Made by a program: the position numbers and the translations under genes. Below are positions 1 through 64,000 of a DNA stretch of 64,000 nt, one piece after another (position 1 is the stretch's first letter; each line of letters opens with the position of its first letter). The notes below the pieces were generated by a model. It did no database searches, had not been told where the DNA came from, and saw only the letters and a program-made list of their open reading frames with translations. Origin of the DNA: Chitinolyticbacter meiyuanensis (GTDB taxonomy: Bacteria > Pseudomonadota > Gammaproteobacteria > Burkholderiales > Chitinibacteraceae); contig NZ_CP041335.1 in assembly GCF_008033135.1 (NCBI RefSeq), forward strand, positions 1,493,925 through 1,557,924, read 5' to 3'.

Positions 1-503
1 GCCGCACCATCCGGCTGCCGGTCCATGTGATCAAGGAGCTGAACGTCTACCTGCGGGCACAGCGCCATCTCGAGGCCACCATGGGCCACGAGCCCACGCT
101 GGAGGACATCGCCCACCTCGTCGGTAAGGACGTCGAGGACGTGCGTCGGGTGATGGGCTTGAACGAACGTGTAGCCTCGCTCGATGCGCCGCTCGATATC
201 GACCCCATGCTTACCATCGGCGAATCCATCCCCGACGAGCAGACCGACGGCCCCGAAGCCATTCTGCAAAGTGCCGAGGTCGAACGCTATGTGCGCGAAT
301 GGCTGAAGCAACTGAACGACAAGCAGCGCATGGTGATCGAGCGCCGCTACGGGCTCAACGGCCATGAAATCTGTACGCTGGAGGACTTGGCCGCCAGCCT
401 CAGCCTTACTCGTGAACGCGTGCGGCAGATCCAGATTGAGGCGCTGGAGCAACTGCGCCGCATCCTGCGCCGGTACGGCGTGACACGCGACGTGGTGCTA
501 TAG
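1..503 (+). CDS. rpoS: RNA polymerase sigma factor RpoS, C-terminal part (5' end outside window)
   Basis: Stationary-phase/general stress sigma factor. The frame is open from the first base and reads RTIRLPVHVIKELNVYLR, the start of sigma70 region 3, so the true start lies upstream of the window. Region 4 follows with a helix-turn-helix (LEDLAASLSLTRERVRQIQ) that recognises the -35 element. The N-terminal regions 1.2 and 2 are missing only because the window starts here. The RTIRLPVHV segment and the overall spacing fit RpoS better than RpoD or RpoH. The stop codon is followed after 20 bp by a strong terminator shared with the convergent porin gene. Confidence 0.9.
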   Translation, partial: RTIRLPVHVIKELNVYLRAQRHLEATMGHEPTLEDIAHLVGKDVEDVRRVMGLNERVASLDAPLDIDPMLTIGESIPDEQTDGPEAILQSAEVERYVREWLKQLNDKQRMVIERRYGLNGHEICTLEDLAASLSLTRERVRQIQIEALEQLRRILRRYGVTRDVVL

Positions 504-523
504 CAAGCCAGTAGTTCAGGTGC

Positions 524-559
524 CAAAAACAAACCCCGCAAGTGCGGGGTTTGTTTTTG
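524..559. terminator. Bidirectional rho-independent terminator between rpoS and porin
   Basis: Perfect 17-bp inverted repeat (arms 524-540 and 543-559) with a CCCCGCA/TGCGGGG core flanked by A-runs on the left and T-runs on the right. It therefore ends in a U-tract when transcribed in either direction, serving rpoS on the + strand and the porin on the - strand. Confidence 0.9.
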
Positions 560-571
560 CGTTCACCCGAT

Positions 572-1672
572 TCAGAACCCGGTCCATGTTCCAACGAGCA
601 AGCGGGTCACGTTGTCCTCATGCCCGATGCCGTCGAGCTGGTAGCTTGCATGCATGACGCTAGGCTGACCGGCAGTGTCGAGCATGTGGTGGCGCAGTTG
701 GACAAAGCCGACCGTTTGCTTGGATAGGGTATAGGTGTACTGGAAGTTGATGGCCTGTATGCCATCGTTTCGTGTGGCTCCGTCGGTTTCGCTATCGTCG
801 ATGAATTGATACGCAAGAATGAAGTTGTGTTTGCCTGCCGTATATCCGCCTCGCACCAGGTATTGATCCACCGTGGTTTTATCGGCGCCAGCTGCATGGA
901 TATTCGGCACATCGCCTCGCCATTCATGGCGCATGTAGGCACCGCCAACTTCGAACCCCTCGCCAAACCGGAAACGTCCACCAATAAAATACTCGCGTGC
1001 TTTATTGTCCGCGTTATACAGGCCTCCGCTACCCCAGCCGCTGCCGCCGAAGGATGCCGCCTCCGAGTCCATGCTCTCGCTGTTTTTTCCTTGGTAGTAA
1101 CCTGCGTCGAAACTAAATGCCTCGGCAGCATAGGCGGCAGTGACTTCATAAGCGTTGGCATCGCTGGTGCCAGACCCTAGTTCGTACTGAGCACCAAAGG
1201 AGAACCCGGAAAACTTTGGCGACATATAGGTAATGGCGCTTGGGTAATCGACCTCATGTGCGCCGAAGTCCCCGGTCAGATTGGTTACGCCATTGGCGCC
1301 GTAAGGCCAGTCCAGCATGGTGAGATAGAGCGTGGAGAATTGGTTGCCGAAGCGAACGGTACCCCAGGAGGTGTCGTAGCCTATCCAGGCCTCGCGTTGT
1401 CCCCAGCTATCGAAGCGGTAGTTGGTTGCGACCTTTTGCGCCAATCGCCAAGACAAAGAATTGCCATTGTCCAAACGGTCCTTGCCGTCGATGTTGACCA
1501 CGATGGCGATTTCTTCAAGCAGTTTGCCGGTCGTATCGGTATCGGCAAAGTTGTCGCCATTGTTGGTCCGGTAAAACAGATCCATTTCGGCCGAGCCGCC
1601 GATGCTGATCTCCGCGTAGGCCGGTGCGCCGATCATGGCAAGCAGCGCAGCAATCGGAACTAGTTTGCTCAT
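572..1672 (-). CDS. Gram-negative trimeric porin
   Basis: Outer-membrane diffusion porin of the beta-proteobacterial/Neisserial family, about 366 residues. The start at 1672 (MSKLVPIAALLAMIGAPAYA) gives a Sec signal peptide ending in AYA and has GGAG six bases upstream. A further upstream start would add residues that hide the signal peptide. The mature part opens with EISIGGSAEMDLFYR, typical of the first porin strand, has alternating beta-strand segments, and ends in a C-terminal Phe (VGTWTGF), the BAM recognition signature. It is convergent with rpoS and sits next to the arginine catabolic genes, but nothing in the sequence shows substrate specificity. Confidence 0.85.
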   Translation of the reverse strand: MSKLVPIAALLAMIGAPAYAEISIGGSAEMDLFYRTNNGDNFADTDTTGKLLEEIAIVVNIDGKDRLDNGNSLSWRLAQKVATNYRFDSWGQREAWIGYDTSWGTVRFGNQFSTLYLTMLDWPYGANGVTNLTGDFGAHEVDYPSAITYMSPKFSGFSFGAQYELGSGTSDANAYEVTAAYAAEAFSFDAGYYQGKNSESMDSEAASFGGSGWGSGGLYNADNKAREYFIGGRFRFGEGFEVGGAYMRHEWRGDVPNIHAAGADKTTVDQYLVRGGYTAGKHNFILAYQFIDDSETDGATRNDGIQAINFQYTYTLSKQTVGFVQLRHHMLDTAGQPSVMHASYQLDGIGHEDNVTRLLVGTWTGF

Positions 1673-1794
1673 GATTTCTCCAGACAGAGTGGGAACAGAA
1701 ATATGACCATCCATTTTGCATAGAGCTTGCAGCTAACTAGGTCAAGCTAATCGACGGGCAGGGTTTCGCGAGGGCATGCTGGGGATAGTCCGCA

Positions 1795-1824
1795 TTGGTC
1801 CGGCCGCGGGGCGGTTGCTACATT
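1795..1824 (+). promoter_or_regulatory. Candidate sigma70 promoter of the ast operon
   Basis: TTGGTC (1795-1800), an 18-bp spacer, then TACATT (1819-1824) preceded by TGC as an extended -10. It lies about 28 bp upstream of the astA start. It was read by eye only. Confidence 0.4.
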
Positions 1825-1852
1825 GCAAGGCGATCAAAGGAGTGCTGCGCCC

Positions 1853-2887
1853 ATGTTGTTTCGAACCATTGCCGCCGACGATCTCGCGGCTTTGCTGGCG
1901 TTGGCAAGCGAGGCGGGCGTGGGCGTCACCACGCTGCAGCCGGACCGGCAGCGGCTGGCGGCGCGCATCGAAGCGCACCTCGCCTCGGTGAATGGCACGC
2001 CGGAGCTCGGCGAGGCGAGCTATGTGTTCGTGTTGGAAGAGGAGGGCAGCGGCCGCATCGTCGGTAGCTCGGCGATCGAGGCGGCTGTGGGCATGCACGA
2101 TACCTGGTACAACTATCGCGTTGGCTTGTCGGTGCACGCGTCGCGCGAACTGGGTATCTACAAGCAGTTGCCGACGCTGTTCCTGACTTCGGATCTTACC
2201 GGCTCATCCGAGCTGTGCTCGCTGTTCCTGTTGCCCGACTGGCGCCACGACGGCAATGGCGCATTGCTGTCCAAGGCCCGTTTCCTTTTCATGGCGGAAT
2301 TCCCCGAGCGTTTTGCCGAGCGGGTAATCGCCGAGATGCGCGGCATGTCGGACGACGAAGGGCGTTCACCGTTCTGGGAGAGCCTGGGCCGGCACTTCTT
2401 CAAGATGGATTTCGCGCGCGCGGATTTCCTCTCCTACGTGGGCAGTAAGTCCTTCATTGCCGAGTTAATGCCCAAATACCCGATCTACACCACCTTGCTG
2501 TCGGAAGAGGCGCAGGCTGCGCTTGCAGAGGTACATCCGGCCACCCGACCGGCGCGGCGCTTGCTGGAACATGAGGGGTTTCGTTACCAGGGCTACATCG
2601 ACATCTTCGATGCGGGCCCCAGCCTGGAGTGCTCGCTGGCGGATATCCGCGCGGTGCGCAAATCCGCCTGCTTCGATGCGCTGTCGGTCACCAGCGAGCC
2701 CAAGGGCAGCACGGCATGGCTGGTCAGCAACCGGCGGCTTGCCGATTTCCGCGCGGTGTTGGCAATGACCCGGCCGCTGGAAAATACCTTGCCGCTGACC
2801 CCGTCCGTGCTGGCGCAGCTCGATCTCGCCGATGGCGACAGCGTGCGCGCGGTACCGCTGGCCTCCGGCAGCAGTCACAAGGAGTAA
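1853..2887 (+). CDS. astA: Arginine N-succinyltransferase AstA
   Basis: Transfers succinyl from succinyl-CoA to the alpha-amino group of L-arginine, the first step of the AST pathway of arginine catabolism. The 344-residue product matches the usual family length. The ATG at 1853 (MLFRTIAADDLAALL) has AAAGGAG ten bases upstream; the open frame extends further up but without support. The C-terminal EGFRYQGYIDIFDAGP segment is characteristic of AstA. It is the first gene of astA-astD-astB-astE, and its stop overlaps the ribosome binding site of astD. There is a single AstA-type gene here rather than the AruF/AruG pair of pseudomonads. Confidence 0.93.
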   Translation: MLFRTIAADDLAALLALASEAGVGVTTLQPDRQRLAARIEAHLASVNGTPELGEASYVFVLEEEGSGRIVGSSAIEAAVGMHDTWYNYRVGLSVHASRELGIYKQLPTLFLTSDLTGSSELCSLFLLPDWRHDGNGALLSKARFLFMAEFPERFAERVIAEMRGMSDDEGRSPFWESLGRHFFKMDFARADFLSYVGSKSFIAELMPKYPIYTTLLSEEAQAALAEVHPATRPARRLLEHEGFRYQGYIDIFDAGPSLECSLADIRAVRKSACFDALSVTSEPKGSTAWLVSNRRLADFRAVLAMTRPLENTLPLTPSVLAQLDLADGDSVRAVPLASGSSHKE

Positions 2888-4348
<1,461 letters not shown>

Positions 4349-4355
4349 GGTGCGC

Positions 4356-5702
4356 ATGAACGCGTTCGAAGCCAATTTCGATGGCCTGGTTGGCCCGACC
4401 CATCACTACGGCGGCCATTCCTTCGGCAACGTTGCCTCCACTGGCAACGCGGGGCAATTGGCCAATCCCAAGGCCGCAGCGTTGCAGGGCCTGGCCAAGA
4501 TGAAGGCGCTGGCGGACCTCGGTTATCGGCAAGGCGTGTTGCCGCCGCAGGAGCGGCCGGCCGTGTGGGCGTTGCGCCAGGTGGGCTTTGTCGGCACCGA
4601 TCCGGAAGTGCTGCTGGCGGCGGCACAAGCCGCGCCACAACTGCTGTCTACTCTTTCGTCAGCGTCCAGCATGTGGACCGCCAACGCCGCCACGGTCAGC
4701 CCCTCTGCCGACACCGCCGATGGTCGCGTGCATTTCACCGTGGCCAACCTGCAGAACAAATACCACCGCAGCATCGAGCACGCGCAAACCGCGCGCAGCC
4801 TGCGTGCCATCTTCAGCAACGCTGCGCATTTTGCCGTGCACGACGCGCTGCCCATGCATCCGGCTTTCGGTGACGAGGGCGCGGCCAATCACACCCGGTT
4901 CTGCCACGATTACGGCGCGGCTGGCGTCGAGCTCTTCGTCTACGGCCGTCGCCATTGGGGCGGCACGACCGAGCCACAGCGCTACCCGGCGCGGCAGACG
5001 CTGGAAGCGAGCGAGGCGGTGGCGCGGCTGCATGGCCTCTCAGCTGAATGCACCGTTTACGCGCAACAGAATCCGGCGGTGATCGACGCCGGTGTGTTCC
5101 ACAACGACGTAATCGCCGTCGGCAATCGCAACGTGTTGTTCTGCCACCAGCAGGCTTTTGTTGAGCAGCAGGCGGTATACCACGAGCTTGATTCCAAAAT
5201 GGGCGGCGGCCTCACGGTGATCGAAGTGCCAACTGCCGAAGTCGGGGTAGAGGATGCGGTACGCAGCTATCTGTTCAACAGCCAGCTGCTCGATGCCGGC
5301 AACGGCCGCATGCGGCTGGCCGTGCCCGAGGAGTGTCGCAAGCAATCGGCAGTGTGGGCCTATCTGCAAGCGCTGGAGCGGCAGGGCCGGATCGCCGAGG
5401 TGCTGGTGTTCGATCTCAAACAGAGTATGCAGAACGGGGGTGGCCCGGCCTGCTTGCGGCTGCGCGTGGCATTGACCGAGGCTGAGGCAACGGCGGTGAA
5501 TCCCAAGGTGTGGTTGAACGATGAGCTGCACGCGCGGCTTACCGATTGGGTCGAGATCCACTACCGCGATCGGTTGGGCGTGGCTGATCTGGCCGATCCG
5601 CAACTGTTGCTGGAAGTGCGGACGGCGCTCGATGAGCTGACCCGCATCCTGGGGCTTGGCAGCATTTACCCGTTCCAATATGGCGGAACCGGGCTAAGCT
5701 GA
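4356..5702 (+). CDS. astB: N-succinylarginine dihydrolase AstB
   Basis: Hydrolyses N2-succinylarginine to succinylornithine, CO2 and two ammonia, the second step of the AST pathway. The 448 residues match the family. Cys366 in [11 protein letters not shown] is the expected nucleophile, at the same place as Cys365 of the E. coli enzyme. The N-terminus [18 protein letters not shown] is typical. ATG at 4356 is preferred over the in-frame GTG at 4350 because TTGAGG lies just upstream and the product then begins at the conserved [10 protein letters not shown]. It starts 7 bp after astD. Confidence 0.93.
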
Positions 5703-5729
5703 CGGCTATCCGTAGCCCGATCCGACACC

Positions 5730-6743
5730 ATGCCCTTGACCCGTTTCCTGCAAGACACCCTCGCTGGCCGTACTGCCACTGCATTGCCCTATACCCTGCC
5801 GAACGGCGTGCGGGTACAGGTGATGGACGAGGGGGTGATCCGCTTCGAGCCCAAGGACAGCGAGGCGCGCAAGCTTGATCTGGTGGTTTCCAGTGGCATC
5901 CACGGCAACGAGACCGCACCGGTGGAGCTGGTCGACCAGCTGATCGGCGAGTTGTTGCGCGGCGAGCTGCGACTGCGCTCGCGCGTGTTGTTCCTGTTCG
6001 GCAATGTCGAGGCATTGCGGCGCGGCGAGCGTTTCGTCGAGACCGACATGAACCGCTTGTTCTGCCGCATTCCAGAAGTGAGCGACGGCACCGAGCAGCG
6101 CCGTGCCACCATGCTGGAAATCCATGTAATGCGCTTCTTCGCGCGCGCGATGCAGGATGGCAAGCCGCGCCTGCATTACGACTTGCACACCGCCATCCAT
6201 GGCAGCCTGCTCGAGAAGTTCGCCATCTACCCGCTGCCGCCAGCCGGGCGCGATTTCGATCCGCAGCAGATTGCGCGGCTCGCCGATGGCGGTGTCGAGG
6301 CGGTGCTGTTGCAGTCGACGCAGGCGCCCACGTTCTCCTTCTATTCCAGCCGCCATTGCGATGCTGCTGCCTTCACCATAGAGCTGGGCCGGGCCATGCC
6401 GTTTGGCCAGAACCAGGGCATCGATCTCTCCCGCATGGGCGATTACCTGCGTGGTCTGATTGCCGGCGAGATCCCGCAGCCGGAACGGGTGCCGGCCGGC
6501 CTGCCGGTCTATCGGGTATCGCGCGAGGTGGTGAAGCAGAGCGAGGCATTCCGCCTGCTGATCGATGGCAAGACCGACAACTTCACGCCATTGCCGCAAG
6601 GCATGCTGCTGGCTGAAGATGGCGAAACGCGCTGGATAGTCGACGAGGCGGACGCACGCATCATTTTCCCCAATCCCGAGGTTGCCATCGGCCAGCGCGC
6701 CGGGCTGATCATCGTGCCGGACCGGCGCTTCCAAGACACCTGA
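5730..6743 (+). CDS. astE: Succinylglutamate desuccinylase AstE
   Basis: Zinc hydrolase that releases glutamate and succinate in the last step of the AST pathway. It belongs to the M14-like AstE/AspA family and is 337 residues long. The zinc ligands are visible as His58 and Glu61 in GIHGNE and His153 in YDLHTAIHG. Glu218 in FTIELGRA is the likely catalytic glutamate. It begins 27 bp after astB with no clear Shine-Dalgarno sequence, so translation may depend on operon coupling. It ends at a strong terminator that also forms the 3' end of the convergent NlpC/P60 gene. Confidence 0.92.
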   Translation: MPLTRFLQDTLAGRTATALPYTLPNGVRVQVMDEGVIRFEPKDSEARKLDLVVSSGIHGNETAPVELVDQLIGELLRGELRLRSRVLFLFGNVEALRRGERFVETDMNRLFCRIPEVSDGTEQRRATMLEIHVMRFFARAMQDGKPRLHYDLHTAIHGSLLEKFAIYPLPPAGRDFDPQQIARLADGGVEAVLLQSTQAPTFSFYSSRHCDAAAFTIELGRAMPFGQNQGIDLSRMGDYLRGLIAGEIPQPERVPAGLPVYRVSREVVKQSEAFRLLIDGKTDNFTPLPQGMLLAEDGETRWIVDEADARIIFPNPEVAIGQRAGLIIVPDRRFQDT

Positions 6744-6747
6744 CCAG

Positions 6748-6776
6748 AAAAAACGCCGCAATCAGCGGCGTTTTTT
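6748..6776. terminator. Bidirectional terminator after astE, inside the 3' end of the convergent gene
   Basis: Arms AAAAAACGCCGC (6748-6759) and GCGGCGTTTTTT (6765-6776) with a 5-nt loop. The right arm doubles as the last codons (Lys-Lys-Arg-Arg) of the gene on the - strand, whose stop falls in the loop. Confidence 0.88.
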
Positions 6777-7577
6777 CTTGGTGGCCAACTTGGCCTTGGG
6801 TTTGGCGCTGCTGCTTGAGCAGACTTCCACGGTCTTTGTCTTGCCTTTGACCTTGCGCTTCACGGTGCGGCACTGCCGGCTGCCGGCGGCGCGCACTGCG
6901 GTCTCGGTGGGCTGGCCGGCGCTGGCGAGCAACCCGGCGACGTTCAAGCCCTCGCCGTTGATACGCCGGGCGCCATTCCAGCGGTTCTTCCAGTAGGCCA
7001 TCTGGATGTTCTCCACCTGCACGCTCTTGCCGGCGCGCGGGGAATGGATGAACTTGTCGTCGCCCAGGTAGATGCCAACGTGGGAGAAGGCGCGGCCCAG
7101 CGTATTGAAGAACACTAGATCGCCCGGCTTCAGCGCTTCGCGTTCGACATCGGCACCGATACGGCTCATCGCCAGCGCGTTGTGCGGCAGTGCCACGTTC
7201 AATGAGCTCTGGAACACATAGCGCACGAAACCGCTGCAATCGAGACCCGATGCTGGATCGTTGCCGCCGTACTTGTACTGCACGCCGATTAGGCTCATTG
7301 CCTGCAGCAGCAGGCCTTGTGCTGCGGCGTGTTCGTCGACTGCGGGCTCTGGCTGTGGACGCTTGCTCTGGCTGGCCCAGGCGTTGCGGCGCTCTGCCTC
7401 GATACCTGCTTCCGGCGCCGCTTCCGTGCCTTTTACCGGTTCACCGCTGCCATCGACAAGGCGCGTGCCGGTTTCTCCCTGCGCGTGCGGCTGGGCGATT
7501 TCATCGGCATAAACGGGGGACAGCCACAGCGCGCCGAGCAGGGCGCACAGGACGTAGTGGCGGTGTTGCAATTTCAT
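6762..7577 (-). CDS. NlpC/P60 family cell-wall hydrolase (C40 peptidase)
   Basis: Secreted cysteine peptidase expected to cut peptidoglycan stem peptides. MKLQHRHYVLCALLGALWLSPVYA is a signal peptide. A linker of about 60 residues precedes the NlpC/P60 domain at about 88-215, with Cys114 in LDCSGFV, the catalytic His in SHVGIYLG and a further His in FIHSPR. The C-terminus is strongly basic, ending in KLATKKKRR. The start at 7577 is chosen over a TTG three codons upstream, and neither has a clear Shine-Dalgarno. The last codons form the right arm of the shared terminator. Confidence 0.85.
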   Translation of the reverse strand: MKLQHRHYVLCALLGALWLSPVYADEIAQPHAQGETGTRLVDGSGEPVKGTEAAPEAGIEAERRNAWASQSKRPQPEPAVDEHAAAQGLLLQAMSLIGVQYKYGGNDPASGLDCSGFVRYVFQSSLNVALPHNALAMSRIGADVEREALKPGDLVFFNTLGRAFSHVGIYLGDDKFIHSPRAGKSVQVENIQMAYWKNRWNGARRINGEGLNVAGLLASAGQPTETAVRAAGSRQCRTVKRKVKGKTKTVEVCSSSSAKPKAKLATKKKRR

Positions 7578-7680
7578 GGAGGGCAAATGTATCGGTGCTT
7601 TTGTAAGCTGTAAAGCGCTGCGGCAACACGACCACTTGCATAGTCCACGCCGCGGCGAGCGCTGTACCGGCGAATCCGGC

Positions 7681-7686
7681 TAGAAT
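7681..7686 (+). promoter_or_regulatory. Candidate -10 element of the UbiB-like gene
   Basis: TAGAAT 34 bp upstream of the start, in a GGC-TAGAAT-CGGG context. A -35 element is not convincing. Confidence 0.35.
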
Positions 7687-7719
7687 CGGGCAACCGTTCA
7701 GGCCCCCAGATGGAGCCCC

Positions 7720-9405
7720 ATGCTCAAGGAAACGTTCACCGTCATGCGCGATCTGCCGCGCGTGCGCGAGATCATCGCCGTGCTGATGCGCCACGGCCTC
7801 GGCAACCTGGTGCACCGGCTAGGGCTGGCACGCGGGCTGGAGCGCAGTGCCGACATCCTGCATCTGCCGGGCAACCATGAAATCGAGGCGCTGGATGCAC
7901 CGGTACGGGTGCGCCGCGCGCTGGAGGAGCTGGGGCCGACCTTCATCAAGCTGGGCCAAGTGCTGGCCACCCGGGTCGATGTGTTCCCGCCCGAATGGAT
8001 CTTCGAATTCGAGAAGCTGCAAAGCCATGTGCCGGCGCTGCCCTATGGCACCATCGTGGCCGAGCTCACTGATATCCTCGGCGCCGATCCGCACACCATC
8101 TTCACTGAGATTGATCCGGAGCCGGTCGGCTCTGCCTCGATCGCCCAGGTGCACCACGCGCGCCTGTCCGGCGGCGAAGAGGTGGTACTGAAAATCCGCC
8201 GACCGGACATCACGCCCAAGATCGAAGCCGACCTGCGCATCCTGCGGCACATCGCCGGCCTGATGGAGTTCGAGTTTGCCGACGTGCGCCGCTACCAGCC
8301 GGTGAAGATCGTCGACGAATTCGCCAAATCGCTACGGCGCGAGCTGAACCTGTCTGTCGAGGCACGCAACCTGGAGCGTTTCGCCCAGAACTTTGCCGGC
8401 CAGACCGATATCATCATTCCCGACATCCACTGGGGTTACACCAGCGAGCGGCTCAACGTGCAAAGCTGGGTCGGCGGCGTGGCCGGCAACCAGATCGAAC
8501 AGCTGGCGGTGCTCGGTTACGACCGCAAGGTGCTGGCGGCACGGGGCGCCGATGCCGTGTTGAAGATGGTGCTGATCGATGGCTACTTCCATGCCGATCC
8601 GCACCCCGGCAACGTCAAGTACCTGCCGGGCGATCGGATCGCCTTCCTTGATTTCGGCATGGTCGGCCGCCTGCCGCACCCGCGGCGTGACCAGATCGTC
8701 GACCTGTTGGCGGCGCTGGCCGAGCGCGATGAGCGCGGTATTCTCAACGTATTGCTGGAGTGGACCGGTGACGTGGTGGTCGACGAGGAAAAGCTCGCCG
8801 CCGACATCGCCGACTTCATGTTCAACTATGAGAACCTGTCGCTGAAGGACATCCAGTTCGGCCACCTGTTGAACGACGTGGCGGTGATCATGCGCGAGCA
8901 CGAGATCACGCTGCCGTCCGACCTCACGTTGCTGTTCAAGGCGCTGATCACACTGGAAGGCCTGGGCCGGCAGCTCGATCCGGATTTCCAGATGGTGCAT
9001 CACCTCACGCCATTCGTGCGCGAGGTGATCATCGCCCGCTATCACCCCCGGTCATTGTTCAAGACCGGCAAGGAATCGCTGTTTGAGGCCGTGGGCCTGA
9101 TCGCCGGCCTGCCGCGCGACGTGGGCAAGCTGATCAAGCAGGTACGGCGTGGTCAGTTCAAGGTCGACCTGGACCTGAAGCGACTCGACCATTTCGGGCT
9201 GCAGCTCTCCAAGAGCGCCAACCGCCTGACCATGGGCATCGTTACCGGTGCGCTGATCATCGGTTCTTCCATCGTGATGACGGTCAAGACCGGTCCCATG
9301 CTGTTCGGCCTGCCGGCGTTGGGCTTCATCGGTTTTCTGATCGCCTTCTTCAATACACTGTGGATCATTTTCTCGATCTGGGTTTCGAGCAAGGAGGAGC
9401 GCTGA
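7720..9405 (+). CDS. AarF/UbiB (ABC1/ADCK) kinase-like family protein
   Basis: Atypical protein-kinase-like ATPase of the ABC1 family, whose characterised bacterial member UbiB is needed for ubiquinone synthesis. Visible motifs are KLGQVLATR (the KxGQ signature), GSASIAQVHHARL with the Ala-rich loop, FHADPHPGNV in the catalytic loop and FLDFGMVGRL in place of DFG. The last 60 residues hold two hydrophobic segments for membrane anchoring, as in UbiB. At 561 residues it is a little longer than E. coli UbiB (546). It is not next to ubiE/ubiJ, so it may be a paralogue rather than UbiB itself and no symbol is given. TGGAG precedes the start by 6 nt. Confidence 0.88.
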   Translation: MLKETFTVMRDLPRVREIIAVLMRHGLGNLVHRLGLARGLERSADILHLPGNHEIEALDAPVRVRRALEELGPTFIKLGQVLATRVDVFPPEWIFEFEKLQSHVPALPYGTIVAELTDILGADPHTIFTEIDPEPVGSASIAQVHHARLSGGEEVVLKIRRPDITPKIEADLRILRHIAGLMEFEFADVRRYQPVKIVDEFAKSLRRELNLSVEARNLERFAQNFAGQTDIIIPDIHWGYTSERLNVQSWVGGVAGNQIEQLAVLGYDRKVLAARGADAVLKMVLIDGYFHADPHPGNVKYLPGDRIAFLDFGMVGRLPHPRRDQIVDLLAALAERDERGILNVLLEWTGDVVVDEEKLAADIADFMFNYENLSLKDIQFGHLLNDVAVIMREHEITLPSDLTLLFKALITLEGLGRQLDPDFQMVHHLTPFVREVIIARYHPRSLFKTGKESLFEAVGLIAGLPRDVGKLIKQVRRGQFKVDLDLKRLDHFGLQLSKSANRLTMGIVTGALIIGSSIVMTVKTGPMLFGLPALGFIGFLIAFFNTLWIIFSIWVSSKEER

Positions 9406-9764
9406 TGAGCACACACATCATCGCTTTCAACGGTGTGCAACCAGAGGCAGTCTACGATCGGCCGCGACCGGATCGGCTGGTGAGTGGCAATCCGCTGCGT
9501 ACCACCTGGGAGCATTACGCGCAGCGTGGCGTATCGAGCGGAGTCTGGGCCTGCGAGGTAGGGAGCTGGAATATCCGCTTCGCCGACGACAAGGACGAGT
9601 TCTTCTGCGTGATCGAGGGGCGGGTGCGGCTGTGGAACGAGGCCGGTGAGGCGACCGAGGTCGGGCCGGGTGAAGCGGCGGTGATTCCCTGTGGCTTTGT
9701 CGGTCGCTTCGAGGTGGTCGAGCCAGTGCGCAAGTATTTCGTGGTGGTGGAGCGGGGCGGCTAG
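9405..9764 (+). CDS. Cupin-domain protein (EutQ/DUF861-like)
   Basis: A 119-residue single-domain cupin. The core reads DEFFCVIEGRVRLWNEAG followed by VGPGEAAVIPCGFVGRFEV, matching the two cupin motifs of the DUF861 type. The start is ATG 9405, overlapping the UbiB-like stop as TGATG with AAGGAGGAG upstream, so the two genes are translationally coupled. Substrate and metal use cannot be inferred. Such cupins are often small-molecule binding or isomerase-like proteins. Confidence 0.8.
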   Translation: MSTHIIAFNGVQPEAVYDRPRPDRLVSGNPLRTTWEHYAQRGVSSGVWACEVGSWNIRFADDKDEFFCVIEGRVRLWNEAGEATEVGPGEAAVIPCGFVGRFEVVEPVRKYFVVVERGG

Positions 9765-9943
9765 GGCGCTTCGTCCATGTGGCAGGACGATGTGGCGTAC
9801 TCCCAGGCGCTACCCGCGTCGAGGCAACGGTCGATTGCCCAAAAATCCTGCAACTGGTGGTACAGCAATGCAGCAATCATGGCGGTGCTGCACGCGAGCA
9901 GCGTGGCGTAAAGCACGATCTGTCGATTTCGCCGGGACATCAT
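9761..9943 (-). CDS. Small single-pass membrane protein, unknown
   Basis: 60 residues with one hydrophobic stretch (about 8-28, IVLYATLLACSTAMIAALLY) after a basic N-terminus (MMSRRNRQ), followed by a short tail with two Cys residues, so probably an inner-membrane protein with its C-terminus outside. Its ATG overlaps the rnfH stop as ATGA, the usual sign of coupling, which is the main argument that it is real. I do not recognise the family. It is convergent with the cupin gene and their ends overlap by 4 bp. Confidence 0.65.
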   Translation of the reverse strand: MMSRRNRQIVLYATLLACSTAMIAALLYHQLQDFWAIDRCLDAGSAWEYATSSCHMDEAP

Positions 9944-10239
9944 TTGCTTCTGGTTGAGCGACCTTCTTCCACCCGTTGACGCCTGACGTCCTTGGGGTCC
10001 GCCTGTAGCGGACGATAAATCTCGACCCGGTCGTGATCGCGCAATACGGTCTCTGGTTTCACGATCTTGCTGAAGATACCGATCGCGCTGCGGGCAAGAT
10101 CGATCTCGGGAAAGGCCTGCAGCAGGCCGGAGCGGGCAATGGCGTCGGCGGCGGTGCTGCCGGCCGCCAGTGTCAGGGTGACCAGCTGTTGCCGGTCAGG
10201 CAGCGCATACACCACCTCGACGCGCAGCAGCTCAGCCAT
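9940..10239 (-). CDS. rnfH: RnfH/RatB family ubiquitin-like protein
   Basis: Small beta-grasp protein (99 residues) of the UPF0125/RnfH family, encoded beside ratA in many proteobacteria. LRVEVVYALPDRQQLVTLTL followed by GSTAADAIARSGLL and LRDHDRVEIYRPLQADPKDVRR is the diagnostic pattern. Start ATG 10239 lies inside the ratA frame: the two overlap by 8 nt (ATGGCTGA). Its role is unsettled. It was named for an association with the Rnf complex and also for the RatAB locus. Confidence 0.88.
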   Translation of the reverse strand: MAELLRVEVVYALPDRQQLVTLTLAAGSTAADAIARSGLLQAFPEIDLARSAIGIFSKIVKPETVLRDHDRVEIYRPLQADPKDVRRQRVEEGRSTRSK

Positions 10240-10660
10240 GGAGCTGGTCGGCACGCGCGATGAAGGCATCGACAAAGGTGGCTGCGATCTTGCTGAACAC
10301 CGGGCCGATCACCGCTTCCAGCGTCCGGCTGGAGAATTCATAGTCCAGATCGAACTCGATGCGGCACGCATCCTCCATCAGCGGGGTGAATCGCCATACG
10401 CCCTTGAGCGCCTTGAACGGGCCATCGACGAATTCCATGTCGATTCGGTTCTCGCTCTTGATGTCGCGGGTGCGAAAGAACGACTTGACCCGGAGGAACT
10501 CGATGCGGATGGTGGCATCGAGCAAGGTGTCGCTGCGCTCGTGGATTTCTACGCCGCCACACCAAGGCAGGAACTTGGGATAGTCCTCGACCCGGTCGAC
10601 CAGCTGATACAGGTGTTCGGCCGAATGGGGGACCAGAACGGACTTGCGGATGCGCTGCAT
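10232..10660 (-). CDS. ratA: RatA / Coq10-like START-domain protein
   Basis: 142-residue SRPBCC (START-like) protein. MQRIRKSVLVPHSAEHLYQL, VEDYPKFLPWC and LKGVWRFTPL are signature segments shared by bacterial RatA and the ubiquinone-binding Coq10. In E. coli RatA was described as a toxin blocking 70S ribosome formation, but the family is also likely to act in quinone handling, so the toxin label should be read with caution. The upstream open frame is ignored because homology begins at this Met. It is divergent from dnaB and coupled to rnfH. Confidence 0.88.
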   Translation of the reverse strand: MQRIRKSVLVPHSAEHLYQLVDRVEDYPKFLPWCGGVEIHERSDTLLDATIRIEFLRVKSFFRTRDIKSENRIDMEFVDGPFKALKGVWRFTPLMEDACRIEFDLDYEFSSRTLEAVIGPVFSKIAATFVDAFIARADQLHG

Positions 10661-10696
10661 GGAAGGGCGAATGGCGTCGCCCCGAAGGGGCTGCAC

Positions 10697-10705
10697 TGTT
10701 AGAAT
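10697..10705 (+). promoter_or_regulatory. Candidate extended -10 of dnaB
   Basis: TGT followed by TAGAAT (10700-10705), 27 bp upstream of the dnaB ATG, matching TGn-TANAAT. Confidence 0.45.
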
Positions 10706-10732
10706 GGCCTGCCGTCTTGTAATGCCAGACCG

Positions 10733-12214
10733 ATGACCGAGCATCCTACCGCCACCGCTTACGAGCTGCAACCCGCGTTCCCGCAGCCTGAGCGGGATTA
10801 CGTGCCGCCGGCCTATGCCGCTGGGGCTGCCAGCGAGATCGCAGCGATCAAGCTGCCGCCGCACTCGCTGGAGGCCGAGCAATCGGTGCTGGGTGGTTTG
10901 CTGCTGGAGAACACCGCGTTCGACAAGGTGGCCGACGTACTTGCCGAGAGCGATTTCTATCGCGACGATCACGCGCGCATCTGGCATCACATCCTCAAGC
11001 TGATCGAGCACAATCGCCCGGCCGACGTCATCACTGTCGCCGAGTCCCTCGACAATGCCAACGAGCTGACCTACGTCGGTGGACTCGCCTATCTGGGCTC
11101 GCTGGTGGCCAATACGCCATCGGCGGCCAATATTCGCCGCTACGCCGAAATCGTGCGCGAGAAGTCGGTGATGCGCCAGCTGGCCAGCGTTGGCACCGAG
11201 ATTGCTGATTCAGCCTACAACCCGAATGGCCGCGACGCGGCCGAGGTGCTGGACGAGGCCGAATCGCGCGTGTTTCAGATCGCCGAGCAGCAGCAGAAGG
11301 GCAAGCAGGGCTTCATCGCCATGCCACCCATCCTCAAGGAAATCGTCGAGCGGATCGACTATCTGTACCAGCAGGACAACCCGTCCGAAGTGACCGGTGT
11401 GGCATCAGGCTTCATCGATCTGGACAAGATGACCTCGGGCCTGCAAAAGGGTGACCTGATCATCGTCGCAGGCCGGCCTTCGATGGGCAAGACCGCGTTC
11501 TCGGTGAACATCGCCGAGCATGTTGGCTGCGAACTCAAGCTGCCGGTGGCCATCTTTTCGATGGAAATGGGGGCGGCCCAGCTTGGCATGCGGATGGTCG
11601 GTTCGATCGGTCGCATCGACATGCACAAGCTCAAGACCGGTCGCTTCGAGGATGAGGACTGGATGAAGCTCACCCACGCGGTGAACAAGCTCTCGGAGGC
11701 GCCGATCTACATTGAGGAAACCGGCGCGCTCACGGCGCTGGATCTACGTACCCGCGCCCGTCGGCTGGCGCGGCAGGTCGGCGGGCAGCTTGGCCTGATC
11801 GTGATTGATTACATCCAGCTGATGGCGGGCCGCGCTGGCGGCAAGGACCAGAATCGCGCGGCGGAAGTGTCGGAAATCTCCCGCTCGCTGAAGTCCTTGG
11901 CCAAGGAGTTGCAGGTACCGATCATTGCGCTGTCGCAGCTTTCCCGGCAGGTGGAAAGCCGCACCGACAAGCGCCCAATGATGTCCGATCTGCGCGAATC
12001 GGGCGCCATCGAACAGGATGCAGACTTGATCATGTTCATGTACCGCGACGAATACTACAACCCGGATTCGCCCCACAAGGGCTTGGCCGAATGCATCCTG
12101 GGCAAGCACCGGAATGGCCCGGTGGGCAAGGTGCCGCTGGTGTTCAAGGGTATGTACTCACGCTTCGAGAATGCGCTGATTCGCCCGGAAGGCTGGTCGA
12201 GCGATCTGGAGTAG
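10733..12214 (+). CDS. dnaB: Replicative DNA helicase DnaB
   Basis: Hexameric replication-fork helicase, 493 residues. The N-terminal domain (from about residue 38: PHSLEAEQSVLGGLL) is followed by a linker and the RecA-like motor. The motor has Walker A GRPSMGKTA with Lys253, Walker B LIVIDYIQLM, the H3 motif ISRSLKSLAKEL and QLSRQVESR. About 35 residues rich in Pro/Ala/Glu precede the conserved N-terminal domain, longer than in E. coli (471 residues in total). The Shine-Dalgarno is weak. The gene ends at a strong terminator shared with the convergent porin. Confidence 0.95.
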   Translation: MTEHPTATAYELQPAFPQPERDYVPPAYAAGAASEIAAIKLPPHSLEAEQSVLGGLLLENTAFDKVADVLAESDFYRDDHARIWHHILKLIEHNRPADVITVAESLDNANELTYVGGLAYLGSLVANTPSAANIRRYAEIVREKSVMRQLASVGTEIADSAYNPNGRDAAEVLDEAESRVFQIAEQQQKGKQGFIAMPPILKEIVERIDYLYQQDNPSEVTGVASGFIDLDKMTSGLQKGDLIIVAGRPSMGKTAFSVNIAEHVGCELKLPVAIFSMEMGAAQLGMRMVGSIGRIDMHKLKTGRFEDEDWMKLTHAVNKLSEAPIYIEETGALTALDLRTRARRLARQVGGQLGLIVIDYIQLMAGRAGGKDQNRAAEVSEISRSLKSLAKELQVPIIALSQLSRQVESRTDKRPMMSDLRESGAIEQDADLIMFMYRDEYYNPDSPHKGLAECILGKHRNGPVGKVPLVFKGMYSRFENALIRPEGWSSDLE

Positions 12215-12259
12215 GTGCTTGTCGGTTTGAGTAGTCGTATTCGCCGCGATGTGAATGGC

Positions 12260-12296
12260 CAAAGACAACGGGGAGCTAAGCTCCCCGTTGTCTTTG
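12260..12296. terminator. Bidirectional terminator between dnaB and porin
   Basis: 16-bp perfect stem: arms 12260-12275 and 12281-12296, CGGGGAG/CTCCCCG core and a CTAAG loop. The flanking AAAGACAA/TTGTCTTT gives a modest U-run on both strands. Confidence 0.8.
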
Positions 12297-12309
12297 CTGC
12301 GAGTTCGAC

Positions 12310-13347
12310 TTAGAAGTCGGTGCGCACGCCCAGCGAAACGATGCTCAGATCGTTACCGTTCGCAAGGGTCAGGCCCGGGCCTTCGGTCTTGAACTTGGCG
12401 TTGCTATCGTTATCGACCTTGGTGTAGGTCAGGTAGACACGCGATTGCTTGGACAGGCTGTACTGGCCACCCAGAGTGAACTGTTGCGCGCCGGAGTCAG
12501 CAACGTTGTCCAGTTCATCTGCAACCAGATAGGCACCTTGAACGGTGAACTTGCCGAATTTGTAGGTGCCGGCCAGTGCATAGCTGTCCTGGTCCGCATC
12601 GGTCGTGCCGTTATCGAAATTGACGCGTTCCCACACGGCGCTGATCGAGCCGTCGCCCAACTTGACTGTACCGCCAACTTGCCAGCCAGTGTTCGAGGCA
12701 TTCGCTGCCTTGGTGCCCAGCTTGGATTGGTCGTCGGCCAAGGCATAGGCGCCACCGATGCTGAAGGTGTCGTTGCTATAGGAGCCGGTCACAGCTGCAG
12801 TGCTGGCATCGAGGCCATCAGTCTGATCCGGGTCGAGGTTGTAGCTGGCCTTGACCTTGAATCCGCCCCAGCTCGGGCTGTCGTAAGCAATGATTTGCGG
12901 CTGGCGATCACCGAGGCGACGCAGGATTTGATCCTTGCCGTAGTAGCTGGCGTCATCGTTGAATACGGCTTCCAGTGCCTGCAGGTAGTCTGCCGATGCG
13001 AGCTTGTAAGCGTTGTCGCGCTTACCGAATGCCAGGAGACCCAGATCGCTCTTGTAGCCGATGAAGGTATTACGCGAACCCCAAGTCGTATCGCTCGAGC
13101 CAACGCCGATATTGAAGCGGCTTTCCAAGTGCACAAGCACCGAAGCGCCGTTGTCCAGCTTGTCTTCGATCTTGAAAAAGATACGCGAAGACTGGTCGGC
13201 GATGCGGAACTGGCTGTCCTTGTTGCTGGTGCCGCTGTAATCGACATAGTCCAGCGCAGAGCGAGCGCTGCCGCCAATAGTCACGTCGGCGAAAACGAGC
13301 GGGGCGGCGAACGCGGACGCGAGTGCGAGGGCGATCAGCTTCTTCAT
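12310..13347 (-). CDS. Gram-negative trimeric porin (second copy)
   Basis: 345-residue outer-membrane porin. MKKLIALALASAFAAPLVFA is a textbook signal peptide, and the mature protein starts DVTIGGSARSALDYVDY. Strand-rich repeats such as FTVQGAYLVADE and YSLSKQSRVYLTYTKVDND are typical of this family, and the last residue is Phe (VSLGVRTDF). AGGAG lies 10 bp before the ATG. It differs from the porin at 572-1672 in the loop regions, so the two probably differ in selectivity. The gene stands alone, convergent with dnaB. Confidence 0.88.
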   Translation of the reverse strand: MKKLIALALASAFAAPLVFADVTIGGSARSALDYVDYSGTSNKDSQFRIADQSSRIFFKIEDKLDNGASVLVHLESRFNIGVGSSDTTWGSRNTFIGYKSDLGLLAFGKRDNAYKLASADYLQALEAVFNDDASYYGKDQILRRLGDRQPQIIAYDSPSWGGFKVKASYNLDPDQTDGLDASTAAVTGSYSNDTFSIGGAYALADDQSKLGTKAANASNTGWQVGGTVKLGDGSISAVWERVNFDNGTTDADQDSYALAGTYKFGKFTVQGAYLVADELDNVADSGAQQFTLGGQYSLSKQSRVYLTYTKVDNDSNAKFKTEGPGLTLANGNDLSIVSLGVRTDF

Positions 13348-13566
13348 TGCAAATTTCTCCTGTTGCTTAAAATTTCGCCACGTGGATGGCACGGTGACGA
13401 TGGATTCGGGCCGGGCAGCGAAGCGCTGACCTAACGCCCCCGGAGCATATCCGGAGGTGCCTTTATTTCAAAATAACATAAAGGCATTTGTTCTTATTCG
13501 AAAGTTTTTGTGCCTGTCGAATGAACAGTGGCGAGGATAGATGGGGCTCGTGACGCTTATATGACA

Positions 13567-13586
13567 ACGCCCGCGTAAGCGGGCGT
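13567..13586. terminator. Stem-loop after trpC (weak terminator)
   Basis: 8-bp GC stem ACGCCCGC/GCGGGCGT with a GTAA loop, 27 bp past the trpC stop. No real U-tract follows on the - strand, so termination here is uncertain. The rest of the 265-bp gap between trpC and the porin start holds nothing else I can name. Confidence 0.4.
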
Positions 13587-13612
13587 GGTGGTGGTCTGCC
13601 TGGCGCTAAACG

Positions 13613-14410
13613 CTATTGCGCTGGAAACAAGGATTGAAGCGCCTTTCCGGGCTGTTGCTGACGCATGAATGCCTCGCCAACCAGAAAGGTATGCACATGG
13701 TTTTGTTGCATCAGCGCAACATCATTTACTGTATGAATGCCGCTCTCGGTCACCACGATGCGGTCGGCAGGGATGCGTTCCAGCAGGCCCAGCGTGGTAT
13801 CGAGGCTGACCTCGAAGCTGCGCAGGTTGCGGTTGTTGATGCCGACGAGGGGCGTGGCCAGTTCGAGTGCGGCATCCAGTTCCTCACCGTTGTGCACCTC
13901 GACCAGCACCGCCATGCCGAGCGCATGGGCAATCGCTTCGAAGTCGCGCATTTCGGCGAGGCTCAGTTCGGCGGCGATCAGCAGCACACAATCCGCGCCC
14001 CAGGCACGCGCTTCGAACAGCTGGTATTCGTCGACCATGAAGTCCTTGCGTAGCGCCGGCAAGGTGCAGGCAGCGCGCGCGGCCTTGAGGAAGTCCGGGT
14101 GGCCTTGGAAATAAGGCGTGTCGGTCAGTACCGACAGGCAGGCCGCGCCGTGGGCAGCGTAGTCGGCAGCGTGCTCGGCGGGATTGAAGTCGGCACGGAT
14201 CACGCCCTTGGACGGGCTGGCCTTCTTGATCTCGGCAATGACTGCGGCTTGTTGGGCTGTGTGCTTGGCGCGGATGGCGCCGACGAAATCGCGCAGGTCA
14301 GCGCCGTTGGCCTCTGCCTGCTCACGGATTACGGCGAGCGGGATGGCGCGGCGGGCGCTGGCGACTTCCTCGCGCTTGGTGGCCCAGATTTTCTTCAGGA
14401 TGTCGGACAT
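13613..14410 (-). CDS. trpC: Indole-3-glycerol phosphate synthase TrpC
   Basis: TIM-barrel enzyme closing the indole ring in tryptophan synthesis, monofunctional (265 residues, no TrpF fusion). Conserved segments: [14 protein letters not shown] with the substrate Lys, [23 protein letters not shown] with the catalytic Lys, [18 protein letters not shown] and VVTESGI. ATG 14410 begins [13 protein letters not shown] at 14416 that overlaps the trpD stop as GTGA is an equally possible start. It is the last gene of trpE-G-D-C. Confidence 0.94.
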
Positions 14411-14412
14411 GG

Positions 14413-15444
14413 TCACTGCTTCGCAAACTGTTGGGTGAATTGCACCAGCGCGTCGAGCTTGGCGCGGGCGGCACCGCTCTTTAGCACATCATTGGCGGCG
14501 CTGATGCCGTCTTCCAGCGTGACGGCCAGGTTGGCGGTGTAGATGGCGGCGCCGGCGTTCAGCAGCACGATGTCGCGGCAGGGGCCGGTCTCGCCGGCCA
14601 ACACGCCTTCGATGATGGCCTTCGATTGCTGTGCATCACCGGCGTGTAGCGCCTTCACGTCGCAGAATTCGAAGCCGAGCTCGCGCGGATCGAGTTCGTA
14701 TTCGGTGATATCGCCATCCTTGAGCTCGGATACCAGTGTCTTGTCCATCAGGCTGATTTCGTCGAGCCCGTCACGGCCATGGACGATCATCACGTGCCTG
14801 GAGCCGAGCTGCTGGAGCACACGCGCCTGGATGCCGACGAGATCGGGGTGGAACACACCCATCAGCTGGTTGTCTGCGCCAGCCGGGTTGGTCAGCGGGC
14901 CCAGGATATTGAAGATGGTGCGCACGCCCATCTCGCGGCGGATCGGTGCCACATACTTCATCGCCGGATGATGGTTGGGTGCGAACATGAAGCCGAGGCC
15001 GACTTCGTCGATGCAGTGGCCAGCCTGTTCCGGTGTGAGCTGCAGATTGACGCCGAAGGCTTCGAGCACGTCGGCCGAACCGGAGCTCGACGACACTGAG
15101 CGCCCGCCATGCTTGGCGACCTTGACTCCGGCAGCCGCAGCTACGAAGGCCGAGCAGGTGGAGATATTGAAGGTGTGCGCGCCATCGCCGCCGGTGCCAC
15201 AGGTGTCGACCAGGTGACGGCGATCTACTACTTGCACCTTGGTCGAGAACTCGCGCATCACAGTCGCCGAGGCGGCGATCTCGGATACGCTCTCGACCTT
15301 GGTGCGCAGGCCTATCAGCAGCGCTGCGGTCTGCACCGGGGTGATCTCGCCGGTCATGATCTGCCGCATCAGGTGCAGCATTTCGTCGTAGAACAGCTCG
15401 TTGTTGTCGATCAGGCGATTCAGGGCCTGCTGGACGGTGATCAT
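14413..15444 (-). CDS. trpD: Anthranilate phosphoribosyltransferase TrpD
   Basis: Joins anthranilate and PRPP. 343 residues with the family's [18 protein letters not shown] glycine-rich PRPP loop, [20 protein letters not shown], and the NILGPLTNP motif. It is a stand-alone TrpD, not fused to TrpG. It lies between trpG (41 bp upstream) and trpC, which it meets at its stop. Confidence 0.95.
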
Positions 15445-15485
15445 AGTGCGTCTCCTAGGCGAGGCGTCGGCATTGCCGCGCAGGG

Positions 15486-16055
15486 TCAGGCATGTTCCTT
15501 GAGGAAATTATCCAGCATGGCGTGGCCATGCTCGGTCAGGATCGATTCGGGATGGAACTGCACGCCCTCGATCGCCAGCGTCGTGTGGCGCACGCCCATG
15601 ATTTCGCCGTCTTCCGTCCATGCGGTGACTTCGAGGCAGTCGGGCAGCGTTTCACGTTCGATGGCCAGCGAGTGGTAGCGGGTCACGGTGAAGGGGGAGG
15701 GCAGGTTGCGGAACACACCCTGATTGGTGTGCTCGATTGGTGACACCTTGCCGTGCATCAGCGTCTTGGCGTGGATCACCTTGCCGCCCAGCGCCTGGCC
15801 GATGGCCTGGTGGCCGAGGCAGACGCCAAGGATGGGCAGCTTACCGGCGAAGTGCTGAATGGCTGGCACCGAAATGCCGGCCTCAGTGGGCGAGCAGGGG
15901 CCGGGTGACACCACCAGATACTTGGGGGCGAGCGCCTCGATCTGGTCCAGCGTGATCTCGTCGTTGCGGTAGACGCGCACGTCCTGGCCGAGCTCGCCAA
16001 AGTACTGCACCAGGTTGTAGGTAAAGGAGTCGAAATTGTCGATCATCAGCAGCAT
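15486..16055 (-). CDS. trpG: Anthranilate synthase component II (glutamine amidotransferase) TrpG
   Basis: Class I glutamine amidotransferase supplying ammonia to TrpE, 189 residues. [19 protein letters not shown] is the standard N-terminus, the nucleophile Cys is in [15 protein letters not shown], and the His-Glu pair is in [17 protein letters not shown] lies 8 bp before ATG 16055, and the longer upstream frame has no homology. It may also serve as PabA for folate synthesis, as in organisms with a single amphibolic subunit; the sequence does not decide this. Confidence 0.94.
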
Positions 16056-16078
16056 GGCAGTATCCTCTTGATCCGGAA

Positions 16079-17548
16079 TCAGGCGTCGAGCCCGCGTTGA
16101 ACCAGCTCGGCGGCGCGCAGCACGGCGCGGGCCTTGTTCAACGTCTCCTGCCATTCGCTGTCGGGGACAGAGTCGGCAACGATGCCGGCGCCGGCCTGCA
16201 TGAACAGCGTGTCGTTCTTGACCACGGCGGTACGCAGCGCAATCGCCACGTCCATGTCGCCGTTGAAGCCGAGGTAACCCACTGCGCCGGAATAGACGCC
16301 ACGCTTGGTCGGTTCCAGTTCCTGGATGATTTCCATCGCTCGCACCTTGGGTGCGCCGGATACAGTGCCAGCGGGGAAGGTGGCCTTGAGTACGTCGATG
16401 GCGCTTTGGCCTTGTTTCAGGCGGGCTTCGACGCTGGAGACGATGTGCATCACGTGCGAGTAGCGCTCGATGATCATCTTGTCGACCAGCTTGACCGAGC
16501 CGGTCTCGGCGACGCGGCCGGCGTCGTTGCGGCCCAGATCGATCAGCATCACGTGCTCGGCGATCTCCTTGGCATCGGCCAGCAGCTCCTCGGCCAGTGC
16601 TTCGTCCTGATCGCGGGTCTTGCCGCGCGGACGGGTCCCGGCAATCGGGCGCACGGTAACCGTCTCGCCTTCGAGCCGGACCAGGATCTCCGGCGAGGCA
16701 CCGACGATATGCATGTCGCCGAAGTGATAGAAGAACATGTACGGCGAGGGGTTGATCGAGCGCAGCGCGCGATAGAGTGCCAGCGGCTCCTGCTCGAATG
16801 GCATGGTCATGCGCTGTGCCAACACGACCTGCATCACATCGCCGTCGCGGATGTAGTCCTTGGCCTTGAGCACCGCGGCTTTGAACGGCTCCTCGCCGAA
16901 TTCGGAAACCGGCGTATGCACTTCGGCGGCGGGGCCACTGAACGGTACGGCCACCGGCTCGCGCAGCTTGAGCCGCAATGCATACAGCCGCTCCTCGGCG
17001 CGGGCGTAGGCATCGGTTTCGCTCGGGTCGGCGTAGACCACGAGGTAGAGCTTGCCTGAGAGGTTGTCGACGACGACCAGCTCCTCGGACAGCAACAGCT
17101 GGATGTCCGGCGCACCGATGGGGTCGGGCTTGTGCTGCTCGGCCAGCTTCTTTTCGATGTAGCCGATGGTCTCGTAGCCGAAGTAGCCGACGAGGCCGCC
17201 GAGAAAGCGTGGCAGGTTGTCGCGATGCGGCGCCTTGAAGCGTGCTTGGAACTCGGCGATGAAGTCGAGTGGGTTGCCGTCGAAAGTCTCGATCACCTGA
17301 TCGTCGCGGATCACGTCGACGTGGCGGCCTGTCACGGTAAGGCGGGTGCGCGCTGGCAGGCCAATGAACGAATAGCGGCCGAAGCGCTCGCCGCCGACGA
17401 CCGACTCGAGCAGATAGGAATAGGGGCGGTTGGCGAGCTTGAGATAAACCGACAGGGGAGTGTCGAGGTCGGCGTAGAGCTCAAGGATCACAGGGACGCG
17501 GTTATAGCCCTGCGCGGCAAGCGCCGCGAATTGTTCACGGGTGGTCAT
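16079..17548 (-). CDS. trpE: Anthranilate synthase component I TrpE
   Basis: Chorismate-using subunit of anthranilate synthase, 489 residues. It has the feedback-inhibition region near the N-terminus ([16 protein letters not shown]) and the catalytic core with [18 protein letters not shown] and [22 protein letters not shown] is 6 bp ahead of ATG 17548. It is the first gene of trpE-G-D-C; trpF, trpB and trpA are elsewhere. A short Trp-rich reading frame and a good promoter lie just upstream, suggesting tryptophan-dependent attenuation. Confidence 0.95.
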
Positions 17549-17596
17549 GACGAACTCCAAACGATGGGAAAGGCGACAGGAAGGGGCGTGCGGCCG

Positions 17597-17653
17597 TTAT
17601 TGCCAGCGACGCCATCGCCATTCGAGCCAGATCTCGTTGGAGTGGAAAGCCAT
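17597..17653 (-). CDS. Putative trp operon leader peptide (attenuator)
   Basis: 18-codon frame MAFHSNEIWLEWRWRRWQ ending in TAA, 48 nt ahead of the trpE ATG. Four of its last ten codons are TGG, the codon whose stalling is used in trp attenuation. It lies downstream of a candidate promoter and inside the presumed trpE transcript. Against it: the Shine-Dalgarno is poor, and I cannot find a clean terminator with a U-run. The closest is an 8-bp stem (two G-U pairs) between GGCGATGG in the Trp codons and CCTGTCGCC, followed only by TTTCCC. Too short and odd to call without RNA data, but the position is telling. Confidence 0.6.
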   Translation of the reverse strand: MAFHSNEIWLEWRWRRWQ

Positions 17654-17690
17654 GATATGCGGGAAAACCACGAATTGAACGTAAGCCTGC

Positions 17691-17719
17691 ATCTTGCCCA
17701 AGCCGGCACGGGCGGTCAA
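17691..17719 (-). promoter_or_regulatory. Candidate promoter of the trp operon
   Basis: On the - strand, TTGACC (17719-17714), exactly 17 bp, then CAAGAT (17696-17691). The predicted start near 17684 puts the Trp-rich leader frame within the transcript about 30 nt from its 5' end. Confidence 0.5.
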
Positions 17720-17759
17720 CTTTGCGACCCACCCGTGCAACAGGCTGCACGACAGCCGC

Positions 17760-18923
17760 TTATTGCGGCGGCGGTGCACCCTTGGGCCACAGCAGCCAGA
17801 GCTTGCCCGGCTGCTTCATCCGGCCGGCGAGCTCACCGGCGGCATCGCCGGTGCCGTAGAAGAAATCGGCGCGGACCTGGCCACGGATCGCACCCCCGGT
17901 ATCCTGGGCGGCGGCCAGTCGCTGCAGCGGCGCACCGTCCGGCGTGGTGGTGGCGATCAACATCGGGCTGCCCAGTGGCACGGCCTTGGGATCGATCGCC
18001 AAGCTGTAGCCGGCGGTGAGCGCCACGCCCATCGCGCCGATGGGGCCATCGTTCGAGGCGGGCAGCGTGCGGAAGAACACGAAGCTGGGGTTGCTGGCGA
18101 GCAGTTCCGCGAGGCGAGTGGGGTTGGCGCGGGCCCATTGGCGGATCGATTGCATCGAGACTTCGCTTGCTGGCAGCACACCTTGCTCGACCAGCCAACG
18201 CCCCACTGGCTTGTAGGGGTGGCCGTTCTGGTCGGCGTAGCCCAGCCGTAGCTCGCTGCCATCAGCCAGCCGGACCCGGCCCGAACCCTGAACCTGCATG
18301 AATTGCAGGTCCACCGGGTCGGTCAGCCAGGCGAGCGCCGGCGTGGCAAGGCCCTCACGCTGGATGGTGCCGGCGTCGGGATATGGCACCAGCTTGCGGC
18401 CTTCGACGCGGCCGCGCAGCCGCTTGCCCTTGAGTTCGGGATAGATGCTGGCGAGCTCGACCGTGATCAGGTCGTCCGGCACGCCGTAGACCGGCACGCT
18501 GGCCGCGGCGCTGCGTTCCCGGCTGCCGGGGTAGACCGGTTCGTAATAGCCGGTGATCAGGCCGCTATCGCTGCCATCATCGTTGCGCAATGCATACGGC
18601 GTGAGACGCGATTGCAGGAATGCGCGGATCGCCGCCGCATCCGGCGCGATCTTGGCAGCGTCGGCGCAAACCGGCTTGAAGGCCGACTCGCGGGCCTTGC
18701 TGCAGTGGCGGCGCCAGGCATCGAAGCCGGCAACGAGGTCGGTATCGGCAGTCTGCGGCAGTGCCGACCAGTCGGTAAGCTGATAACGGGCGACCGGTTG
18801 TGACGTCGGTGTGACGGTGCCTGGCGTGTGGCCAGTGACGGGCGTCGTCGGGGTGCTTGGCGGTGTGGTGCAGGCAGCCAGCAGCAGCGTGCTGGCGAGG
18901 ACAGGGGCGAGGAGGCGGGTCAT
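17760..18923 (-). CDS. mltA: Membrane-bound lytic murein transglycosylase A
   Basis: Outer-membrane lipoprotein that cleaves peptidoglycan glycan strands with formation of 1,6-anhydro ends. Lipobox LLAAC puts the lipidated Cys at 18. A Thr/Pro-rich linker follows, then the MltA barrel domain and a C-terminal 3D domain (QDTGGAIRGQVRADFFYGTG) holding the catalytic Asp region. 387 residues, close to the E. coli protein (365). Start ATG overlaps the stop of the phaM-like gene as ATGA, so the two are coupled. Confidence 0.92.
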   Translation of the reverse strand: MTRLLAPVLASTLLLAACTTPPSTPTTPVTGHTPGTVTPTSQPVARYQLTDWSALPQTADTDLVAGFDAWRRHCSKARESAFKPVCADAAKIAPDAAAIRAFLQSRLTPYALRNDDGSDSGLITGYYEPVYPGSRERSAAASVPVYGVPDDLITVELASIYPELKGKRLRGRVEGRKLVPYPDAGTIQREGLATPALAWLTDPVDLQFMQVQGSGRVRLADGSELRLGYADQNGHPYKPVGRWLVEQGVLPASEVSMQSIRQWARANPTRLAELLASNPSFVFFRTLPASNDGPIGAMGVALTAGYSLAIDPKAVPLGSPMLIATTTPDGAPLQRLAAAQDTGGAIRGQVRADFFYGTGDAAGELAGRMKQPGKLWLLWPKGAPPPQ

Positions 18924-19183
18924 GCGTCTTGGTCAGGTGGATGGCCCTTGGGTTCCAGTCCCTGCTTGAAGGCGGCTAGGCCAGCCTTTTGCAGCTCCAG
19001 TGTCTTCACCGTCATCTGCAGCATGCCGACCTGCATGGTCAGCCATTGCTCAACGGTGCGGCATTCGAGGATCTTGCGATCGAGTTCCTCTTCGCTGAGC
19101 GGCGGCATGAAGGGATTGGCTTGGCCGGGCTTGAAGAACTGGCCGAAGAAACCGAAAGGGTCGCTGGGGTTGAATTCGCTCAT
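18920..19183 (-). CDS. PhaM-like polyhydroxyalkanoate granule regulatory protein (short form)
   Basis: 87 residues. SEFNPSDPFGFFGQFFKPGQ, then a predicted helical region SEEELDRKILECRTVEQWLTMQVGMLQMTVKTLELQKAGL, fits the conserved N-terminal part of the PhaM family. In Ralstonia PhaM activates PHA synthase and ties granules to the nucleoid through a basic C-terminal tail. That tail is absent here, so DNA binding is doubtful. GGAG lies 6 bp before ATG 19183. It is coupled to mltA by a 4-nt overlap. Confidence 0.7.
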   Translation of the reverse strand: MSEFNPSDPFGFFGQFFKPGQANPFMPPLSEEELDRKILECRTVEQWLTMQVGMLQMTVKTLELQKAGLAAFKQGLEPKGHPPDQDA

Positions 19184-19253
19184 GGCGCGCTCCGTCACGG
19201 CGCCACCGGGCGCCTGCCGCCATTGTAGGCGGCAGGCCGGGCTCTGGCGATGG

Positions 19254-21524
19254 TCAGGATTTGGTCGCGGCTTCCACGGCGGCGAGCGCCGCCATGTTGA
19301 CGATGCGCCGTACCGAGGCGGTGGGCGTGAGGATGTGCGCCGGCGCGGCGATGCCGAGCAGGATGGGGCCGATGGTCACACCGTCGCCGGCGGAGATCTT
19401 CAGCAGGTTGAACGAGATATTGGCCGCATCGATATTGGGCATCACCAGCACGTTGGCTTCGCCCTTCAGCGTGGAATTGGGGAAGACCTGGGCGCGGATA
19501 TCAGCCGACAGCGCGGCATCGCCGTGCATCTCGCCATCGATTTCCAGATCCGGCGCGCGCTCGCGCACCAGCGCCAGCGTCTGCTGCATCTTGCGTGCCG
19601 AGGTGCTGTCGAGCGTGCCGAAGCTGGAATGGCTCAGCAATGCCACCTTGGGCTGGATGCCGAACTTGCGCACGGTGTTGGCGGCCATCAGCGTGATCTC
19701 GGCCAGCTGTTCAGCACTGGGGTCGGGGTTTACATAGGTGTCGGCGATGAAGATGTTGCCATTGGTCATCAACAGCGCGTTCATCGCCGCGGTGGTGCTG
19801 ACGCCGGGCTCGCGGCCCAGCACGTTCTGCAGATACCAGTGGTGGCGGTGATATTGGCCGTGGGTGCCGCAGATCAGCGCATCGGCCTCGCCGCGTTTCA
19901 CCATCAGCGCACCGATCAGCGTGGTCTTGCCACGCACCTCGGACTTGGCCAGCTCCTCGGAAACGCCACGCCGCTCCATCAGCTGCAGATACATGGTCCA
20001 GTATTCACGGTAGCGCGGGTCGTCCTCCGGATTGCACAGCTCGAAATCGACCCCCGGCTTGATGCGCAGCCCCGCCTGTTCGATGCGCATCTCGATCACC
20101 CGTGGGCGGCCGATCAGGATGGGATAGCCGAGCTTCATGTCGACCACTTCCTGCACCGCGTGCAGCACGCGCGCATCCTCACCCTCGCAGAACACCAGGC
20201 GCTTCTGCACCTTGCGCGCGGCCGAGAATACCGGGCGCATGAACAGGTTGGACTTGTAGACGAACTGCTGCAGCTCCTCCACGTAGGCACCCATGTCGGC
20301 GATCGGCCTGGTAGCGACACCGGCATCCATGGCTGCTTGCGCCACGGCGGGCGCGATCTTCACGATCAGCCGTGGATCGAAGGGCTTGGGGATCAGGTAG
20401 TCCGGCCCAAAGCGCAGGTTCTGACCGACATAGGCATCGGCCACGACGTCGGATTGCTCGGCATGCGCCAGCTCGGCGATGGCATCGACCGCGGCGTGCT
20501 TCATGCTCTCGGTGATGGTGGTGGCGCCCACGTCGAGCGCGCCACGGAACATGAAGGGGAAGCACAGCACGTTGTTGACCTGGTTCGGGTAGTCAGAACG
20601 GCCGGTGCACACCACGGCGTCGGCGCGCGCGGCGCGTGCCTCGGGTGGGGTAATTTCAGGATCGGGGTTGGCCAGTGCCAGGATCAGCGGATGCTCAGCC
20701 ATGGCCTTGACCATGTCCGGACTGACAAGCCCGGCGCCGGAGAGGCCCAGGAAGATATCCGCGCCAGCGATGGCATCGTTCAGCGTGCGATGCGGTGTGT
20801 CGCGTGCGTAGCGCTGCTTGGTCTCGTCGAGCCCGCTACGCTCACTGTGGATCACACCCTTGGAATCGCACACCAGCACGTTTTCGCGCCGCACGCCGAG
20901 TGAGACCAGCAGGTCCAGACAGGCGATCGCTGCGGCGCCGGCGCCACTGGCCACCAATTTCACCGAGCCGATGTCCTTGCCAACCAGACGAAGGCCGTTC
21001 TTCACCGCCGCGCCGACGATGATGGCGGTGCCATGCTGGTCGTCGTGGAACACGGGGATCTTCATGCGCTCGCGCAGCTTCTTCTCGACGTAGAAGCACT
21101 CGGGCGCCTTGATGTCTTCCAGATTGATGCCGCCGAAGGTCGGCTCCAGGCTGGCGATGATCTCGACCAGCATTTCCGGGTCCTTCTGTTCGATCTCGAT
21201 GTCGAATACATCGATACCGGCAAACTTCTTGAACAGCACGCCCTTGCCTTCCATCACCGGCTTGCCGGCCAGTGGGCCGATGTCGCCGAGACCCAGCACC
21301 GCGGTGCCGTTGGAGACGACCGCGACGAGGTTGCCGCGGGCAGTGAGGTTGCGCGCCTGGTTCGGATCTTCGACGATGGCCATGCAGGCAGCTGCGACGC
21401 CGGGCGAATAGGCCAGCGCCAGATCGCGCTGGCTGGACAGCCCCTTGGTCGGCACGACCTGGATCTTTCCCGGTCGCGGCAGCAGGTGGTATTCCAGGGC
21501 TTTCTTCTTCAGTTCCTCGTCCAT
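19254..21524 (-). CDS. maeB: NADP-dependent malic enzyme (MaeB type, malic + phosphotransacetylase-like domains)
   Basis: 756 residues in two blocks. About 1-425 is malic enzyme, with [49 protein letters not shown] and the NAD(P) fold [18 protein letters not shown]. About 430-756 is a phosphotransacetylase-like domain that in this family is regulatory (acetyl-CoA sensing) rather than catalytic. It decarboxylates malate to pyruvate with NADP reduction, feeding gluconeogenic and lipogenic needs. It stands alone as a transcription unit. Confidence 0.93.
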
Positions 21525-21649
21525 TCCGCGCGTCCTATGCCGGGCTCGGCCAGTTCAAGTGATTTCTTAAATGCTGGACGCGTGAAGTAGGCTTTACAAG
21601 CTAGGGTTTTGCCGAATGGGGAAGGTCGGGATGGCAGAGGTGTTGCGGC

Positions 21650-21680
21650 CCGGCGCCCTGCGGTCGGGCAGGGGCGCCGG
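21650..21680. other. Strong GC hairpin without U-tract between the phosphatase gene and maeB
   Basis: CCGGCGCCC (21650-21658) pairs with GGGCGCCGG (21672-21680), and a bulge allows the stem to extend. It lies 35 bp beyond the stop of the phosphatase gene. It could stabilise the 3' end or assist rho, but no U-run follows. Confidence 0.4.
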
Positions 21681-21715
21681 TGACGGTTTGTACGGCTTGT
21701 CGTAACGAAGGCCGA

Positions 21716-22369
21716 TCAGACCGGCAGGTGCGGCAGCAGCTCGAGCGGATGGCGGATGCTGAAATCGGCGCCCCATTCGTGCGGTCGGTCGGCATCGGCG
21801 ATATAGCCCCAGCCGGCGAGCACGGTCTTCATCTCGACTGCACGGCCCGCTTCGATGTCGCGTTCGGCGTCGCCAACGTACCAGCACAGGTTGGCGGGGA
21901 GACCCAATTGCTCGGCGGCGAAGCGCATCGGCTTGGGGTCGGGCTTGGCGACGCCAACGGTGTCGCCGGAGACAATGACTGCCGGCGGTACCGGCCAGGA
22001 GAGCTGTGCCACCAGCGGATCGGTGAAGCGCGCCGGCTTGTTGGTGACGATGCCCCATGCCAGGTCGCGCGCCGCCAGCTGCTCGATCAGCGGCGCAATG
22101 CCATCGAACAGCGTGGTTTCGGCGGTGAGGCAGTACGCGTAGTGATCGAGGAAGCGCTGACGCAGCTCGGCGAAGCGGGGATCGGCTGGCGTCACGCCAA
22201 AGCCCAGTTCCAACAGGCCGCGTGCGCCGTGGCTGGCAATGGGGCGGATGGCCGAATAGGGCTGGATCGGTAGGCCTTCTTCGAGCAGCAGGCGGTTGAG
22301 TGCGCCGCCGAGGTCGGCTGCGGTATCGGCCAGCGTGCCGTCGAGATCGAACAGGACGGCCTTGATCAT
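21716..22369 (-). CDS. HAD-family phosphatase: phosphoglycolate phosphatase or MurNAc-6-phosphate phosphatase
   Basis: HAD hydrolase, 217 residues, with DLDGTLADT (nucleophile Asp8, acid Asp10), motif III region GVAKPDPKPM and motif IV VGDAERDIEAGRA. Annotation pipelines would call it Gph. However, the order mtaD-ubiG-this gene is that of Pseudomonas aeruginosa PA3170-3172, where the phosphatase is MupP of the peptidoglycan recycling route that bypasses MurA. The sequence alone does not decide between the two, so no symbol is given. Its ATG overlaps the ubiG stop (ATGA). Confidence 0.85.
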   Translation of the reverse strand: MIKAVLFDLDGTLADTAADLGGALNRLLLEEGLPIQPYSAIRPIASHGARGLLELGFGVTPADPRFAELRQRFLDHYAYCLTAETTLFDGIAPLIEQLAARDLAWGIVTNKPARFTDPLVAQLSWPVPPAVIVSGDTVGVAKPDPKPMRFAAEQLGLPANLCWYVGDAERDIEAGRAVEMKTVLAGWGYIADADRPHEWGADFSIRHPLELLPHLPV

Positions 22370-23085
22370 GCCGGCTTCCTGCAAGCGACGAGGTAGTTCA
22401 CATCGGTGTCGCCGCCCAGTTCGTAGATGCGGCCGAGCGGCTTGTAGTTGAGGCCGGTGAGGCTGACGGTATCGAGCCCCGCGGTACGCGTCATGCGGCC
22501 CAGCTCGGATGGCTTGATGAACTTGGCATAGTCGTGCGTGCCGCGTGGCAGCATGCCAAGCACGTATTCGGCGCCCAGCACCGCCAGCAGATAGCTCTTG
22601 GCGTTGCGGTTCAGCGTGGAGAAGAAAATCCAGCCACCCGGGCGGGCGAGTTCGGCGCAGGCTGCGACCACGCTGGCGGGCGAGGGCACATGCTCCAGCA
22701 TCTCCAGGCAGGTGACCACGTCGAAGCTACCCGGCGCCTCGGTAGCCAGCTCCTCCACCGGCACCTTGCGGTAATCGATGACGAGATTCGATTCCATCGC
22801 GTGCAGCTTGGCGATCTTCAGCGATTTATCAGCGAGATCAATGCCGGTGACCAGCGCGCCGCGCTGCGCCAACCCTTCCGAGAGGATGCCGCCGCCGCAA
22901 CCGACATCGACCACTTTCTGCCCGGCAAGCGGCACGTGCTGCTCGATGAAGTCGAGTCGCAGTGGGTTGATGTCGTGCAGTGGCTTGAACTCGCTGTCCT
23001 TGTCCCACCACTTGTGGGCAAGGGCGGAGAACTTGGCGAGTTCGGCGGCGTCGGCATTGACGATGGGGGCGGCGGTATCGGACAT
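22366..23085 (-). CDS. ubiG: Ubiquinone biosynthesis O-methyltransferase UbiG
   Basis: SAM-dependent O-methyltransferase acting twice in ubiquinone synthesis. 239 residues, with FSALAHKWWDKDSEFKPLH at the N-terminus, SAM motif VVDVGCGGGILSE at about 62-74, and LEMLEHVPSP. ATG 23085 gives the standard N-terminus; the longer frame runs back into the upstream gene. It starts 2 bp after the amidohydrolase stop and overlaps the phosphatase start, so the three form one operon. Confidence 0.94.
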   Translation of the reverse strand: MSDTAAPIVNADAAELAKFSALAHKWWDKDSEFKPLHDINPLRLDFIEQHVPLAGQKVVDVGCGGGILSEGLAQRGALVTGIDLADKSLKIAKLHAMESNLVIDYRKVPVEELATEAPGSFDVVTCLEMLEHVPSPASVVAACAELARPGGWIFFSTLNRNAKSYLLAVLGAEYVLGMLPRGTHDYAKFIKPSELGRMTRTAGLDTVSLTGLNYKPLGRIYELGGDTDVNYLVACRKPA

Positions 23086-23087
23086 GG

Positions 23088-24392
23088 TCAGGCTCGGGCG
23101 ATGATTCGATCGTGCCAGCGCCGGGCGCGCTGCTGGATGTCGGGCAGATCGAGGCTCAAATGGCGATGTTCGGCATACACCGCGCGCCCGGCGATCCAGA
23201 CATGGCTGACCTGGTTGCGGTCGGCCGCATACACGAGATGGGAGACCGGATCGTAACATGGCTGCGTCCCGGCCGCGGAGAGGTCGACCGCGATCACGTC
23301 GGCCTCCTTGCCCGCTTCCAGGCTGCCGATGCGCGTATCCCAGCCCAGCGCGCGGGCGCCGCCCAGCGTGGCCATTTCCAGTGCCTGCCAGGCCGGCAGC
23401 ACTTCAGGATTACCGCTGGCGCCCTTGGCCAGCAGGGCGGCGAGCCGCAATTCGGCGAGCAGGTCGAGCTTGTTGTTGCTGGCGGCGCCGTCGGTGCCGA
23501 TGCCGACATTGATGCCAGCGGCGAGCTGGTCGGCGATGCGGGCAAAGCCCGAGGCCAGCTTGAGATTGGAGGCGGGATTGTGCGCCACGTGCACGCCGTG
23601 CCGTGCCAGCAGTGCCAGCTCGTCGTCGCTGGTGTGCACCATATGCGCGGCGATCAGGTTGCTGCCCAGCACGCCGAGACTGGCCAATCGCGCCAGCGGG
23701 CGCACGCCATGTTCCCTGAGGCTGCCGGCGATCTCGTCCTGTGTTTCGTGGATATGGCAATGAATGCCGACATCGAGCTCGTCGGCCAGCGTGACCACGC
23801 GGCGGAAGGTGTCGTCGCTGACCGTGTACGGCGCGTGCGGCGCCAACGTGAAGCCGACGAGCGACTCGCCGCGAAATTCGTCGATGCAGGCCCGCGCCTT
23901 GCCAATATAGCCGTCGGCATTCGCTGCATAGGGCGTGGGGAATTCCAGGATGGAGCAGCCAACCATCATGCGAAAATCGCTGGCTAGCGCCGCCCGGGCC
24001 ACCGCGCCATGGTGGAAATACATGTCGTTGCAGCAGGTCGTGCCGCCGGCGATCATCTCGGCGATGGCGAGCAAGGTGCCGTCGAACACAAACTCGTCCG
24101 ATACATGCCGCCCCTCGGCGGGCCAGATGTGCTCGTTCAGCCAGGTCATCAGCGCGAGGTCGTCGGCATAGCCGCGCAGCAGCGTCATCGCCGAATGCGC
24201 ATGCAGATTGACAAGGCCGGGCAGCAACACGTGTTGCGGCAGGCGGGTGACGGTGGCTTCCGGGTATTGGGTGAGCGCGTCGCTGGCGGGCAGCAGATCG
24301 ACGATACGGGAATCGTCGATGATCAGTGCATGCGCTTCAAGAATGACGCGAGGCTGGATGGGAATGATCCAGCGGGGCAGCAAGATCTGCAT
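23088..24392 (-). CDS. mtaD: 5-methylthioadenosine/S-adenosylhomocysteine deaminase (TRZ/ATZ amidohydrolase)
   Basis: Metal-dependent amidohydrolase deaminating MTA or SAH, 434 residues. The binuclear-family metal motif is LHAHSAM, followed by HCHIHE and GTDGAASNN with the catalytic Asp. Adjacent to ubiG, a methyltransferase that produces SAH, which suits a role in SAH removal. The same pair is found together in pseudomonads. Deaminase specificity is assigned from family and context; a guanine deaminase-like activity cannot be excluded. Confidence 0.85.
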   Translation of the reverse strand: MQILLPRWIIPIQPRVILEAHALIIDDSRIVDLLPASDALTQYPEATVTRLPQHVLLPGLVNLHAHSAMTLLRGYADDLALMTWLNEHIWPAEGRHVSDEFVFDGTLLAIAEMIAGGTTCCNDMYFHHGAVARAALASDFRMMVGCSILEFPTPYAANADGYIGKARACIDEFRGESLVGFTLAPHAPYTVSDDTFRRVVTLADELDVGIHCHIHETQDEIAGSLREHGVRPLARLASLGVLGSNLIAAHMVHTSDDELALLARHGVHVAHNPASNLKLASGFARIADQLAAGINVGIGTDGAASNNKLDLLAELRLAALLAKGASGNPEVLPAWQALEMATLGGARALGWDTRIGSLEAGKEADVIAVDLSAAGTQPCYDPVSHLVYAADRNQVSHVWIAGRAVYAEHRHLSLDLPDIQQRARRWHDRIIARA

Positions 24393-24438
24393 GGGGCGAC
24401 ATGGGCAATGGCAGGGAGCGCATTGTGCCGCAAAAACA

Positions 24439-24464
24439 AAAAGCCGACCTTGCGGTCGGCTTTT
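24439..24464 (-). terminator. Rho-independent terminator of the lipoprotein gene
   Basis: AAAAGCCGACC (24439-24449) and GGTCGGCTTTT (24454-24464) around a TTGC loop. On the - strand it is followed by a run rich in T (TTTTTGTTTTTG). It lies 21 bp past the stop of the gene ending at 24485. Confidence 0.85.
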
Positions 24465-24484
24465 CGCGATTCGCTAAGCGCGAA

Positions 24485-24679
24485 TTACTTGGCAGCCGAA
24501 GCAGCCGAAGCAGCCGGGGCCGAAGCCGGAGCCGAAGCAGCAACCGGAGCCGAAGCGACCGGAGCCGAAGCTTCAACCGGAGCCGAAGCAACTGCCGAAG
24601 CTTCAACAGCCTCATCTTTCTTGCCGCAAGCGGACAGGGCAACAGCGAACAGAGCAGCAACGATCAGCGATTGTTTCAT
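24485..24679 (-). CDS. Small repeat-rich lipoprotein
   Basis: 64 residues. MKQSLIVAALFAVALSAC is a lipoprotein signal with lipidated Cys18 in the LSAC lipobox. The mature part GKKDEAVEASAVASAPVEAS continues as irregular repeats of Ser-Ala-Pro-Val/Ala and Glu-Ala-Ser, almost only A, S, P, V, E. It looks like a flexible periplasmic tether, comparable in layout to small lipoproteins of the entericidin or Lpp-linker kind, though no homology is claimed. ATG 24679 is chosen because it starts the signal peptide; the frame upstream is spurious. Confidence 0.75.
   Translation of the reverse strand: MKQSLIVAALFAVALSACGKKDEAVEASAVASAPVEASAPVASAPVAASAPASAPAASAASAAK
24495..24610. repeat. Low-complexity tandem repeats inside the lipoprotein gene
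   Basis: Imperfect repeats of the unit GGAGCCGAAGC, with spacings of 6, 9, 12 and 15 bp, all in multiples of 3 in the coding frame. They create the Ser-Ala-Pro-Val / Glu-Ala-Ser peptide repeats and could vary in number between strains by slippage. Confidence 0.7.
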
Positions 24680-24855
24680 TTTGAATAGCCTTATGTTTAA
24701 GGGTAGAAAACCGTTTAAGCTCGACGCCGATTTGCCAATTAACTTGGGGCCTTGCGGCTGCGTCGATTTATCAACGCAGCGGATTCTAGCTATAAAGCGC
24801 GGGTAGCCAAATGGCGGAAACGCTACGCCGTGTAACGGCATGCAACACCAAAGGC

Positions 24856-24861
24856 TAAAAT
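24856..24861 (+). promoter_or_regulatory. Candidate -10 element of the Gfo/Idh gene
   Basis: TAAAAT in the context GGC-TAAAAT-AGC. Transcription would begin near 24868, exactly at the first in-frame ATG, which argues that translation starts further down. Confidence 0.4.
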
Positions 24862-24897
24862 AGCGGCATGGGCGTGGCCCGTGCGATGGAGAGCGCC

Positions 24898-25905
24898 GTG
24901 CCGGAGCGAGAAACATTGAAGCCATTGCGGGTCGGATTGCTGGGGTGTGGCGTCGCGGCGCGCGAGCTGCATTGGCCGGCGTTACAAAAGCTGGCTGGTC
25001 GTATTCAACTGGTGGCGGTCTGCAACCGTACGGGCGCCAAGGCGCAGGCTTTTGCCGATCTGGTCGGCGGGATCGATTGGTACGAGGATTGGCAACAGCT
25101 GCTGGCGCGCACCGATATCGATGCCGTCGATATCGTGCTGCCGGCCACGCTCAATCTCGCTGCGACGAGGGATGCGCTGGCTGCCGGCAAGCATGTGCTG
25201 GTTGAAAAGCCGCTGGCTGCCACGCCAGCGGATGCGCTGGCGATGCAGGCATTGGCAGATCGCTACCCGCAGCTTGTCACCATGGTGGCGGAGAACTATC
25301 GCTATGCCTGGTTCGTGGAACGGCTGCGAGCCTGGATTGCCAGTGGCGAGGCGGGTCGACCGTACGCGTTGCACTGGAATGCCATGTCGCGGATGGCACC
25401 GGACAACCGCTACATCATCAGCGGCTGGCGTAGCAGCGATGCCTTCCCGGATGGATTGTTGCTGGATGCGGGAGTGCACTACGTGGCGGTGGTGCGGGCG
25501 CTGCTGGGCGAGATCACCCGGGCCACGCTGTTGCCTTCGCGCGTTCAACCGCATCTGGGGCGGTTCGACGGTGGCAGCCTGCAGTTCCAGACCGAAACCG
25601 GTGCGCATGGCTCGCTCAACCTGTACTTTTCCGCCGTGGGCAGCCAGGAGTGGCGCTTGCAGCTGTTGGCCGAGCATGGCTGTGCCGAGTATGACGGGAC
25701 TTGTCTGCGGATTCGCACGCTTGGCGGTGAAACGGTGGAGCAGCGCCCCGACGACGATGGTTATGCCGCAGAGTTCCAGGCGTTTGCCGATGCGGTGGCA
25801 GGAAAAGCGGCGCATCGTTCCGGTTTCGACGAGGCGTGGCGTGATATGCAGGTGATCAGTCAGTCATTGGCGCAGCCAGGTGTCCAGCAATCGTTCGGGT
25901 TTTGA
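24898..25905 (+). CDS. Gfo/Idh/MocA family NAD(P)-dependent oxidoreductase
   Basis: Rossmann-fold oxidoreductase: LRVGLLGCGVAARELHW is the dinucleotide loop, HVLVEKPLA holds the family's Glu-Lys-Pro motif, and GLLLDAGVHYV the catalytic His region. About 335 residues from GTG 24898, chosen because GGAGAG lies 4-6 bp upstream. In-frame ATGs at 24868 and 24886 would add 10 or 4 residues but lack a Shine-Dalgarno, and 24868 coincides with the predicted transcript start. The substrate, probably a sugar or cyclitol derivative, cannot be inferred. It stands alone and ends at a strong terminator. Confidence 0.85.
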   Translation: MPERETLKPLRVGLLGCGVAARELHWPALQKLAGRIQLVAVCNRTGAKAQAFADLVGGIDWYEDWQQLLARTDIDAVDIVLPATLNLAATRDALAAGKHVLVEKPLAATPADALAMQALADRYPQLVTMVAENYRYAWFVERLRAWIASGEAGRPYALHWNAMSRMAPDNRYIISGWRSSDAFPDGLLLDAGVHYVAVVRALLGEITRATLLPSRVQPHLGRFDGGSLQFQTETGAHGSLNLYFSAVGSQEWRLQLLAEHGCAEYDGTCLRIRTLGGETVEQRPDDDGYAAEFQAFADAVAGKAAHRSGFDEAWRDMQVISQSLAQPGVQQSFGF

Positions 25906-25923
25906 TTCATCTGCCCAGGGCAA

Positions 25924-25963
25924 GCCCAATAAAAAACGGCCGAAAGGCCGTTTTTTATTGGGC
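25924..25963. terminator. Bidirectional terminator between the oxidoreductase and the chemoreceptor
   Basis: 18-bp perfect stem (25924-25941 with 25946-25963) closed by a GAAA tetraloop, with A6 and T6 runs flanking the CGGCC/GGCCG core, so it works for both convergent genes. Confidence 0.92.
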
Positions 25964-25972
25964 GGAGCATCA

Positions 25973-27577
25973 TCACACGCGGTAACGGCTGACGGTTTGT
26001 TCCATGTCTCGCGCCAGTTGCTGCAGGCGTTCGGCTGATTGCGAAGTGTGGCCGGCAGCGGCGCTGTTTTCCTCGGCCATCTGTGCGATGCGTTCGACTA
26101 CCTGGGCGATGTTGTTGCTGGCAACGCTCTGCTCGCGGATGGCGCCGTTGATATCGGCCACGCGTGCGACCACCTCGCCGGAACCTTGGCGGATCTGGCG
26201 GATGGCATCGCCGGCGGCACGGGCTTCGCCGACGCCTTCCTCGACCTGGCCGACGGCATTCTGCATCCGTGCCACCGCGGAATCTGCACCTTGCTGGATG
26301 GCGAGGATGGTGCCGGCGATTTCCTGGGTGGATTGCGAGGTGCGCTCGGCAAGCTTGCGGACTTCGTCGGCCACCACCGCGAAGCCGCGGCCCTGTTCGC
26401 CGGCTCGTGCGGCTTCGATGGCAGCATTCAGTGCCAGCAGATTGGTCTGGTCGGCGATTTCCTTGATGACGTTCACCACGGCGGAGACGTCGGCGCTCTT
26501 GGCCTGCAGCGCGGCGATCTCGTCGGCGGCGGCACGCACGGTGTCGGCGATGCCATCGATCTTGGCGACGGTGCCCTCGATCACGTGGCCGCCATCCTGG
26601 GCCAGTTGGCCGGACTTGCGTGACAGCTGGTCGGCTTCGCCGGAACGATCGGCCACGTGGTTGATGCTGACGGTGACCTCCTCGACGGTAGCGGCCATGT
26701 TGGAGGCTGCTTCGCTGGCGTGGTGGGCGGTCTGCGACAGTTCATTGGCGGTTTGCGACAGCTGGTTGGCGGAACCCGAGACTTCGGTGATCTTGCCGCT
26801 GACTTCGCGCAGGCTGCGCTGCAGGCGTTCGATCAGGCCGTTGAAGGCGGTCACGGTCTGGCCGATCTCGTCATTGCTCGATACCTGCACGCGGCGGGTG
26901 AAATCGAGTGATTGACCGATGTCGGTGACGGTCTGCTGCATTCGCGTCAGCGGGCCGGTGATCGCGCGCAACAGGATGGTGCCGAACACCGCGAGGCCGG
27001 CCACGGCGGCGAGGATGACAACGGTGAACAGGATCTTGCCGTTGCGTTGGCTGGCCTCGACCTCGGCCCGGTAAACCTGGCCGCGCTTGACGTTGTAGGC
27101 GACGAGCTGCTGCAGCGATGTCTCGGCGGCAAGGGCGGCTTCGCGCATCTTGCCAAGCGAGGCCGCTACATCGCCAAAATCATCGGCCTGCTGGATCACC
27201 TCGGCGGCGGCGGCGTTGAATGCGGCGAGCTTGGGCTGGAAGGCGCTGTACAGCTGGCGCTCTTCGGTGGAGACCACCGTGGTTTCGTAGGTCTTGAGGT
27301 TTTCCTGGATGGTCTTGGTGTTGTTTTCGAGCGAGGCGTTGAGCTTCTGGCGCAAGCTCGCATCGAAGGAGCCGCCCAGCTGGTAGAGCACCAGCTGCTG
27401 CACCTTGTAGCTGTTGTTCACCGCGTAGAGCTTCTCCAGCCCAGCGAGCGATTCGTCGGCCAGGTGCGTGATCGAGGTTTCGGTGCGGCTCAACTGCACG
27501 AAGGCGATGCCGCCCACCACGCAGAGCGCTAGGATGGCCACCCCGATCAAAAGCAGGATGCGCTGGCTGATCTTCAT
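25973..27577 (-). CDS. Methyl-accepting chemotaxis protein
   Basis: 534-residue chemoreceptor. TM1 is at about 6-28 and TM2 at about 185-208. They enclose a periplasmic domain of about 155 residues rich in helix (four-helix-bundle type, with [20 protein letters not shown]). HAMP follows with a Pro-containing first helix ([12 protein letters not shown]), then the signalling domain with the hairpin tip [20 protein letters not shown]. No CheR-tethering pentapeptide is seen at the C-terminus ([10 protein letters not shown]). Ligand unknown. GGAGAACACG precedes the ATG. Confidence 0.92.
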
Positions 27578-27686
27578 CGTGTTCTCCAGTAGCGGATAGC
27601 TATATAAGCCGTTACTTTAACTTACAAGGTGGCAGGCCAGATACCCGGTATTGCCCTGATGAACTGCGTTTTCTTACATGTTGCCG

Positions 27687-28259
27687 TCATGCCGGGGCTG
27701 GTGCGCACCAGCAGTCGCGGGTGTGATCGTTCACCAGGCCGGCGGCCTGCATGAAGGCATAACAGATGGTGCTGCCGACGAACTTGAAGCCGCGTGCCTG
27801 CAGCGCTTTGCTCATGGCATCCGACGTGGCGGTACGTGCTGGTACGTCGGCAAGTGTAGTGGGGTGGCTCAGCTGCGGCGCATGGTCGACGAAACCCCAG
27901 ATCCACTGGGCGAAGTCGATGCCATCATCGCGCAAGGCCAGCCAAGCCCTGGCGTTGCCGATAAAGGCGGCCACCTTGGCGCGATTGCGCACGATGCCTG
28001 GGTCAAGCAGCAAGGCGGCGACCTTGTCGTCGCCATAGCCGGCCATGCGTTGTGGGTCGAAACCGTCGAACACCTCGCGGTAGCGTGCGCGTTTCTTCAG
28101 TACGGTGATCCAGGACAGCCCCGCCTGCGCACCCTCCAGGCACAGCAGTTCGAACAGCGCTTGGCTGTCGCGGCAGGGCACGCCCCATTCCTGATCGTGG
28201 TAGGCCTGGTAGAGGGGATCGGTGCTGCACCAGGCGCAGCGGGTCGGCGAGGTCGTCAT
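27687..28259 (-). CDS. tag: DNA-3-methyladenine glycosylase I
   Basis: Excises 3-methyladenine from alkylated DNA. 190 residues. The zinc snap uses Cys8, His21 (YHDQEWG) and the C-terminal His and Cys in NDHTRDCWC. The core segments FELLCLEGAQAGLSW and GFKFVGSTICYAFMQAAG are typical. The short extension with CAWC adds a second N-terminal Cys. It is transcribed alone, between the chemoreceptor and the LysE-type gene. Confidence 0.93.
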   Translation of the reverse strand: MTTSPTRCAWCSTDPLYQAYHDQEWGVPCRDSQALFELLCLEGAQAGLSWITVLKKRARYREVFDGFDPQRMAGYGDDKVAALLLDPGIVRNRAKVAAFIGNARAWLALRDDGIDFAQWIWGFVDHAPQLSHPTTLADVPARTATSDAMSKALQARGFKFVGSTICYAFMQAAGLVNDHTRDCWCAPAPA

Positions 28260-28306
28260 GGAATCAGCTTAGTGCCTGCTGGTCGGCTTGCCAGCGGCTT
28301 GTCGGG

Positions 28307-28930
28307 TCAAATGAGCCGGGCTTGGTGCAGCAGCGAGATGGCGATGGCGAACATCATGCCGGCGATGACGAGATCAAGCACGCGCCAAGCGGCAGGTTTG
28401 CGAAACAGCGGCGTGAGTCGGCTGGCACCGAAGGCCAGGGTGAAGAACCAGGCAAAGGCATAGCCGACGGCACCCAGCAGAAACCAGGGGCGTGCCGCCA
28501 GCGGCTGCTGTGCGCCGATGCCCCCGACCAGCACCACGGTATCGAGAATGGCGTGCGGGTTAAGCACCGAGAAGCCGATGCCGGCCAGCACCACTGCGCC
28601 AGGCCGGGCGAGGCCCTGCTGGGTGGTCAACGTCAATGGCGTGGGCTTCAGCGCCTTGCGCAGCGCCAGCACGCCATACCCCGCGACGAATACCGCGCCG
28701 GCGATCGCCATCCAGAACTGCAGCTGTGGGAATCGGGTGAGCAGCGCGCCCATGCCGGCGACGCCGGTACTCATCAGCACCAGATCGCATAGCGAGCAGG
28801 TCAGGGCAGTGAGCAACACCTGCTGCCGGGCGATGCCCTGGCGCAGCACGAACGCATTCTGCGCGCCAATGGCCATGATCAGGCTGGCGGACAAAGCTGC
28901 GCCGTTGAGGGTGATGGCAAGAGCTTGCAT
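28307..28930 (-). CDS. LysE/ArgO family amino-acid exporter
   Basis: Inner-membrane exporter of 207 residues with about six hydrophobic segments. MAIGAQNAFVLRQGI and LNPHAILDTVVLVG are the signature regions of LysE/ArgO (basic amino acid export). Export of arginine or lysine is plausible in an organism that also catabolises arginine, but specificity is inferred only from the family. Divergent from the GbsR-like regulator across 164 bp. Confidence 0.88.
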   Translation of the reverse strand: MQALAITLNGAALSASLIMAIGAQNAFVLRQGIARQQVLLTALTCSLCDLVLMSTGVAGMGALLTRFPQLQFWMAIAGAVFVAGYGVLALRKALKPTPLTLTTQQGLARPGAVVLAGIGFSVLNPHAILDTVVLVGGIGAQQPLAARPWFLLGAVGYAFAWFFTLAFGASRLTPLFRKPAAWRVLDLVIAGMMFAIAISLLHQARLI

Positions 28931-29038
28931 TGCAGGGATTGGGTTTGCAGTGCCGCGATGCTAGCTGTTTCGCGCGCTGTCGGCCATGCAATGCGGGGGT
29001 TCCGAGAGGGGAAGGGTGGCGGAGGTTCAATCGGGGGC

Positions 29039-29052
29039 TTGATCCAGATCAA
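29039..29052. promoter_or_regulatory. FNR/Anr-type binding site upstream of the cyd operon
   Basis: TTGATCCAGATCAA, a perfect TTGAT-N4-ATCAA match. It is centred about 39-41 bp before the likely transcript start, the place for a class II activator, which fits oxygen-limited induction of a bd oxidase. Confidence 0.75.
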
Positions 29053-29067
29053 ACTCGAATTTACAAT

Positions 29068-29085
29068 TTTCAAAAATTCTTGAAA
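29068..29085. promoter_or_regulatory. Palindrome TTTCAA-N6-TTGAAA, putative GbsR-family operator
   Basis: Perfect 6-bp arms separated by 6 bp, covering the region from the -10 (AAAAAT near 29072) to just before the regulator's ATG. The placement suits autorepression by the adjacent GbsR/MarR-type protein. Confidence 0.5.
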
Positions 29086-29094
29086 CTTCACAAA

Positions 29095-29640
29095 ATGCAA
29101 CTCACACCACTGACCGAACGCTTTGTCCTGCACTTTGGCGAGATGGGCAGCCGCTGGGGCATCAACCGCACCGTGGGCCAGATCTACGCGCTGTTGTTCA
29201 TTTCGCCGCTGGCGTTGAACGCCGACGAGATCGCCGAAACGCTGAGCTTTTCCCGTTCCAACGTCAGCATGGGGATGAAAGAACTGATGGGCTGGCGCCT
29301 GGCCAAGCTTATCCATCGCTCGGGCGATCGACGCGATTATTTCGAGGCGCCGAAGGATATCTGGGAGATCTTCCGCACGCTGGCCGAGGAAAAGCGCCGC
29401 CGCGAGATTGAGCCCACGCTGTCGATGCTGCGTGAAGCCTTGCTGGAAACGCCGCAGACCGACGAGGAGCGCTACGCCCAAGGCCGCATGCGCGAGATGT
29501 ACGAATTGATCGAGATGGCCACCGCCTGGTTCGACGAGGTGCAGCGCCTCTCGCCCGAAACACTGGCCGGGCTGATGCGGCTGGGCGCCAAGGTGCAGAA
29601 GGTGCTCGGCTTCACCGATCGCCTGCGTGGCGAGGGCTGA
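29095..29640 (+). CDS. GbsR/MarR family transcriptional regulator of the cyd operon
   Basis: 181-residue winged-helix regulator. FVLHFGEMGSRWGINRTVGQIYALLFISPLALNADEI, then LSFSRSNVSMGMKELMGW as the recognition region, matches the GbsR branch of MarR proteins. ATG 29095 gives the conserved start (MQLTPLTERF). There is no Shine-Dalgarno, and the predicted transcript start is only about 11 nt upstream. It is followed one base later by cydP, so it is the first gene of the bd oxidase operon and probably regulates it. Confidence 0.85.
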   Translation: MQLTPLTERFVLHFGEMGSRWGINRTVGQIYALLFISPLALNADEIAETLSFSRSNVSMGMKELMGWRLAKLIHRSGDRRDYFEAPKDIWEIFRTLAEEKRRREIEPTLSMLREALLETPQTDEERYAQGRMREMYELIEMATAWFDEVQRLSPETLAGLMRLGAKVQKVLGFTDRLRGEG

Positions 29641-29641
29641 A

Positions 29642-29899
29642 ATGAAACCGGGTGTGCTGCGCACCGGCCTGCCGCTCTGGGCGGAGATCACGCTGGTGCT
29701 GCTACTGAAGATCGCGCTGCTCTGGGGCGCCAAGACGCTGTGGTTCTCCGAGCCGCTGACCCGTACCAAGAAAATGTCGGTGCCGCAGTCGGCCATCAGC
29801 CAGCAGCTGATCGGCCCGGCTGCGGCGGCTTCAACCCGGCCCGAGGCCCGATCGGCCAACGGCTCTCTTCCCGAGGATACCCATGCTGCCCGCCCTTGA
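29642..29899 (+). CDS. cydP: Cytochrome bd oxidase small subunit CydP
   Basis: 85 residues with one hydrophobic segment (about 13-33, WAEITLVLLLKIALLWGAKTL) and a following FSEPLTRTKKMSV that matches the small-subunit family placed before cydA in proteobacteria. The C-terminal 40 residues are Ala/Pro-rich and unlikely to be structured. ATG 29642 is one base after the regulator's stop, and its 3' end overlaps cydA by 17 bp in another frame. Assigned from pattern and position; its function in the oxidase is not well established. Confidence 0.75.
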   Translation: MKPGVLRTGLPLWAEITLVLLLKIALLWGAKTLWFSEPLTRTKKMSVPQSAISQQLIGPAAAASTRPEARSANGSLPEDTHAARP

Positions 29900-31478
29900 A
29901 GTGGTGGAGTTGTCGCGGCTGCAATTCGGCTTGACCGCGATGTTCCACTTTCTGTTCGTCCCGCTCACGCTCGGGCTTTCCTGGATCCTGGTGATCTGCG
30001 AATCGGTCTACGTCATGACTGGCCAGCAGATCTACAAGGACATGACCCGCTTCTGGGGCAAGCTCTTCGGCATCAACTTCGCCATGGGTGTCACCACCGG
30101 GATGACGCTGGAGTTCCAGTTCGGCACCAATTGGGCCTACTACTCGCACTACGTCGGCGACATCTTCGGCGTGCCGCTGGCGATCGAAGGGCTGATGGCG
30201 TTCTTCCTGGAGTCCACCTTCGTTGGTCTGTTCTTCTTCGGCTGGAACCGGCTCTCCAAGGTGCAGCATCTGTTCGTCACCTTCCTGGTGGCGCTGGGTT
30301 CCAACCTTTCCGCACTGTGGATATTGATCGCCAACGGCTGGATGCAGAACCCGGTCGGCGCCGAGTTCAATTACCAGACCATGCGCATGGAGCTTGTCAG
30401 CATCGCCGAGGTGATCTTCAACCCGGTAGCGCAGGCCAAGTTCGTGCATACGCTGGCGGCGGGCTACGTGGCGGCGTCGATGTTCGTGCTCGGCGTATCG
30501 GCCTGGTATCTGTTGAAGGCGCGCGACACCGGCTTTGCGCTGCGCTCGTTCGCGGTGGCAGCGGGCTTCGGCCTGGCGTCGGTCTGTTCGGTGATCGTGC
30601 TGGGCGACGAATCGGGCTATACCACCGGCGAAGTGCAGAAGGTGAAGCTCGCCGCGATCGAGGCGGAATGGGATACCCACCCGGCGCCGGCGGCGATCAC
30701 CGCGTTTGGCCTGCCCAACCAGGAAGAGGAGCGCACCGACTATGCAGTACGCATCCCCTATGTGCTTGGCCTGATCGCCACCCGCTCGGTGGATCAGCCG
30801 GTGATCGGCATTAAGGAGCTGCGCCGCGAACATGAGGCGCGCATCAAGAGTGGCATGCTGGCCTACGAGGCGCTGGTGGCCTTGCGCGCCGGTACGGCGA
30901 CCGAGGATCTGAAGCGCCAGTTCGAGCGCCACAAGATGGACCTCGGTTTTGGCCTGCTGCTGAAGAAGTACACGCCCAACGTGGTCGATGCCACTCCGGC
31001 GCAGATCAATGCGGCGGCGGGCGATACGATTCCGCGCGTGGCGCCACTGTTCTGGTCGTTCCGGGTGATGGTGGGACTCGGCATCCTGTTCCTGTTCATC
31101 TTCACCGCGTCGTTCTGGTTCCTCGCCAGGAAGAACCTCGCGCCGCAGCGCTGGCTGCTCAAGCTCGCCGTGGTGTCGATTCCGCTGCCATGGGTGGCCA
31201 TCATGGCAGGCTGGTTCGTCGCCGAGTACGGTCGCCAGCCCTGGACGATCTCCGGCGTGCTGCCGACCTTCCTATCGGCCTCGGCCGTCGATGCCGGCCA
31301 GGTGTGGTTCAGCCTGATCGGGCTGCTGACGATGTACGTGCTGCTGTTCGCCATCGAGATGTATCTGATGCTGAAGTACATCCGCCTGGGGCCATCGAGC
31401 CTGCATACCGGTCGCTACTTCCGCGAGACCGGTGCTCAAACCCAGAGCGCGCTGGCTGCGCAATCGAACGCATCGTAA
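29883..31478 (+). CDS. cydA: Cytochrome bd ubiquinol oxidase subunit I CydA
   Basis: 531-residue membrane subunit carrying haems b558, b595 and d. His22 (LTAMFHFLF) and His189 ([10 protein letters not shown]) are the expected haem ligands, and [13 protein letters not shown] is the conserved motif. The Q-loop between about 240 and 375 is the long E. coli type (E. coli CydA is 522 residues), so ubiquinol is the likely donor. It is followed 10 bp later by cydB. Confidence 0.95.
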
Positions 31479-31488
31479 GGGGATGACC

Positions 31489-32625
31489 ATGCTCGACTAT
31501 GAAACGCTGAAACTGGTGTGGTGGGGGCTGATCGTCCTTCTGATGCTGGGCTTTGCCCTCACCGGCGGCTGGGATCTCGGCGTGGCCACCTTGCTGCCGT
31601 GGATGGGCCGTACCGACGACGAGCGCCGCGTGGTGATCAACACCATCGGCCCTACCTGGGAGGGCAACCAGACCTGGCTGATCACCTTCGGCGCCGCGCT
31701 GTTCGCGGCCTGGCCGCTGGTGTATGCGGCGGCGTTCTCGGTGCTATACGTGGCGCTGGTCTTCACGCTGTTCGCACTGTTCCTGCGCCCGGTGGGCTTT
31801 GACTACCGCAGCAAGCTGCCAGACCCGCGCTGGCGTGGTGCCTGGGACTGGGGGCTGTTCGTCGGAGGTGTATTCCCGGCGCTGGTGTTCGGCGTGGCCA
31901 TTGGCAACCTGTTCCTCGGCCTGCCATTCCGCTACGACGAAACCTTGCGGGTGAGCTACCACGGGGGCTTCCTCGGCCTGTTCAGCGGCTTCACCGTGCT
32001 GACCGGCGTGCTGGCGGTCGCCATGCTGGCACTGCACGGCGCGGCTTTCCTCTACTTGAGAAGCGACGCCCACGTGGCCGAGCGGGCACGGCGCGCCACG
32101 GTGGTAGCGGGGTTGGTCACCGCCGGCCTGTTCGCGATGCTCGGTGTCTGGATGCAATCGCTGTCCGGGTTCGGCATCGGCAGGATCGGCGACGTGAACG
32201 GCGTGGTCACGCCGCTGCAGAAGGAAGTGGTACGCGGGGTCGGGCTATGGCTGGCCAACTACCGTGCATTGCCGCAACTGTGGCTGATCCCGGCGGCGGG
32301 CGTGCTGTTGCCGCTGTTGGCGTGCCTCGCGGCGTGGCTGCGCTGGCGCTGGGCGGCGCTCGCGGCCACCGGTGGCAGCGTGGTTGCCATCATCGTCACC
32401 GCCGGCATCGCGCTGTTCCCGTTCGTGCTGCCGTCCAGCATCGACCCGGTGTCCAGCCTGACCGCGTGGGATGCCGTGTCCAGCCACAAGACGCTGACCA
32501 TCATGCTGGCGGTGGTGGCGATCTTCGTGCCGCTGATCGCCATCTACACCAGCTGGGTATACCGCGTGATGCGCGGCACAGTGACGATCGAGCAGATCCA
32601 GCGCGAGACCCACACCAGTTACTGA
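31489..32625 (+). CDS. cydB: Cytochrome bd ubiquinol oxidase subunit II CydB
   Basis: 378 residues, close to E. coli CydB (379), with about eight to nine hydrophobic segments. [20 protein letters not shown] and [12 protein letters not shown] at the start and [12 protein letters not shown] are diagnostic. ATG 31489 is preferred (AAGGGG 5 bp upstream); an in-frame ATG at 31483 would overlap the ribosome binding site. An 80-bp gap without features separates it from cydX. Confidence 0.95.
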
Positions 32626-32705
32626 ACGGGCAGGGCAGCTTGCTGCCGCCGCGCTTTTCAACGCTGGCCGCCACGGCGGCCTTGTACAGACTCAAGGAGA
32701 ACCCC

Positions 32706-32867
32706 ATGTGGTACTTCGCCTGGATACTGGGGCTCGGCCTGGCGCTCGCCTTCGGCATCATCAACGTGATGTGGCTGGAAAGCCACTATGCCTTTGGCGC
32801 GCGCACTGCCGACGCCACCCAGGAAAAATTCGAGCGCTATCGCAACAAACGCAAGAAAAGGAAGTGA
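32706..32867 (+). CDS. cydX: Cytochrome bd oxidase small subunit CydX
   Basis: 53 residues: MWYFAWILGLGLALAFGII is a single membrane helix with the invariant WYFAWILG start, then NVMWLES, followed by a charged tail ending in KRKKRK. CydX stabilises the haems of the bd oxidase. AAGGAG lies 7 bp before the ATG. The tail after about residue 37 is more basic than in E. coli CydX (37 residues). Confidence 0.92.
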   Translation: MWYFAWILGLGLALAFGIINVMWLESHYAFGARTADATQEKFERYRNKRKKRK

Positions 32868-32869
32868 CC

Positions 32870-33436
32870 ATGCATCAGGCCGTTGCCGTGCCACTGATCA
32901 AAAGCTACCTGCTGCTCAACCATGGCCCGGTGACGTTGGTGGCGAGCGCCCATGGCGGCGTACGCAATGTGATGGCTGCCTCCTGGGCGATGCCGCTCGA
33001 TTTCGATCCGCCCAAGGTGGCAGTCGTGATCGATGCCGGCACGCACAGCCGCAAGCTGATCGAAGCGTCCGGCGAGTTCGTGCTGGCGATCCCGGCCCGG
33101 CACCAGGCCGCCATGGTCGAGGCCGTGGGCAACAGCAGCGGTCGCGACCACGACAAGTTTGCCCACCATGGCCTGGTGACGCACCCGGCCAGCCTCGTTG
33201 GCGCGCCATTGATCGAAGGTTGCCTGGCGTGGCTGGAGTGCAAGGTCATGCCCCGGCCGGACAACGAAGCACGGCACGATCTGTTCCTTGCCGAGGTGGT
33301 CGCCGCCTGGGCCGACCCGGCCGTGTTCTCGGCCGGCCGCTGGCATTTCCCCGATGCCGCGCGCAACAGCATCCACTACGTGGCAGGCGGGCAGTTCTTT
33401 GCCACCGGCGAACCATTCCAGGTGGGCCGGGAGTAG
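32870..33436 (+). CDS. Flavin reductase-like FMN-binding domain protein
   Basis: 188-residue split-barrel flavoprotein. GPVTLVASAHGGVRNVMAASWAMPLDFDPPKVAV and EFVLAIPARHQ are the flavin-reductase-like (DIM6/NTAB) pattern. It begins 2 bp after the cydX stop with AAAAGGAAG upstream, so it belongs to the cyd operon, which is unusual for this family. A role in disposing of reductant or protecting the oxidase is possible but is only inference. Confidence 0.82.
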   Translation: MHQAVAVPLIKSYLLLNHGPVTLVASAHGGVRNVMAASWAMPLDFDPPKVAVVIDAGTHSRKLIEASGEFVLAIPARHQAAMVEAVGNSSGRDHDKFAHHGLVTHPASLVGAPLIEGCLAWLECKVMPRPDNEARHDLFLAEVVAAWADPAVFSAGRWHFPDAARNSIHYVAGGQFFATGEPFQVGRE

Positions 33437-33583
33437 CCGCGCTTCGCGGCAGTGGCTTGGGATCCGCCGGGCCGGTGCAGCTGCTTCTGCATGCGGGCTG
33501 CGGCTCACAGTTCGTCGATCTCCTGTGCGCTCGTCGGTTGTTCTCTGCAGCTGATTGACTGGATCATGCCTGCGGTGGATTAT

Positions 33584-33598
33584 GCGAATGAATATTCC
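33584..33598. promoter_or_regulatory. Putative TetR operator, upstream copy
   Basis: GCGAATGAATATTCC, with the palindromic core GAATATTC, 16 bp before the tetR ATG. It matches the copy at 34253-34267 in 14 of 15 positions. Confidence 0.6.
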
Positions 33599-33614
33599 GT
33601 CTTTGAATTGATCC

Positions 33615-34211
33615 ATGCGCACCCGTAACGAAACCCTGGCCGATGTCCGCCGTGAACAGATCCTCGCTGCTGCCAAGCGGGTATTCCGGCTGCGCGGTTT
33701 CCACGCTGCGCGCATGGAGGAAATCTGCAAGGAAGCCGAGCTCAGCCCTGGCTCCATGTATCGGCACTTCACCAGCAAGGACGCAATCATCGATGAATTG
33801 GTCGAGCGCGAATTCGATGACTATCTCGCGCTGGTGCGACGCTATCTGGGCAGTGCCGAAGGCATTGCCGCGCTGCTCGATTTCAAGGCGGCTGACCTGG
33901 CCGATTTGCTGCAAGGGGCTCAGGACGATATCGGAGTGGAGAGCTGGGCCGAGATCGCCCGCAATCCCGGTCTGATGCAGCGCGTGGCTGAACGCGACGG
34001 CCAGTTGCGCCGGGAAGTGGTGGACGCGCTGCGCAAGGCGCAGCAGGACGGCCTGATCCGCGCCGACCTGCCTAGCCTCGATGGTCTGGCCAATGTGCTG
34101 TCCGCACTGGTATCCGGGCTGCAGGTCGATTTCCACGTCAATCCCGGCCTGGACCGGGTGGCGACCGCGCGTGCGCTGGCCGATGTGCTGCGCAGCTATC
34201 TGAAGCCCTGA
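33615..34211 (+). CDS. TetR/AcrR family regulator of the adjacent ABC exporter
   Basis: 198 residues. The HTH lies at about 15-60 (REQILAAAKRVFRLRGFHAARMEEICKEAELSPGSMYRHFTSK), and the ligand domain is of the TetR C-terminal type. It precedes the exporter operon by 86 bp in the same direction. Nearly identical GAATATTCC palindromes sit before tetR and before the exporter, so it most likely represses both itself and the pump. Ligand unknown. Confidence 0.88.
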   Translation: MRTRNETLADVRREQILAAAKRVFRLRGFHAARMEEICKEAELSPGSMYRHFTSKDAIIDELVEREFDDYLALVRRYLGSAEGIAALLDFKAADLADLLQGAQDDIGVESWAEIARNPGLMQRVAERDGQLRREVVDALRKAQQDGLIRADLPSLDGLANVLSALVSGLQVDFHVNPGLDRVATARALADVLRSYLKP

Positions 34212-34252
34212 GTCGAGCGGATGACGATGAAAGCCAATGATGCGCTCTTTTT

Positions 34253-34269
34253 GCGAAGGAATATTCCTT
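34253..34269. promoter_or_regulatory. Putative TetR operator, exporter copy
   Basis: Contains the 14-bp perfect palindrome AAGGAATATTCCTT (34256-34269) inside GCGAAGGAATATTCC, 28 bp before the permease ATG. Confidence 0.65.
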
Positions 34270-34297
34270 TTTGCATTGCCTTACGGTGGAGCGGCCG

Positions 34298-35434
34298 ATG
34301 AGCAAGGTGTCGCTGGCTCGGGCTTCGCTGCGCTACGAATGGCGACGTTATCTCGCTGCCGTGCTGGCGGTGACGTTTGCCGGGCTGCTGATCGTAGTAC
34401 AGGTTGCCTTGTTGCTGGGTCTGCTCGGCAGCGTGTCGGCTGTGATCGACCAGTCGGGGGCGCAGGTATGGATCGGCTATCGGGGCACGCAGAGCGTGGA
34501 TCTGGGGCGGGGCATCCTGCCGTCGGCGGATCTCGATGCGCGGTTGCATCCGGCCGTGGCTCGGGTGGAGCCGCTCTATCAGGGTTACGGCGACTGGCGC
34601 CGCGACGATGGCGTGGCGGTGACCGCGGTCATCAATGGCATCGATGCCCGCCCGGATGGCCTGGCCTATGCGCACCTGCTGACGCGCGCGCAGCGTGCGC
34701 TGCTCGATGAGCCGGGTGCAGTGCTGATCGATGTGGCGGATCGCGACAAGCTCAATGCCTACGTCGGTGCACCGGTGGAAATCAACGGCAAGCGGGCGCG
34801 CATCGCCGGTTTTGTCGAAGGCGTGCGCGCGGTGGGCGGTGTGACGGTGCTGATGGGGCAGCCGACCCTGCGGCAGGTGCTGCAGGCGACGCCCGATGCG
34901 CAGGACATCACTTATTTGCTGCTCGCGCTGCGCCCCGGCAGCGATGGCGAGCGGGTGGTCACCGATCTGGCGGGATCGAGCAGCGGGCGCCGCCATTCGC
35001 TGTGGCTGGCCGACGATTTCTCGCTGCAATCGCAGCTCTACTGGTTGTTCGAATCCGGGGCCGGTATCGGCGCCGGCGTCGCATCGCTGCTGGGCTTGGT
35101 GGTCGGGGCGGTGATCACCAGCCAGACACTGGCGTCGGCCATCCTTGCGTCGCTGAAGGAATTCGCCGCCATGCGCGCGCTGGGCGTATCGCGCCAGGCA
35201 CTACGCAACATCGTGCTGGAGCAGGCGTTCTGGATCGGTACCTGCGGCCTTGTGCTGACGGGAGTGCTGTCGCTCGGCATTGGGGTACTGGCGAACTGGG
35301 CACAGGTGCCGATGTTGTTTCCCAGCTGGCTGCTGCTGGGCTGCACCGCGATCATCCTGGCCATTGCCTTGCTGTCGGGCCTGTATGCGCTGCGGCCGCT
35401 GTACAAGGCCGATCCGGCCACGTTGCTGAGGTAG
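34298..35434 (+). CDS. ABC exporter permease (DevC/MacB-FtsX type)
   Basis: 378 residues. TM1 near the N-terminus (YLAAVLAVTFAGLLIVVQVALLLG, about 19-42) is followed by a large periplasmic domain of about 200 residues, then three TM segments in the C-terminal third, including ALGVSRQALRNIVLEQAFWIG. This is the FtsX/MacB/DevC layout with an odd number of domains per chain. TGGAG is 6 bp before ATG 34298. It forms an exporter with the next three genes. Confidence 0.85.
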   Translation: MSKVSLARASLRYEWRRYLAAVLAVTFAGLLIVVQVALLLGLLGSVSAVIDQSGAQVWIGYRGTQSVDLGRGILPSADLDARLHPAVARVEPLYQGYGDWRRDDGVAVTAVINGIDARPDGLAYAHLLTRAQRALLDEPGAVLIDVADRDKLNAYVGAPVEINGKRARIAGFVEGVRAVGGVTVLMGQPTLRQVLQATPDAQDITYLLLALRPGSDGERVVTDLAGSSSGRRHSLWLADDFSLQSQLYWLFESGAGIGAGVASLLGLVVGAVITSQTLASAILASLKEFAAMRALGVSRQALRNIVLEQAFWIGTCGLVLTGVLSLGIGVLANWAQVPMLFPSWLLLGCTAIILAIALLSGLYALRPLYKADPATLLR

Positions 35435-35442
35435 GGGTGCGC

Positions 35443-36174
35443 ATGGCCAAGGTCGTGATCCGGTGCGAGGGCATTGCCAAATCATTCGGCGCGGGCGAGC
35501 TGACCCAGCGAGTGATCCGTGACGCTTCGCTGGCGCTCAATGCCGGTGAGCTCACCCTGATGATGGGGCCATCCGGCTCCGGCAAGAGCACTTTTCTTGC
35601 CATGCTGGCCGGTCTGATGCGGCCCGATCAGGGAACGGTGACGGCGTTGGACAAGGCGCTGTGGCAACTGGACGAGGGCGAGATCGATCGCTTCCGGCTG
35701 CAGCACTGCGGCTTCGTGTTCCAGGGGTTCAACCTGTTTGCCGCGCTCACTGCCGTGGAGAACGTGGTCTTCCCCTTGCAGTACGGCGATCTGCCGCAGG
35801 CCGAAGCCCGCGAGCGGGCCATGGCCGCGCTGGAGGATGTCGGCCTCGCGGCACGGGCGCACTTGCGGCCGATCGAGCTCTCCGGCGGGGAAAAGCAGCG
35901 GGTGGCCATTGCTCGGGCGCTGGTCAAGCACCCCGAACTGATCTTTGCCGATGAGCCGACCAGTGCGCTCGACAGCCACAACGGCGCCATCGTCGTCGAC
36001 CTGCTGCATCGGATTGCCCGTGAGCGTGGTGCCATGGTGCTGGTGGTCACCCACGATCCGCGGCTGCACCAACGTGCGGACCGGCTGATCGAGCTTGAAG
36101 ACGGCCAGATCCGGCGCGACGAGCGCATCCAGCACAACGAAGCTGCCGCCGATGGCGGACAGGAGCACGCATGA
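35443..36174 (+). CDS. ABC exporter ATP-binding protein (DevA/LolD/MacB type)
   Basis: 243 residues. Walker A GPSGSGKST at about 44-52, Q-loop FVFQGFNLF, signature LSGGEKQRVAIARALVKHPE, Walker B LIFADEPTSALDS and His switch VVTHDPR. It is closest to the LolD/MacB/DevA class that works with FtsX-type permeases. It starts 8 bp after the permease and its stop overlaps the next start (ATGA). Confidence 0.92.
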   Translation: MAKVVIRCEGIAKSFGAGELTQRVIRDASLALNAGELTLMMGPSGSGKSTFLAMLAGLMRPDQGTVTALDKALWQLDEGEIDRFRLQHCGFVFQGFNLFAALTAVENVVFPLQYGDLPQAEARERAMAALEDVGLAARAHLRPIELSGGEKQRVAIARALVKHPELIFADEPTSALDSHNGAIVVDLLHRIARERGAMVLVVTHDPRLHQRADRLIELEDGQIRRDERIQHNEAAADGGQEHA

Positions 36175-37088
36175 ACTGGCGGAAACCGACGATATGGGGG
36201 GCAGGCCTGGCGCTGGTCTGCGCCCTGACGGCCATCTGGGCACTGGCGGACCGGGAGCAGCCGGAGTCGGTGGCGAAACCGGCCGAGTTGGGGGCCGTTG
36301 CCCGCGGCCGTGTCGATGTCGAAGGGGGCATCGTCAAGCTGGCGGCCCAGCGCGACGGCGTGATCAAGTCGGTGCCGGTGGGTGAGGGCGACCAGGTCCG
36401 CGCCGGACAGGTGCTGGCGGTGCTGGACGATGAACAGGCCCGCCTGCAGGCCGGTCTCGCTGAAGCCGAGTACCGCGCGGCGCGGGCGGAAACGGCGCCG
36501 TTGCGCGCCAAGCTGACTGCCGCCCGCCGCGAGGTGGAGCGGTTGCAGCAGGCGGTGTCGGCTGAGCTGGCGCCAGGCCAATCTTTGGACACGGCGCGCG
36601 ATGACGTCGCCGCCTTGCAGGCCGAGCTGGGCGTGGTGGATCAGCGTGCGCAGGTGCTGCAGCGCAAGTGGCAGGTGGCCGAGCATGAAGTCTCGCGGCA
36701 TACGGTGCGGGCACCCAGCGATGGCCAGATCGTACGCCGCGACGTGCGGCCCGGCGATGGCGTCAGCACGTTGAACGTCACTCCGTTGTTCCTGTTCGCC
36801 CCGGCCCGGCCCCGTGTGGTGCGCGCCGAATTCGAAGAGCGCTTCATCGCCCAGCTGAAACCTGGTTCACCGGTCGAGATCGCGCTGGAAGTGGATGAGT
36901 CGCGCAAGTTCGCGGGGCGGCTGCTGCGCGTGTCGCCGGCCGTGGGCCTGCGCACGCGCAGCGACGATCCGGCGGAAAAACAGGACGTACGGGTGGTCGA
37001 AGCCGTGGTGGCGCTGCAGGCACCGCAATTGTTGATCGGCCAGCGTGTCATCGTGCGGCTGCCTGCTGCGGCCGGGGCGCCGCGATGA
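36171..37088 (+). CDS. HlyD-type membrane fusion protein of the exporter
   Basis: 305 residues. One N-terminal membrane anchor (about 8-26, IWGAGLALVCALTAIWALA) is followed by a lipoyl half (GIVKLAAQRDGVIKSVPVGEGDQVRAGQVLAVLD), a coiled coil (about 85-165) and the second lipoyl half, whose RAPSDGQIVRRDVRPGDGV is the family motif. It links the ABC pair to the outer-membrane channel. It overlaps both neighbours by 4 nt (ATGA). Confidence 0.88.
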   Translation: MNWRKPTIWGAGLALVCALTAIWALADREQPESVAKPAELGAVARGRVDVEGGIVKLAAQRDGVIKSVPVGEGDQVRAGQVLAVLDDEQARLQAGLAEAEYRAARAETAPLRAKLTAARREVERLQQAVSAELAPGQSLDTARDDVAALQAELGVVDQRAQVLQRKWQVAEHEVSRHTVRAPSDGQIVRRDVRPGDGVSTLNVTPLFLFAPARPRVVRAEFEERFIAQLKPGSPVEIALEVDESRKFAGRLLRVSPAVGLRTRSDDPAEKQDVRVVEAVVALQAPQLLIGQRVIVRLPAAAGAPR

Positions 37089-38485
37089 AGTCCCGCATTG
37101 CCCCGGTGTTGGCGCTGCTGCTCGGCGGCTGCGCCAGCATGGTGAACGAGTCGCCCACCCAGCCACCGGCTGCCCCCGCGGGCTGGCGCAACGCTGCTGC
37201 TGTCACGCCGCTGGCACCGGCGACGCCCTGGTGGCAGGCCTACGGCGATCCTCAACTCGATGCACTGGTCGCCGCGGCGCTCGCTGCGAATGCCGACATC
37301 GCGATCGCTGTCGAGCGCGTGGCCATTGCCCGCGGCCATGCCGGCGTGGCCGACGCATCCGGCATGCTGACGATGCGCGCCGGCGCCGATGTGCAGCGCA
37401 CCCGCGTGCCGCGGCAGCGGGTGTCCGATCTCGACGAGGCGGGTCAGCTGATTTTCTGGGATATCCCCGGCTATGAGGAAAACCGGCGGAACGTCGGCGT
37501 CGCACTGAGCTACGAGCTCGACCTGTTCGGCCGGGTGGCCCGCGCCCGTGCCGCTGGCCAAGCCAGCCTGACGGCGGCCGAGCAGGATGCAGCGGCACTC
37601 CGGCTGTTGATTGCCCGCGAGGTGGTGCTGGCCTACACCGATCTGCGTCTGGCCCAGGTCCGGCTGGCCCTGCTGCAACAGCAACAGGGGCTCGCCGGGC
37701 GCATGCAGCACGACGCCGTGGCGCGCAAGCGGCTCGGCCTCGTGGATCGGCAGGCCGAAACTTCGGCACTGAATCAAGGTGACCGGGTACAGCTGGGCAT
37801 GCTGGCCGAGCGACGGCAGGCGGCCCAGGCCCAGGCTCGGTTGGCCATGCTGCTTGGGCAGGATGCGGCGTCGTTGCCGTTGGCCGATGGGCCGCTGCCA
37901 CAGGCGGTGTTGCAGGTGGCGCCGGACTTGCCCGTCACTGTGCTGGGCCGCCGCCCCGATCTGCTGGCCGCCTGGCAGCAGGTCGAGGTGCAGCGCATCG
38001 GCATCGAGCAGGCGCGCTTGTTGCGCTATCCGCGCATCGCCCTGACCGGCAGTGCCGGCTTTGCCAGCAATGCGCTGGGTTCGTTCCTTGATCACGACTA
38101 CCTGACCTGGGCGCTGGGGGCGGGTGTGGACTGGCTGCTGTTCGATGGCGGGCGTACCGAGGCCGAAGTGGCAACTGCACGGGCGGAACATGCGCTGGCG
38201 ATTGCCCACTATCGCAAGACCATGCTGAACGCGCTGCGTGAGGTCGAGGAGGCCTTGGCCGAATGGCAGCAGGCGCAGCAAGCGCTGCCGCTGCTGACCG
38301 CTGGCGAAGCGCGGGCGCAACGCCTGCTGGACGACGCCGCGGCCAACCAGCGGCTTGGTCGCGCTGATCGGGCGGCCCGGCAGGAGGCGGAACTCGCTTG
38401 GCTGGAGGCCAGGCTGGACGAGGTCGAGGGCCAGGCAGCGCGCTCGCGCAGCTTCGCCCAGCTTAATGCCGCACTTGGCTGGTGA
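37085..38485 (+). CDS. Outer membrane factor (NodT/TolC family efflux lipoprotein)
   Basis: 466 residues. MKSRIAPVLALLLGGCAS is a lipoprotein signal (Cys16). Two OEP repeats follow, with WWQAYGDPQLDALVAAALAANADI at the start and LGRRPDLLAAWQQVEVQRIGI opening the second half, typical of NodT-type channels of tripartite pumps. The last gene of the tetR-permease-ATPase-MFP-OMF unit, coupled by ATGA. It converges with the DUF2147 gene, leaving only 9 bp between stops. Confidence 0.9.
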   Translation: MKSRIAPVLALLLGGCASMVNESPTQPPAAPAGWRNAAAVTPLAPATPWWQAYGDPQLDALVAAALAANADIAIAVERVAIARGHAGVADASGMLTMRAGADVQRTRVPRQRVSDLDEAGQLIFWDIPGYEENRRNVGVALSYELDLFGRVARARAAGQASLTAAEQDAAALRLLIAREVVLAYTDLRLAQVRLALLQQQQGLAGRMQHDAVARKRLGLVDRQAETSALNQGDRVQLGMLAERRQAAQAQARLAMLLGQDAASLPLADGPLPQAVLQVAPDLPVTVLGRRPDLLAAWQQVEVQRIGIEQARLLRYPRIALTGSAGFASNALGSFLDHDYLTWALGAGVDWLLFDGGRTEAEVATARAEHALAIAHYRKTMLNALREVEEALAEWQQAQQALPLLTAGEARAQRLLDDAAANQRLGRADRAARQEAELAWLEARLDEVEGQAARSRSFAQLNAALGW

Positions 38486-38494
38486 GGCTGTCGG

Positions 38495-38923
38495 TCAGGG
38501 GCAGCTTGGCGCCGCACCCTGCCAGGGTTCGAGCACCATGCTCTCCGCCAGCCATTCCGTGCCGACGAAAGCCAGCAGTTTCAGCTTGTCCTGGGTCTGC
38601 TTCAGCGTGGCGCTGTAGCGCTTGGCCGATTCGGGATCGTAGACCCAGCCGCCACGCCAGACGCCGACACCATCGGGCTTGAGATCACCCAACAACGGCT
38701 TGCCGCACCAGGAGGGCGCTTCACGTTGCTGCGTGGCCGAGAGTGTGGCGAGTGTCTTGGCATTGGGCAGCTTGCGCAGCACTGCGCAGAGCGCATCGCC
38801 GTCGCAACGCTTGAACTCGATCACCGAGTCGTCATCGACGAAGCGCCACAGGCCGGCAGGCGCGTCTGCTGCCATGGCCGGAGCGATCAGCGGCACCAGC
38901 AACAGTATCAGAATGGTCTTCAT
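38495..38923 (-). CDS. DUF2147 periplasmic protein
   Basis: 142 residues with the signal peptide MKTILILLLVPLIAPAMAAD. The mature domain GLWRFVDDDSVIEFKRCDGDAL through KPLLGDLKPDGVGVWRGGWVYDPESAKRYSATLK fits DUF2147, whose function is unknown. Start ATG 38923 overlaps the stop of the SMR pump gene as ATGA, so it is coupled to it. Confidence 0.82.
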   Translation of the reverse strand: MKTILILLLVPLIAPAMAADAPAGLWRFVDDDSVIEFKRCDGDALCAVLRKLPNAKTLATLSATQQREAPSWCGKPLLGDLKPDGVGVWRGGWVYDPESAKRYSATLKQTQDKLKLLAFVGTEWLAESMVLEPWQGAAPSCP

Positions 38924-39243
38924 CGGCTGACCCCGCTCAGGTTGAGTCCGGCGATGCCGGCAACGATCAGCAGCAGCGACACGATCTTGCCCGTGGTCGC
39001 CGGCTCCTTGAAATACATCATGCCGATCAGCGCGATCAGCGCGGTGCCGACGCCGGCCCAGATGGCATAGGCCACTGCGATCTCCAGCTGCTTGAGCGCG
39101 AGCGTGATGAAGCCGGCACACAGGCTATAGCAGACGAAGATCAGGATGCTGGGCCAGAGCCGGGTGAAGCCTTCCGACAATTTCATGCTGGTGGTGCCAG
39201 CCACTTCGAACACGATGGCGAGAATCAGGTAGACCCAATGCAT
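38920..39243 (-). CDS. Small multidrug resistance (EmrE-like) transporter
   Basis: 107 residues, four membrane helices. YLILAIVFEVAGTTSMKLSE has the essential TM1 glutamate at position 13 (Glu14 in EmrE), and SEGFTRLWPS and AYAIWAGVGTALIALIG are near-identical to EmrE-type SMR proteins. It is a proton-coupled exporter of cationic compounds. It lies 103 bp after the FAAL-ACP-reductase gene on the same strand, so it could export a polyamine-derived product, but this is inference. Confidence 0.9.
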   Translation of the reverse strand: MHWVYLILAIVFEVAGTTSMKLSEGFTRLWPSILIFVCYSLCAGFITLALKQLEIAVAYAIWAGVGTALIALIGMMYFKEPATTGKIVSLLLIVAGIAGLNLSGVSR

Positions 39244-39313
39244 GCAGACTCCAGACAAGATAAAAGCACAGCCGCATGGCGCGGCTGCAGCAAGGGGGAG
39301 TGTCCGGTGAAGG

Positions 39314-39338
39314 CGGCAGGCGGCACTGCCGCCTGCCG
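39314..39338. terminator. Stem-loop after the FAAL-ACP-reductase gene
   Basis: 11-bp GC stem CGGCAGGCGGC/GCCGCCTGCCG with a 3-nt loop, 9 bp past the stop at 39347. No U-run follows on the - strand, so read-through into the SMR gene is likely. Confidence 0.4.
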
Positions 39339-39346
39339 TGGCGGGA

Positions 39347-42300
39347 TTAGCCGTTGACCGCGAAATCCACGTAGTAGTGGGTGAAGCGGGCATCGCACGG
39401 CGGGCACCAGGCCTTGAACTGCGTCGAGTGGTCGTTCTCGATGTGGCGGAACATCGCATTGAGCTGCTTGTCGAGCTTGGGCGATACCACCGATTTCAGC
39501 AGCTTCACGCTGACGCGGTTGGTCTGGCGGATGTAGTCCTCGTAGCGATCGAGGAATTCAGTCAGCGAGACCAGCTCGATGCGCGGGTGCGTCTTCTTGA
39601 AGTACGTCGCCACATCGCGCCACTTGAGCGGCTCAGGGTTGTAGAAGGTGTAGCTGGTCTTGCGCTCGTCGGCCGGCAGCGTGGTGGTGGTGACGATGGC
39701 CTTGGCGGCATACTCGACCGGGGTGAGGTCGAAATCGGCATCCATGTCGGGGAAGGCACCGATCTGCGGGATCACCGAGAGGAAGTTCTCGAAGGCGTCG
39801 GCGTCGATGATCAGCTCCTCGTCGAGCTCGCCGTAGGCTGCTTCCACCTGCTTCAGCAGTTGGTCGAACGAGGCATTGTCGGGCACGTTCTGCACCCGCA
39901 GGTTATAGAGGTAGCCGAGGCGATAGTTCACCACCGGGTAACCGCGCTCGGCCAGCTCCAGCATGATCTGCTCGACGACGAATTTGCTCTGCGCGTAGCC
40001 GTTGACCAGGCCGACGACCTCGGTGTTCTCTTCCTGCCTTTCCAGCATCGAAACGGCGCAGCTGGAGATATAGAAGATGGGTTTGAGCCGGGTGTGCAGC
40101 GCGAAGTCCAGCACCTCGATCGCGCCCAGCACATTGGTCTTGCGCATCACGCTGTAGGGCAGATAGAAGTTATCGATCGCGGCGCAGTGGTATACGCTGT
40201 CGATCTCGGCGGTGTAGCGCTGGTATTCGGCTTCGGTGAGGCCGAAGCGCGGCTTGGACATGTCGCCGATCATCACCGAGACGCGCGCCTCCCAGCCATC
40301 GGGCAGCGTCAGCGCGTACTTGGCCGAGGTATTGCGGATGCGCTTAAGCGCGGCGGCCTCGTCGGCGGCGCGCACCATGCACACCACGTCGGCATCGGTG
40401 CGCGCAAGGATTTCCTTCAGCAGGGCCACGCCGACGAAGCCCGATGCGCCCGTCAGCAGCGTGCGGCGCCCGACGCTGCCGTCGGAGCTGTGCTTGACCT
40501 TGTCGAGTTTCTCGGCGAGGTAGGCCACCGATTGATCGACTTCCTCGCGCAGCGTGCTGCCTTCGGCGATGCGGCGGTCGAACTGGCTGCGGTCGGTCAT
40601 GCCGACCACGATGTCGTCGATCATCTCGACCACGGTATTGGCGTGGAAGAACGCCACGGTCGGAATGCTGCGCTCCAGCTTCTTTTCCATCTCGGCGTGG
40701 ATGTCGATGATGCTCAGCGAATCGATGCCATAGAAGAAGATCGACTTGTCGATATCGAAATCCGCCATGCGCACCTTGTAGCGCGCAGTGAGGATCTGGG
40801 TGAGCAGGCTGAACACGCGCAGGTGTTCCGGGCCCATGTCGGTGATGCGTTGCAATGCCTTTTCAATGTTGTACATCGGCTGATTCCTTTCCTCTGGGGC
40901 GGTGGGGCTGGCGCTCGGCCATTGCGCGAGTCGCTCGGGGTGTTGCTGCAAGAAACGTTGCTTGCATTCCTGGCGCCGCACCTTGCCGCTGGAGGTCTTG
41001 GGCAATTGCGTGGGCTTGAGGAACACGATGTGATCGACGGCAAGCTCGAAGTGCTGGCTGACCGCGGCGCAGACCTGCTCGGCGACGGCCTCGAGCACCG
41101 CTGGCTCGTTCGCTGCGCGCTGCGCGGTGTCCTTGTCCACCTCGGCGAACAGCACCAGCCGCTCCGAGGTACCGTCGCTGACGCCGAACGCGGCGCTGCC
41201 ATCGCGGCGCAAGGCTGGGTGGCTAGCCTCGATGCACTGCTCGATATCCTGTGGATAGAAGTTGGCGCCGTTGATGATGATGAGGTCCTTGATCCGCCCG
41301 GTGATGAAGAGCTCGCCGGCCTCGTCGACGAAGCCCAGGTCACCGGTACGCAGCTGGTGGCAGATATCGCCGTCCAGCGTGCCGAATGCTTCGGCGTTGG
41401 CTTCCGGGCGCTTGTAGTAGCCGGTCATCACATTGGGGCCGCGGACCCAGATCTCGCCGATCCGGTTGGCGGGCAGCGCTTTGCGTGTCTGCGGATCGAC
41501 GATGCTGAGCTGCTGCAGCAATTTGCTGTGGCCGCAGCCCACCAGCTCGCGCACTTCGTGGCCGTCCCTGGCCGGGCGTGCCACGCCATCGGTGTAGAGC
41601 GTCATCGCGTCGATCCGCCGGTATATCGGCTCGTCGGCGAGGGTGCCGGAGGCGACGAACACCGTGGCCTCGGCCATGCCGTAGGCCGGCAGGAACATCC
41701 GCGGCTCGAAGCCGCTGACCGCGAAGCCGGCGCAGAAGTCACGCACCGTCTGGGCATGGATGGGCTCGGCGGCATTGATTGCCATCTTCAGGCTGGAAAG
41801 ATCGAGCCGCTGCCGCTCCGCTTCGCCGATGCGATCAAGGCAGAGCTGGTAGGCGAAATTGGGCGCACCGGTGTATTGCCCGCGGTAACGGCTGATCGCT
41901 CGCAGCCATTGCACCGGCTGCGCGACGAAGGTGGCGGGGGCCAGCACCACGCAGTGGCTGCCGCAGTAGAAGCTGTGCAGCAGGTGGGCGACGAGACCAA
42001 GGTCGTGGTAGTGCGGCAGCCAGCTGACGAACACCGAATCCGGGCGTGCACCGCTGACCGAGCGGGCCATCTGCAGGTTGTAGAGGCAGGCGTCGTGGCT
42101 GATCATCACGCCCTTGGGCAGCGAGGTCGAGCCCGATGTGAACTGGGTGAAGGCGTGCGCCTCGGCATCGCTGCGAGCGGGCGCAGACCAGTGGGTCGAT
42201 CGGCCATCCACCGTATCGGTGGCGAGAAAGGCGACCTCACTTGGCCAGTCTGCCTCCCGGGTGAGCACCTCGCTCATCCACGCCAGCGTGCCGACGCTGC

Positions 42301-42655
42301 TCAGCACCAGTGCGGCATCGGAGGCGGCCACCATCTGCGCCAGCCGCGCGTTGGGGCGATTGCGCTTGGGCAGCGGCACCGGTGCGGCGACGAGCCCGGC
42401 ATACATGCAGCCAAAGAAGGCCACCATGAAGTCGACCCCGGCGGGATACGCCAGGATCACGTGTCGCCCCGGTGTAGCCATCGTGCGCAGTACTGCGGCC
42501 ACGGCCTGGGCCCGGCTGGCGAGCTGGCCGTAGCTGATGCTGTCGACTTCGGCCCCTTCGCCATCCAGCTCGGTATAGGCCTTGCGCCGGGGCTGCTGCT
42601 CGGCCCAGTAGGACAGGACCTCGTCCAGCCGGGCCATGTTGCCATGCTGATCCAT
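39347..42655 (-). CDS. FAAL-ACP-thioester reductase megasynthetase
   Basis: 1102 residues in three domains. (1) Fatty acyl-AMP ligase, about 1-585: P-loop FTSGSTSLPKG at 172-182, LPAYGMAEATVFVA, and GRIKDLIIINGANFYPQDIE at about 451-470, the FAAL version of the A8 region. (2) Acyl carrier protein, about 600-680, with phosphopantetheine Ser646 in FYGIDSLS. (3) NADPH thioester reductase, about 715-1102, with TGASGFVG at 725-732 and Tyr887/Lys891 in YAQSK. The enzyme should activate a fatty acid, load it on the ACP and release it as an aldehyde or alcohol. The stop of hss is 18 bp upstream. The carboxylic acid reductase family has the same order but a different adenylation domain. Confidence 0.9.
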   Translation of the reverse strand: MDQHGNMARLDEVLSYWAEQQPRRKAYTELDGEGAEVDSISYGQLASRAQAVAAVLRTMATPGRHVILAYPAGVDFMVAFFGCMYAGLVAAPVPLPKRNRPNARLAQMVAASDAALVLSSVGTLAWMSEVLTREADWPSEVAFLATDTVDGRSTHWSAPARSDAEAHAFTQFTSGSTSLPKGVMISHDACLYNLQMARSVSGARPDSVFVSWLPHYHDLGLVAHLLHSFYCGSHCVVLAPATFVAQPVQWLRAISRYRGQYTGAPNFAYQLCLDRIGEAERQRLDLSSLKMAINAAEPIHAQTVRDFCAGFAVSGFEPRMFLPAYGMAEATVFVASGTLADEPIYRRIDAMTLYTDGVARPARDGHEVRELVGCGHSKLLQQLSIVDPQTRKALPANRIGEIWVRGPNVMTGYYKRPEANAEAFGTLDGDICHQLRTGDLGFVDEAGELFITGRIKDLIIINGANFYPQDIEQCIEASHPALRRDGSAAFGVSDGTSERLVLFAEVDKDTAQRAANEPAVLEAVAEQVCAAVSQHFELAVDHIVFLKPTQLPKTSSGKVRRQECKQRFLQQHPERLAQWPSASPTAPEERNQPMYNIEKALQRITDMGPEHLRVFSLLTQILTARYKVRMADFDIDKSIFFYGIDSLSIIDIHAEMEKKLERSIPTVAFFHANTVVEMIDDIVVGMTDRSQFDRRIAEGSTLREEVDQSVAYLAEKLDKVKHSSDGSVGRRTLLTGASGFVGVALLKEILARTDADVVCMVRAADEAAALKRIRNTSAKYALTLPDGWEARVSVMIGDMSKPRFGLTEAEYQRYTAEIDSVYHCAAIDNFYLPYSVMRKTNVLGAIEVLDFALHTRLKPIFYISSCAVSMLERQEENTEVVGLVNGYAQSKFVVEQIMLELAERGYPVVNYRLGYLYNLRVQNVPDNASFDQLLKQVEAAYGELDEELIIDADAFENFLSVIPQIGAFPDMDADFDLTPVEYAAKAIVTTTTLPADERKTSYTFYNPEPLKWRDVATYFKKTHPRIELVSLTEFLDRYEDYIRQTNRVSVKLLKSVVSPKLDKQLNAMFRHIENDHSTQFKAWCPPCDARFTHYYVDFAVNG

Positions 42656-42673
42656 GATGTGCGGGCTCCCTGA

Positions 42674-44083
42674 TCAAACTCTGAAGTTCTTGAATTGCCA
42701 CGGGTCGGTGTGATCGACCTCTTCGGGGAAGATCCAGCCTCGCCCCTGCAGCGGATTCCAGCTGGTGTAGGCACCGACCAGTTCGCCAAGGTAAGGCCGG
42801 CAGAAGGCGATGATCTCGTCGTGCGGCAGGTCTTCCGGCTCGACGATGCCCTGGTTCGGGTGACGAATCGCCCAGTCCATGGCGGCGACCACGGCGGAGG
42901 TCACCTGCAGGCTGGTGGCGCCGTTGTGCGGCGCCAGCCGGCGTGCTTCCGCGATATCGAGGCGTGAGCCATACCAATAGCCGCCCCAGGCGTGCCCGAG
43001 CAGCAGCACGCCCAGTTCGTCATGGCCATGTTCGATCTCTTCCTTGACCAGCTTGACCCGTGATTGCAGCTGCCAGTTGCGGCCGGCCAACTCGTGCAGC
43101 GACAGCACTGCGTCGTCGCACGGGTGATAGGCGTAGTACACGGTCGGGCGGTATTCCGGCGCCTCGCCGTTGCCGACGGTGAGGTAATCGGCGATCGAGA
43201 TTGCTTCGCTGTGGGTGATCAAGAACCCATGGTAGGCGCCGGCCTGGGGTGTCCAGCTGCGCACGCGGGTCGCGGCGCCCGGCTGGTTGAGGTAGATGGC
43301 CGAGCGGCAGCCATGTGGATGGCGCTGGCCATCGTGCGGGAAATGCTGCTCATGGCTGCCCCAGCCGAGTTCGGCCGGCTGGCAGCCCTCGCCGACAAAG
43401 CCTTCCACTGACCAGGTATTGATGAATTCATCGGGTTGCTTGCGCGAGTGCGTCTGCTGGAAATCCCGTTCCGCCACCTGGATCACGCGGATGCCGAGAT
43501 GCCGCGCCAGTTGTGCCCAGCCTGCCCGGTCACTGGGCGGGTAGATTTTCTGGTGACCGGCGTCGGCCAGATCCATCAGCGCCTGTTTGACAAAGTGCGA
43601 GACCAGTCCGGGATTGGCGCCATGGGTCAATACGCTGGTGGGGCCATTGCGAAAATCCTTGCGCAGCGTCAGCACCTGTTCGCGCAATGCGTAATTACTG
43701 CGTGCCTGCGGCGAGACACGCGTATCGGTGTAGCCGCCTGCCCAAGGCTCAATGCAGGTGTCGATATACATTGCCCCCAATCGTTGGCAAAGCTCAATCA
43801 AGGAGAAACTGGCGACGTCATTGGAAACGTTCACCAGGAAATCCCCTTGGTCCATCATGGGGGTCAATACCTGGCGGTAATTGACTTCGGTCAATTCAAT
43901 CACGGAAAGACGTATTCCGTATTGGGCAGCGACTTCGCTGCCTTCATGATCGGCAGCCACGATATGGAGCTGCGAAGGTTTGAGTTGGAAATGCCTGAGC
44001 AATAACGGAAGTACGCCTTGCCCTATCGATCCGAAGCCGATGATGAGGACTTTTCCGGGGAATTCACGGTGAGTTTCGATCAT
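42674..44083 (-). CDS. hss: Homospermidine synthase
   Basis: 469 residues. It makes sym-homospermidine from two putrescines (or putrescine and spermidine) using NAD as a hydride shuttle. The Rossmann start KVLIIGFGSIGQGVLPLLL, then VNVSNDVASFSLIELC, YIDTCIEPWAGGY and LTHGANPGLVSHFVKQAL are characteristic of the bacterial Hss family (saccharopine-dehydrogenase fold). ATG 44083 gives the expected N-terminus; the longer frame to 44254 lacks homology. First gene of the cluster with the FAAL-ACP-reductase, preceded by a low-GC region with palindromes. Confidence 0.92.
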   Translation of the reverse strand: MIETHREFPGKVLIIGFGSIGQGVLPLLLRHFQLKPSQLHIVAADHEGSEVAAQYGIRLSVIELTEVNYRQVLTPMMDQGDFLVNVSNDVASFSLIELCQRLGAMYIDTCIEPWAGGYTDTRVSPQARSNYALREQVLTLRKDFRNGPTSVLTHGANPGLVSHFVKQALMDLADAGHQKIYPPSDRAGWAQLARHLGIRVIQVAERDFQQTHSRKQPDEFINTWSVEGFVGEGCQPAELGWGSHEQHFPHDGQRHPHGCRSAIYLNQPGAATRVRSWTPQAGAYHGFLITHSEAISIADYLTVGNGEAPEYRPTVYYAYHPCDDAVLSLHELAGRNWQLQSRVKLVKEEIEHGHDELGVLLLGHAWGGYWYGSRLDIAEARRLAPHNGATSLQVTSAVVAAMDWAIRHPNQGIVEPEDLPHDEIIAFCRPYLGELVGAYTSWNPLQGRGWIFPEEVDHTDPWQFKNFRV

Positions 44084-44602
44084 TTTTTCGCCCTGCCTGG
44101 TTGGATGGCCAGCGGCCAGTGCAATGGGAGCAGCGATTGGGGGAGTCGCAACGGTGCTTGCAAACGGATGCATTGCAGCGGGTTGGATATTGACGAGCGG
44201 GGAGGGGAAGAGGCAAATCATCAATTCATCATCTGCTGATGCTTTTGAAAGCAAGATGGGACTGGTGTTACAACAGAGGAAACATACAAATATTATTGAA
44301 AACTATTTGGGTAAGCATATGCAGTAATGGTTTTTGAAGGCTGATGCTGCGCCGCAACAAAAATGAAAGACGATTGAAGGTTTTAAGCCAAGTATTCTTA
44401 CGTAAGAAAAATTCCAATGAAAATGGAATAAGAAAAATGGCAAACGGATAAACGGTCGATATCGCTTGCCGGGCGTGCTGAGGGGGAAAGGCCAGTTTGG
44501 GCAATCAAGGGAGGCGTGCTGCGTTCAGCACGCCTCGGGCCTTGCGATTGCCATGTGGCTGCGCCAAGCTGCGGGGCAATATCCACACTCCCTGGAGTTG
44601 CC
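44084..44602. other. 519-bp intergenic region, partly low GC, upstream of hss
   Basis: No convincing gene. 44221-44460 has about 36% GC against about 64% in the flanks. It contains the perfect palindrome TTCTTACGTAAGAA (44395-44408), an inverted repeat ATTCCA-N7-TGGAAT (44411-44429), and a 10-bp hairpin GAGGCGTGCT/AGCACGCCTC (44511-44536). Probably holds the promoter and operators of the hss cluster. Short frames within it lack codon bias or a good start. Confidence 0.6.
44395..44408. promoter_or_regulatory. 14-bp palindrome, candidate operator upstream of hss
   Basis: TTCTTACGTAAGAA is a perfect dyad in the low-GC region, next to a second inverted repeat at 44411-44429. The regulator is unknown. 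Confidence 0.4.
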
Positions 44603-45052
44603 ATGCTCGACGCCGTGCTTGCCGCCTGTCACTTTCTGGCCATTTTCGTGCTGATCACCTTCCTTGCGATCGAGACCGTGCTGGTCAAGCGCGAGTGGAT
44701 GCCGGCCGCAGCGGCGCGGCTGGCACGTTACGACATCGCCTATTTCCTTAGCGCCATGGTGGTGCTGGCCACGGGCCTTGCGCGCTTGTACTTCGGGGCC
44801 AAGGGGGCGGGCTTTTACCTGCCCAATCCGGTGTTCCACGCCAAGATCACGTTGTTCGTGATCATTGGGTTGATGTCGGTTTATCCGACCCGGCGTTTCC
44901 AGGCATGGCGCCGGGCTGCATTGGCCGATCCCGGTTTCGTGCCGGAAGCGAGCGACTTGGGCAAGGTGCGGCGCTGCCTGATGATCGAATGCCATCTGAT
45001 CATCCTGCTGCCCATTCTTGCGTCGTTCATGGCCCGTGGCTGGGGGCTGTAA
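44603..45052 (+). CDS. DUF2214 family membrane protein
   Basis: 149 residues with four predicted membrane helices: LAACHFLAIFVLITFLAIET, YDIAYFLSAMVVLATGLARL, KITLFVIIGLMSVYPTRRF and MIECHLIILLPILASFMARG. The motif ARLYFGAKGAGFYLPNPVFHAK and the FQAWRR loop fit DUF2214, of unknown function, which contains possible haem-ligating His residues. CTGGAG lies 7 bp before ATG 44603. Confidence 0.8.
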   Translation: MLDAVLAACHFLAIFVLITFLAIETVLVKREWMPAAAARLARYDIAYFLSAMVVLATGLARLYFGAKGAGFYLPNPVFHAKITLFVIIGLMSVYPTRRFQAWRRAALADPGFVPEASDLGKVRRCLMIECHLIILLPILASFMARGWGL

Positions 45053-45075
45053 ACCCGAACCGATAGGCGCGGCTT

Positions 45076-45115
45076 TTGTCTCGTTTGATGTATGATGAAT
45101 AACCAAATGAGACAA
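45076..45115. promoter_or_regulatory. Inverted repeat at the toxin-antitoxin promoter (putative autoregulatory operator)
   Basis: TTGTCTCGTTTG (45076-45087) and CAAATGAGACAA (45104-45115): 11 of 12 positions pair, with a 16-bp spacer containing TATGAT (45091-45096) as a likely -10. Occupation would block the promoter, as expected for antitoxin autoregulation. Confidence 0.7.
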
Positions 45116-45125
45116 GGAGGCCATC

Positions 45126-45587
45126 GTGGCCCAGAACGCGATCCGCCTCGCCCGGCGTGGCGAGCCCGATGAAGCCAGCACGTTCCGCCTGCTGTCGAGC
45201 GAGCTGGCCCAGGCTTCGCCCGCCCGGCGCATTGCGCTGATCCGGGAAGGCATGCCGGCCGAGGTGGTGCAGGGCATCTCGGATGAGTTCGACATCCCGA
45301 AGCAGGCGGTCTACGGCGTATTGCACCTGCCGGCCTCGACCGCAGCGCGGCTGGCCAAGGAAAACAAGACGCTGGGCGTGGCCGAGAGCGAGCGCGTGGC
45401 GCGCATCGCCGAGATCACCGATCGCGCGATCCAGGCTTTTGGCGATGCGGCGCAAGCCAAGCGTTGGCTGACGCAGCCGTCGCGCGCCTTCAACGGGGCG
45501 ACGCCGTTTTCGCTGCTCGATACCGAGATCGGCGCGCAGGAAGTGCGCCGGGTGCTGGTGACCATCCAGTATGGGGGCGTGTTTTGA
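45126..45587 (+). CDS. Xre/MbcA/ParS-type antitoxin (RES toxin partner)
   Basis: 153 residues. The N-terminal part is Xre-like HTH (EVVQGISDEFDIPKQAVYGVLHLP), and the C-terminal DUF2384 domain AKRWLTQPSRAFNGATPFSLLDTEIGAQEV is the toxin-binding antitoxin domain of RES/Xre systems. GTG start at 45126 with a perfect AAGGAGG 5 bp upstream. It overlaps the toxin start by 4 nt. Confidence 0.9.
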   Translation: MAQNAIRLARRGEPDEASTFRLLSSELAQASPARRIALIREGMPAEVVQGISDEFDIPKQAVYGVLHLPASTAARLAKENKTLGVAESERVARIAEITDRAIQAFGDAAQAKRWLTQPSRAFNGATPFSLLDTEIGAQEVRRVLVTIQYGGVF

Positions 45588-46039
45588 GGGCTTGGCGTAT
45601 CGCCCGCGCCGCCTACGCCACCGATCTGTCCGGCTATGGCGCCGCGCTGGAAGGCGGCCGCTGGAATCATCGCGATGTGCCCGCCGTCTATGCCGCGACC
45701 AGCCGGGCGTTGTGTGCGCTGGAGGTGCTGGCCCATCTGCCCGAGCCCGGCCTGATGCCGCGCGACTATCAACTTGTGGTGATTGATCTGCCGGACGATG
45801 CGGCGCTCTACACCACGGTGACGCCGCCGCCAGACTGGGATGCGGTCCCGCCCAGCGATGCCAGTCGCGAGGTCGGTACGCGCTGGCTGCGCGAGGCCGG
45901 GCAGGTTGGACTCTATGTGCCGTCGGTCATCGTGCCGCTTGAGGCCAACCTGATGCTGAATCCGACACAACTGGCCGCCCATGGCGTGAACGCGCGCATC
46001 GAAGCGCCGTTCGATTTCGATGCGCGCCTGCTGAAGTAG
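45584..46039 (+). CDS. RES-domain NAD+ phosphorylase toxin
   Basis: 151 residues. RAWRIARAAYATDLSGYGAALEGGRWNHRDVPAVYAA is the RES signature with the conserved Arg, Gly-Gly-Arg-Trp-Asn and Tyr. Characterised members (MbcT, Res) destroy NAD+ by phosphorolysis. The start is taken as TTG 45584 in the TTGA overlap with the antitoxin stop, preceded by GGGGG. No ATG is available near, so expression is likely coupled and low. Confidence 0.88.
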   Translation: MRAWRIARAAYATDLSGYGAALEGGRWNHRDVPAVYAATSRALCALEVLAHLPEPGLMPRDYQLVVIDLPDDAALYTTVTPPPDWDAVPPSDASREVGTRWLREAGQVGLYVPSVIVPLEANLMLNPTQLAAHGVNARIEAPFDFDARLLK

Positions 46040-46060
46040 CCCGCGCGCATCCTGCCCGGA

Positions 46061-46969
46061 TCAGGCGCCGGCTTCGCCGCCCAACGCCTCGATCAGCGTC
46101 GGCATCAGGCCGCGCAGCTCGCCGATCATCAGCACGAGCCCACTGTCGAATAGCGCTGCCTGGTCGGCAGCATCCAGGTCCTTCACCGCATCGGCCAGCG
46201 TATCGAGCATGGCCACGCGCTTGAGCTCCAGCTTCTCGGTGAGCTGGAAGGCGATGCGATCCTGCCAGGACAGCGCCACGCGGCTGACCAGCTTGCCGGC
46301 ATCGAGGTGGCGCTTGATCTCGTCGCTGTCGAGCGGCTGGCGTGACACACGGGCAATGGCGCCATCGTCGCCAGGCACCCGCAGCTCGGCATCCTGGCCC
46401 AGATCGAACTCACCGGCATCCGCCGTTTCCAGCCATAGCGTCATCGCCGTTTGCGGCGTGGTCTGGGTATCGATCAGACGAGTGGGCAGGCTGCCCAGTG
46501 CTTCGCGCAATGCGGAGAGCAGTTGCTCCGCCTTGGCAGCAGCACCGGCATCGACCAGCACCAGGCCGGACTCCAGGTCGACCAGCGCGCGCTGCACGCG
46601 CGAGCGGGTAAAGGCCTTGGGCAGCAGCTCGTGGGTGATCTGGTCGCGCAGGTCCTTGGCTTCCTTGCGCCCGACCTTGCGGTTTTCCTCCGCCTCAATC
46701 TGCGCAATGCGGTATTCGGCTTCCTGCTTCACCACGATGGCGGGCAGGATCTTCTCTTCGGTCTTCAGCGCGACCAGCACCGCACCTTGCTGCGCATAGC
46801 CGAACACCTCGACAGCGTGCGGCGCAGGCGGAATCCAGCCCTGTGATTGCAGGTCCATGGCGCCGCACGGCAGCCACGGCCGCTTGGCGAGGCAGTCGTT
46901 GATCGAATCGGCGCTCAGCGCGTGATCGGCGGCGAGGCGATAGAGTTGCAGGTTGCGAAACCAGAGCAT
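46061..46969 (-). CDS. rdgC: Recombination-associated protein RdgC
   Basis: Ring-shaped DNA-binding protein that limits RecA action. 302 residues, as in E. coli (303). MLWFRNLQLYRL at the start, WIPP, VLVALKTEEKILPAIVVKQE and RVALSWQDRIAFQLTEKLELKR are family landmarks. ATG 46969 chosen for the conserved N-terminus. Divergent from fbpA, and its 3' end meets the RES toxin gene with a 21-bp gap. Confidence 0.93.
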   Translation of the reverse strand: MLWFRNLQLYRLAADHALSADSINDCLAKRPWLPCGAMDLQSQGWIPPAPHAVEVFGYAQQGAVLVALKTEEKILPAIVVKQEAEYRIAQIEAEENRKVGRKEAKDLRDQITHELLPKAFTRSRVQRALVDLESGLVLVDAGAAAKAEQLLSALREALGSLPTRLIDTQTTPQTAMTLWLETADAGEFDLGQDAELRVPGDDGAIARVSRQPLDSDEIKRHLDAGKLVSRVALSWQDRIAFQLTEKLELKRVAMLDTLADAVKDLDAADQAALFDSGLVLMIGELRGLMPTLIEALGGEAGA

Positions 46970-47106
46970 GGGACTTCCTAGGACGAGCGGGCGGGCGATT
47001 GTACTGCCGTGCCGGCCCGGCACCAACCGGGTGATCCCGCATTGGCGGCTCCGCCTGACGCTGGGAACTTGTTGCAGCGGGGTCGATCCGAGGCTGCACT
47101 AATCGC

Positions 47107-47127
47107 AATTGAGAGCGATTGCTGATT
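47107..47127. promoter_or_regulatory. Candidate Fur box upstream of fbpA
   Basis: AATTGAGAGCGATTGCTGATT resembles the AATTGAGAATCATTCTCAATT form of the Fur site. It is strong in the left half and imperfect in the right. Confidence 0.45.
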
Positions 47128-47175
47128 GCGGTATAAACCGCAGCATCCGTTTCCCCGCCTTTCCAGGAGCTGATC

Positions 47176-48168
47176 TTGAAGCGTTTCCTCGTTCTGCCGC
47201 TTGCCGCGGCCATGCTGGCCGGTTTTGCCCAGGCTGAATCCGTCACCGTGTATTCCGCCCGCAACGAGCAGCTGATCAAGCCGCTGTTCGACGCCTTTAC
47301 CAAGGAAACCGGTATCGATGTGAAGCTGCTGACCGACAAGGAAGGCCCGCTGATGGAACGCCTGAAGGCCGAGGGCAAGAATTCGCCGGCCGACATCCTG
47401 ATGACGGTTGATGCCGGCAACCTGTGGCAGGCTGCCGAGCAGGGGCTGTTCCAATCGACCAAGTCGGGCGTGCTCGATGCCAACGTGCCGGTGCACCTGC
47501 GCGATCCCAAGGGCCAGTGGTTCGGCCTGTCGCAGCGCGTGCGCACCATCTTCTACAACCCCAAGACGGTGAAGCCATCCGATCTTTCCAGCTATGAGGA
47601 TCTTGCCAATCCGAAGTGGAAGGGCAAGCTGTGCCTGCGTACCTCGAAGAAGGTCTACAACCAGTCGCTGGTGGCGATGATGATCGCCCAGCATGGCGAG
47701 GCCAAGACCGAACAGGTGGTGAAGGGCTGGGTCGCCAACCTTGCGACCGACGTGTTCGCCGATGACACCAAGATGCTGGAAGCCATCGCCGCTGGCCAAT
47801 GCGCCGTGGGTATCGCCAACAGCTACTACTTCGGCCGCATCGTCGACAAGAAGCCGGACTTCAACGTCAAGATCTTCTGGGCCAACCAGAACGCCGAGGG
47901 CGTGCATGTGAACGTGTCGGGCGCCGGCGTGACCAAGTACGCCAAGAATCCCAAGGCTGCGGTCCGGCTGATCGAGTGGCTGTCGTCCGATAAGGCGCAG
48001 AACCTCTACGCGACCAAGGATTTCGAATACCCGGTCAACCCCAAGGTGAAGCCGGATGGCCTCGTTGCCGACTGGGGCAGCTTCAAGCCCAATCCGATCA
48101 ATGTGTCCAAGGCTGGCGAGCTGCAGGCCAAGGCGACGCAGCTGATGGATCGCGTTGGCTACAAATAG
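47176..48168 (+). CDS. fbpA: Fe(III) ABC transporter periplasmic binding protein FbpA
   Basis: 330 residues with signal peptide [20 protein letters not shown]. The mature domain [20 protein letters not shown] is typical of the ferric-binding (FutA/FbpA) class, and the tandem Tyr of ANSYYFGR is the Fe(III)-ligating pair. Unusual TTG start at 47176, supported by AGGAG 6 bp upstream and by the signal peptide. Delivers iron to FbpBC. A terminator follows it, so it can be made in excess over the transporter. Confidence 0.93.
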
Positions 48169-48182
48169 GCGCGAAGGTGGTA

Positions 48183-48212
48183 CAAAAAGCCCGGCCCAGG
48201 CCGGGCTTTTTG
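48183..48212 (+). terminator. Terminator between fbpA and fbpB
   Basis: CAAAAAGCCCGGCC/GGCCGGGCTTTTTG stem of 14 bp followed by a T-run, 15 bp past the fbpA stop. It explains separate control of fbpA and fbpBC. Confidence 0.88.
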
Positions 48213-48231
48213 TTGGGCCGTTCCCAGAGGC

Positions 48232-48252
48232 AATTGAGAATCACTCTTGTAA
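48232..48252. promoter_or_regulatory. Candidate Fur box upstream of fbpB
   Basis: AATTGAGAATCACTCTTGTAA, a close match to the ATTGAGAAT-c-ATTCTCAAT Fur dyad, 73 bp before the fbpB start. Confidence 0.6.
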
Positions 48253-48324
48253 GCTATTGTTCGAGCACGCATAATCCGGCTTGGGCGGCTGCGGTCGCCC
48301 GCATTCTTTCCCGCCCGGCACCGC

Positions 48325-49992
48325 ATGTCCGAATCCACCCTGTCCGAAGCCGCACTGATTGCCGCGCCGCCGTTGCTGCGTGCCGAACGCCATGGCCGGC
48401 GCGCGTGGCGCGGCGTGCTGTATGCGTTGCCCATCGCGCTGTTGACGTTGATCCCGCTCGCGGTGGTGCTGGCCTCCTTCCTTGATCCGCAGCCGGAGAT
48501 CTGGGCCCACCTTGGGCAATACGTGCTGCCCAGCGTGCTGAAGAACACTGCCATCCTGCTGGTGGGCGTGACGATGGGCGTGCTGCTGCTCGGCGTGCCG
48601 CTGGCTTGGCTCACTGCGGTATGCGAGTTTCCCGGCCGGCGCTTCTTCGACTGGGCGTTGATGCTGCCATTGGCGATGCCGGCTTATGTGCTCGCCTTCG
48701 TGCAGATCGGCCTGTTGGATTTCACCGGGCCGGTGCAGACCTGGCTGCGCGATACCTGGGGCGATAGCAGCTGGTTTCCCAATATCCGTGGTACTGGCGG
48801 CGTGCTGCTGGTGCTGTCGCTGGCGTTCTACCCCTATGTCTACCTGCTGGCGCGCAATGCCTTTGCCACCCAAGGCAGGCGCGCGCTGGAGGCGGCGCAG
48901 ATGCTGGGGGTCTCGCGCCGGGCGGCGTTTTTCCGCGTTGCCATTCCGATGGCGCGGCCGTGGATCATCGCCGGGGTGACGCTGGCGCTGATGGAAACGC
49001 TGGCGGACTTCGGCGCCGTGTCCATCTTCAATTTCGATACCTTCACCACCGCCATCTACAAGGCATGGTTTGCACTCTTCAACCTGCCGGCCGCGTCGCA
49101 ACTGGCCTCCTTGCTGGTGCTGTTCGTGCTGGTACTGGCGGTTGTCGAGCAGCGGGTGCGTGGCGCCCGCCACTACCACGTGAAGAGCAGCCACGCCGAA
49201 CGCATCCGTCTGGCTGGCGCCGCGCGCTGGGGGGCAATGCTGTGGTGCGCGCTGGTGCTGGCGGTCGCCTTCATCATCCCGCTGATCCAGCTCTTGTTGT
49301 GGGTAAAGGGTGTGTGGGTGGACGATTTCGATGATCGGTATCCCGCCTTCATCGGCCGGTCGGTGGCGCTGGCGGCCATGGCCGCCGTGCTGCTCGCCGC
49401 GCTGGCGCTGGCGCTGGCCTATGCCCGCCGCCGCTACCAGGGCCGGGCCACGCAATGGCTGGTGCGTCTGGCGATACTCGGCTATGCCGTACCCGGTACC
49501 GTGCTGGCGGTGGGCGTGTTCATCCCCGTGGCGTGGCTGGACAACCTGCTGCTCGCTGCGCTGCAGCCGCTGGGCTTCGAGGGCTTTCAGGTGCTCAAGG
49601 GCACGGTGGCGGTGATGCTGCTGGCACTAGCGGCGCGCTTCATGGCCGTGGCGTTCCAGCCGGTAGATACCGCCATGCAGCGTATCACCCGCAATCAGGA
49701 GGAAGCGGCGCGCTCGCTGGGCCTCTCCTCCGGCCAGGTGCTGCGCCGACTGCATTTGCCGCTGCTGCGCGGCGGCCTCTTCACCGCGATGCTGATGGTG
49801 TTCGTCGACGTGATGAAAGAAATGCCGATTACGCTGATGACGCGCGCCTTCGGCTGGGACACGCTGGCCGTACGGGTGTTCGAGATGACCTCCGAGGGCA
49901 TGTGGGATCGTGCCGCCTTGCCCAGCCTCTTTATCGTGCTCGCCGGCCTGTTGCCGGTGTTCCTGCTGATCCGCCACAGCGATCGCCATTGA
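48325..49992 (+). CDS. fbpB: Fe(III) ABC transporter permease FbpB
   Basis: 555 residues, two fused permease halves of about six TM each. EAA loops are visible: ALEAAQMLGVSRRAAFFRVAIP (first half) and EEAARSLGLSSGQVLRRLHLPLL (second half). This duplicated form is typical of the iron(III) permeases. Followed by fbpC after 4 bp. Confidence 0.93.
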   Translation: MSESTLSEAALIAAPPLLRAERHGRRAWRGVLYALPIALLTLIPLAVVLASFLDPQPEIWAHLGQYVLPSVLKNTAILLVGVTMGVLLLGVPLAWLTAVCEFPGRRFFDWALMLPLAMPAYVLAFVQIGLLDFTGPVQTWLRDTWGDSSWFPNIRGTGGVLLVLSLAFYPYVYLLARNAFATQGRRALEAAQMLGVSRRAAFFRVAIPMARPWIIAGVTLALMETLADFGAVSIFNFDTFTTAIYKAWFALFNLPAASQLASLLVLFVLVLAVVEQRVRGARHYHVKSSHAERIRLAGAARWGAMLWCALVLAVAFIIPLIQLLLWVKGVWVDDFDDRYPAFIGRSVALAAMAAVLLAALALALAYARRRYQGRATQWLVRLAILGYAVPGTVLAVGVFIPVAWLDNLLLAALQPLGFEGFQVLKGTVAVMLLALAARFMAVAFQPVDTAMQRITRNQEEAARSLGLSSGQVLRRLHLPLLRGGLFTAMLMVFVDVMKEMPITLMTRAFGWDTLAVRVFEMTSEGMWDRAALPSLFIVLAGLLPVFLLIRHSDRH

Positions 49993-49996
49993 AACC

Positions 49997-51031
49997 ATGC
50001 TGAACGTTCAGGACATCACCCTGCGCTATGGCGCCAAGACCGTGGTCGAAGCGCTGTCCTTCCACCTGGCCGAAGGCGAGATCGGTTGCCTGCTCGGCGC
50101 CTCCGGCTGCGGCAAGACCACGGTACTGCGTGCCATTGCCGGCTTTGAAACCGTCGCCGCCGGCCGCATCGTGCTGGGCGGGCAGACGGTGGCCGACCAG
50201 GAGGCCAGCGTGCCGCCGGAGGCGCGGCAGATCGGCATGGTGTTCCAGGATTACGCGCTGTTCCCGCACCTGACGGTGGCCGGCAACATCGGCTTCGGCC
50301 TCACCCGCTGGCCGCGCGCCGAGCGCGAAGCACGGCTGAACGAGCTATTGGCACTGGTCGGTCTGGAAGGGCAGGGCGAACGTTATCCGCATGAGTTGTC
50401 CGGTGGCCAGCAACAACGCGTGGCGCTGGCGCGTGCGCTGGCGCCCAAGCCGCGCCTGCTGTTGCTGGACGAGCCGTTCTCCAACCTGGATGTGGAGCTG
50501 CGCGAGCGGCTGGCGCAGGATGTGCGCGCCATCCTCAAGGCCGCTGGTACCACGGCCATCCTGGTCACGCACGATCAGCACGAGGCCTTCGCCGTGGCCG
50601 ATGCCGTCGGCGTGATGGCAGGTGGCCAGATCCGGCAATGGGCCAGCCCCTATCAGCTCTACCACGAGCCGGCTGATCGCTTCGTTGCCGATTTCATCGG
50701 CGAGGGCGTGTTCCTACCGGGCCGGGTGACCGGGCCGCAATGCGTAGAGATCGAGCTGGGCCAGATCTGCCGCACCGTGCCCATCCACTGCGGCGCAAAC
50801 TGCGACGTGGACGTGCTGATCCGCCCCGACGACATCCAGCATGTCGACGCCAGCCCCATTCAGGCCCGTGTCGTCGCCAAGGCCTTTCGCGGCGCCGAGT
50901 TCCTCTACACGCTGGAACTGGCCTCCGGCGCCCGGGTGCTCTCGCTGGTGCCTAGCCATCACAACCACGCGATAGGCGAAATGATTGGCATCGAGGCCGA
51001 GATTGATCATGTGATTGCGTTTGCGCGGTGA
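49997..51031 (+). CDS. fbpC: Fe(III) ABC transporter ATP-binding protein FbpC
   Basis: 344 residues. Walker A GASGCGKTT, Q-loop MVFQDYALFPHLTV, signature LSGGQQQRVALARALAPKP, Walker B LLLLDEPFSNLD and His switch VTHDQHEAF, followed by a C-terminal TOBE-like domain (about 240-344). Energises ferric iron import with FbpB. Specificity for iron follows from FbpA and the Fur-like sites. Confidence 0.93.
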   Translation: MLNVQDITLRYGAKTVVEALSFHLAEGEIGCLLGASGCGKTTVLRAIAGFETVAAGRIVLGGQTVADQEASVPPEARQIGMVFQDYALFPHLTVAGNIGFGLTRWPRAEREARLNELLALVGLEGQGERYPHELSGGQQQRVALARALAPKPRLLLLDEPFSNLDVELRERLAQDVRAILKAAGTTAILVTHDQHEAFAVADAVGVMAGGQIRQWASPYQLYHEPADRFVADFIGEGVFLPGRVTGPQCVEIELGQICRTVPIHCGANCDVDVLIRPDDIQHVDASPIQARVVAKAFRGAEFLYTLELASGARVLSLVPSHHNHAIGEMIGIEAEIDHVIAFAR

Positions 51032-51184
51032 GATCGCCGGGCCTGAATCTGCTGTTCAAACGCTGAAGGACATGAGGCGCTGACCGGGCAACGACTCTGT
51101 TTGCGTAGAGAGTAGATAGCGTCGGGCGGGTGAGAAGCGCGGCGTCGAGCATGCAGCCGGGGCATTCCGCTCAATGCATCTCGA

Positions 51185-51448
51185 TCAAATCGCTCTCTTT
51201 CTGGCCTGCGCCTTGGCGACCGCGTGCCACTTTTCCTCATCCGGTTCCAACTCCGGAAAGGCCGCGACAACTCGAATCACGGTTTCGTCCAAGACGGCAG
51301 CCATGGCACGACCGATTGAGCGTTTCACATCGGCATGCATATCGCTAGGAAGCTCGGCTAGCAGCTCGGTAAGCGCCGAATTCAATGCGGCGCAGGCGTC
51401 AATGCCCCCGTTTCTCAATATGCACGCTGCAGAGATTGGCAAAAGCAC
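51185..51448 (-). CDS. Hypothetical protein
   Basis: 87 residues from GTG 51448, which has AAGGAA 8 bp upstream. Largely helical, with an Ala-rich N-terminal third and the acidic PELEPDEEKWH before a basic tail AKAQARKRAI. No signal peptide or known domain recognised. It sits between fbpC and exonuclease I, opposite fbpC in direction, downstream of sbcB. Reality is supported only by the ribosome binding site and the open frame. Confidence 0.5.
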   Translation of the reverse strand: MLLPISAACILRNGGIDACAALNSALTELLAELPSDMHADVKRSIGRAMAAVLDETVIRVVAAFPELEPDEEKWHAVAKAQARKRAI

Positions 51449-51508
51449 GAGAGTGTTCCTTCTTTAAAAAGGGACTCGGTTAGTCGGCAAGCCTCTTCCC
51501 CGTTGCTG

Positions 51509-52933
51509 TTACCCATACTCCGGCGCAATCATGTCCGCGTATTCATACAGCTGCGCCAGCAGCTTTTCGCCGCGCTCGTCGGCGAGCTCGGCCAGCACAT
51601 CGATTTTCTCGCAGTAGGCTTCCAGCGTCAGATAGCCATCGCGGCCTTCGAACAGGCGCTCCATGCGCAACTGGTTCCAGCGTTGCTGCTCGGCGTCGGA
51701 CAATGTGTCGGGGAAGTTGCGCGCACGGTAGCGGAACAACAGTTCCGGCAGGCGCTGGTCGTCGAAGCTGAAGCGCTCGCGGGCGAGTTCGATGCCGGAT
51801 AGCGTACTGGCCCGCGCCAGCGTGCGTCGGTCGTTGTTGCCGAGGAAGCCGCCGTAGAGATCCTCGTCCACGTCGTACGGTGCTTGCGGTTCGCGCTGGT
51901 ACACGGCCTGCCAGCGGGCGGCGAGATCGGGGCCGGCCTGCAGCGCGGTGGCATGGACCAGGGCCTGCTCTACATCGATGCCCCAGTGCGCGGCGCGCTC
52001 GGGCGAGAGCGTCTTGAGATTCCCGATGACGATGGGCGACTTGTTGATATGGATGGTCTTGACCGGCAAGCGCGTCATGCCTTCCGGCAACTCGGCCGCG
52101 CGGGTGAACATCCGCGCGCGCATGGTAGGCGCGTCGAGTTCGAACAGCTCGGCGGGATCGAATGCCAGGTCCCAGACGATCAGCTCGTTCTTGTTCTGCG
52201 GATGCCAGGCCAGTGGCCAGACGAGGGCGAGGCAGCCACGCTCGGTGCCATACATGCCGGAGATATGCAGCAGCGGCTTGGGTTCCACGCCGATCTCGCG
52301 TTGCACAGCGTCCTTCTTGCGCAGCGAGAGGCAGAAATCGAACAGCTTGGGCTGTTGGGCGCGGATCAGCCGGGCCAATGCGATGGTGGCACGTACGTCC
52401 GACACCGCATCGTGCGCGGCCTCGTGGCCGATTCGGTTGGCGCGGGAGAGGTCTTCCAGCTTGAACGAGGGGCGGCCATCCTCGTGGCGTGGCCAGTTGA
52501 TGCCGTCCGGGCGCAGCGCCCAGGCGGTACGCACCACGTCGAGCAAATCCCAGCGGCTGCAGTCGTTCTGCCATTCGCGCGCGTACGGGTCGCGCAGGTT
52601 GCGCCACAGCAGGTGGCGGGTGACTTCGTCGTCGAAGCGGATGGTGTTGTAGCCGACGCCGATGGTGCCAGGCGCCCCCAGCTCGGCCTCGATGCGGGCG
52701 GCAAATTCATGTTCGGCCACGCCACGCTGCAGGCAGCGCTGCGGCGTGATACCGGTGAGCAGGCAGGCTTCGGGCTCGGGCAGCCAGTCCGGGGTGGGGC
52801 GGCAATACAGTTCAATCGGCTCGCCGATCTCGTTGAGCTCGGCATCGGTGCGGATGCCAGCGAACTGGGCGGGGCGATCACGGCGCGGGTTGACGCCGAA
52901 GGTTTCGTAGTCGTGCCAGAGAAAGGTGTGCAT
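51509..52933 (-). CDS. sbcB: Exodeoxyribonuclease I
   Basis: 3'-5' single-strand exonuclease, 474 residues (E. coli 475). DEDDh motifs: Asp8/Glu10 in WHDYETFG, NTIRFDDEVTR and HDAVSDVRAT, with the later SH3-like and C-terminal regions present. Acts in mismatch repair and recombination. It is a single gene, transcribed away from the pirin gene upstream of it. Confidence 0.93.
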   Translation of the reverse strand: MHTFLWHDYETFGVNPRRDRPAQFAGIRTDAELNEIGEPIELYCRPTPDWLPEPEACLLTGITPQRCLQRGVAEHEFAARIEAELGAPGTIGVGYNTIRFDDEVTRHLLWRNLRDPYAREWQNDCSRWDLLDVVRTAWALRPDGINWPRHEDGRPSFKLEDLSRANRIGHEAAHDAVSDVRATIALARLIRAQQPKLFDFCLSLRKKDAVQREIGVEPKPLLHISGMYGTERGCLALVWPLAWHPQNKNELIVWDLAFDPAELFELDAPTMRARMFTRAAELPEGMTRLPVKTIHINKSPIVIGNLKTLSPERAAHWGIDVEQALVHATALQAGPDLAARWQAVYQREPQAPYDVDEDLYGGFLGNNDRRTLARASTLSGIELARERFSFDDQRLPELLFRYRARNFPDTLSDAEQQRWNQLRMERLFEGRDGYLTLEAYCEKIDVLAELADERGEKLLAQLYEYADMIAPEYG

Positions 52934-52989
52934 GGGCCGGGCCGGGTGTGCAATCGCGGCATTCTACCCGGCCTGCCCAAGCCGTCGCA

Positions 52990-53874
52990 TCAGTGCGGCG
53001 GCCGCGTCTTGGGGAGCGGCAGTCGTTCGGTCTCGTGCGGCACTTGGCCGAAGCGCTCGCCGTTTTCCCAGTCCTGTGCGGCTTCGTCGATCAGCTCGCG
53101 CCGGCTGGAGACGAAGTTCCACCACATGGCACGCGGCGCATCGAGTGGCGCCCCCCCGAACAGCGCGAACAGCGTGTCGCCGTGCGCGGTGGCGATGATG
53201 GGCTCACCCTCGGGCAGGGCGGCGAGTTCGCGCGCGGCAAAGCGCTCGGTTGCGAGCGCCAGTTCGCCTTCGACGATGTAGACGCCGCGCTCGGCATAGT
53301 CGGCCGGTAGCGTCAGGCTGCTGCCGGCGGCGAGGCGCACCACGGCGTAGAGCGTGGGGCTGGCTACGGCCACCGGCGAGGTCGCACCAAAGGCGCTGCC
53401 GATCAGCACATTGATCCAGGCGCCACCTTCTTCGAGTATCGGCAGGCTGGCCGCAGGGTAGTGGCGGAAATCGGCCTGGCCATCCTCGACGGGCACCGGC
53501 AGCGCCAGCCAGGTCTGCAGGCCGTGGATGCGGCGCGCGGTATCGCGTTCGCTGGCGGGGCTGCGCTCGCTGTGGGCGATGCCATGGCCGGCCGTCATCA
53601 GGTTGATGTCGCCCGGCGTGATGGTGAGCTCGGTGCCCAGACTGTCGCGATGCTCGATGGCGCCCTCGAACAGGTAGGTGACGGTGGCGAGGCCAATATG
53701 CGGATGCGGCGGCACATCGACGCCGGCACCCGGCGGCAGCTCGGCCGGGCCCATGTGATCCCAGAACACGAAGGGGCCGATATGGCGGCGGTCGCGATGC
53801 GGCAGCGCGCGCGTCACCGGCAGATTGGCGCCGACGATCTCGTTGCGGCCATTGAGGCGGAGCAGGGTGGTCAT
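52990..53874 (-). CDS. Pirin family protein (first copy)
   Basis: 294-residue bicupin. The N-terminal metal site PPHPHIGLATVTYLFEGAIEHRDSLG is the pirin signature (His, His, His, Glu), and TAGHGIAHSERSP follows. Some pirins are quercetinases, others redox-linked regulators, and neither role can be chosen here. It shares the overall plan with the next pirin but the two are clearly diverged. Confidence 0.9.
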   Translation of the reverse strand: MTTLLRLNGRNEIVGANLPVTRALPHRDRRHIGPFVFWDHMGPAELPPGAGVDVPPHPHIGLATVTYLFEGAIEHRDSLGTELTITPGDINLMTAGHGIAHSERSPASERDTARRIHGLQTWLALPVPVEDGQADFRHYPAASLPILEEGGAWINVLIGSAFGATSPVAVASPTLYAVVRLAAGSSLTLPADYAERGVYIVEGELALATERFAARELAALPEGEPIIATAHGDTLFALFGGAPLDAPRAMWWNFVSSRRELIDEAAQDWENGERFGQVPHETERLPLPKTRPPH

Positions 53875-54122
53875 GGAAACTCCGGGGTGAGAAGAAAAAG
53901 GCAGGCGCCGCGCTTCACCTTAGCGTTCGGGCTTGGTGTCTGCCAGGGTGAGGACGGGGCGGTTGCCCGCCCCACTACCAGAACCGGTGCTCGCTCTTGC
54001 TGCGAGGCTGTGATCAAGGTTTGTGCGCTGCTCGAAATCCTCATGTACCCGTGTACATTCCGGTTTCTGCGCTGCTGACGCACCTCGCTGACAGCCTCTC
54101 GCGACAGAGCGAGAACCGGTTC
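53875..54122. other. 248-bp gap between the two pirin genes with inverted repeats
   Basis: No gene recognised. It contains the hairpin ATGTAC-N4-GTACAT (54043-54058) and the perfect palindrome GAGAACCGGTTCTC (54111-54124), which includes the last codon region of the second pirin gene. A related AGAACCGGTGCTC lies near 53981. Confidence 0.5.
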
Positions 54123-54986
54123 TCAGAAGCGGCCGTTGCGGAAATCGTCGACCGCCTGCTCGATCTCCTCACGGCTGTTCATCACGAACGGCCCCCATTG
54201 CGCGATCGGCTCGCGCAGCGGCTTGCCGGCGATCAGGATCAGCCGCGTGTCCTCGGCCGCCCGCAGCGTGACGCCGTCACCCTCGTTGTTCAGCACGCCC
54301 ATCTGCTTGTCGCGCACCGGCCGGGCCAGATCCCCCGCCGTGAGCGCACCGCGATAGACGTAGACGAAGGCGTTATGCCCCGCCGGGATGGCGACCGCAT
54401 ATTCGCCACCGGCCGGGATCGTCAGATCCAGGTACAGCGGCTCGGTATCCGGCCGGGTCACCGCGCCTTCCTCACCACCGAGCTGGCCGGCGATCAGCTT
54501 GAGCGCACCGCCGCCCGCGAGCGCGAACTCGGGGATGTCGGCAGCCGGGATGTCGCGGTAGCCGGGCGCCGTCATCTTGTTCTTGCCTGGCAGGTTCACC
54601 CACAGCTGGAAGCCCTCCATCAGGCCGTCCTCCTGCTCGGGCAGCTCGCTGTGCACGATGCCGCGCCCGGCAGTCATCCATTGCACGCCGCCGTTCTGCA
54701 ACAAGCCCTCGTTGCCCGCGTTGTCGCGGTGCCGCATGCGGCCGGCCAGCATATAGGTCACGGTCTCGAAGCCGCGGTGCGGGTGGTCGGGAAAGCCGGC
54801 GATATAGTCATCGGCGTTGTCCGAGCGGAATGCGTCGAGCATCAGGAACGGATCGAGCCGGCGCTGCAGGTCGTGCGTCAGCACGCGGGTCAGCTTCACA
54901 CCGGCGCCGTCGCTGGTCGGCATGCCGTTCACGATGCGTTCGATCTCGCGTGAGCGGGTGACGGTGGGAAGATTCAGCGTACGCAT
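54123..54986 (-). CDS. Pirin family protein (second copy)
   Basis: 287 residues. FPDHPHRGFETVTYMLAGRMRHRDNAGN is the pirin metal-binding segment, with TAGRGIVHSELPE after it. ATG 54986 has AGGAG 6 bp upstream and starts MRTLNLPTV; the ORF extends further up without support. Tandem with the other pirin but about 250 bp apart, so not clearly co-transcribed. Confidence 0.9.
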   Translation of the reverse strand: MRTLNLPTVTRSREIERIVNGMPTSDGAGVKLTRVLTHDLQRRLDPFLMLDAFRSDNADDYIAGFPDHPHRGFETVTYMLAGRMRHRDNAGNEGLLQNGGVQWMTAGRGIVHSELPEQEDGLMEGFQLWVNLPGKNKMTAPGYRDIPAADIPEFALAGGGALKLIAGQLGGEEGAVTRPDTEPLYLDLTIPAGGEYAVAIPAGHNAFVYVYRGALTAGDLARPVRDKQMGVLNNEGDGVTLRAAEDTRLILIAGKPLREPIAQWGPFVMNSREEIEQAVDDFRNGRF

Positions 54987-55141
54987 GGCAGGCTCCTGGT
55001 TGGCCCGGCGCTTTGATGTCACCGGGGGTGATTCAGATCTTGTTCAGATCCTAAACCAGCGTGCCCGCTAAAGAAATCGAAGAGTTATGAGTAAGTTATT
55101 CAGAAATTTGGAACTAGCCTGCGCCACGCCATGGTGGAGGG

Positions 55142-55513
55142 TCAGGGTTTGTCGCAGGGGGATATCGAGGCATCCGGCCAATCACTTAGCAGCGCATACC
55201 CCAGCTTGAGCGCCGCCTCGATCTGCCGCTCCGGAAGGGTGAATACCACGATCCTACTGGTATCTGCGCCGCAGGTTGCGGGAAAAACCAAGCCATTGCT
55301 ACCACACGCCGTGCCAAGCACGGTCAGCCCGGCGCGTTTCAATGGTTTGCGTAGCTGCGCGATCGTTTTACCGCCGCCGAGGCATTGGCGTTCACCCCGG
55401 GCCTTGAAAACCTGCACCGTGCCCGGCCGCGGTGTCGGTGTCGGTGGCGCGGCGAGCGCAATGCCGCCCAGCACCGCAATGGCCACGGCAATACCCCAAT
55501 GGGACGGGCTCAA
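55142..55513 (-). CDS. Secreted hypothetical protein
   Basis: 123 residues beginning with a hydrophobic signal-like segment (HWGIAVAIAVLGGIALAAPP) and a Pro/Thr linker, then a small domain with four Cys residues (CLGGG, TACGSN, ATCGAD, SPC) that could form two disulfides. No family recognised. The TTG start at 55513 overlaps the DUF3224 stop (TTGA); an internal GTG is an alternative. Likely periplasmic. Confidence 0.6.
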   Translation of the reverse strand: MSPSHWGIAVAIAVLGGIALAAPPTPTPRPGTVQVFKARGERQCLGGGKTIAQLRKPLKRAGLTVLGTACGSNGLVFPATCGADTSRIVVFTLPERQIEAALKLGYALLSDWPDASISPCDKP

Positions 55514-55911
55514 GGTTGTGCCGGGAGTGTGTAGTCGAAGGTGTAGTAGTGCTTGCCGCCCTCGATGCGGATGGTCATCGCACCGGTCAGGCCAAGTAGC
55601 TCACCGCTGGCCGAGTCGGGCACCACCTCGAGTACCAGGCGTGGCGTGCCGTGGTCCATGGTACCGAAGTGCTGCAGCACGAAGCTGCCACTTCGCCCAT
55701 GCAGGCGGCCGTGTACCTGTTCGATTGCCACATAGCCGGCGGAGCCGGGCACGGTGGTGACCGCGCTCAGCATCTCACCCTGGCTTAGTCCATCCAGCTC
55801 GCCGTGGAAGGTCTTGGCTATGCTCATGCGGCCGAGGGCGATGCCATCGCTGCCGCTGGCATGTATCGTTTGTGGCTGCAGTTTCACGTCAAACTCGCCG
55901 GTGGCCTGCAT
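55510..55911 (-). CDS. DUF3224 domain protein
   Basis: 133 residues from ATG 55911. MQATGEFDVKLQPQT, SIAKTFHGELDGLSQGEML and AGYVAIEQVHGRLHGRSGSFVLQHFGTMDHG match DUF3224, a beta-barrel-like family of unknown function. It is followed directly by the secreted hypothetical gene, with which it overlaps by 4 nt. Confidence 0.85.
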   Translation of the reverse strand: MQATGEFDVKLQPQTIHASGSDGIALGRMSIAKTFHGELDGLSQGEMLSAVTTVPGSAGYVAIEQVHGRLHGRSGSFVLQHFGTMDHGTPRLVLEVVPDSASGELLGLTGAMTIRIEGGKHYYTFDYTLPAQP

Positions 55912-56019
55912 GGGGAGGCTCGTAGGTGAAGAAGGAACCGGCACTATAGGACCGGCAGATTGCAGGCCGGCGATCGCCCGGCCCAGCGGCGAACCCGCAG
56001 GGCCGGACGGAATGGGTGA

Positions 56020-56628
56020 TCAGGCGTCCGCCTGCATCGCCGGGCGGGCCTGTACCCGGGCCAGCCAGTCGCGGACATGGCCGTGATTGGCAAGGGGGGC
56101 GCCCAGGTAGGCGCTGTAGCCGATCACGGAGCCGACAATGAGGTCGACCAGCGAATAGTCGTTGCCGAGCATCCACGGTTGCGTGGCCAGTCGGGCATCG
56201 AGCAGGCCGAGCAGCGCGTCTAGTCCGGCGCTGGCCGCCTCGGCGTGGCGGGCGCTGCGCAATGCTTCCTCGCCCTGCGTGGCGACCTGTAGCCGCACCA
56301 GCACGGCGCCGTAGGTGACATAGGACCAGGTGCTCCACGACATTGCCTGCAGGTGCTCGGGCGTGCCGGCCTTGGGCCACAGGCCGCGGTCCACGCCGAA
56401 GCGCTCGCCCAGCCACAGGTGGATGGCCAGCGCCTCGAACATTGGGGCGCCATCCACCGTTAGCGTCGGCACCTTGCCGTTGGGATTGAGCGCAAGGTAA
56501 TCCGGGCGACGCTGCTCGCCAGCCTTGATGTCGACCTTGATATGTTCGTGCGGCACATCGAGTTCGGCAAGGGCGCAGGCGATCGGGGTTGCGCTGGACA
56601 TGGGGTGCCAGTACAGGACGATGGACAT
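56020..56628 (-). CDS. Glutathione S-transferase family protein
   Basis: 202 residues. Thioredoxin-like N-terminal domain (MSIVLYWHPMSSATPIACALAELDV, with NPNGKVPTLTVDG holding the cis-Pro) and an all-helical C-terminal domain with DYSLVDLIVGSVI. GGAG lies 6 bp before the ATG. Divergent from a WYL-type regulator 111 bp away, which probably controls it. Confidence 0.88.
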   Translation of the reverse strand: MSIVLYWHPMSSATPIACALAELDVPHEHIKVDIKAGEQRRPDYLALNPNGKVPTLTVDGAPMFEALAIHLWLGERFGVDRGLWPKAGTPEHLQAMSWSTWSYVTYGAVLVRLQVATQGEEALRSARHAEAASAGLDALLGLLDARLATQPWMLGNDYSLVDLIVGSVIGYSAYLGAPLANHGHVRDWLARVQARPAMQADA

Positions 56629-56673
56629 GACGGTTCTCCAGTGAATTGATGGTGCAGGGTGGGGCGGGTGGTG

Positions 56674-56714
56674 TGTCCGCGATCTGCAGACCACTGTACA
56701 CTGCATTGCGGACA
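56674..56714. promoter_or_regulatory. Inverted repeat in the GST / WYL regulator divergent promoter
   Basis: TGTCCGC (56674-56680) and GCGGACA (56708-56714) in perfect dyad, 27 bp apart, midway between the two starts. Candidate operator. Confidence 0.45.
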
Positions 56715-56739
56715 GATTCCGTCCTTGATATTGATTGCC

Positions 56740-57714
56740 ATGCTCACTGCCACGAACCGCCTGTTGCGGCTGCTGTCCCTGCTGCAGACCCGCCGCCATT
56801 GGGCCGGAAACGAACTCGCCGAGCGGCTCGAGGTCCACCCGCGCACCTTGCGGCGAGACATCGACAAATTGCGCGAGCTCGGATATCCCATTCATGCCAG
56901 CAGCGGCGTGGCCGGCGGCTATGCCTTCCGAGCGGGCCAGGCGTTGCCGCCGCTGCTGCTGGACGACGACGAAGCGCTGGCCACGGCGCTGGCCCTGCAA
57001 TTGGCAACCTCCGGCCCCATCGATGGGGTGGAGGAGCCGTCACTGCGGGCCTTGGTCAAGCTGGAACAGGTGATGCCGCCACGGCTGCGCAGTCGGGTGA
57101 AGGCATTGCGCAGTGCCATCGTACCGATGGGGCAGACGGAGGCCGGGGTGGAGGCCGCCTTGCTGGCCACGCTGGCCTCGGCCTGCCGCGACCAACTGCA
57201 GCTGCGCTTTGATTACGCCGATGGCCGAGGCCAGACCAGCGTACGCATCGTCGAGCCGCAGGGCGTGGTACATACCGGCCGGCGCTGGTATCTGGTTGCC
57301 TGGGATCCGGCGCGTGACGACTGGCGTACCTTCCGGGTTGACCGCATCCAGGGGGGCGCCGAGCTTGGCCGCCATTTCGCGCCGCGTGCCGCGCCCGAAG
57401 GTGATCTGCGTGCGTATGTCACGCGCTCGGTGGCTGTTGCGCCCTTTGAAGCGCGGGCTCGCGTGGTGCTGCACGCGCCGCACGCCGAGATGGTGCGGCG
57501 TATTCCCCCATCAGCCGCATTGCTCGAACCGCTGGAAAACGGGCATTGCCTGATGCAATGCGGCATCCATGCGCTCGATCACCTCGTCTACTGGCTATTG
57601 GCGCTGGAAGTGGAGTTCGACGTGCAATCGCCGCCGCTGCTGATCGAGCGCCTGCAGCTGGCGACCGAACGGGTGGTTCGCGCGGTGACGCGCCTGCAGG
57701 ATAAACCGAAGTGA
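56740..57714 (+). CDS. HTH and WYL domain transcriptional regulator (YafY/PafC type)
   Basis: 324 residues. N-terminal winged helix LLRLLSLLQTRRHWAGNELAERLEVHPRTLRRDIDKL, then a WYL sensor domain with RRWYLVAWDPARDDWRTFRVDRI (the Trp-Tyr-Leu motif) and a C-terminal extension. Such proteins act on stress genes, sometimes with a nucleotide or ssDNA ligand. It is divergent from the GST gene. Confidence 0.9.
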   Translation: MLTATNRLLRLLSLLQTRRHWAGNELAERLEVHPRTLRRDIDKLRELGYPIHASSGVAGGYAFRAGQALPPLLLDDDEALATALALQLATSGPIDGVEEPSLRALVKLEQVMPPRLRSRVKALRSAIVPMGQTEAGVEAALLATLASACRDQLQLRFDYADGRGQTSVRIVEPQGVVHTGRRWYLVAWDPARDDWRTFRVDRIQGGAELGRHFAPRAAPEGDLRAYVTRSVAVAPFEARARVVLHAPHAEMVRRIPPSAALLEPLENGHCLMQCGIHALDHLVYWLLALEVEFDVQSPPLLIERLQLATERVVRAVTRLQDKPK

Positions 57715-57718
57715 CCGC

Positions 57719-58015
57719 TCAATCGGGATCGGGTAGCTGCTTCAGTTCGGCAATGAACGCGCCGAGCGGGCCTTTCAAGCTGGCGAGCAGCGCATCGTCG
57801 CGATGCAGCAGCACTTGTTCCGATAGCAGCTTGAGGCCAATGGCGATCGCCGCGGCATCGTCGTCGGACCAGCGCTCGCGGCTGCGCAGCCGCGTGACGA
57901 TGGCTGAGAGGTCGTCGTGATTGGTGGCGTGAAAGCGCAGCGGCGGTGCCAGCGCGTCGCCAGGGTCCTTGCCGGCGACGTGTTCCACGGTGATGCGGTA
58001 GCGATGCTGTTTCAT
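57719..58015 (-). CDS. DUF3861 family protein
   Basis: 98 residues. MKQHRYRITVEHVAGKD through LRFHATNHDDLSAIVTRLRSRERWSDDDAAAIAIGLKLLSE fits DUF3861, function unknown. It ends 4 bp beyond the WYL regulator stop on the opposite strand. Confidence 0.8.
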   Translation of the reverse strand: MKQHRYRITVEHVAGKDPGDALAPPLRFHATNHDDLSAIVTRLRSRERWSDDDAAAIAIGLKLLSEQVLLHRDDALLASLKGPLGAFIAELKQLPDPD

Positions 58016-58030
58016 GGGGCTTCCAGTGCC

Positions 58031-58054
58031 AACAGCCCGCGTGGGCGGGCTGTT
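58031..58054. terminator. GC hairpin between the NAD(P)-binding gene and the DUF3861 gene
   Basis: 10-bp stem AACAGCCCGC/GCGGGCTGTT with a GTGG loop, but without a U-tract. A weak or rho-assisted terminator for the gene ending at 58072. Confidence 0.4.
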
Positions 58055-58071
58055 CAGAGGTGGTGAGGGAA

Positions 58072-58710
58072 TCAGTAGGCGACAGTGAAGCGGCTACGGC
58101 GGTGCTTGGGCTGTTCCACCTCGTCGAGCAGGGCCATGGCGAAGTCCTCCAGCGAAACGGTGCTTTCGCCGTTGGCATCGGTCAGCAACTGGTCGGTACC
58201 AAGCCGGAACTGGCCGGTGCGCTCACCCGGCACGATGTGGGCGGCGGGGCTCAGCATGGTCCAGTCGAGCGTGGTTTCCGCGCGCAGCAGGTTCAGCGCA
58301 TCGCGGGCGCCCAGTGCGGTGCCTTTCCATTGATCCGGGAATTCCGGCGTGTCGACCAGTTGCACGCCGGGGGCAATCTCCAGGCTGCCGGCACCGCCGA
58401 CGATGACAAAGCGCGGTACCTTGGCGGCCTTGACCGCGGTGACGATGCCCTTGAAGCCAGCGAGGTAGTAGTCGTAGACATCGGCCTGGGCGTGGCCGCT
58501 GAAGGCGCTGATCACCACGTCGTGGCCGGCGAGTTGGCCAGCGAGTGCGTTGCTGTCGGTCACGTCGGCGGCGATGCCGGTGAGCTTGGCGTGTGCCGGC
58601 AGCTTTTCCGGATGCTGGACGATGGCGGTGATGTCATGGCCGCGGGCCAGGGCCTCGGCGAGCAGTTTGGAACCGATGTAGCCGGTGGCGCCGATCAGGG
58701 CGAGTTTCAT
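58072..58710 (-). CDS. NAD(P)-binding (NmrA-like) oxidoreductase
   Basis: 212-residue atypical short-chain dehydrogenase. MKLALIGATGYIGSKLLAEAL carries the glycine-rich cofactor loop (GATGYIG), ADVTDSNALAGQLAGHDVVIS the second strand region and VIVGGAGSLEIAPG the active-site area. The canonical YxxxK is missing, as in NmrA relatives. AAGGAG is 6 bp before ATG 58710. It is divergent from a LysR regulator, the usual arrangement for its target. Confidence 0.88.
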   Translation of the reverse strand: MKLALIGATGYIGSKLLAEALARGHDITAIVQHPEKLPAHAKLTGIAADVTDSNALAGQLAGHDVVISAFSGHAQADVYDYYLAGFKGIVTAVKAAKVPRFVIVGGAGSLEIAPGVQLVDTPEFPDQWKGTALGARDALNLLRAETTLDWTMLSPAAHIVPGERTGQFRLGTDQLLTDANGESTVSLEDFAMALLDEVEQPKHRRSRFTVAY

Positions 58711-58782
58711 GCGGTGCTCCTTGTGTGGCGTTGCGATGGAAGCATGATGCGCCGCTGGATTGATCGGATAAACGTGCATATC

Positions 58783-58792
58783 GTAAATTTAC
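58783..58792. promoter_or_regulatory. Palindrome GTAAATTTAC, candidate LysR site
   Basis: 10-bp perfect dyad in the 106-bp divergent promoter between the NmrA-like gene and the LysR gene, ending 24 bp before the LysR ATG. Confidence 0.4.
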
Positions 58793-58816
58793 TGTATTCA
58801 ATTCAAGAACAAAGTC

Positions 58817-59731
58817 ATGCGCGAACTGCTGCGGATCGACCTCAATCGGCTGGTGTATTTCATGGCGGTGGTCGAGGCGGGGAGCTTTACCGCGGCGGCG
58901 GAGCGGCTGGGCGTGGCCAAGGGCATGGTCAGCCAGCAGGTGGCGCGGCTGGAGCGCGAGCTTGCCGCCACGCTGTTCACCCGCACCACGCGGCGGGTAA
59001 CCCTGACCGAGGCCGGTGAGCAGTTTTATGCGGAGTGTCGGCCCCTGCTGGCGGGCATGGAGCAGGCGATCGAGCGGGCGGGCGAAGGGCAACAGGCGCC
59101 GCGTGGCCTGCTGCGGCTGACGGCGCCCACCGACTACGCCGGCAGCGTCATCGCGCCGGTCGTGGCCCGGCTTGCCAAGCTGTACCCGGCGATGCAGATC
59201 GAGCTGATTGCCAGCAACGAGGTGATGGATCTGGTCGAGGCGCGCATCGATGTGGCGATTCGTCTCGGCTGGCTGAAGGATTCCTCGCTACGCGCGGCGA
59301 GCCTCGGTGATTTCGAGCAGTGGGTGGTCGCGGCGCCCGGTTATCTCGCAGCCGCCCCGGACATCGGCCAACCGGCCGACCTGGCGCAGCATGATTGGCT
59401 GGCGCTGACCTTGCTATCGTCGCCGTTGGCATGGACCTTCACCCACTTGCTGGGGCAGCAGGAGACCGTGCGGATGCACGGCCCGATCAAGGTGAACTCG
59501 CCGCAGGCGCTGCAGGCCCTGCTGTTGAACGAGGCGGGCATCGGTGTGCTGCCGCATTACCTGGCGGAGCAGGATGTGATGGCAAGGCGCCTGGTGCGGC
59601 TGTTGCCGGAATGGTCGTTGCCGCGGGGTGGCATCTACGCGGTTTATCCGGCTAGCCGCCACGTACCGGCCAAGGTGAGGGTGCTGATCGATGCGCTGCG
59701 CGAGACGCTGACCCCGCAGCGGCGTGGCTAG
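58817..59731 (+). CDS. LysR family transcriptional regulator
   Basis: 304 residues. HTH at about 9-62 (NRLVYFMAVVEAGSFTAAAERLGVAKGMVSQQVARLERELAATLFTRTTRRV) and a periplasmic-binding-like effector domain at about 95-300. Likely to control the divergent NmrA-like gene. Its 3' end overlaps the stop of the convergent EAL gene by 4 bp. Confidence 0.92.
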   Translation: MRELLRIDLNRLVYFMAVVEAGSFTAAAERLGVAKGMVSQQVARLERELAATLFTRTTRRVTLTEAGEQFYAECRPLLAGMEQAIERAGEGQQAPRGLLRLTAPTDYAGSVIAPVVARLAKLYPAMQIELIASNEVMDLVEARIDVAIRLGWLKDSSLRAASLGDFEQWVVAAPGYLAAAPDIGQPADLAQHDWLALTLLSSPLAWTFTHLLGQQETVRMHGPIKVNSPQALQALLLNEAGIGVLPHYLAEQDVMARRLVRLLPEWSLPRGGIYAVYPASRHVPAKVRVLIDALRETLTPQRRG

Positions 59732-61959
59732 ACAGCAACCTGCATGCCGGTTTCGAGAAACCAGTGGGTGAGCGGTGAGGGCGGCGACGGCTTGGCAAAG
59801 AGGTAGCCTTGCGCCTCATCGCAGCCCAGGCTGCGCAGCAAGGTGGCCTGCGCCGGTGATTCCACGCCTTCGGCGATGACCTTGATGCCCAGCTTGTGGC
59901 CGAGGTTGATCACCATCTCGGCGATGCTATACGGGTTCTCGCCGAGGCCCATGTCACGGATGAAGGCGCGATCGATCTTGAGCCGGTCCGCCCCCAGCTT
60001 CTGCAGGTAGGCGAGCGAGGAAAAGCCGGTGCCGAAATCGTCGATGGCCACCGAGACGCCGAGCGCCTTGAGCCGGGCGATCTTGGCGATCACGTCTTCC
60101 GGCCGGGTCATCGCGACGCTTTCGGTGATCTCGACTTCGATCAGCTCATGCGGCAGGTGGTAGCGCTCGAGCGTATCGCCCAGCAGGTCGATCAGCCCTT
60201 CGTGGTTGAACTGCACCATCGAGACATTGATGGCGACCCTCAGCTCGCTGAGCCCGGCATCGCGCCAGGCGATCAGTTGCTGGCACACGGTATCGAGCAG
60301 CCAAGTGCCGAGTTCGATGATCAGGCCGGATTGTTCGGCCAGCGGGATGAAGCGATCAGGCGGGATGAAGCTGCCATCGGGCTGGGGCCAGCGTACCAGC
60401 GCCTCGACGCCGACGATGGCGCCGCTGTCGAGTTCGATCTGCGGCTGGTAGTAGACGGTGAGCTGGCGCTGGCGGATGGCGCTTTCCAGGTCATGCAGCA
60501 GATCGAGCCGCTGGCGTGACGCACGGCTCATCGCTGGCGAATACCACATCAGCTTGCCGTCCTCGGCACGCTTGGCCTGGTTGAGCGCGATGGTCACGTC
60601 CTTGAGGCAGCCGATGCCGGTCGGCTCTGTGTCGGCCAGGTGGGCCGCAGCGCTGACCACCTGTACCCGCAGCCGGTGCGAGGCGACGGCGAACGGGCGC
60701 TCGAAGGATTCGAACAGTGCGCCGAGTTGCATGTCGGGCAGCGGGCCGACCAGGCCGAACACATCGACCCCGACCCGGGCCAGGGTGACCGTTGGCGCAA
60801 TGAAAGGGCGCAGCCGTTGCGCGACGCTCTGCAGCAATTGGTCGCCGATCAGGTGGCCGAGCGCATCGTTGATCTGCGAGAAGTGGGCGACATCGAGCAT
60901 CAGCACCAGTTCGTTGCCGACCGGTTGCTTGAGGATGCGATCGAGTTGGCTGACGAATTGCGTGCGGTTGGGCAGGTGGGTCAGTGGATCGATATAGGCC
61001 AGCTCCTGCAGCTGGCGAAAGAGCGCGACGTTCTCGAAGCCGATCGCCAGATTGGCGCAGAACACTTCCAGCAGCTGGCGATCCTCGTCGCTCAGTGCCT
61101 GCTGGGTCGGCAGGTAGACTGCGGCCTCCTGATCGCGCATGCGATTGAGGTAGAGCACCAGGAAGCGATCGTCGTACAGCGAGCTGCGCGAGCGCAGCGC
61201 ATGCTCGATGGCATTGACCACGATGGCGTCGTCGAGCTCGGTGAGCGGTTTGCCGATCAGTCGCTGCATGTCACCGGCTGCGCTGGCGATCATCCACTCG
61301 CACTTGTGGCGTCGTGCCGGTGTGGCCGGCTGGCGCATGCAGATCAGGCCGCCTGGCGGCAGGCCGAGCAGCGCGGCGAGCTGGATCAGCGCACCGGAGG
61401 CGAAGCTCTCGGGCGAACGGCGCTCGAACAGGGTGCTGGAGGCTTCGACGATCATCTCCAGCCCACGCCGGCTGGTGTTCATCGCCTTCAGTTGCTGGTA
61501 CGAGCGGATGGCAGTGGTCAGCGTGGTCTGCAACCGGATCTGGGTCAGCTCGGACTTGGTCTTGTAGTCGTTGATGCCGAAATCACGGATCACGCGGTAT
61601 TCCGGTGCGTAACCGGGGTGGCCGGTGCGCAGCACGATGCGTATTTCGTTCAGATTGAGCTGCTGGCGAATAGCGCGGGCGACGGTGAGGCCGTCTTCGT
61701 CGCCTTGCATCACCACGTCGAGCAGCACCACGGCGATGTCCGACTCGCGCGAGAGCAGTTGCAGCGCTTCGTCGCCGTTGTAGGCATGCAGGAATTCGAG
61801 CGGGCGATCGAGGATGATCTCGCCCTTCAGTGCAAAGGTGGTGGCCTGGTGGACATCGGGCTCGTCGTCGACGATCAGGATGCGCCAGCAGCGCTGTGCC
61901 TGGCCCGTACCGCTGTGCTCGGCGGCAAACGCGAGTTCGTCCTGACCGCCAAGACTCAT
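59728..61959 (-). CDS. REC-DUF3369-GGDEF(degenerate)-EAL response regulator
   Basis: 743 residues. REC domain with Asp31/Asp32 (VDDEPD) and phospho-acceptor Asp81 (LLDVVMQ), then a DUF3369 segment (about 165-330), a GGDEF-like domain whose active-site motif reads GVDVF at about 395-399 instead of GGDEF, and an EAL domain with EALVRW (Glu519), EITES, DDFGTGFSSL and IDRAFI, so a functional c-di-GMP phosphodiesterase is expected. ATG 61959 begins the REC domain (the longer frame is unsupported). Confidence 0.92.
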   Translation of the reverse strand: MSLGGQDELAFAAEHSGTGQAQRCWRILIVDDEPDVHQATTFALKGEIILDRPLEFLHAYNGDEALQLLSRESDIAVVLLDVVMQGDEDGLTVARAIRQQLNLNEIRIVLRTGHPGYAPEYRVIRDFGINDYKTKSELTQIRLQTTLTTAIRSYQQLKAMNTSRRGLEMIVEASSTLFERRSPESFASGALIQLAALLGLPPGGLICMRQPATPARRHKCEWMIASAAGDMQRLIGKPLTELDDAIVVNAIEHALRSRSSLYDDRFLVLYLNRMRDQEAAVYLPTQQALSDEDRQLLEVFCANLAIGFENVALFRQLQELAYIDPLTHLPNRTQFVSQLDRILKQPVGNELVLMLDVAHFSQINDALGHLIGDQLLQSVAQRLRPFIAPTVTLARVGVDVFGLVGPLPDMQLGALFESFERPFAVASHRLRVQVVSAAAHLADTEPTGIGCLKDVTIALNQAKRAEDGKLMWYSPAMSRASRQRLDLLHDLESAIRQRQLTVYYQPQIELDSGAIVGVEALVRWPQPDGSFIPPDRFIPLAEQSGLIIELGTWLLDTVCQQLIAWRDAGLSELRVAINVSMVQFNHEGLIDLLGDTLERYHLPHELIEVEITESVAMTRPEDVIAKIARLKALGVSVAIDDFGTGFSSLAYLQKLGADRLKIDRAFIRDMGLGENPYSIAEMVINLGHKLGIKVIAEGVESPAQATLLRSLGCDEAQGYLFAKPSPPSPLTHWFLETGMQVAV

Positions 61960-62115
61960 TGCGCGCCCCCGGCTTTCTTTTTGGGTAAGTTGACCGGGTG
62001 AACTTGATGCGCGGGGGGAAGAGACACCGCCAGACTCCAGCACGTCGCGTGGGAAACACTTCCTCATTGATAGCCGAGCCCGGCAAGGCTTGCCAGCACG
62101 GCAGCGCAACGGTGG

Positions 62116-62568
62116 TCAGATTGTCTCGTCGGAGCCGCCTACCACGCGATAGACTACGTCGAGCGCAAACCCCCGTGCCGCAAGAAAGCGCAACTGGCGT
62201 GCGCGTTCACGGGCGTCGCGCGGCGGCTCGCCGAACTTGCGTCGCCACACTTCACGGGCACGCGCTTCCTCGCTGTCGGCCATGCTGACGAGTGCATCGC
62301 CGATCAGTTCGTCATCCACGCCCTTGGCCCGCAATTCTGCACGCAGGCGCTGGCTCCCATAACGTGCGCCGCGGCCATGCGCCCAGGCTTCGGCAAAGCG
62401 GGCATCAGAAAGCCAGCCGCGTGCGGCAAAATCGTCGAGCAGTGCATCAAGCGTGGCTTCGTCGCCGTCGGCATGGGGTAGCAGCTTCTGCCGCAGTTCG
62501 GTGCGGGCATGCTCGCGTCGCGCCAGATGGGCGAGGGCACGCTGGCGCAGGGAAGTGGGGGCGGGCAT
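62116..62568 (-). CDS. recX: Regulatory protein RecX
   Basis: 150-residue helical modulator that inhibits RecA filament growth. LRQRALAHLARREHARTELRQKLL and FAARGWLSDARFAEAW are the three-helix repeat hallmarks. 48 bp after recA on the same strand, behind a recA stem-loop, so it is presumably made by read-through. Confidence 0.92.
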   Translation of the reverse strand: MPAPTSLRQRALAHLARREHARTELRQKLLPHADGDEATLDALLDDFAARGWLSDARFAEAWAHGRGARYGSQRLRAELRAKGVDDELIGDALVSMADSEEARAREVWRRKFGEPPRDARERARQLRFLAARGFALDVVYRVVGGSDETI

Positions 62569-62588
62569 GGCGGACGGAGAAATGGAAA

Positions 62589-62608
62589 AGGGCGGCTTGC
62601 GCCGCCCT
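62589..62608 (-). terminator. Leaky terminator between recA and recX
   Basis: 8-bp stem AGGGCGGC/GCCGCCCT with a TTGC loop, followed by TTTTCCATTT on the - strand. It is short and incompletely U-rich, consistent with partial read-through into recX. Confidence 0.7.
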
Positions 62609-62616
62609 GTCTGGCC

Positions 62617-63669
62617 TTATTCGGCGAGCTCGGCTTCGTCGTCGAGCGGGTTGCCAGGTTCGATCGGCAACTGGGCGCCGCCAATCTTCTCGCGGATGCG
62701 GCGCACCACTTCGTCGGTCAGCTCCGGATTGTCCTTGAGGAACTGGCGGGCATTCTCCAGGCCTTGGCCGATCTTGTTGCCGTTGTAGCTGTACCAAGCG
62801 CCGGATTTCTCGACGACCTTGTGCGTGACGCCGTGATCGATGATTTCGCCCTCGCGCGAGATGCCCTCGCCGTAGAGGATGTCGAAGGTGACGATGCGGA
62901 ACGGTGGCGCCACCTTGTTCTTGGCGATCTTTACCTTGGTCTGGTTGCCGATGATCTCGTCGCCTTTCTTCACTGCGCCGATGCGGCGGATATCGAGGCG
63001 TACCGAGGCGTAGAACTTGAGTGCATTGCCGCCAGTGGTGGTTTCCGGGCTCTGGCCGGGCATCATCACACCGATCTTCATCCGCAGCTGGTTGATGAAG
63101 ATGACGAGGGTGTTGGTGCGCTTGATGTTGGCGGTGAGCTTGCGCAATGCCTGGCTCATCAGGCGGGCCTGCAGGCCTGGCAACTGGTCGCCCATCTCGC
63201 CTTCGATTTCAGCCTTGGGGGTGAGCGCCGCGACCGAGTCGATGACGATGATGTCGACACCACCCGAGCGCACCAGCATGTCGCAGATTTCCAGCGCCTG
63301 CTCACCGGTATCCGGCTGCGAGATCAGCATGTCGGTGACGTTGACGCCGAGCTTTTGCGCATAGATCGGGTCGAGCGCGTTTTCCGCGTCGATGTAGGCG
63401 GCGACCCCGCCGGCTTTCTGGATTTCGGCGACCACATGCAGACACAGCGTGGTCTTGCCCGACGATTCCGGCCCGAAGATTTCCACGATACGGCCGCGTG
63501 GCAGGCCGCCGACGCCCAGGCCCAGATCCAGGCCCAGCGAGCCGGTGGAGACCACCTGCAGATCGTTTTCGATCTGGTTTTCGCCCATCTTCATGATGGC
63601 GCCCTTGCCGAATTGGCGTTCGATCTGCGCGAGCGCTGCGGCGAGCGCCTTGCTCTTGTTGTCGTCCAT
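62617..63669 (-). CDS. recA: Recombinase RecA
   Basis: 350 residues. Walker [29 protein letters not shown], the loop [28 protein letters not shown] and the C-terminal domain with an acidic tail ([10 protein letters not shown]). Central to recombination and SOS induction. Promoter region carries a TATAAT -10 and a GAAC-N4-GTTC dyad. Confidence 0.96.
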
Positions 63670-63703
63670 GCGAGCGGGTCCGTGGTCGGGTTGAATTGCA
63701 GTG

Positions 63704-63722
63704 ATTATAGAACGAATGTTCT
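63704..63722. promoter_or_regulatory. recA promoter -10 with overlapping AGAAC-N4-GTTCT dyad (SOS-type box)
   Basis: On the - strand TATAAT (63709-63704) and, overlapping it by one base, AGAACATTCGTTCT (63722-63709), a perfect AGAAC-N4-GTTCT palindrome at the -10/spacer region. The sequence resembles the LexA box used by Gram-positives rather than the CTGT-N8-ACAG box of gamma and many beta proteobacteria. Confidence 0.65.
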
Positions 63723-63832
63723 GTAAAAGAAAAGGCTTGTTTCTGGTTCAAGCGGAACGAGGTTTGCGAAGCACTTGCCAAACCCGAGCAAGCCATTGAT
63801 CGCGGCCGAGTGAAAATGCGCCATAGCGCGGC

Positions 63833-64000
63833 CTAGTCGCGCGGATCGGGCAGCGTGAAGTAGAAGGTGGCGCCGTTGCCCGGCGTGCTCTTGGCCCAGA
63901 CGCGGCCGTCGTGGCGCTGGATGATGGCCTGGGCGATGGCCAGGCCAATGCCATTGCCGCTGCCTTCCTCGGTTTGCTGCAACCGCTGGAAAGGCAGGAA
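63833..64000 (-). CDS. Sensor histidine kinase, C-terminal end (5' end outside window)
   Basis: Only the last 55 residues are inside. [20 protein letters not shown] is the G2-box-containing end of a HATPase_c domain, and [12 protein letters not shown] is the usual last strand. The remainder, including sensor and dimerisation domains, lies beyond base 64000. The 163-bp gap before recA holds the recA promoter only. Confidence 0.88.

Follow-up and report, generated by a model that had tools for sequence, protein, structure and literature searches.

Our analysis revealed a conserved block of nine genes within the window (the whole 64,000-nucleotide stretch of DNA analysed, from the chitin-degrading bacterium Chitinolyticbacter meiyuanensis), in which a homospermidine synthase gene (hss), a FAAL-ACP-thioester reductase gene and an ABC exporter stand together. 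With a probability of roughly 0.55, this block encodes a self-contained, NRPS- and PKS-free pathway leading to an exported homospermidine lipid; we infer the substrates, the linking chemistry and the exported product from the genes. The homospermidine synthase (HSS) would convert two putrescines to sym-homospermidine, as its conserved active site indicates. Domains and motifs suggest that the FAAL domain would convert a free fatty acid to acyl-AMP and transfer the acyl group to the fused ACP, and that the thioester reductase (TR) domain would release the acyl chain reductively with NAD(P)H. In a putative further step, the aldehyde could form an imine with a primary amine of homospermidine, to be reduced to N-alkyl homospermidine; an ether or ester formed via the alcohol is our second choice for the linkage. 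The cationic, soap-like lipid would then leave through a TetR-linked ABC exporter of DevBCA/MacAB-like type, which has an outer-membrane channel of its own; the SMR pump and DUF2147 protein may assist.

Layout and conservation of the block

The features, with the basis of each assignment, are as follows.

42674..44083, minus strand: hss, bacterial homospermidine synthase, 469 aa (Pfam, matches to solved HSS, catalytic residues)
39347..42655, minus strand: FAAL-ACP-thioester reductase (FAAL-ACP-TR), 1102 aa (Pfam, NCBIfam, PDB, alignments)
39244..39346, minus strand: spacer between the FAAL-ACP-TR and SMR genes, with GC-rich hairpins in three of three genomes (folding versus shuffles)
38920..39243, minus strand: SMR-family small multidrug transporter, EmrE/Qac-like, 107 aa (PF00893, 98.7 bits)
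38495..38923, minus strand: DUF2147 protein, 142 aa (PF09917, 55.5 bits)
37085..38485, plus strand: outer-membrane efflux channel, OEP (PF02321; conserved in place)
36171..37088, plus strand: HlyD/RND-type periplasmic adaptor (PF13437, PF16576; conserved in place)
35443..36174, plus strand: ABC ATPase, DevA/LolD/MacB-like, 243 aa (TIGR02982; conserved in place)
34298..35434, plus strand: FtsX/MacB-type permease, DevC-like, 378 aa (PF02687, PF12704)
33615..34211, plus strand: TetR-family regulator, 198 aa (PF00440; same position in G001 and G022, 88% and 75%)

The coordinates bear out what the first-pass annotation had described, namely hss next to the FAAL-ACP-TR gene on one strand with SMR and DUF2147 genes behind: the hss stop precedes the FAAL-ACP-TR start by 18 bp both in the window and in G001 and by 14 bp in G022, and the SMR and DUF2147 genes of the window overlap by 4 bp. 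Its domain calls for these four proteins likewise agree with Pfam matches above cut-offs (Sacchrp_dh_NADP and Sacchrp_dh_C in HSS; AMP-binding, PP-binding and NAD_binding_4 in FAAL-ACP-TR; Multi_Drug_Res in the SMR protein; DUF2147). The four-gene order is identical in G001, where HSS, FAAL-ACP-TR, SMR and DUF2147 share 89, 86, 91 and 72% identity with the window, and in G022, a member of another genus (76, 78, 78 and 57%). The convergent plus-strand half of the block (33615-38485) runs TetR-permease-ATPase-HlyD-OEP.

Conservation of the pair beyond one strain, a check set by the first-pass annotation, thus extends to three genomes of two genera; the pair proposed there as a two-gene system is real, though its size was underestimated, since the conserved unit comprises nine genes. 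Because the block recurs in these three genomes, which represent two lineages only, the neighbourhood of hss and the FAAL-ACP-TR gene is not due to chance. The TetR gene is the last block gene common to the window and G022, where no tested window neighbour was found within 8.4 kb beyond hss or 15 kb beyond tetR.

The spacer of about 100 bp between the FAAL-ACP-TR and SMR genes folds better than dinucleotide shuffles (z-scores of -4.2, -3.1 and -3.3 in the three genomes, with 1, 0 and 1 of 200 shuffles folding as well), making a terminator or processing site possible. A terminator-like T-rich tail occurs in the window copy only, and the terminator scan overall did no better than shuffles (5 versus a mean of 6.8). 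Since the spacer folds in this way, a single four-gene transcript is not assured and the SMR gene may form a separate transcription unit. The earlier grouping of the SMR and DUF2147 genes with the pair consequently holds for their position (the SMR gene is kept in place at 91% in G001 and 78% in G022), while their transcription may be separate.

By eye, the N-terminus of the DUF2147 protein resembles a signal peptide. Searches with the protein returned nothing from the PDB at E 1 or from plasmids at 1e-5, and its predicted structure (pLDDT 60.4, from two sequences) was too poor for a structure search. G226 has the nearest homologue of the exporter, with a DUF2147-like match (36%) next to it; in Phyllobacterium, a gene carrying the DUF2147 annotation precedes an exporter relative by 2.9 kb.

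The two biosynthetic enzymes

The normal chemistry of HSS is Schiff base formation followed by reduction. The window protein aligns with solved homospermidine synthases over nearly its full length (from residue 6-9 to 467-469; best E value 1.2e-160), and both of its saccharopine-dehydrogenase-like domains, PF03435 and PF16653, score above cut-off. Catalytic residues E112, N157, E205, W224, E232, H291 and E293 correspond in the alignment to E117, N162, E210, W229, E237, H296 and E298 of B. viridis HSS, whose roles we take from the excerpted text of PMC8489232. They are identical in all three block copies and in 47 of 47 other HSS (a set from which the divergent L132 and L133 were removed beforehand). 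Because these residues are kept, ordinary homospermidine is the expected product. A specialised pocket was ruled out: only at position 388 (Gly for Asn) did the three block copies share a residue that at least 90% of the 47 others lack.

In FAAL-ACP-TR, the FAAL domain spans approximately residues 5-579, the ACP residues 618-680 (with Ser646 in GIDS), and the TR begins at residue 731. After a 4334-position NRPS/PKS model, the leading NCBIfam models were those of FAAL (NF004509, 403.8 bits; NF006624, 363.8; NF009124, 342.4), ahead of the best acyl-CoA ligase models (NF005850, 305.4; NF004837, 177.5); these scores, all below curated cut-offs, set the adenylation domain nearer the FAAL models than the acyl-CoA ligase ones. 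The first two PDB matches, both FAAL domains, carry the names polyketide synthase and saframycin synthetase B, and the third is the fatty-acid-AMP ligase FadD23. The score with the carboxylic acid reductase (CAR) model NF041592 was 134.8 bits (cut-off 1300), placing the protein outside that family.

The nucleotide-binding (TGASGFVG) and Tyr-Lys (YAQSK) motifs of the TR are intact and invariant in the three genomes; its predicted structure (pLDDT 42.2, from two sequences) was too poor for a structure search. In the alignment, Gly914 stands where the chain of 5msp, a solved CAR, has Asp at position 998, the Asp by which reduction is confined to a two-electron step. The window TR lacks this Asp and has Gly, as does MxaA. 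Loss of one Asp leads to an alcohol product, according to the excerpted literature. Since the TR has Gly where CAR has Asp, it may release an alcohol, a reaction needing no amine. No imine reductase or acyltransferase domain was found among the block proteins with Pfam and NCBIfam. The aldehyde release and imine formation proposed by the first-pass annotation are putative, given Gly914 in place of Asp and a block without a dedicated imine reductase.

These features bear on two other readings. The first, which we consider unlikely, is that the two enzymes serve chemically separate functions, one making free homospermidine and the other, as a CAR-like enzyme, a fatty alcohol or aldehyde, joined by regulation or export only. 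Gly914 would fit reduction to the alcohol, the block holds no coupling enzyme, and HSS, with its one distinct position, is not specialised. A distinctly improbable second reading is an amide, N-acyl homospermidine, formed when homospermidine intercepts acyl-AMP or acyl-ACP while the reductase is idle or editing. Amines can attack both thioesters and acyl adenylates, and acyl polyamines are common natural products. However, an amide would leave the intact, invariant TR motifs without explanation, and Pfam showed neither a condensation nor a GNAT domain among the block proteins.

Co-occurrence and kinship of the exporter

Among 43 genomes of the family, hss was found in three (threshold 1e-30) and the exporter permease in the same three (1e-20), with no case of the permease without the pair or of the pair without the permease. 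Full-length FAAL-ACP-TR was likewise confined to these three (all 43 lie inside the 100-genome sample, with at most seven candidates scored per genome). G003 and G013, congeners of G022, are without hss, full-length FAAL-ACP-TR and the permease. As hss has only one match in its own genome and was not found in the other 40 family genomes, it is not part of the core polyamine metabolism of the family. A core polyamine role for hss was accordingly rejected. PF02784 had a single match, which we take from its size to be LysA, in nine of ten genomes and two matches in G006; the genome of the window contains only weak PF01564 matches, of 42.9 and 42.0 bits.

A contig scan with two short peptide patterns (258 stretches), aimed at the pair outside the family, returned one locus only, that of Chitinolyticbacter albus. 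The ACP-TR profile at 1e-40 hit one of 321 class-sample genomes and one of 349 phylum-sample genomes, each time the window's own (at most four candidates scored per genome). With the whole FAAL-ACP-TR profile, 32 genomes of the order sample matched at 1e-100, and full-length matches occurred in the window's own genome and G022 only, of 399 (two candidates scored per genome); the others matched the FAAL or FAAL-ACP part. On plasmids, 136 records matched the ACP-TR part, nine of them over at least 80% of its length and all nine below 60% identity (26-30% among the matches listed), and none of the 159 records matching the whole protein (1e-60) covered 80%. The gene table of one Klebsiella plasmid match (H2), itself incomplete, contains no hss.

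No FAAL-ACP-TR gene lies beside another hss in the 49 neighbourhoods examined, several of which end at contig ends (49 of 60 other places, leaving out those in G093, G165, G334, G053, G191, G277, G071, G403, G377, G122 and G342). Ordinary AMP ligases near hss in 11 of the 49 (24-29% identity; ten divergent and one, L099, on the same strand) were rejected as equivalents of FAAL-ACP-TR.

The HlyD adaptor scores above the TIGR01730 cut-off (96.5 versus 94.9 bits) and the OEP just below that of TIGR01845 (198.5 versus 210.05), while the ATPase and permease fall below the cut-offs of TIGR02982 (DevA; 228.7 versus 295.8) and TIGR01185 (DevC; 57.8 versus 290.35) and so outside DevBCA. In a midpoint-rooted tree of 14 rows, the window permease clusters with its G073 and G117 counterparts (support 98/95); the tree includes four plasmid permeases from 21 records, Xanthomonas sacchari (two pieces, unannotated) and 16 others having been left out. 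The genes beside the G073 exporter agree in size and scanned domains with the published zeamine gene table, as excerpted from PMC3547906, and we identify the G073 and G117 clusters here as probable zeamine-type look-alikes.

Strict co-occurrence across 43 genomes and the grouping with exporters of these probable zeamine-type clusters together support a joint lipid-plus-polyamine function. The same evidence weighs against chemically separate functions: the pair is 14-18 bp apart and strictly co-occurs in two lineages, hss was not found in 40 other family genomes, and a zeamine-type exporter would be odd for free homospermidine or a plain alcohol.

The nearest exporter relative (55%), in G226, has a TetR gene and a DUF2147-like gene, and no FAAL, HSS, PKS or NRPS gene was found near it; because it stands without such biosynthetic genes, the exporter of the block could simply serve efflux. 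Beside exporter relatives on plasmids, lipid, polyketide or acyl-amine-like gene sets occur in four of six regions, and no FAAL, HSS, PKS or NRPS genes were found in the other two or in G260. One might then read the block as a resistance or efflux island, in which the exporter and the SMR pump would extrude cationic amphiphiles, with the biosynthetic pair as a passenger. Such an island would match the G226 arrangement, and SMR and TetR genes are typical of efflux, but the permease and the pair are always together in the family (three of 43 each), and we regard this explanation as very improbable. An exported homospermidine lipid remains our preferred reading.

Comparison with known systems

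As cited in PMC9548883, Hoffmann et al. 2018 reported homospermidine lipids from Myxococcus xanthus DK1622 (hsl cluster). The excerpted text of PMC9548883 describes a bioactive modified homospermidine with a proposed origin from arginine via putrescine, in which the ether-lipid synthesis genes MXAN_1675 and MXAN_1676 also seem involved. Like the product we predict from the genes here, it is a homospermidine derivative described as a lipid, though from a different phylum and compared by description rather than sequence. Because such lipids were already known from M. xanthus, the first-pass term "undescribed" was too strong for this pathway, while its joining of lipid and polyamine functions finds support; the lipo-polyamine reading is strengthened and not wholly new. 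We propose more tentatively, at less than even odds, a minimal route to N-alkyl homospermidines, free of assembly lines, in which FAAL-ACP-TR would deliver a fatty aldehyde to homospermidine or even to the HSS active site and a zeamine-type exporter would secrete the cationic lipid; this route would be independent of the Myxococcus pathway or merely convergent with it. If the proposed pathway is correct, homospermidine lipids would not be confined to myxobacteria, and hss would be used outside core polyamine metabolism.

Other systems share parts of the block. CARs have the same adenylation-carrier-reductase architecture and reductive release, but the window protein differs in its FAAL-type adenylation domain and in Gly for Asp. 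In the heterocyst glycolipid system, an ACP-TR protein (HglB) acts on a lipid chain alongside a DevBCA exporter, whereas the aglycones are PKS-derived (excerpted text of PMC8064123) and the window permease and ATPase score below the DevC and DevA cut-offs. The Alteromonas mediterranea plasmid pAMDE1 carries an hss-like gene (37%) within a biosynthetic cluster that, unlike the block, is NRPS-based.

The zeamine (zmn) cluster of Serratia plymuthica resembles the block in that its product is a long-chain polyamine and a thioester reductase ends the chain (here and below, from the excerpted text of PMC3547906). Its HlyD-ATPase-permease genes zmn6-8 are similar in size to the window exporter and, as judged from the two look-alike clusters, probably of its clade, and the window TR shares 29% identity with the zeamine-type TR of G073. 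Unlike the block, the zeamine cluster builds chain and amines with a PUFA-type synthase containing an aminotransferase domain, together with NRPS and PKS; no such synthase or NRPS was found among the block proteins scanned, and rows zmn4-zmn23 of the excerpted table hold no homospermidine synthase. If our reading is correct, two enzymes and an exporter would replace the very large zeamine-type machinery for antimicrobial lipid polyamines, offering a compact system for reconstituting in vitro how a polyamine and a fatty chain are joined, and the exporter link would be a way to find further lipid-polyamine clusters via their transporter.

Content, limits and transcription of the gene block

The first-pass annotation singled out four minus-strand genes, whose positions and domains we confirmed (gene coordinates, Pfam):

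44083-42674, minus strand: hss, homospermidine synthase (HSS)
42655-39347, minus strand: FAAL-ACP-TR, 1102-residue fatty acyl-AMP ligase, carrier and thioester reductase protein
39243-38920, minus strand: SMR gene, the proposed EmrE-like pump
38923-38495, minus strand: DUF2147 gene

The cluster is real and conserved but was drawn too small. Searches (tblastn) with window genes against the block regions of G001, a genome of the same genus as the window's (4.33 Mb, single contig), and G022, the other carrier, found order and orientation kept from hss through DUF2147 and then through convergent OEP, HlyD, ATPase, permease and TetR genes, so that the conserved unit is nine genes. Its limits were set by the flanks in G022, since these lack the tested window neighbours: none matched (tblastn) in the 8.4 kb beyond hss, and in the 15 kb beyond tetR they were absent apart from general ABC-ATPase similarity. 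Adjoining the block (45126-46039, plus strand), an Xre/MbcA/ParS-type antitoxin gene (Pfam) and the gene after it, by its position a putative RES toxin, are kept in G001 and had no match in the G022 region.

The spacer between FAAL-ACP-TR and SMR folds at -51.6 (window), -55.5 (G001) and -60.3 (G022) kcal/mol, with z-scores against dinucleotide shuffles of -4.2, -3.1 and -3.3, respectively. The window spacer holds one terminator-like hairpin (the scan total was no higher than in shuffles), and the remaining hairpins, judged by eye, are without a T run. A 4-base overlap links SMR and DUF2147 into a pair, which may be transcribed separately from hss-FAAL.

Distribution and ancestry

HSS profile matches occurred in 3 of 43 family genomes, and the exporter permease matched in the same three; full-length FAAL-ACP-TR was found only in the window's own genome, G001 and G022 among 100 genomes that included all 43. 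Drawing an identical three twice from 43 has a chance of 1/12341 if draws are free, though with two of them from one genus only two lineages should be counted. The three HSS proteins form a single group in the tree (support 100/100). The two others are 89% and 76% identical to the window copy, about as similar as LysA-sized control proteins (88% and 83%) or less so, giving no sign of recent transfer between genera.

Across the order, hss is present in 61 of 399 genomes, and FAAL-ACP-TR was near none of the other hss genes in 49 neighbourhoods examined. Plasmids yielded 42 hss records at 1e-30. Among four such regions opened, the Alteromonas mediterranea copy (pAMDE1, L179 20433-21857) lies within an NRPS cluster, and the Legionella, Pseudomonas and Leisingera copies do not; the copy on the Pseudomonas aeruginosa plasmid (L182) accompanies an EamA transporter and a GNAT gene and adjoins a Tn3-family transposase.

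The homospermidine synthase and the acyl-loading reductase

The window HSS aligns along its entire length with solved homospermidine synthases. Seven residues described as important in the Blastochloris viridis enzyme (E117, N162, E210, W229, E237, H296 and E298; excerpt of PMC8489232) have identical counterparts in all three block copies and in 47/47 other copies of the order, while D94, which matters less, is retained in 3/3 and 39/47. Given this conservation, ordinary homospermidine synthesis is expected. We put the probability that the cluster serves a joint lipid-polyamine function, whose product we infer, at roughly 0.55; that its lipid and polyamine products are made separately seems unlikely, if still the foremost alternative.

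The adenylating part of the large protein is FAAL-like by profile comparison: FAAL models rank directly behind a single giant NRPS/PKS model (from 403.8 bits downwards; 305.4 for the best model named acyl-CoA ligase), all of them scoring under their own curated cut-offs. On G000:C1, successive open frames of NRPS size fill about 26-53 kb and contain many AMP-binding domains, one of which, at 51.6-53.3 kb, is a second FAAL-like domain. The carrier serine is at 646, in GIDS. The thioester reductase, whose nearest solved structure is MxaA, has intact TGASGFVG and YAQSK motifs in all three block genomes, with one conservative difference at the start of the Tyr-Lys helix in G022. A CPPC motif at its end (residues 1084-1087) is invariant in the three.

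For its release step, the first-pass annotation proposed an aldehyde that could form an imine with homospermidine. Alignment places Asp at position 998 of the 5msp chain and Gly in the window reductase; we take Asp998 of the Segniliparus carboxylic acid reductase to be the residue in question. Gly also occupies this position in MxaA and two zeamine-type reductases (our label; see below), and Asp in 8v1x, another solved PKS reductase. In carboxylic acid reductases, replacement of one Asp led to alcohol (excerpt of PMC8124467), and aldehyde is the proposed release product of the zeamine reductase (excerpt of PMC3547906). The Gly is equally compatible with aldehyde and with alcohol release; an amide product we consider improbable.

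Exporter relatives and known polyamine lipids

The closest NCBIfam models of the permease and ATPase are DevC and DevA, both below cut-offs. Permease searches at 1e-50 gave 9 matches in 250 genomes of the order, own and G022 included; the seven remaining loci were fetched for neighbourhood comparison. The nearest relative of all (55%), in G226, has beside it a TetR gene and one resembling DUF2147 (36%; no Pfam call at 1e-5), and its 19.9-kb locus holds no FAAL, HSS, PKS or NRPS. G226 is a counter-example to a tie with polyamine export, in that such an exporter also stands alone there; we rate an efflux island the least probable reading. G260 matched exporter genes only, with no such biosynthetic set, and none accompanied the Phyllobacterium and Azospirillum plasmid relatives. 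On a Methylosinus sp. C49 plasmid (L180), an exporter relative has an AMP-binding gene of FAAL-like type, two type I PKS genes and a phosphopantetheinyl transferase next to it.

In G172, G241 and G209 (L157, L158, L159), the permease relative lies beside a recurrent set, complete or partial, that is also found on Agrobacterium (L143, L145) and Xanthomonas sacchari (L144) plasmids: class-III aminotransferase, arginase-family hydrolase, MtnX-like phosphatase, GNAT, alpha/beta hydrolase and two small EamA transporters. We read this set as a candidate pathway to an N-acyl amine or a guanidine lipid.

A midpoint-rooted tree built from 14 permeases unites the window clade with G226 and the zeamine-type pair (98/95 support), the best independent hint that the exporter may carry a long-chain polyamine. 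That pair, from G073 (L154, L160, L162) and G117 (L155, L161), represents two genomes of one genus in the window's order; the permease relative adjoins an outer-membrane channel, a 242-aa frame (a phosphopantetheinyl transferase in G073), a 342-aa frame and a PKS-sized frame of ~2250 aa. Over the next 40 kb of G073, frame sizes agree with zmn10-zmn18 and zmn20 of the zeamine table (PMC3547906), and scanned frames carry the expected domains, among them a PfaD-like/aminotransferase fusion, a stand-alone reductase, NRPS and PKS; G117 was compared by sizes alone, over 20 kb. Unlike the table, G073 has one additional frame of 233 aa, a frame of 563 aa in place of the 439 of zmn19, and the outer-membrane channel, which rows zmn4-zmn23 do not list.

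Our literature search found no publication pairing 'homospermidine synthase' with 'fatty acyl-AMP ligase' or 'thioester reductase'. Hoffmann et al. reportedly described 'homospermidine lipids' from Myxococcus xanthus in 2018 (ACS Chem Biol 13:273-280). Excerpts of PMC9548883 describe these as bioactive and give a cluster hslA-D, hslO-Q; arginine, by way of putrescine, is the proposed precursor, and the ether-lipid genes MXAN_1675/1676 probably take part. Excerpts of PMC10196010 and PMC12288465 also mention these lipids, and two others cite the study in passing. The block's arrangement was not met in the literature searched, which covered the hsl cluster through papers citing it. Homospermidine lipids as a compound class are already known, and the Myxococcus compounds, as these excerpts present them, limit the novelty of a pathway initially called possibly undescribed.
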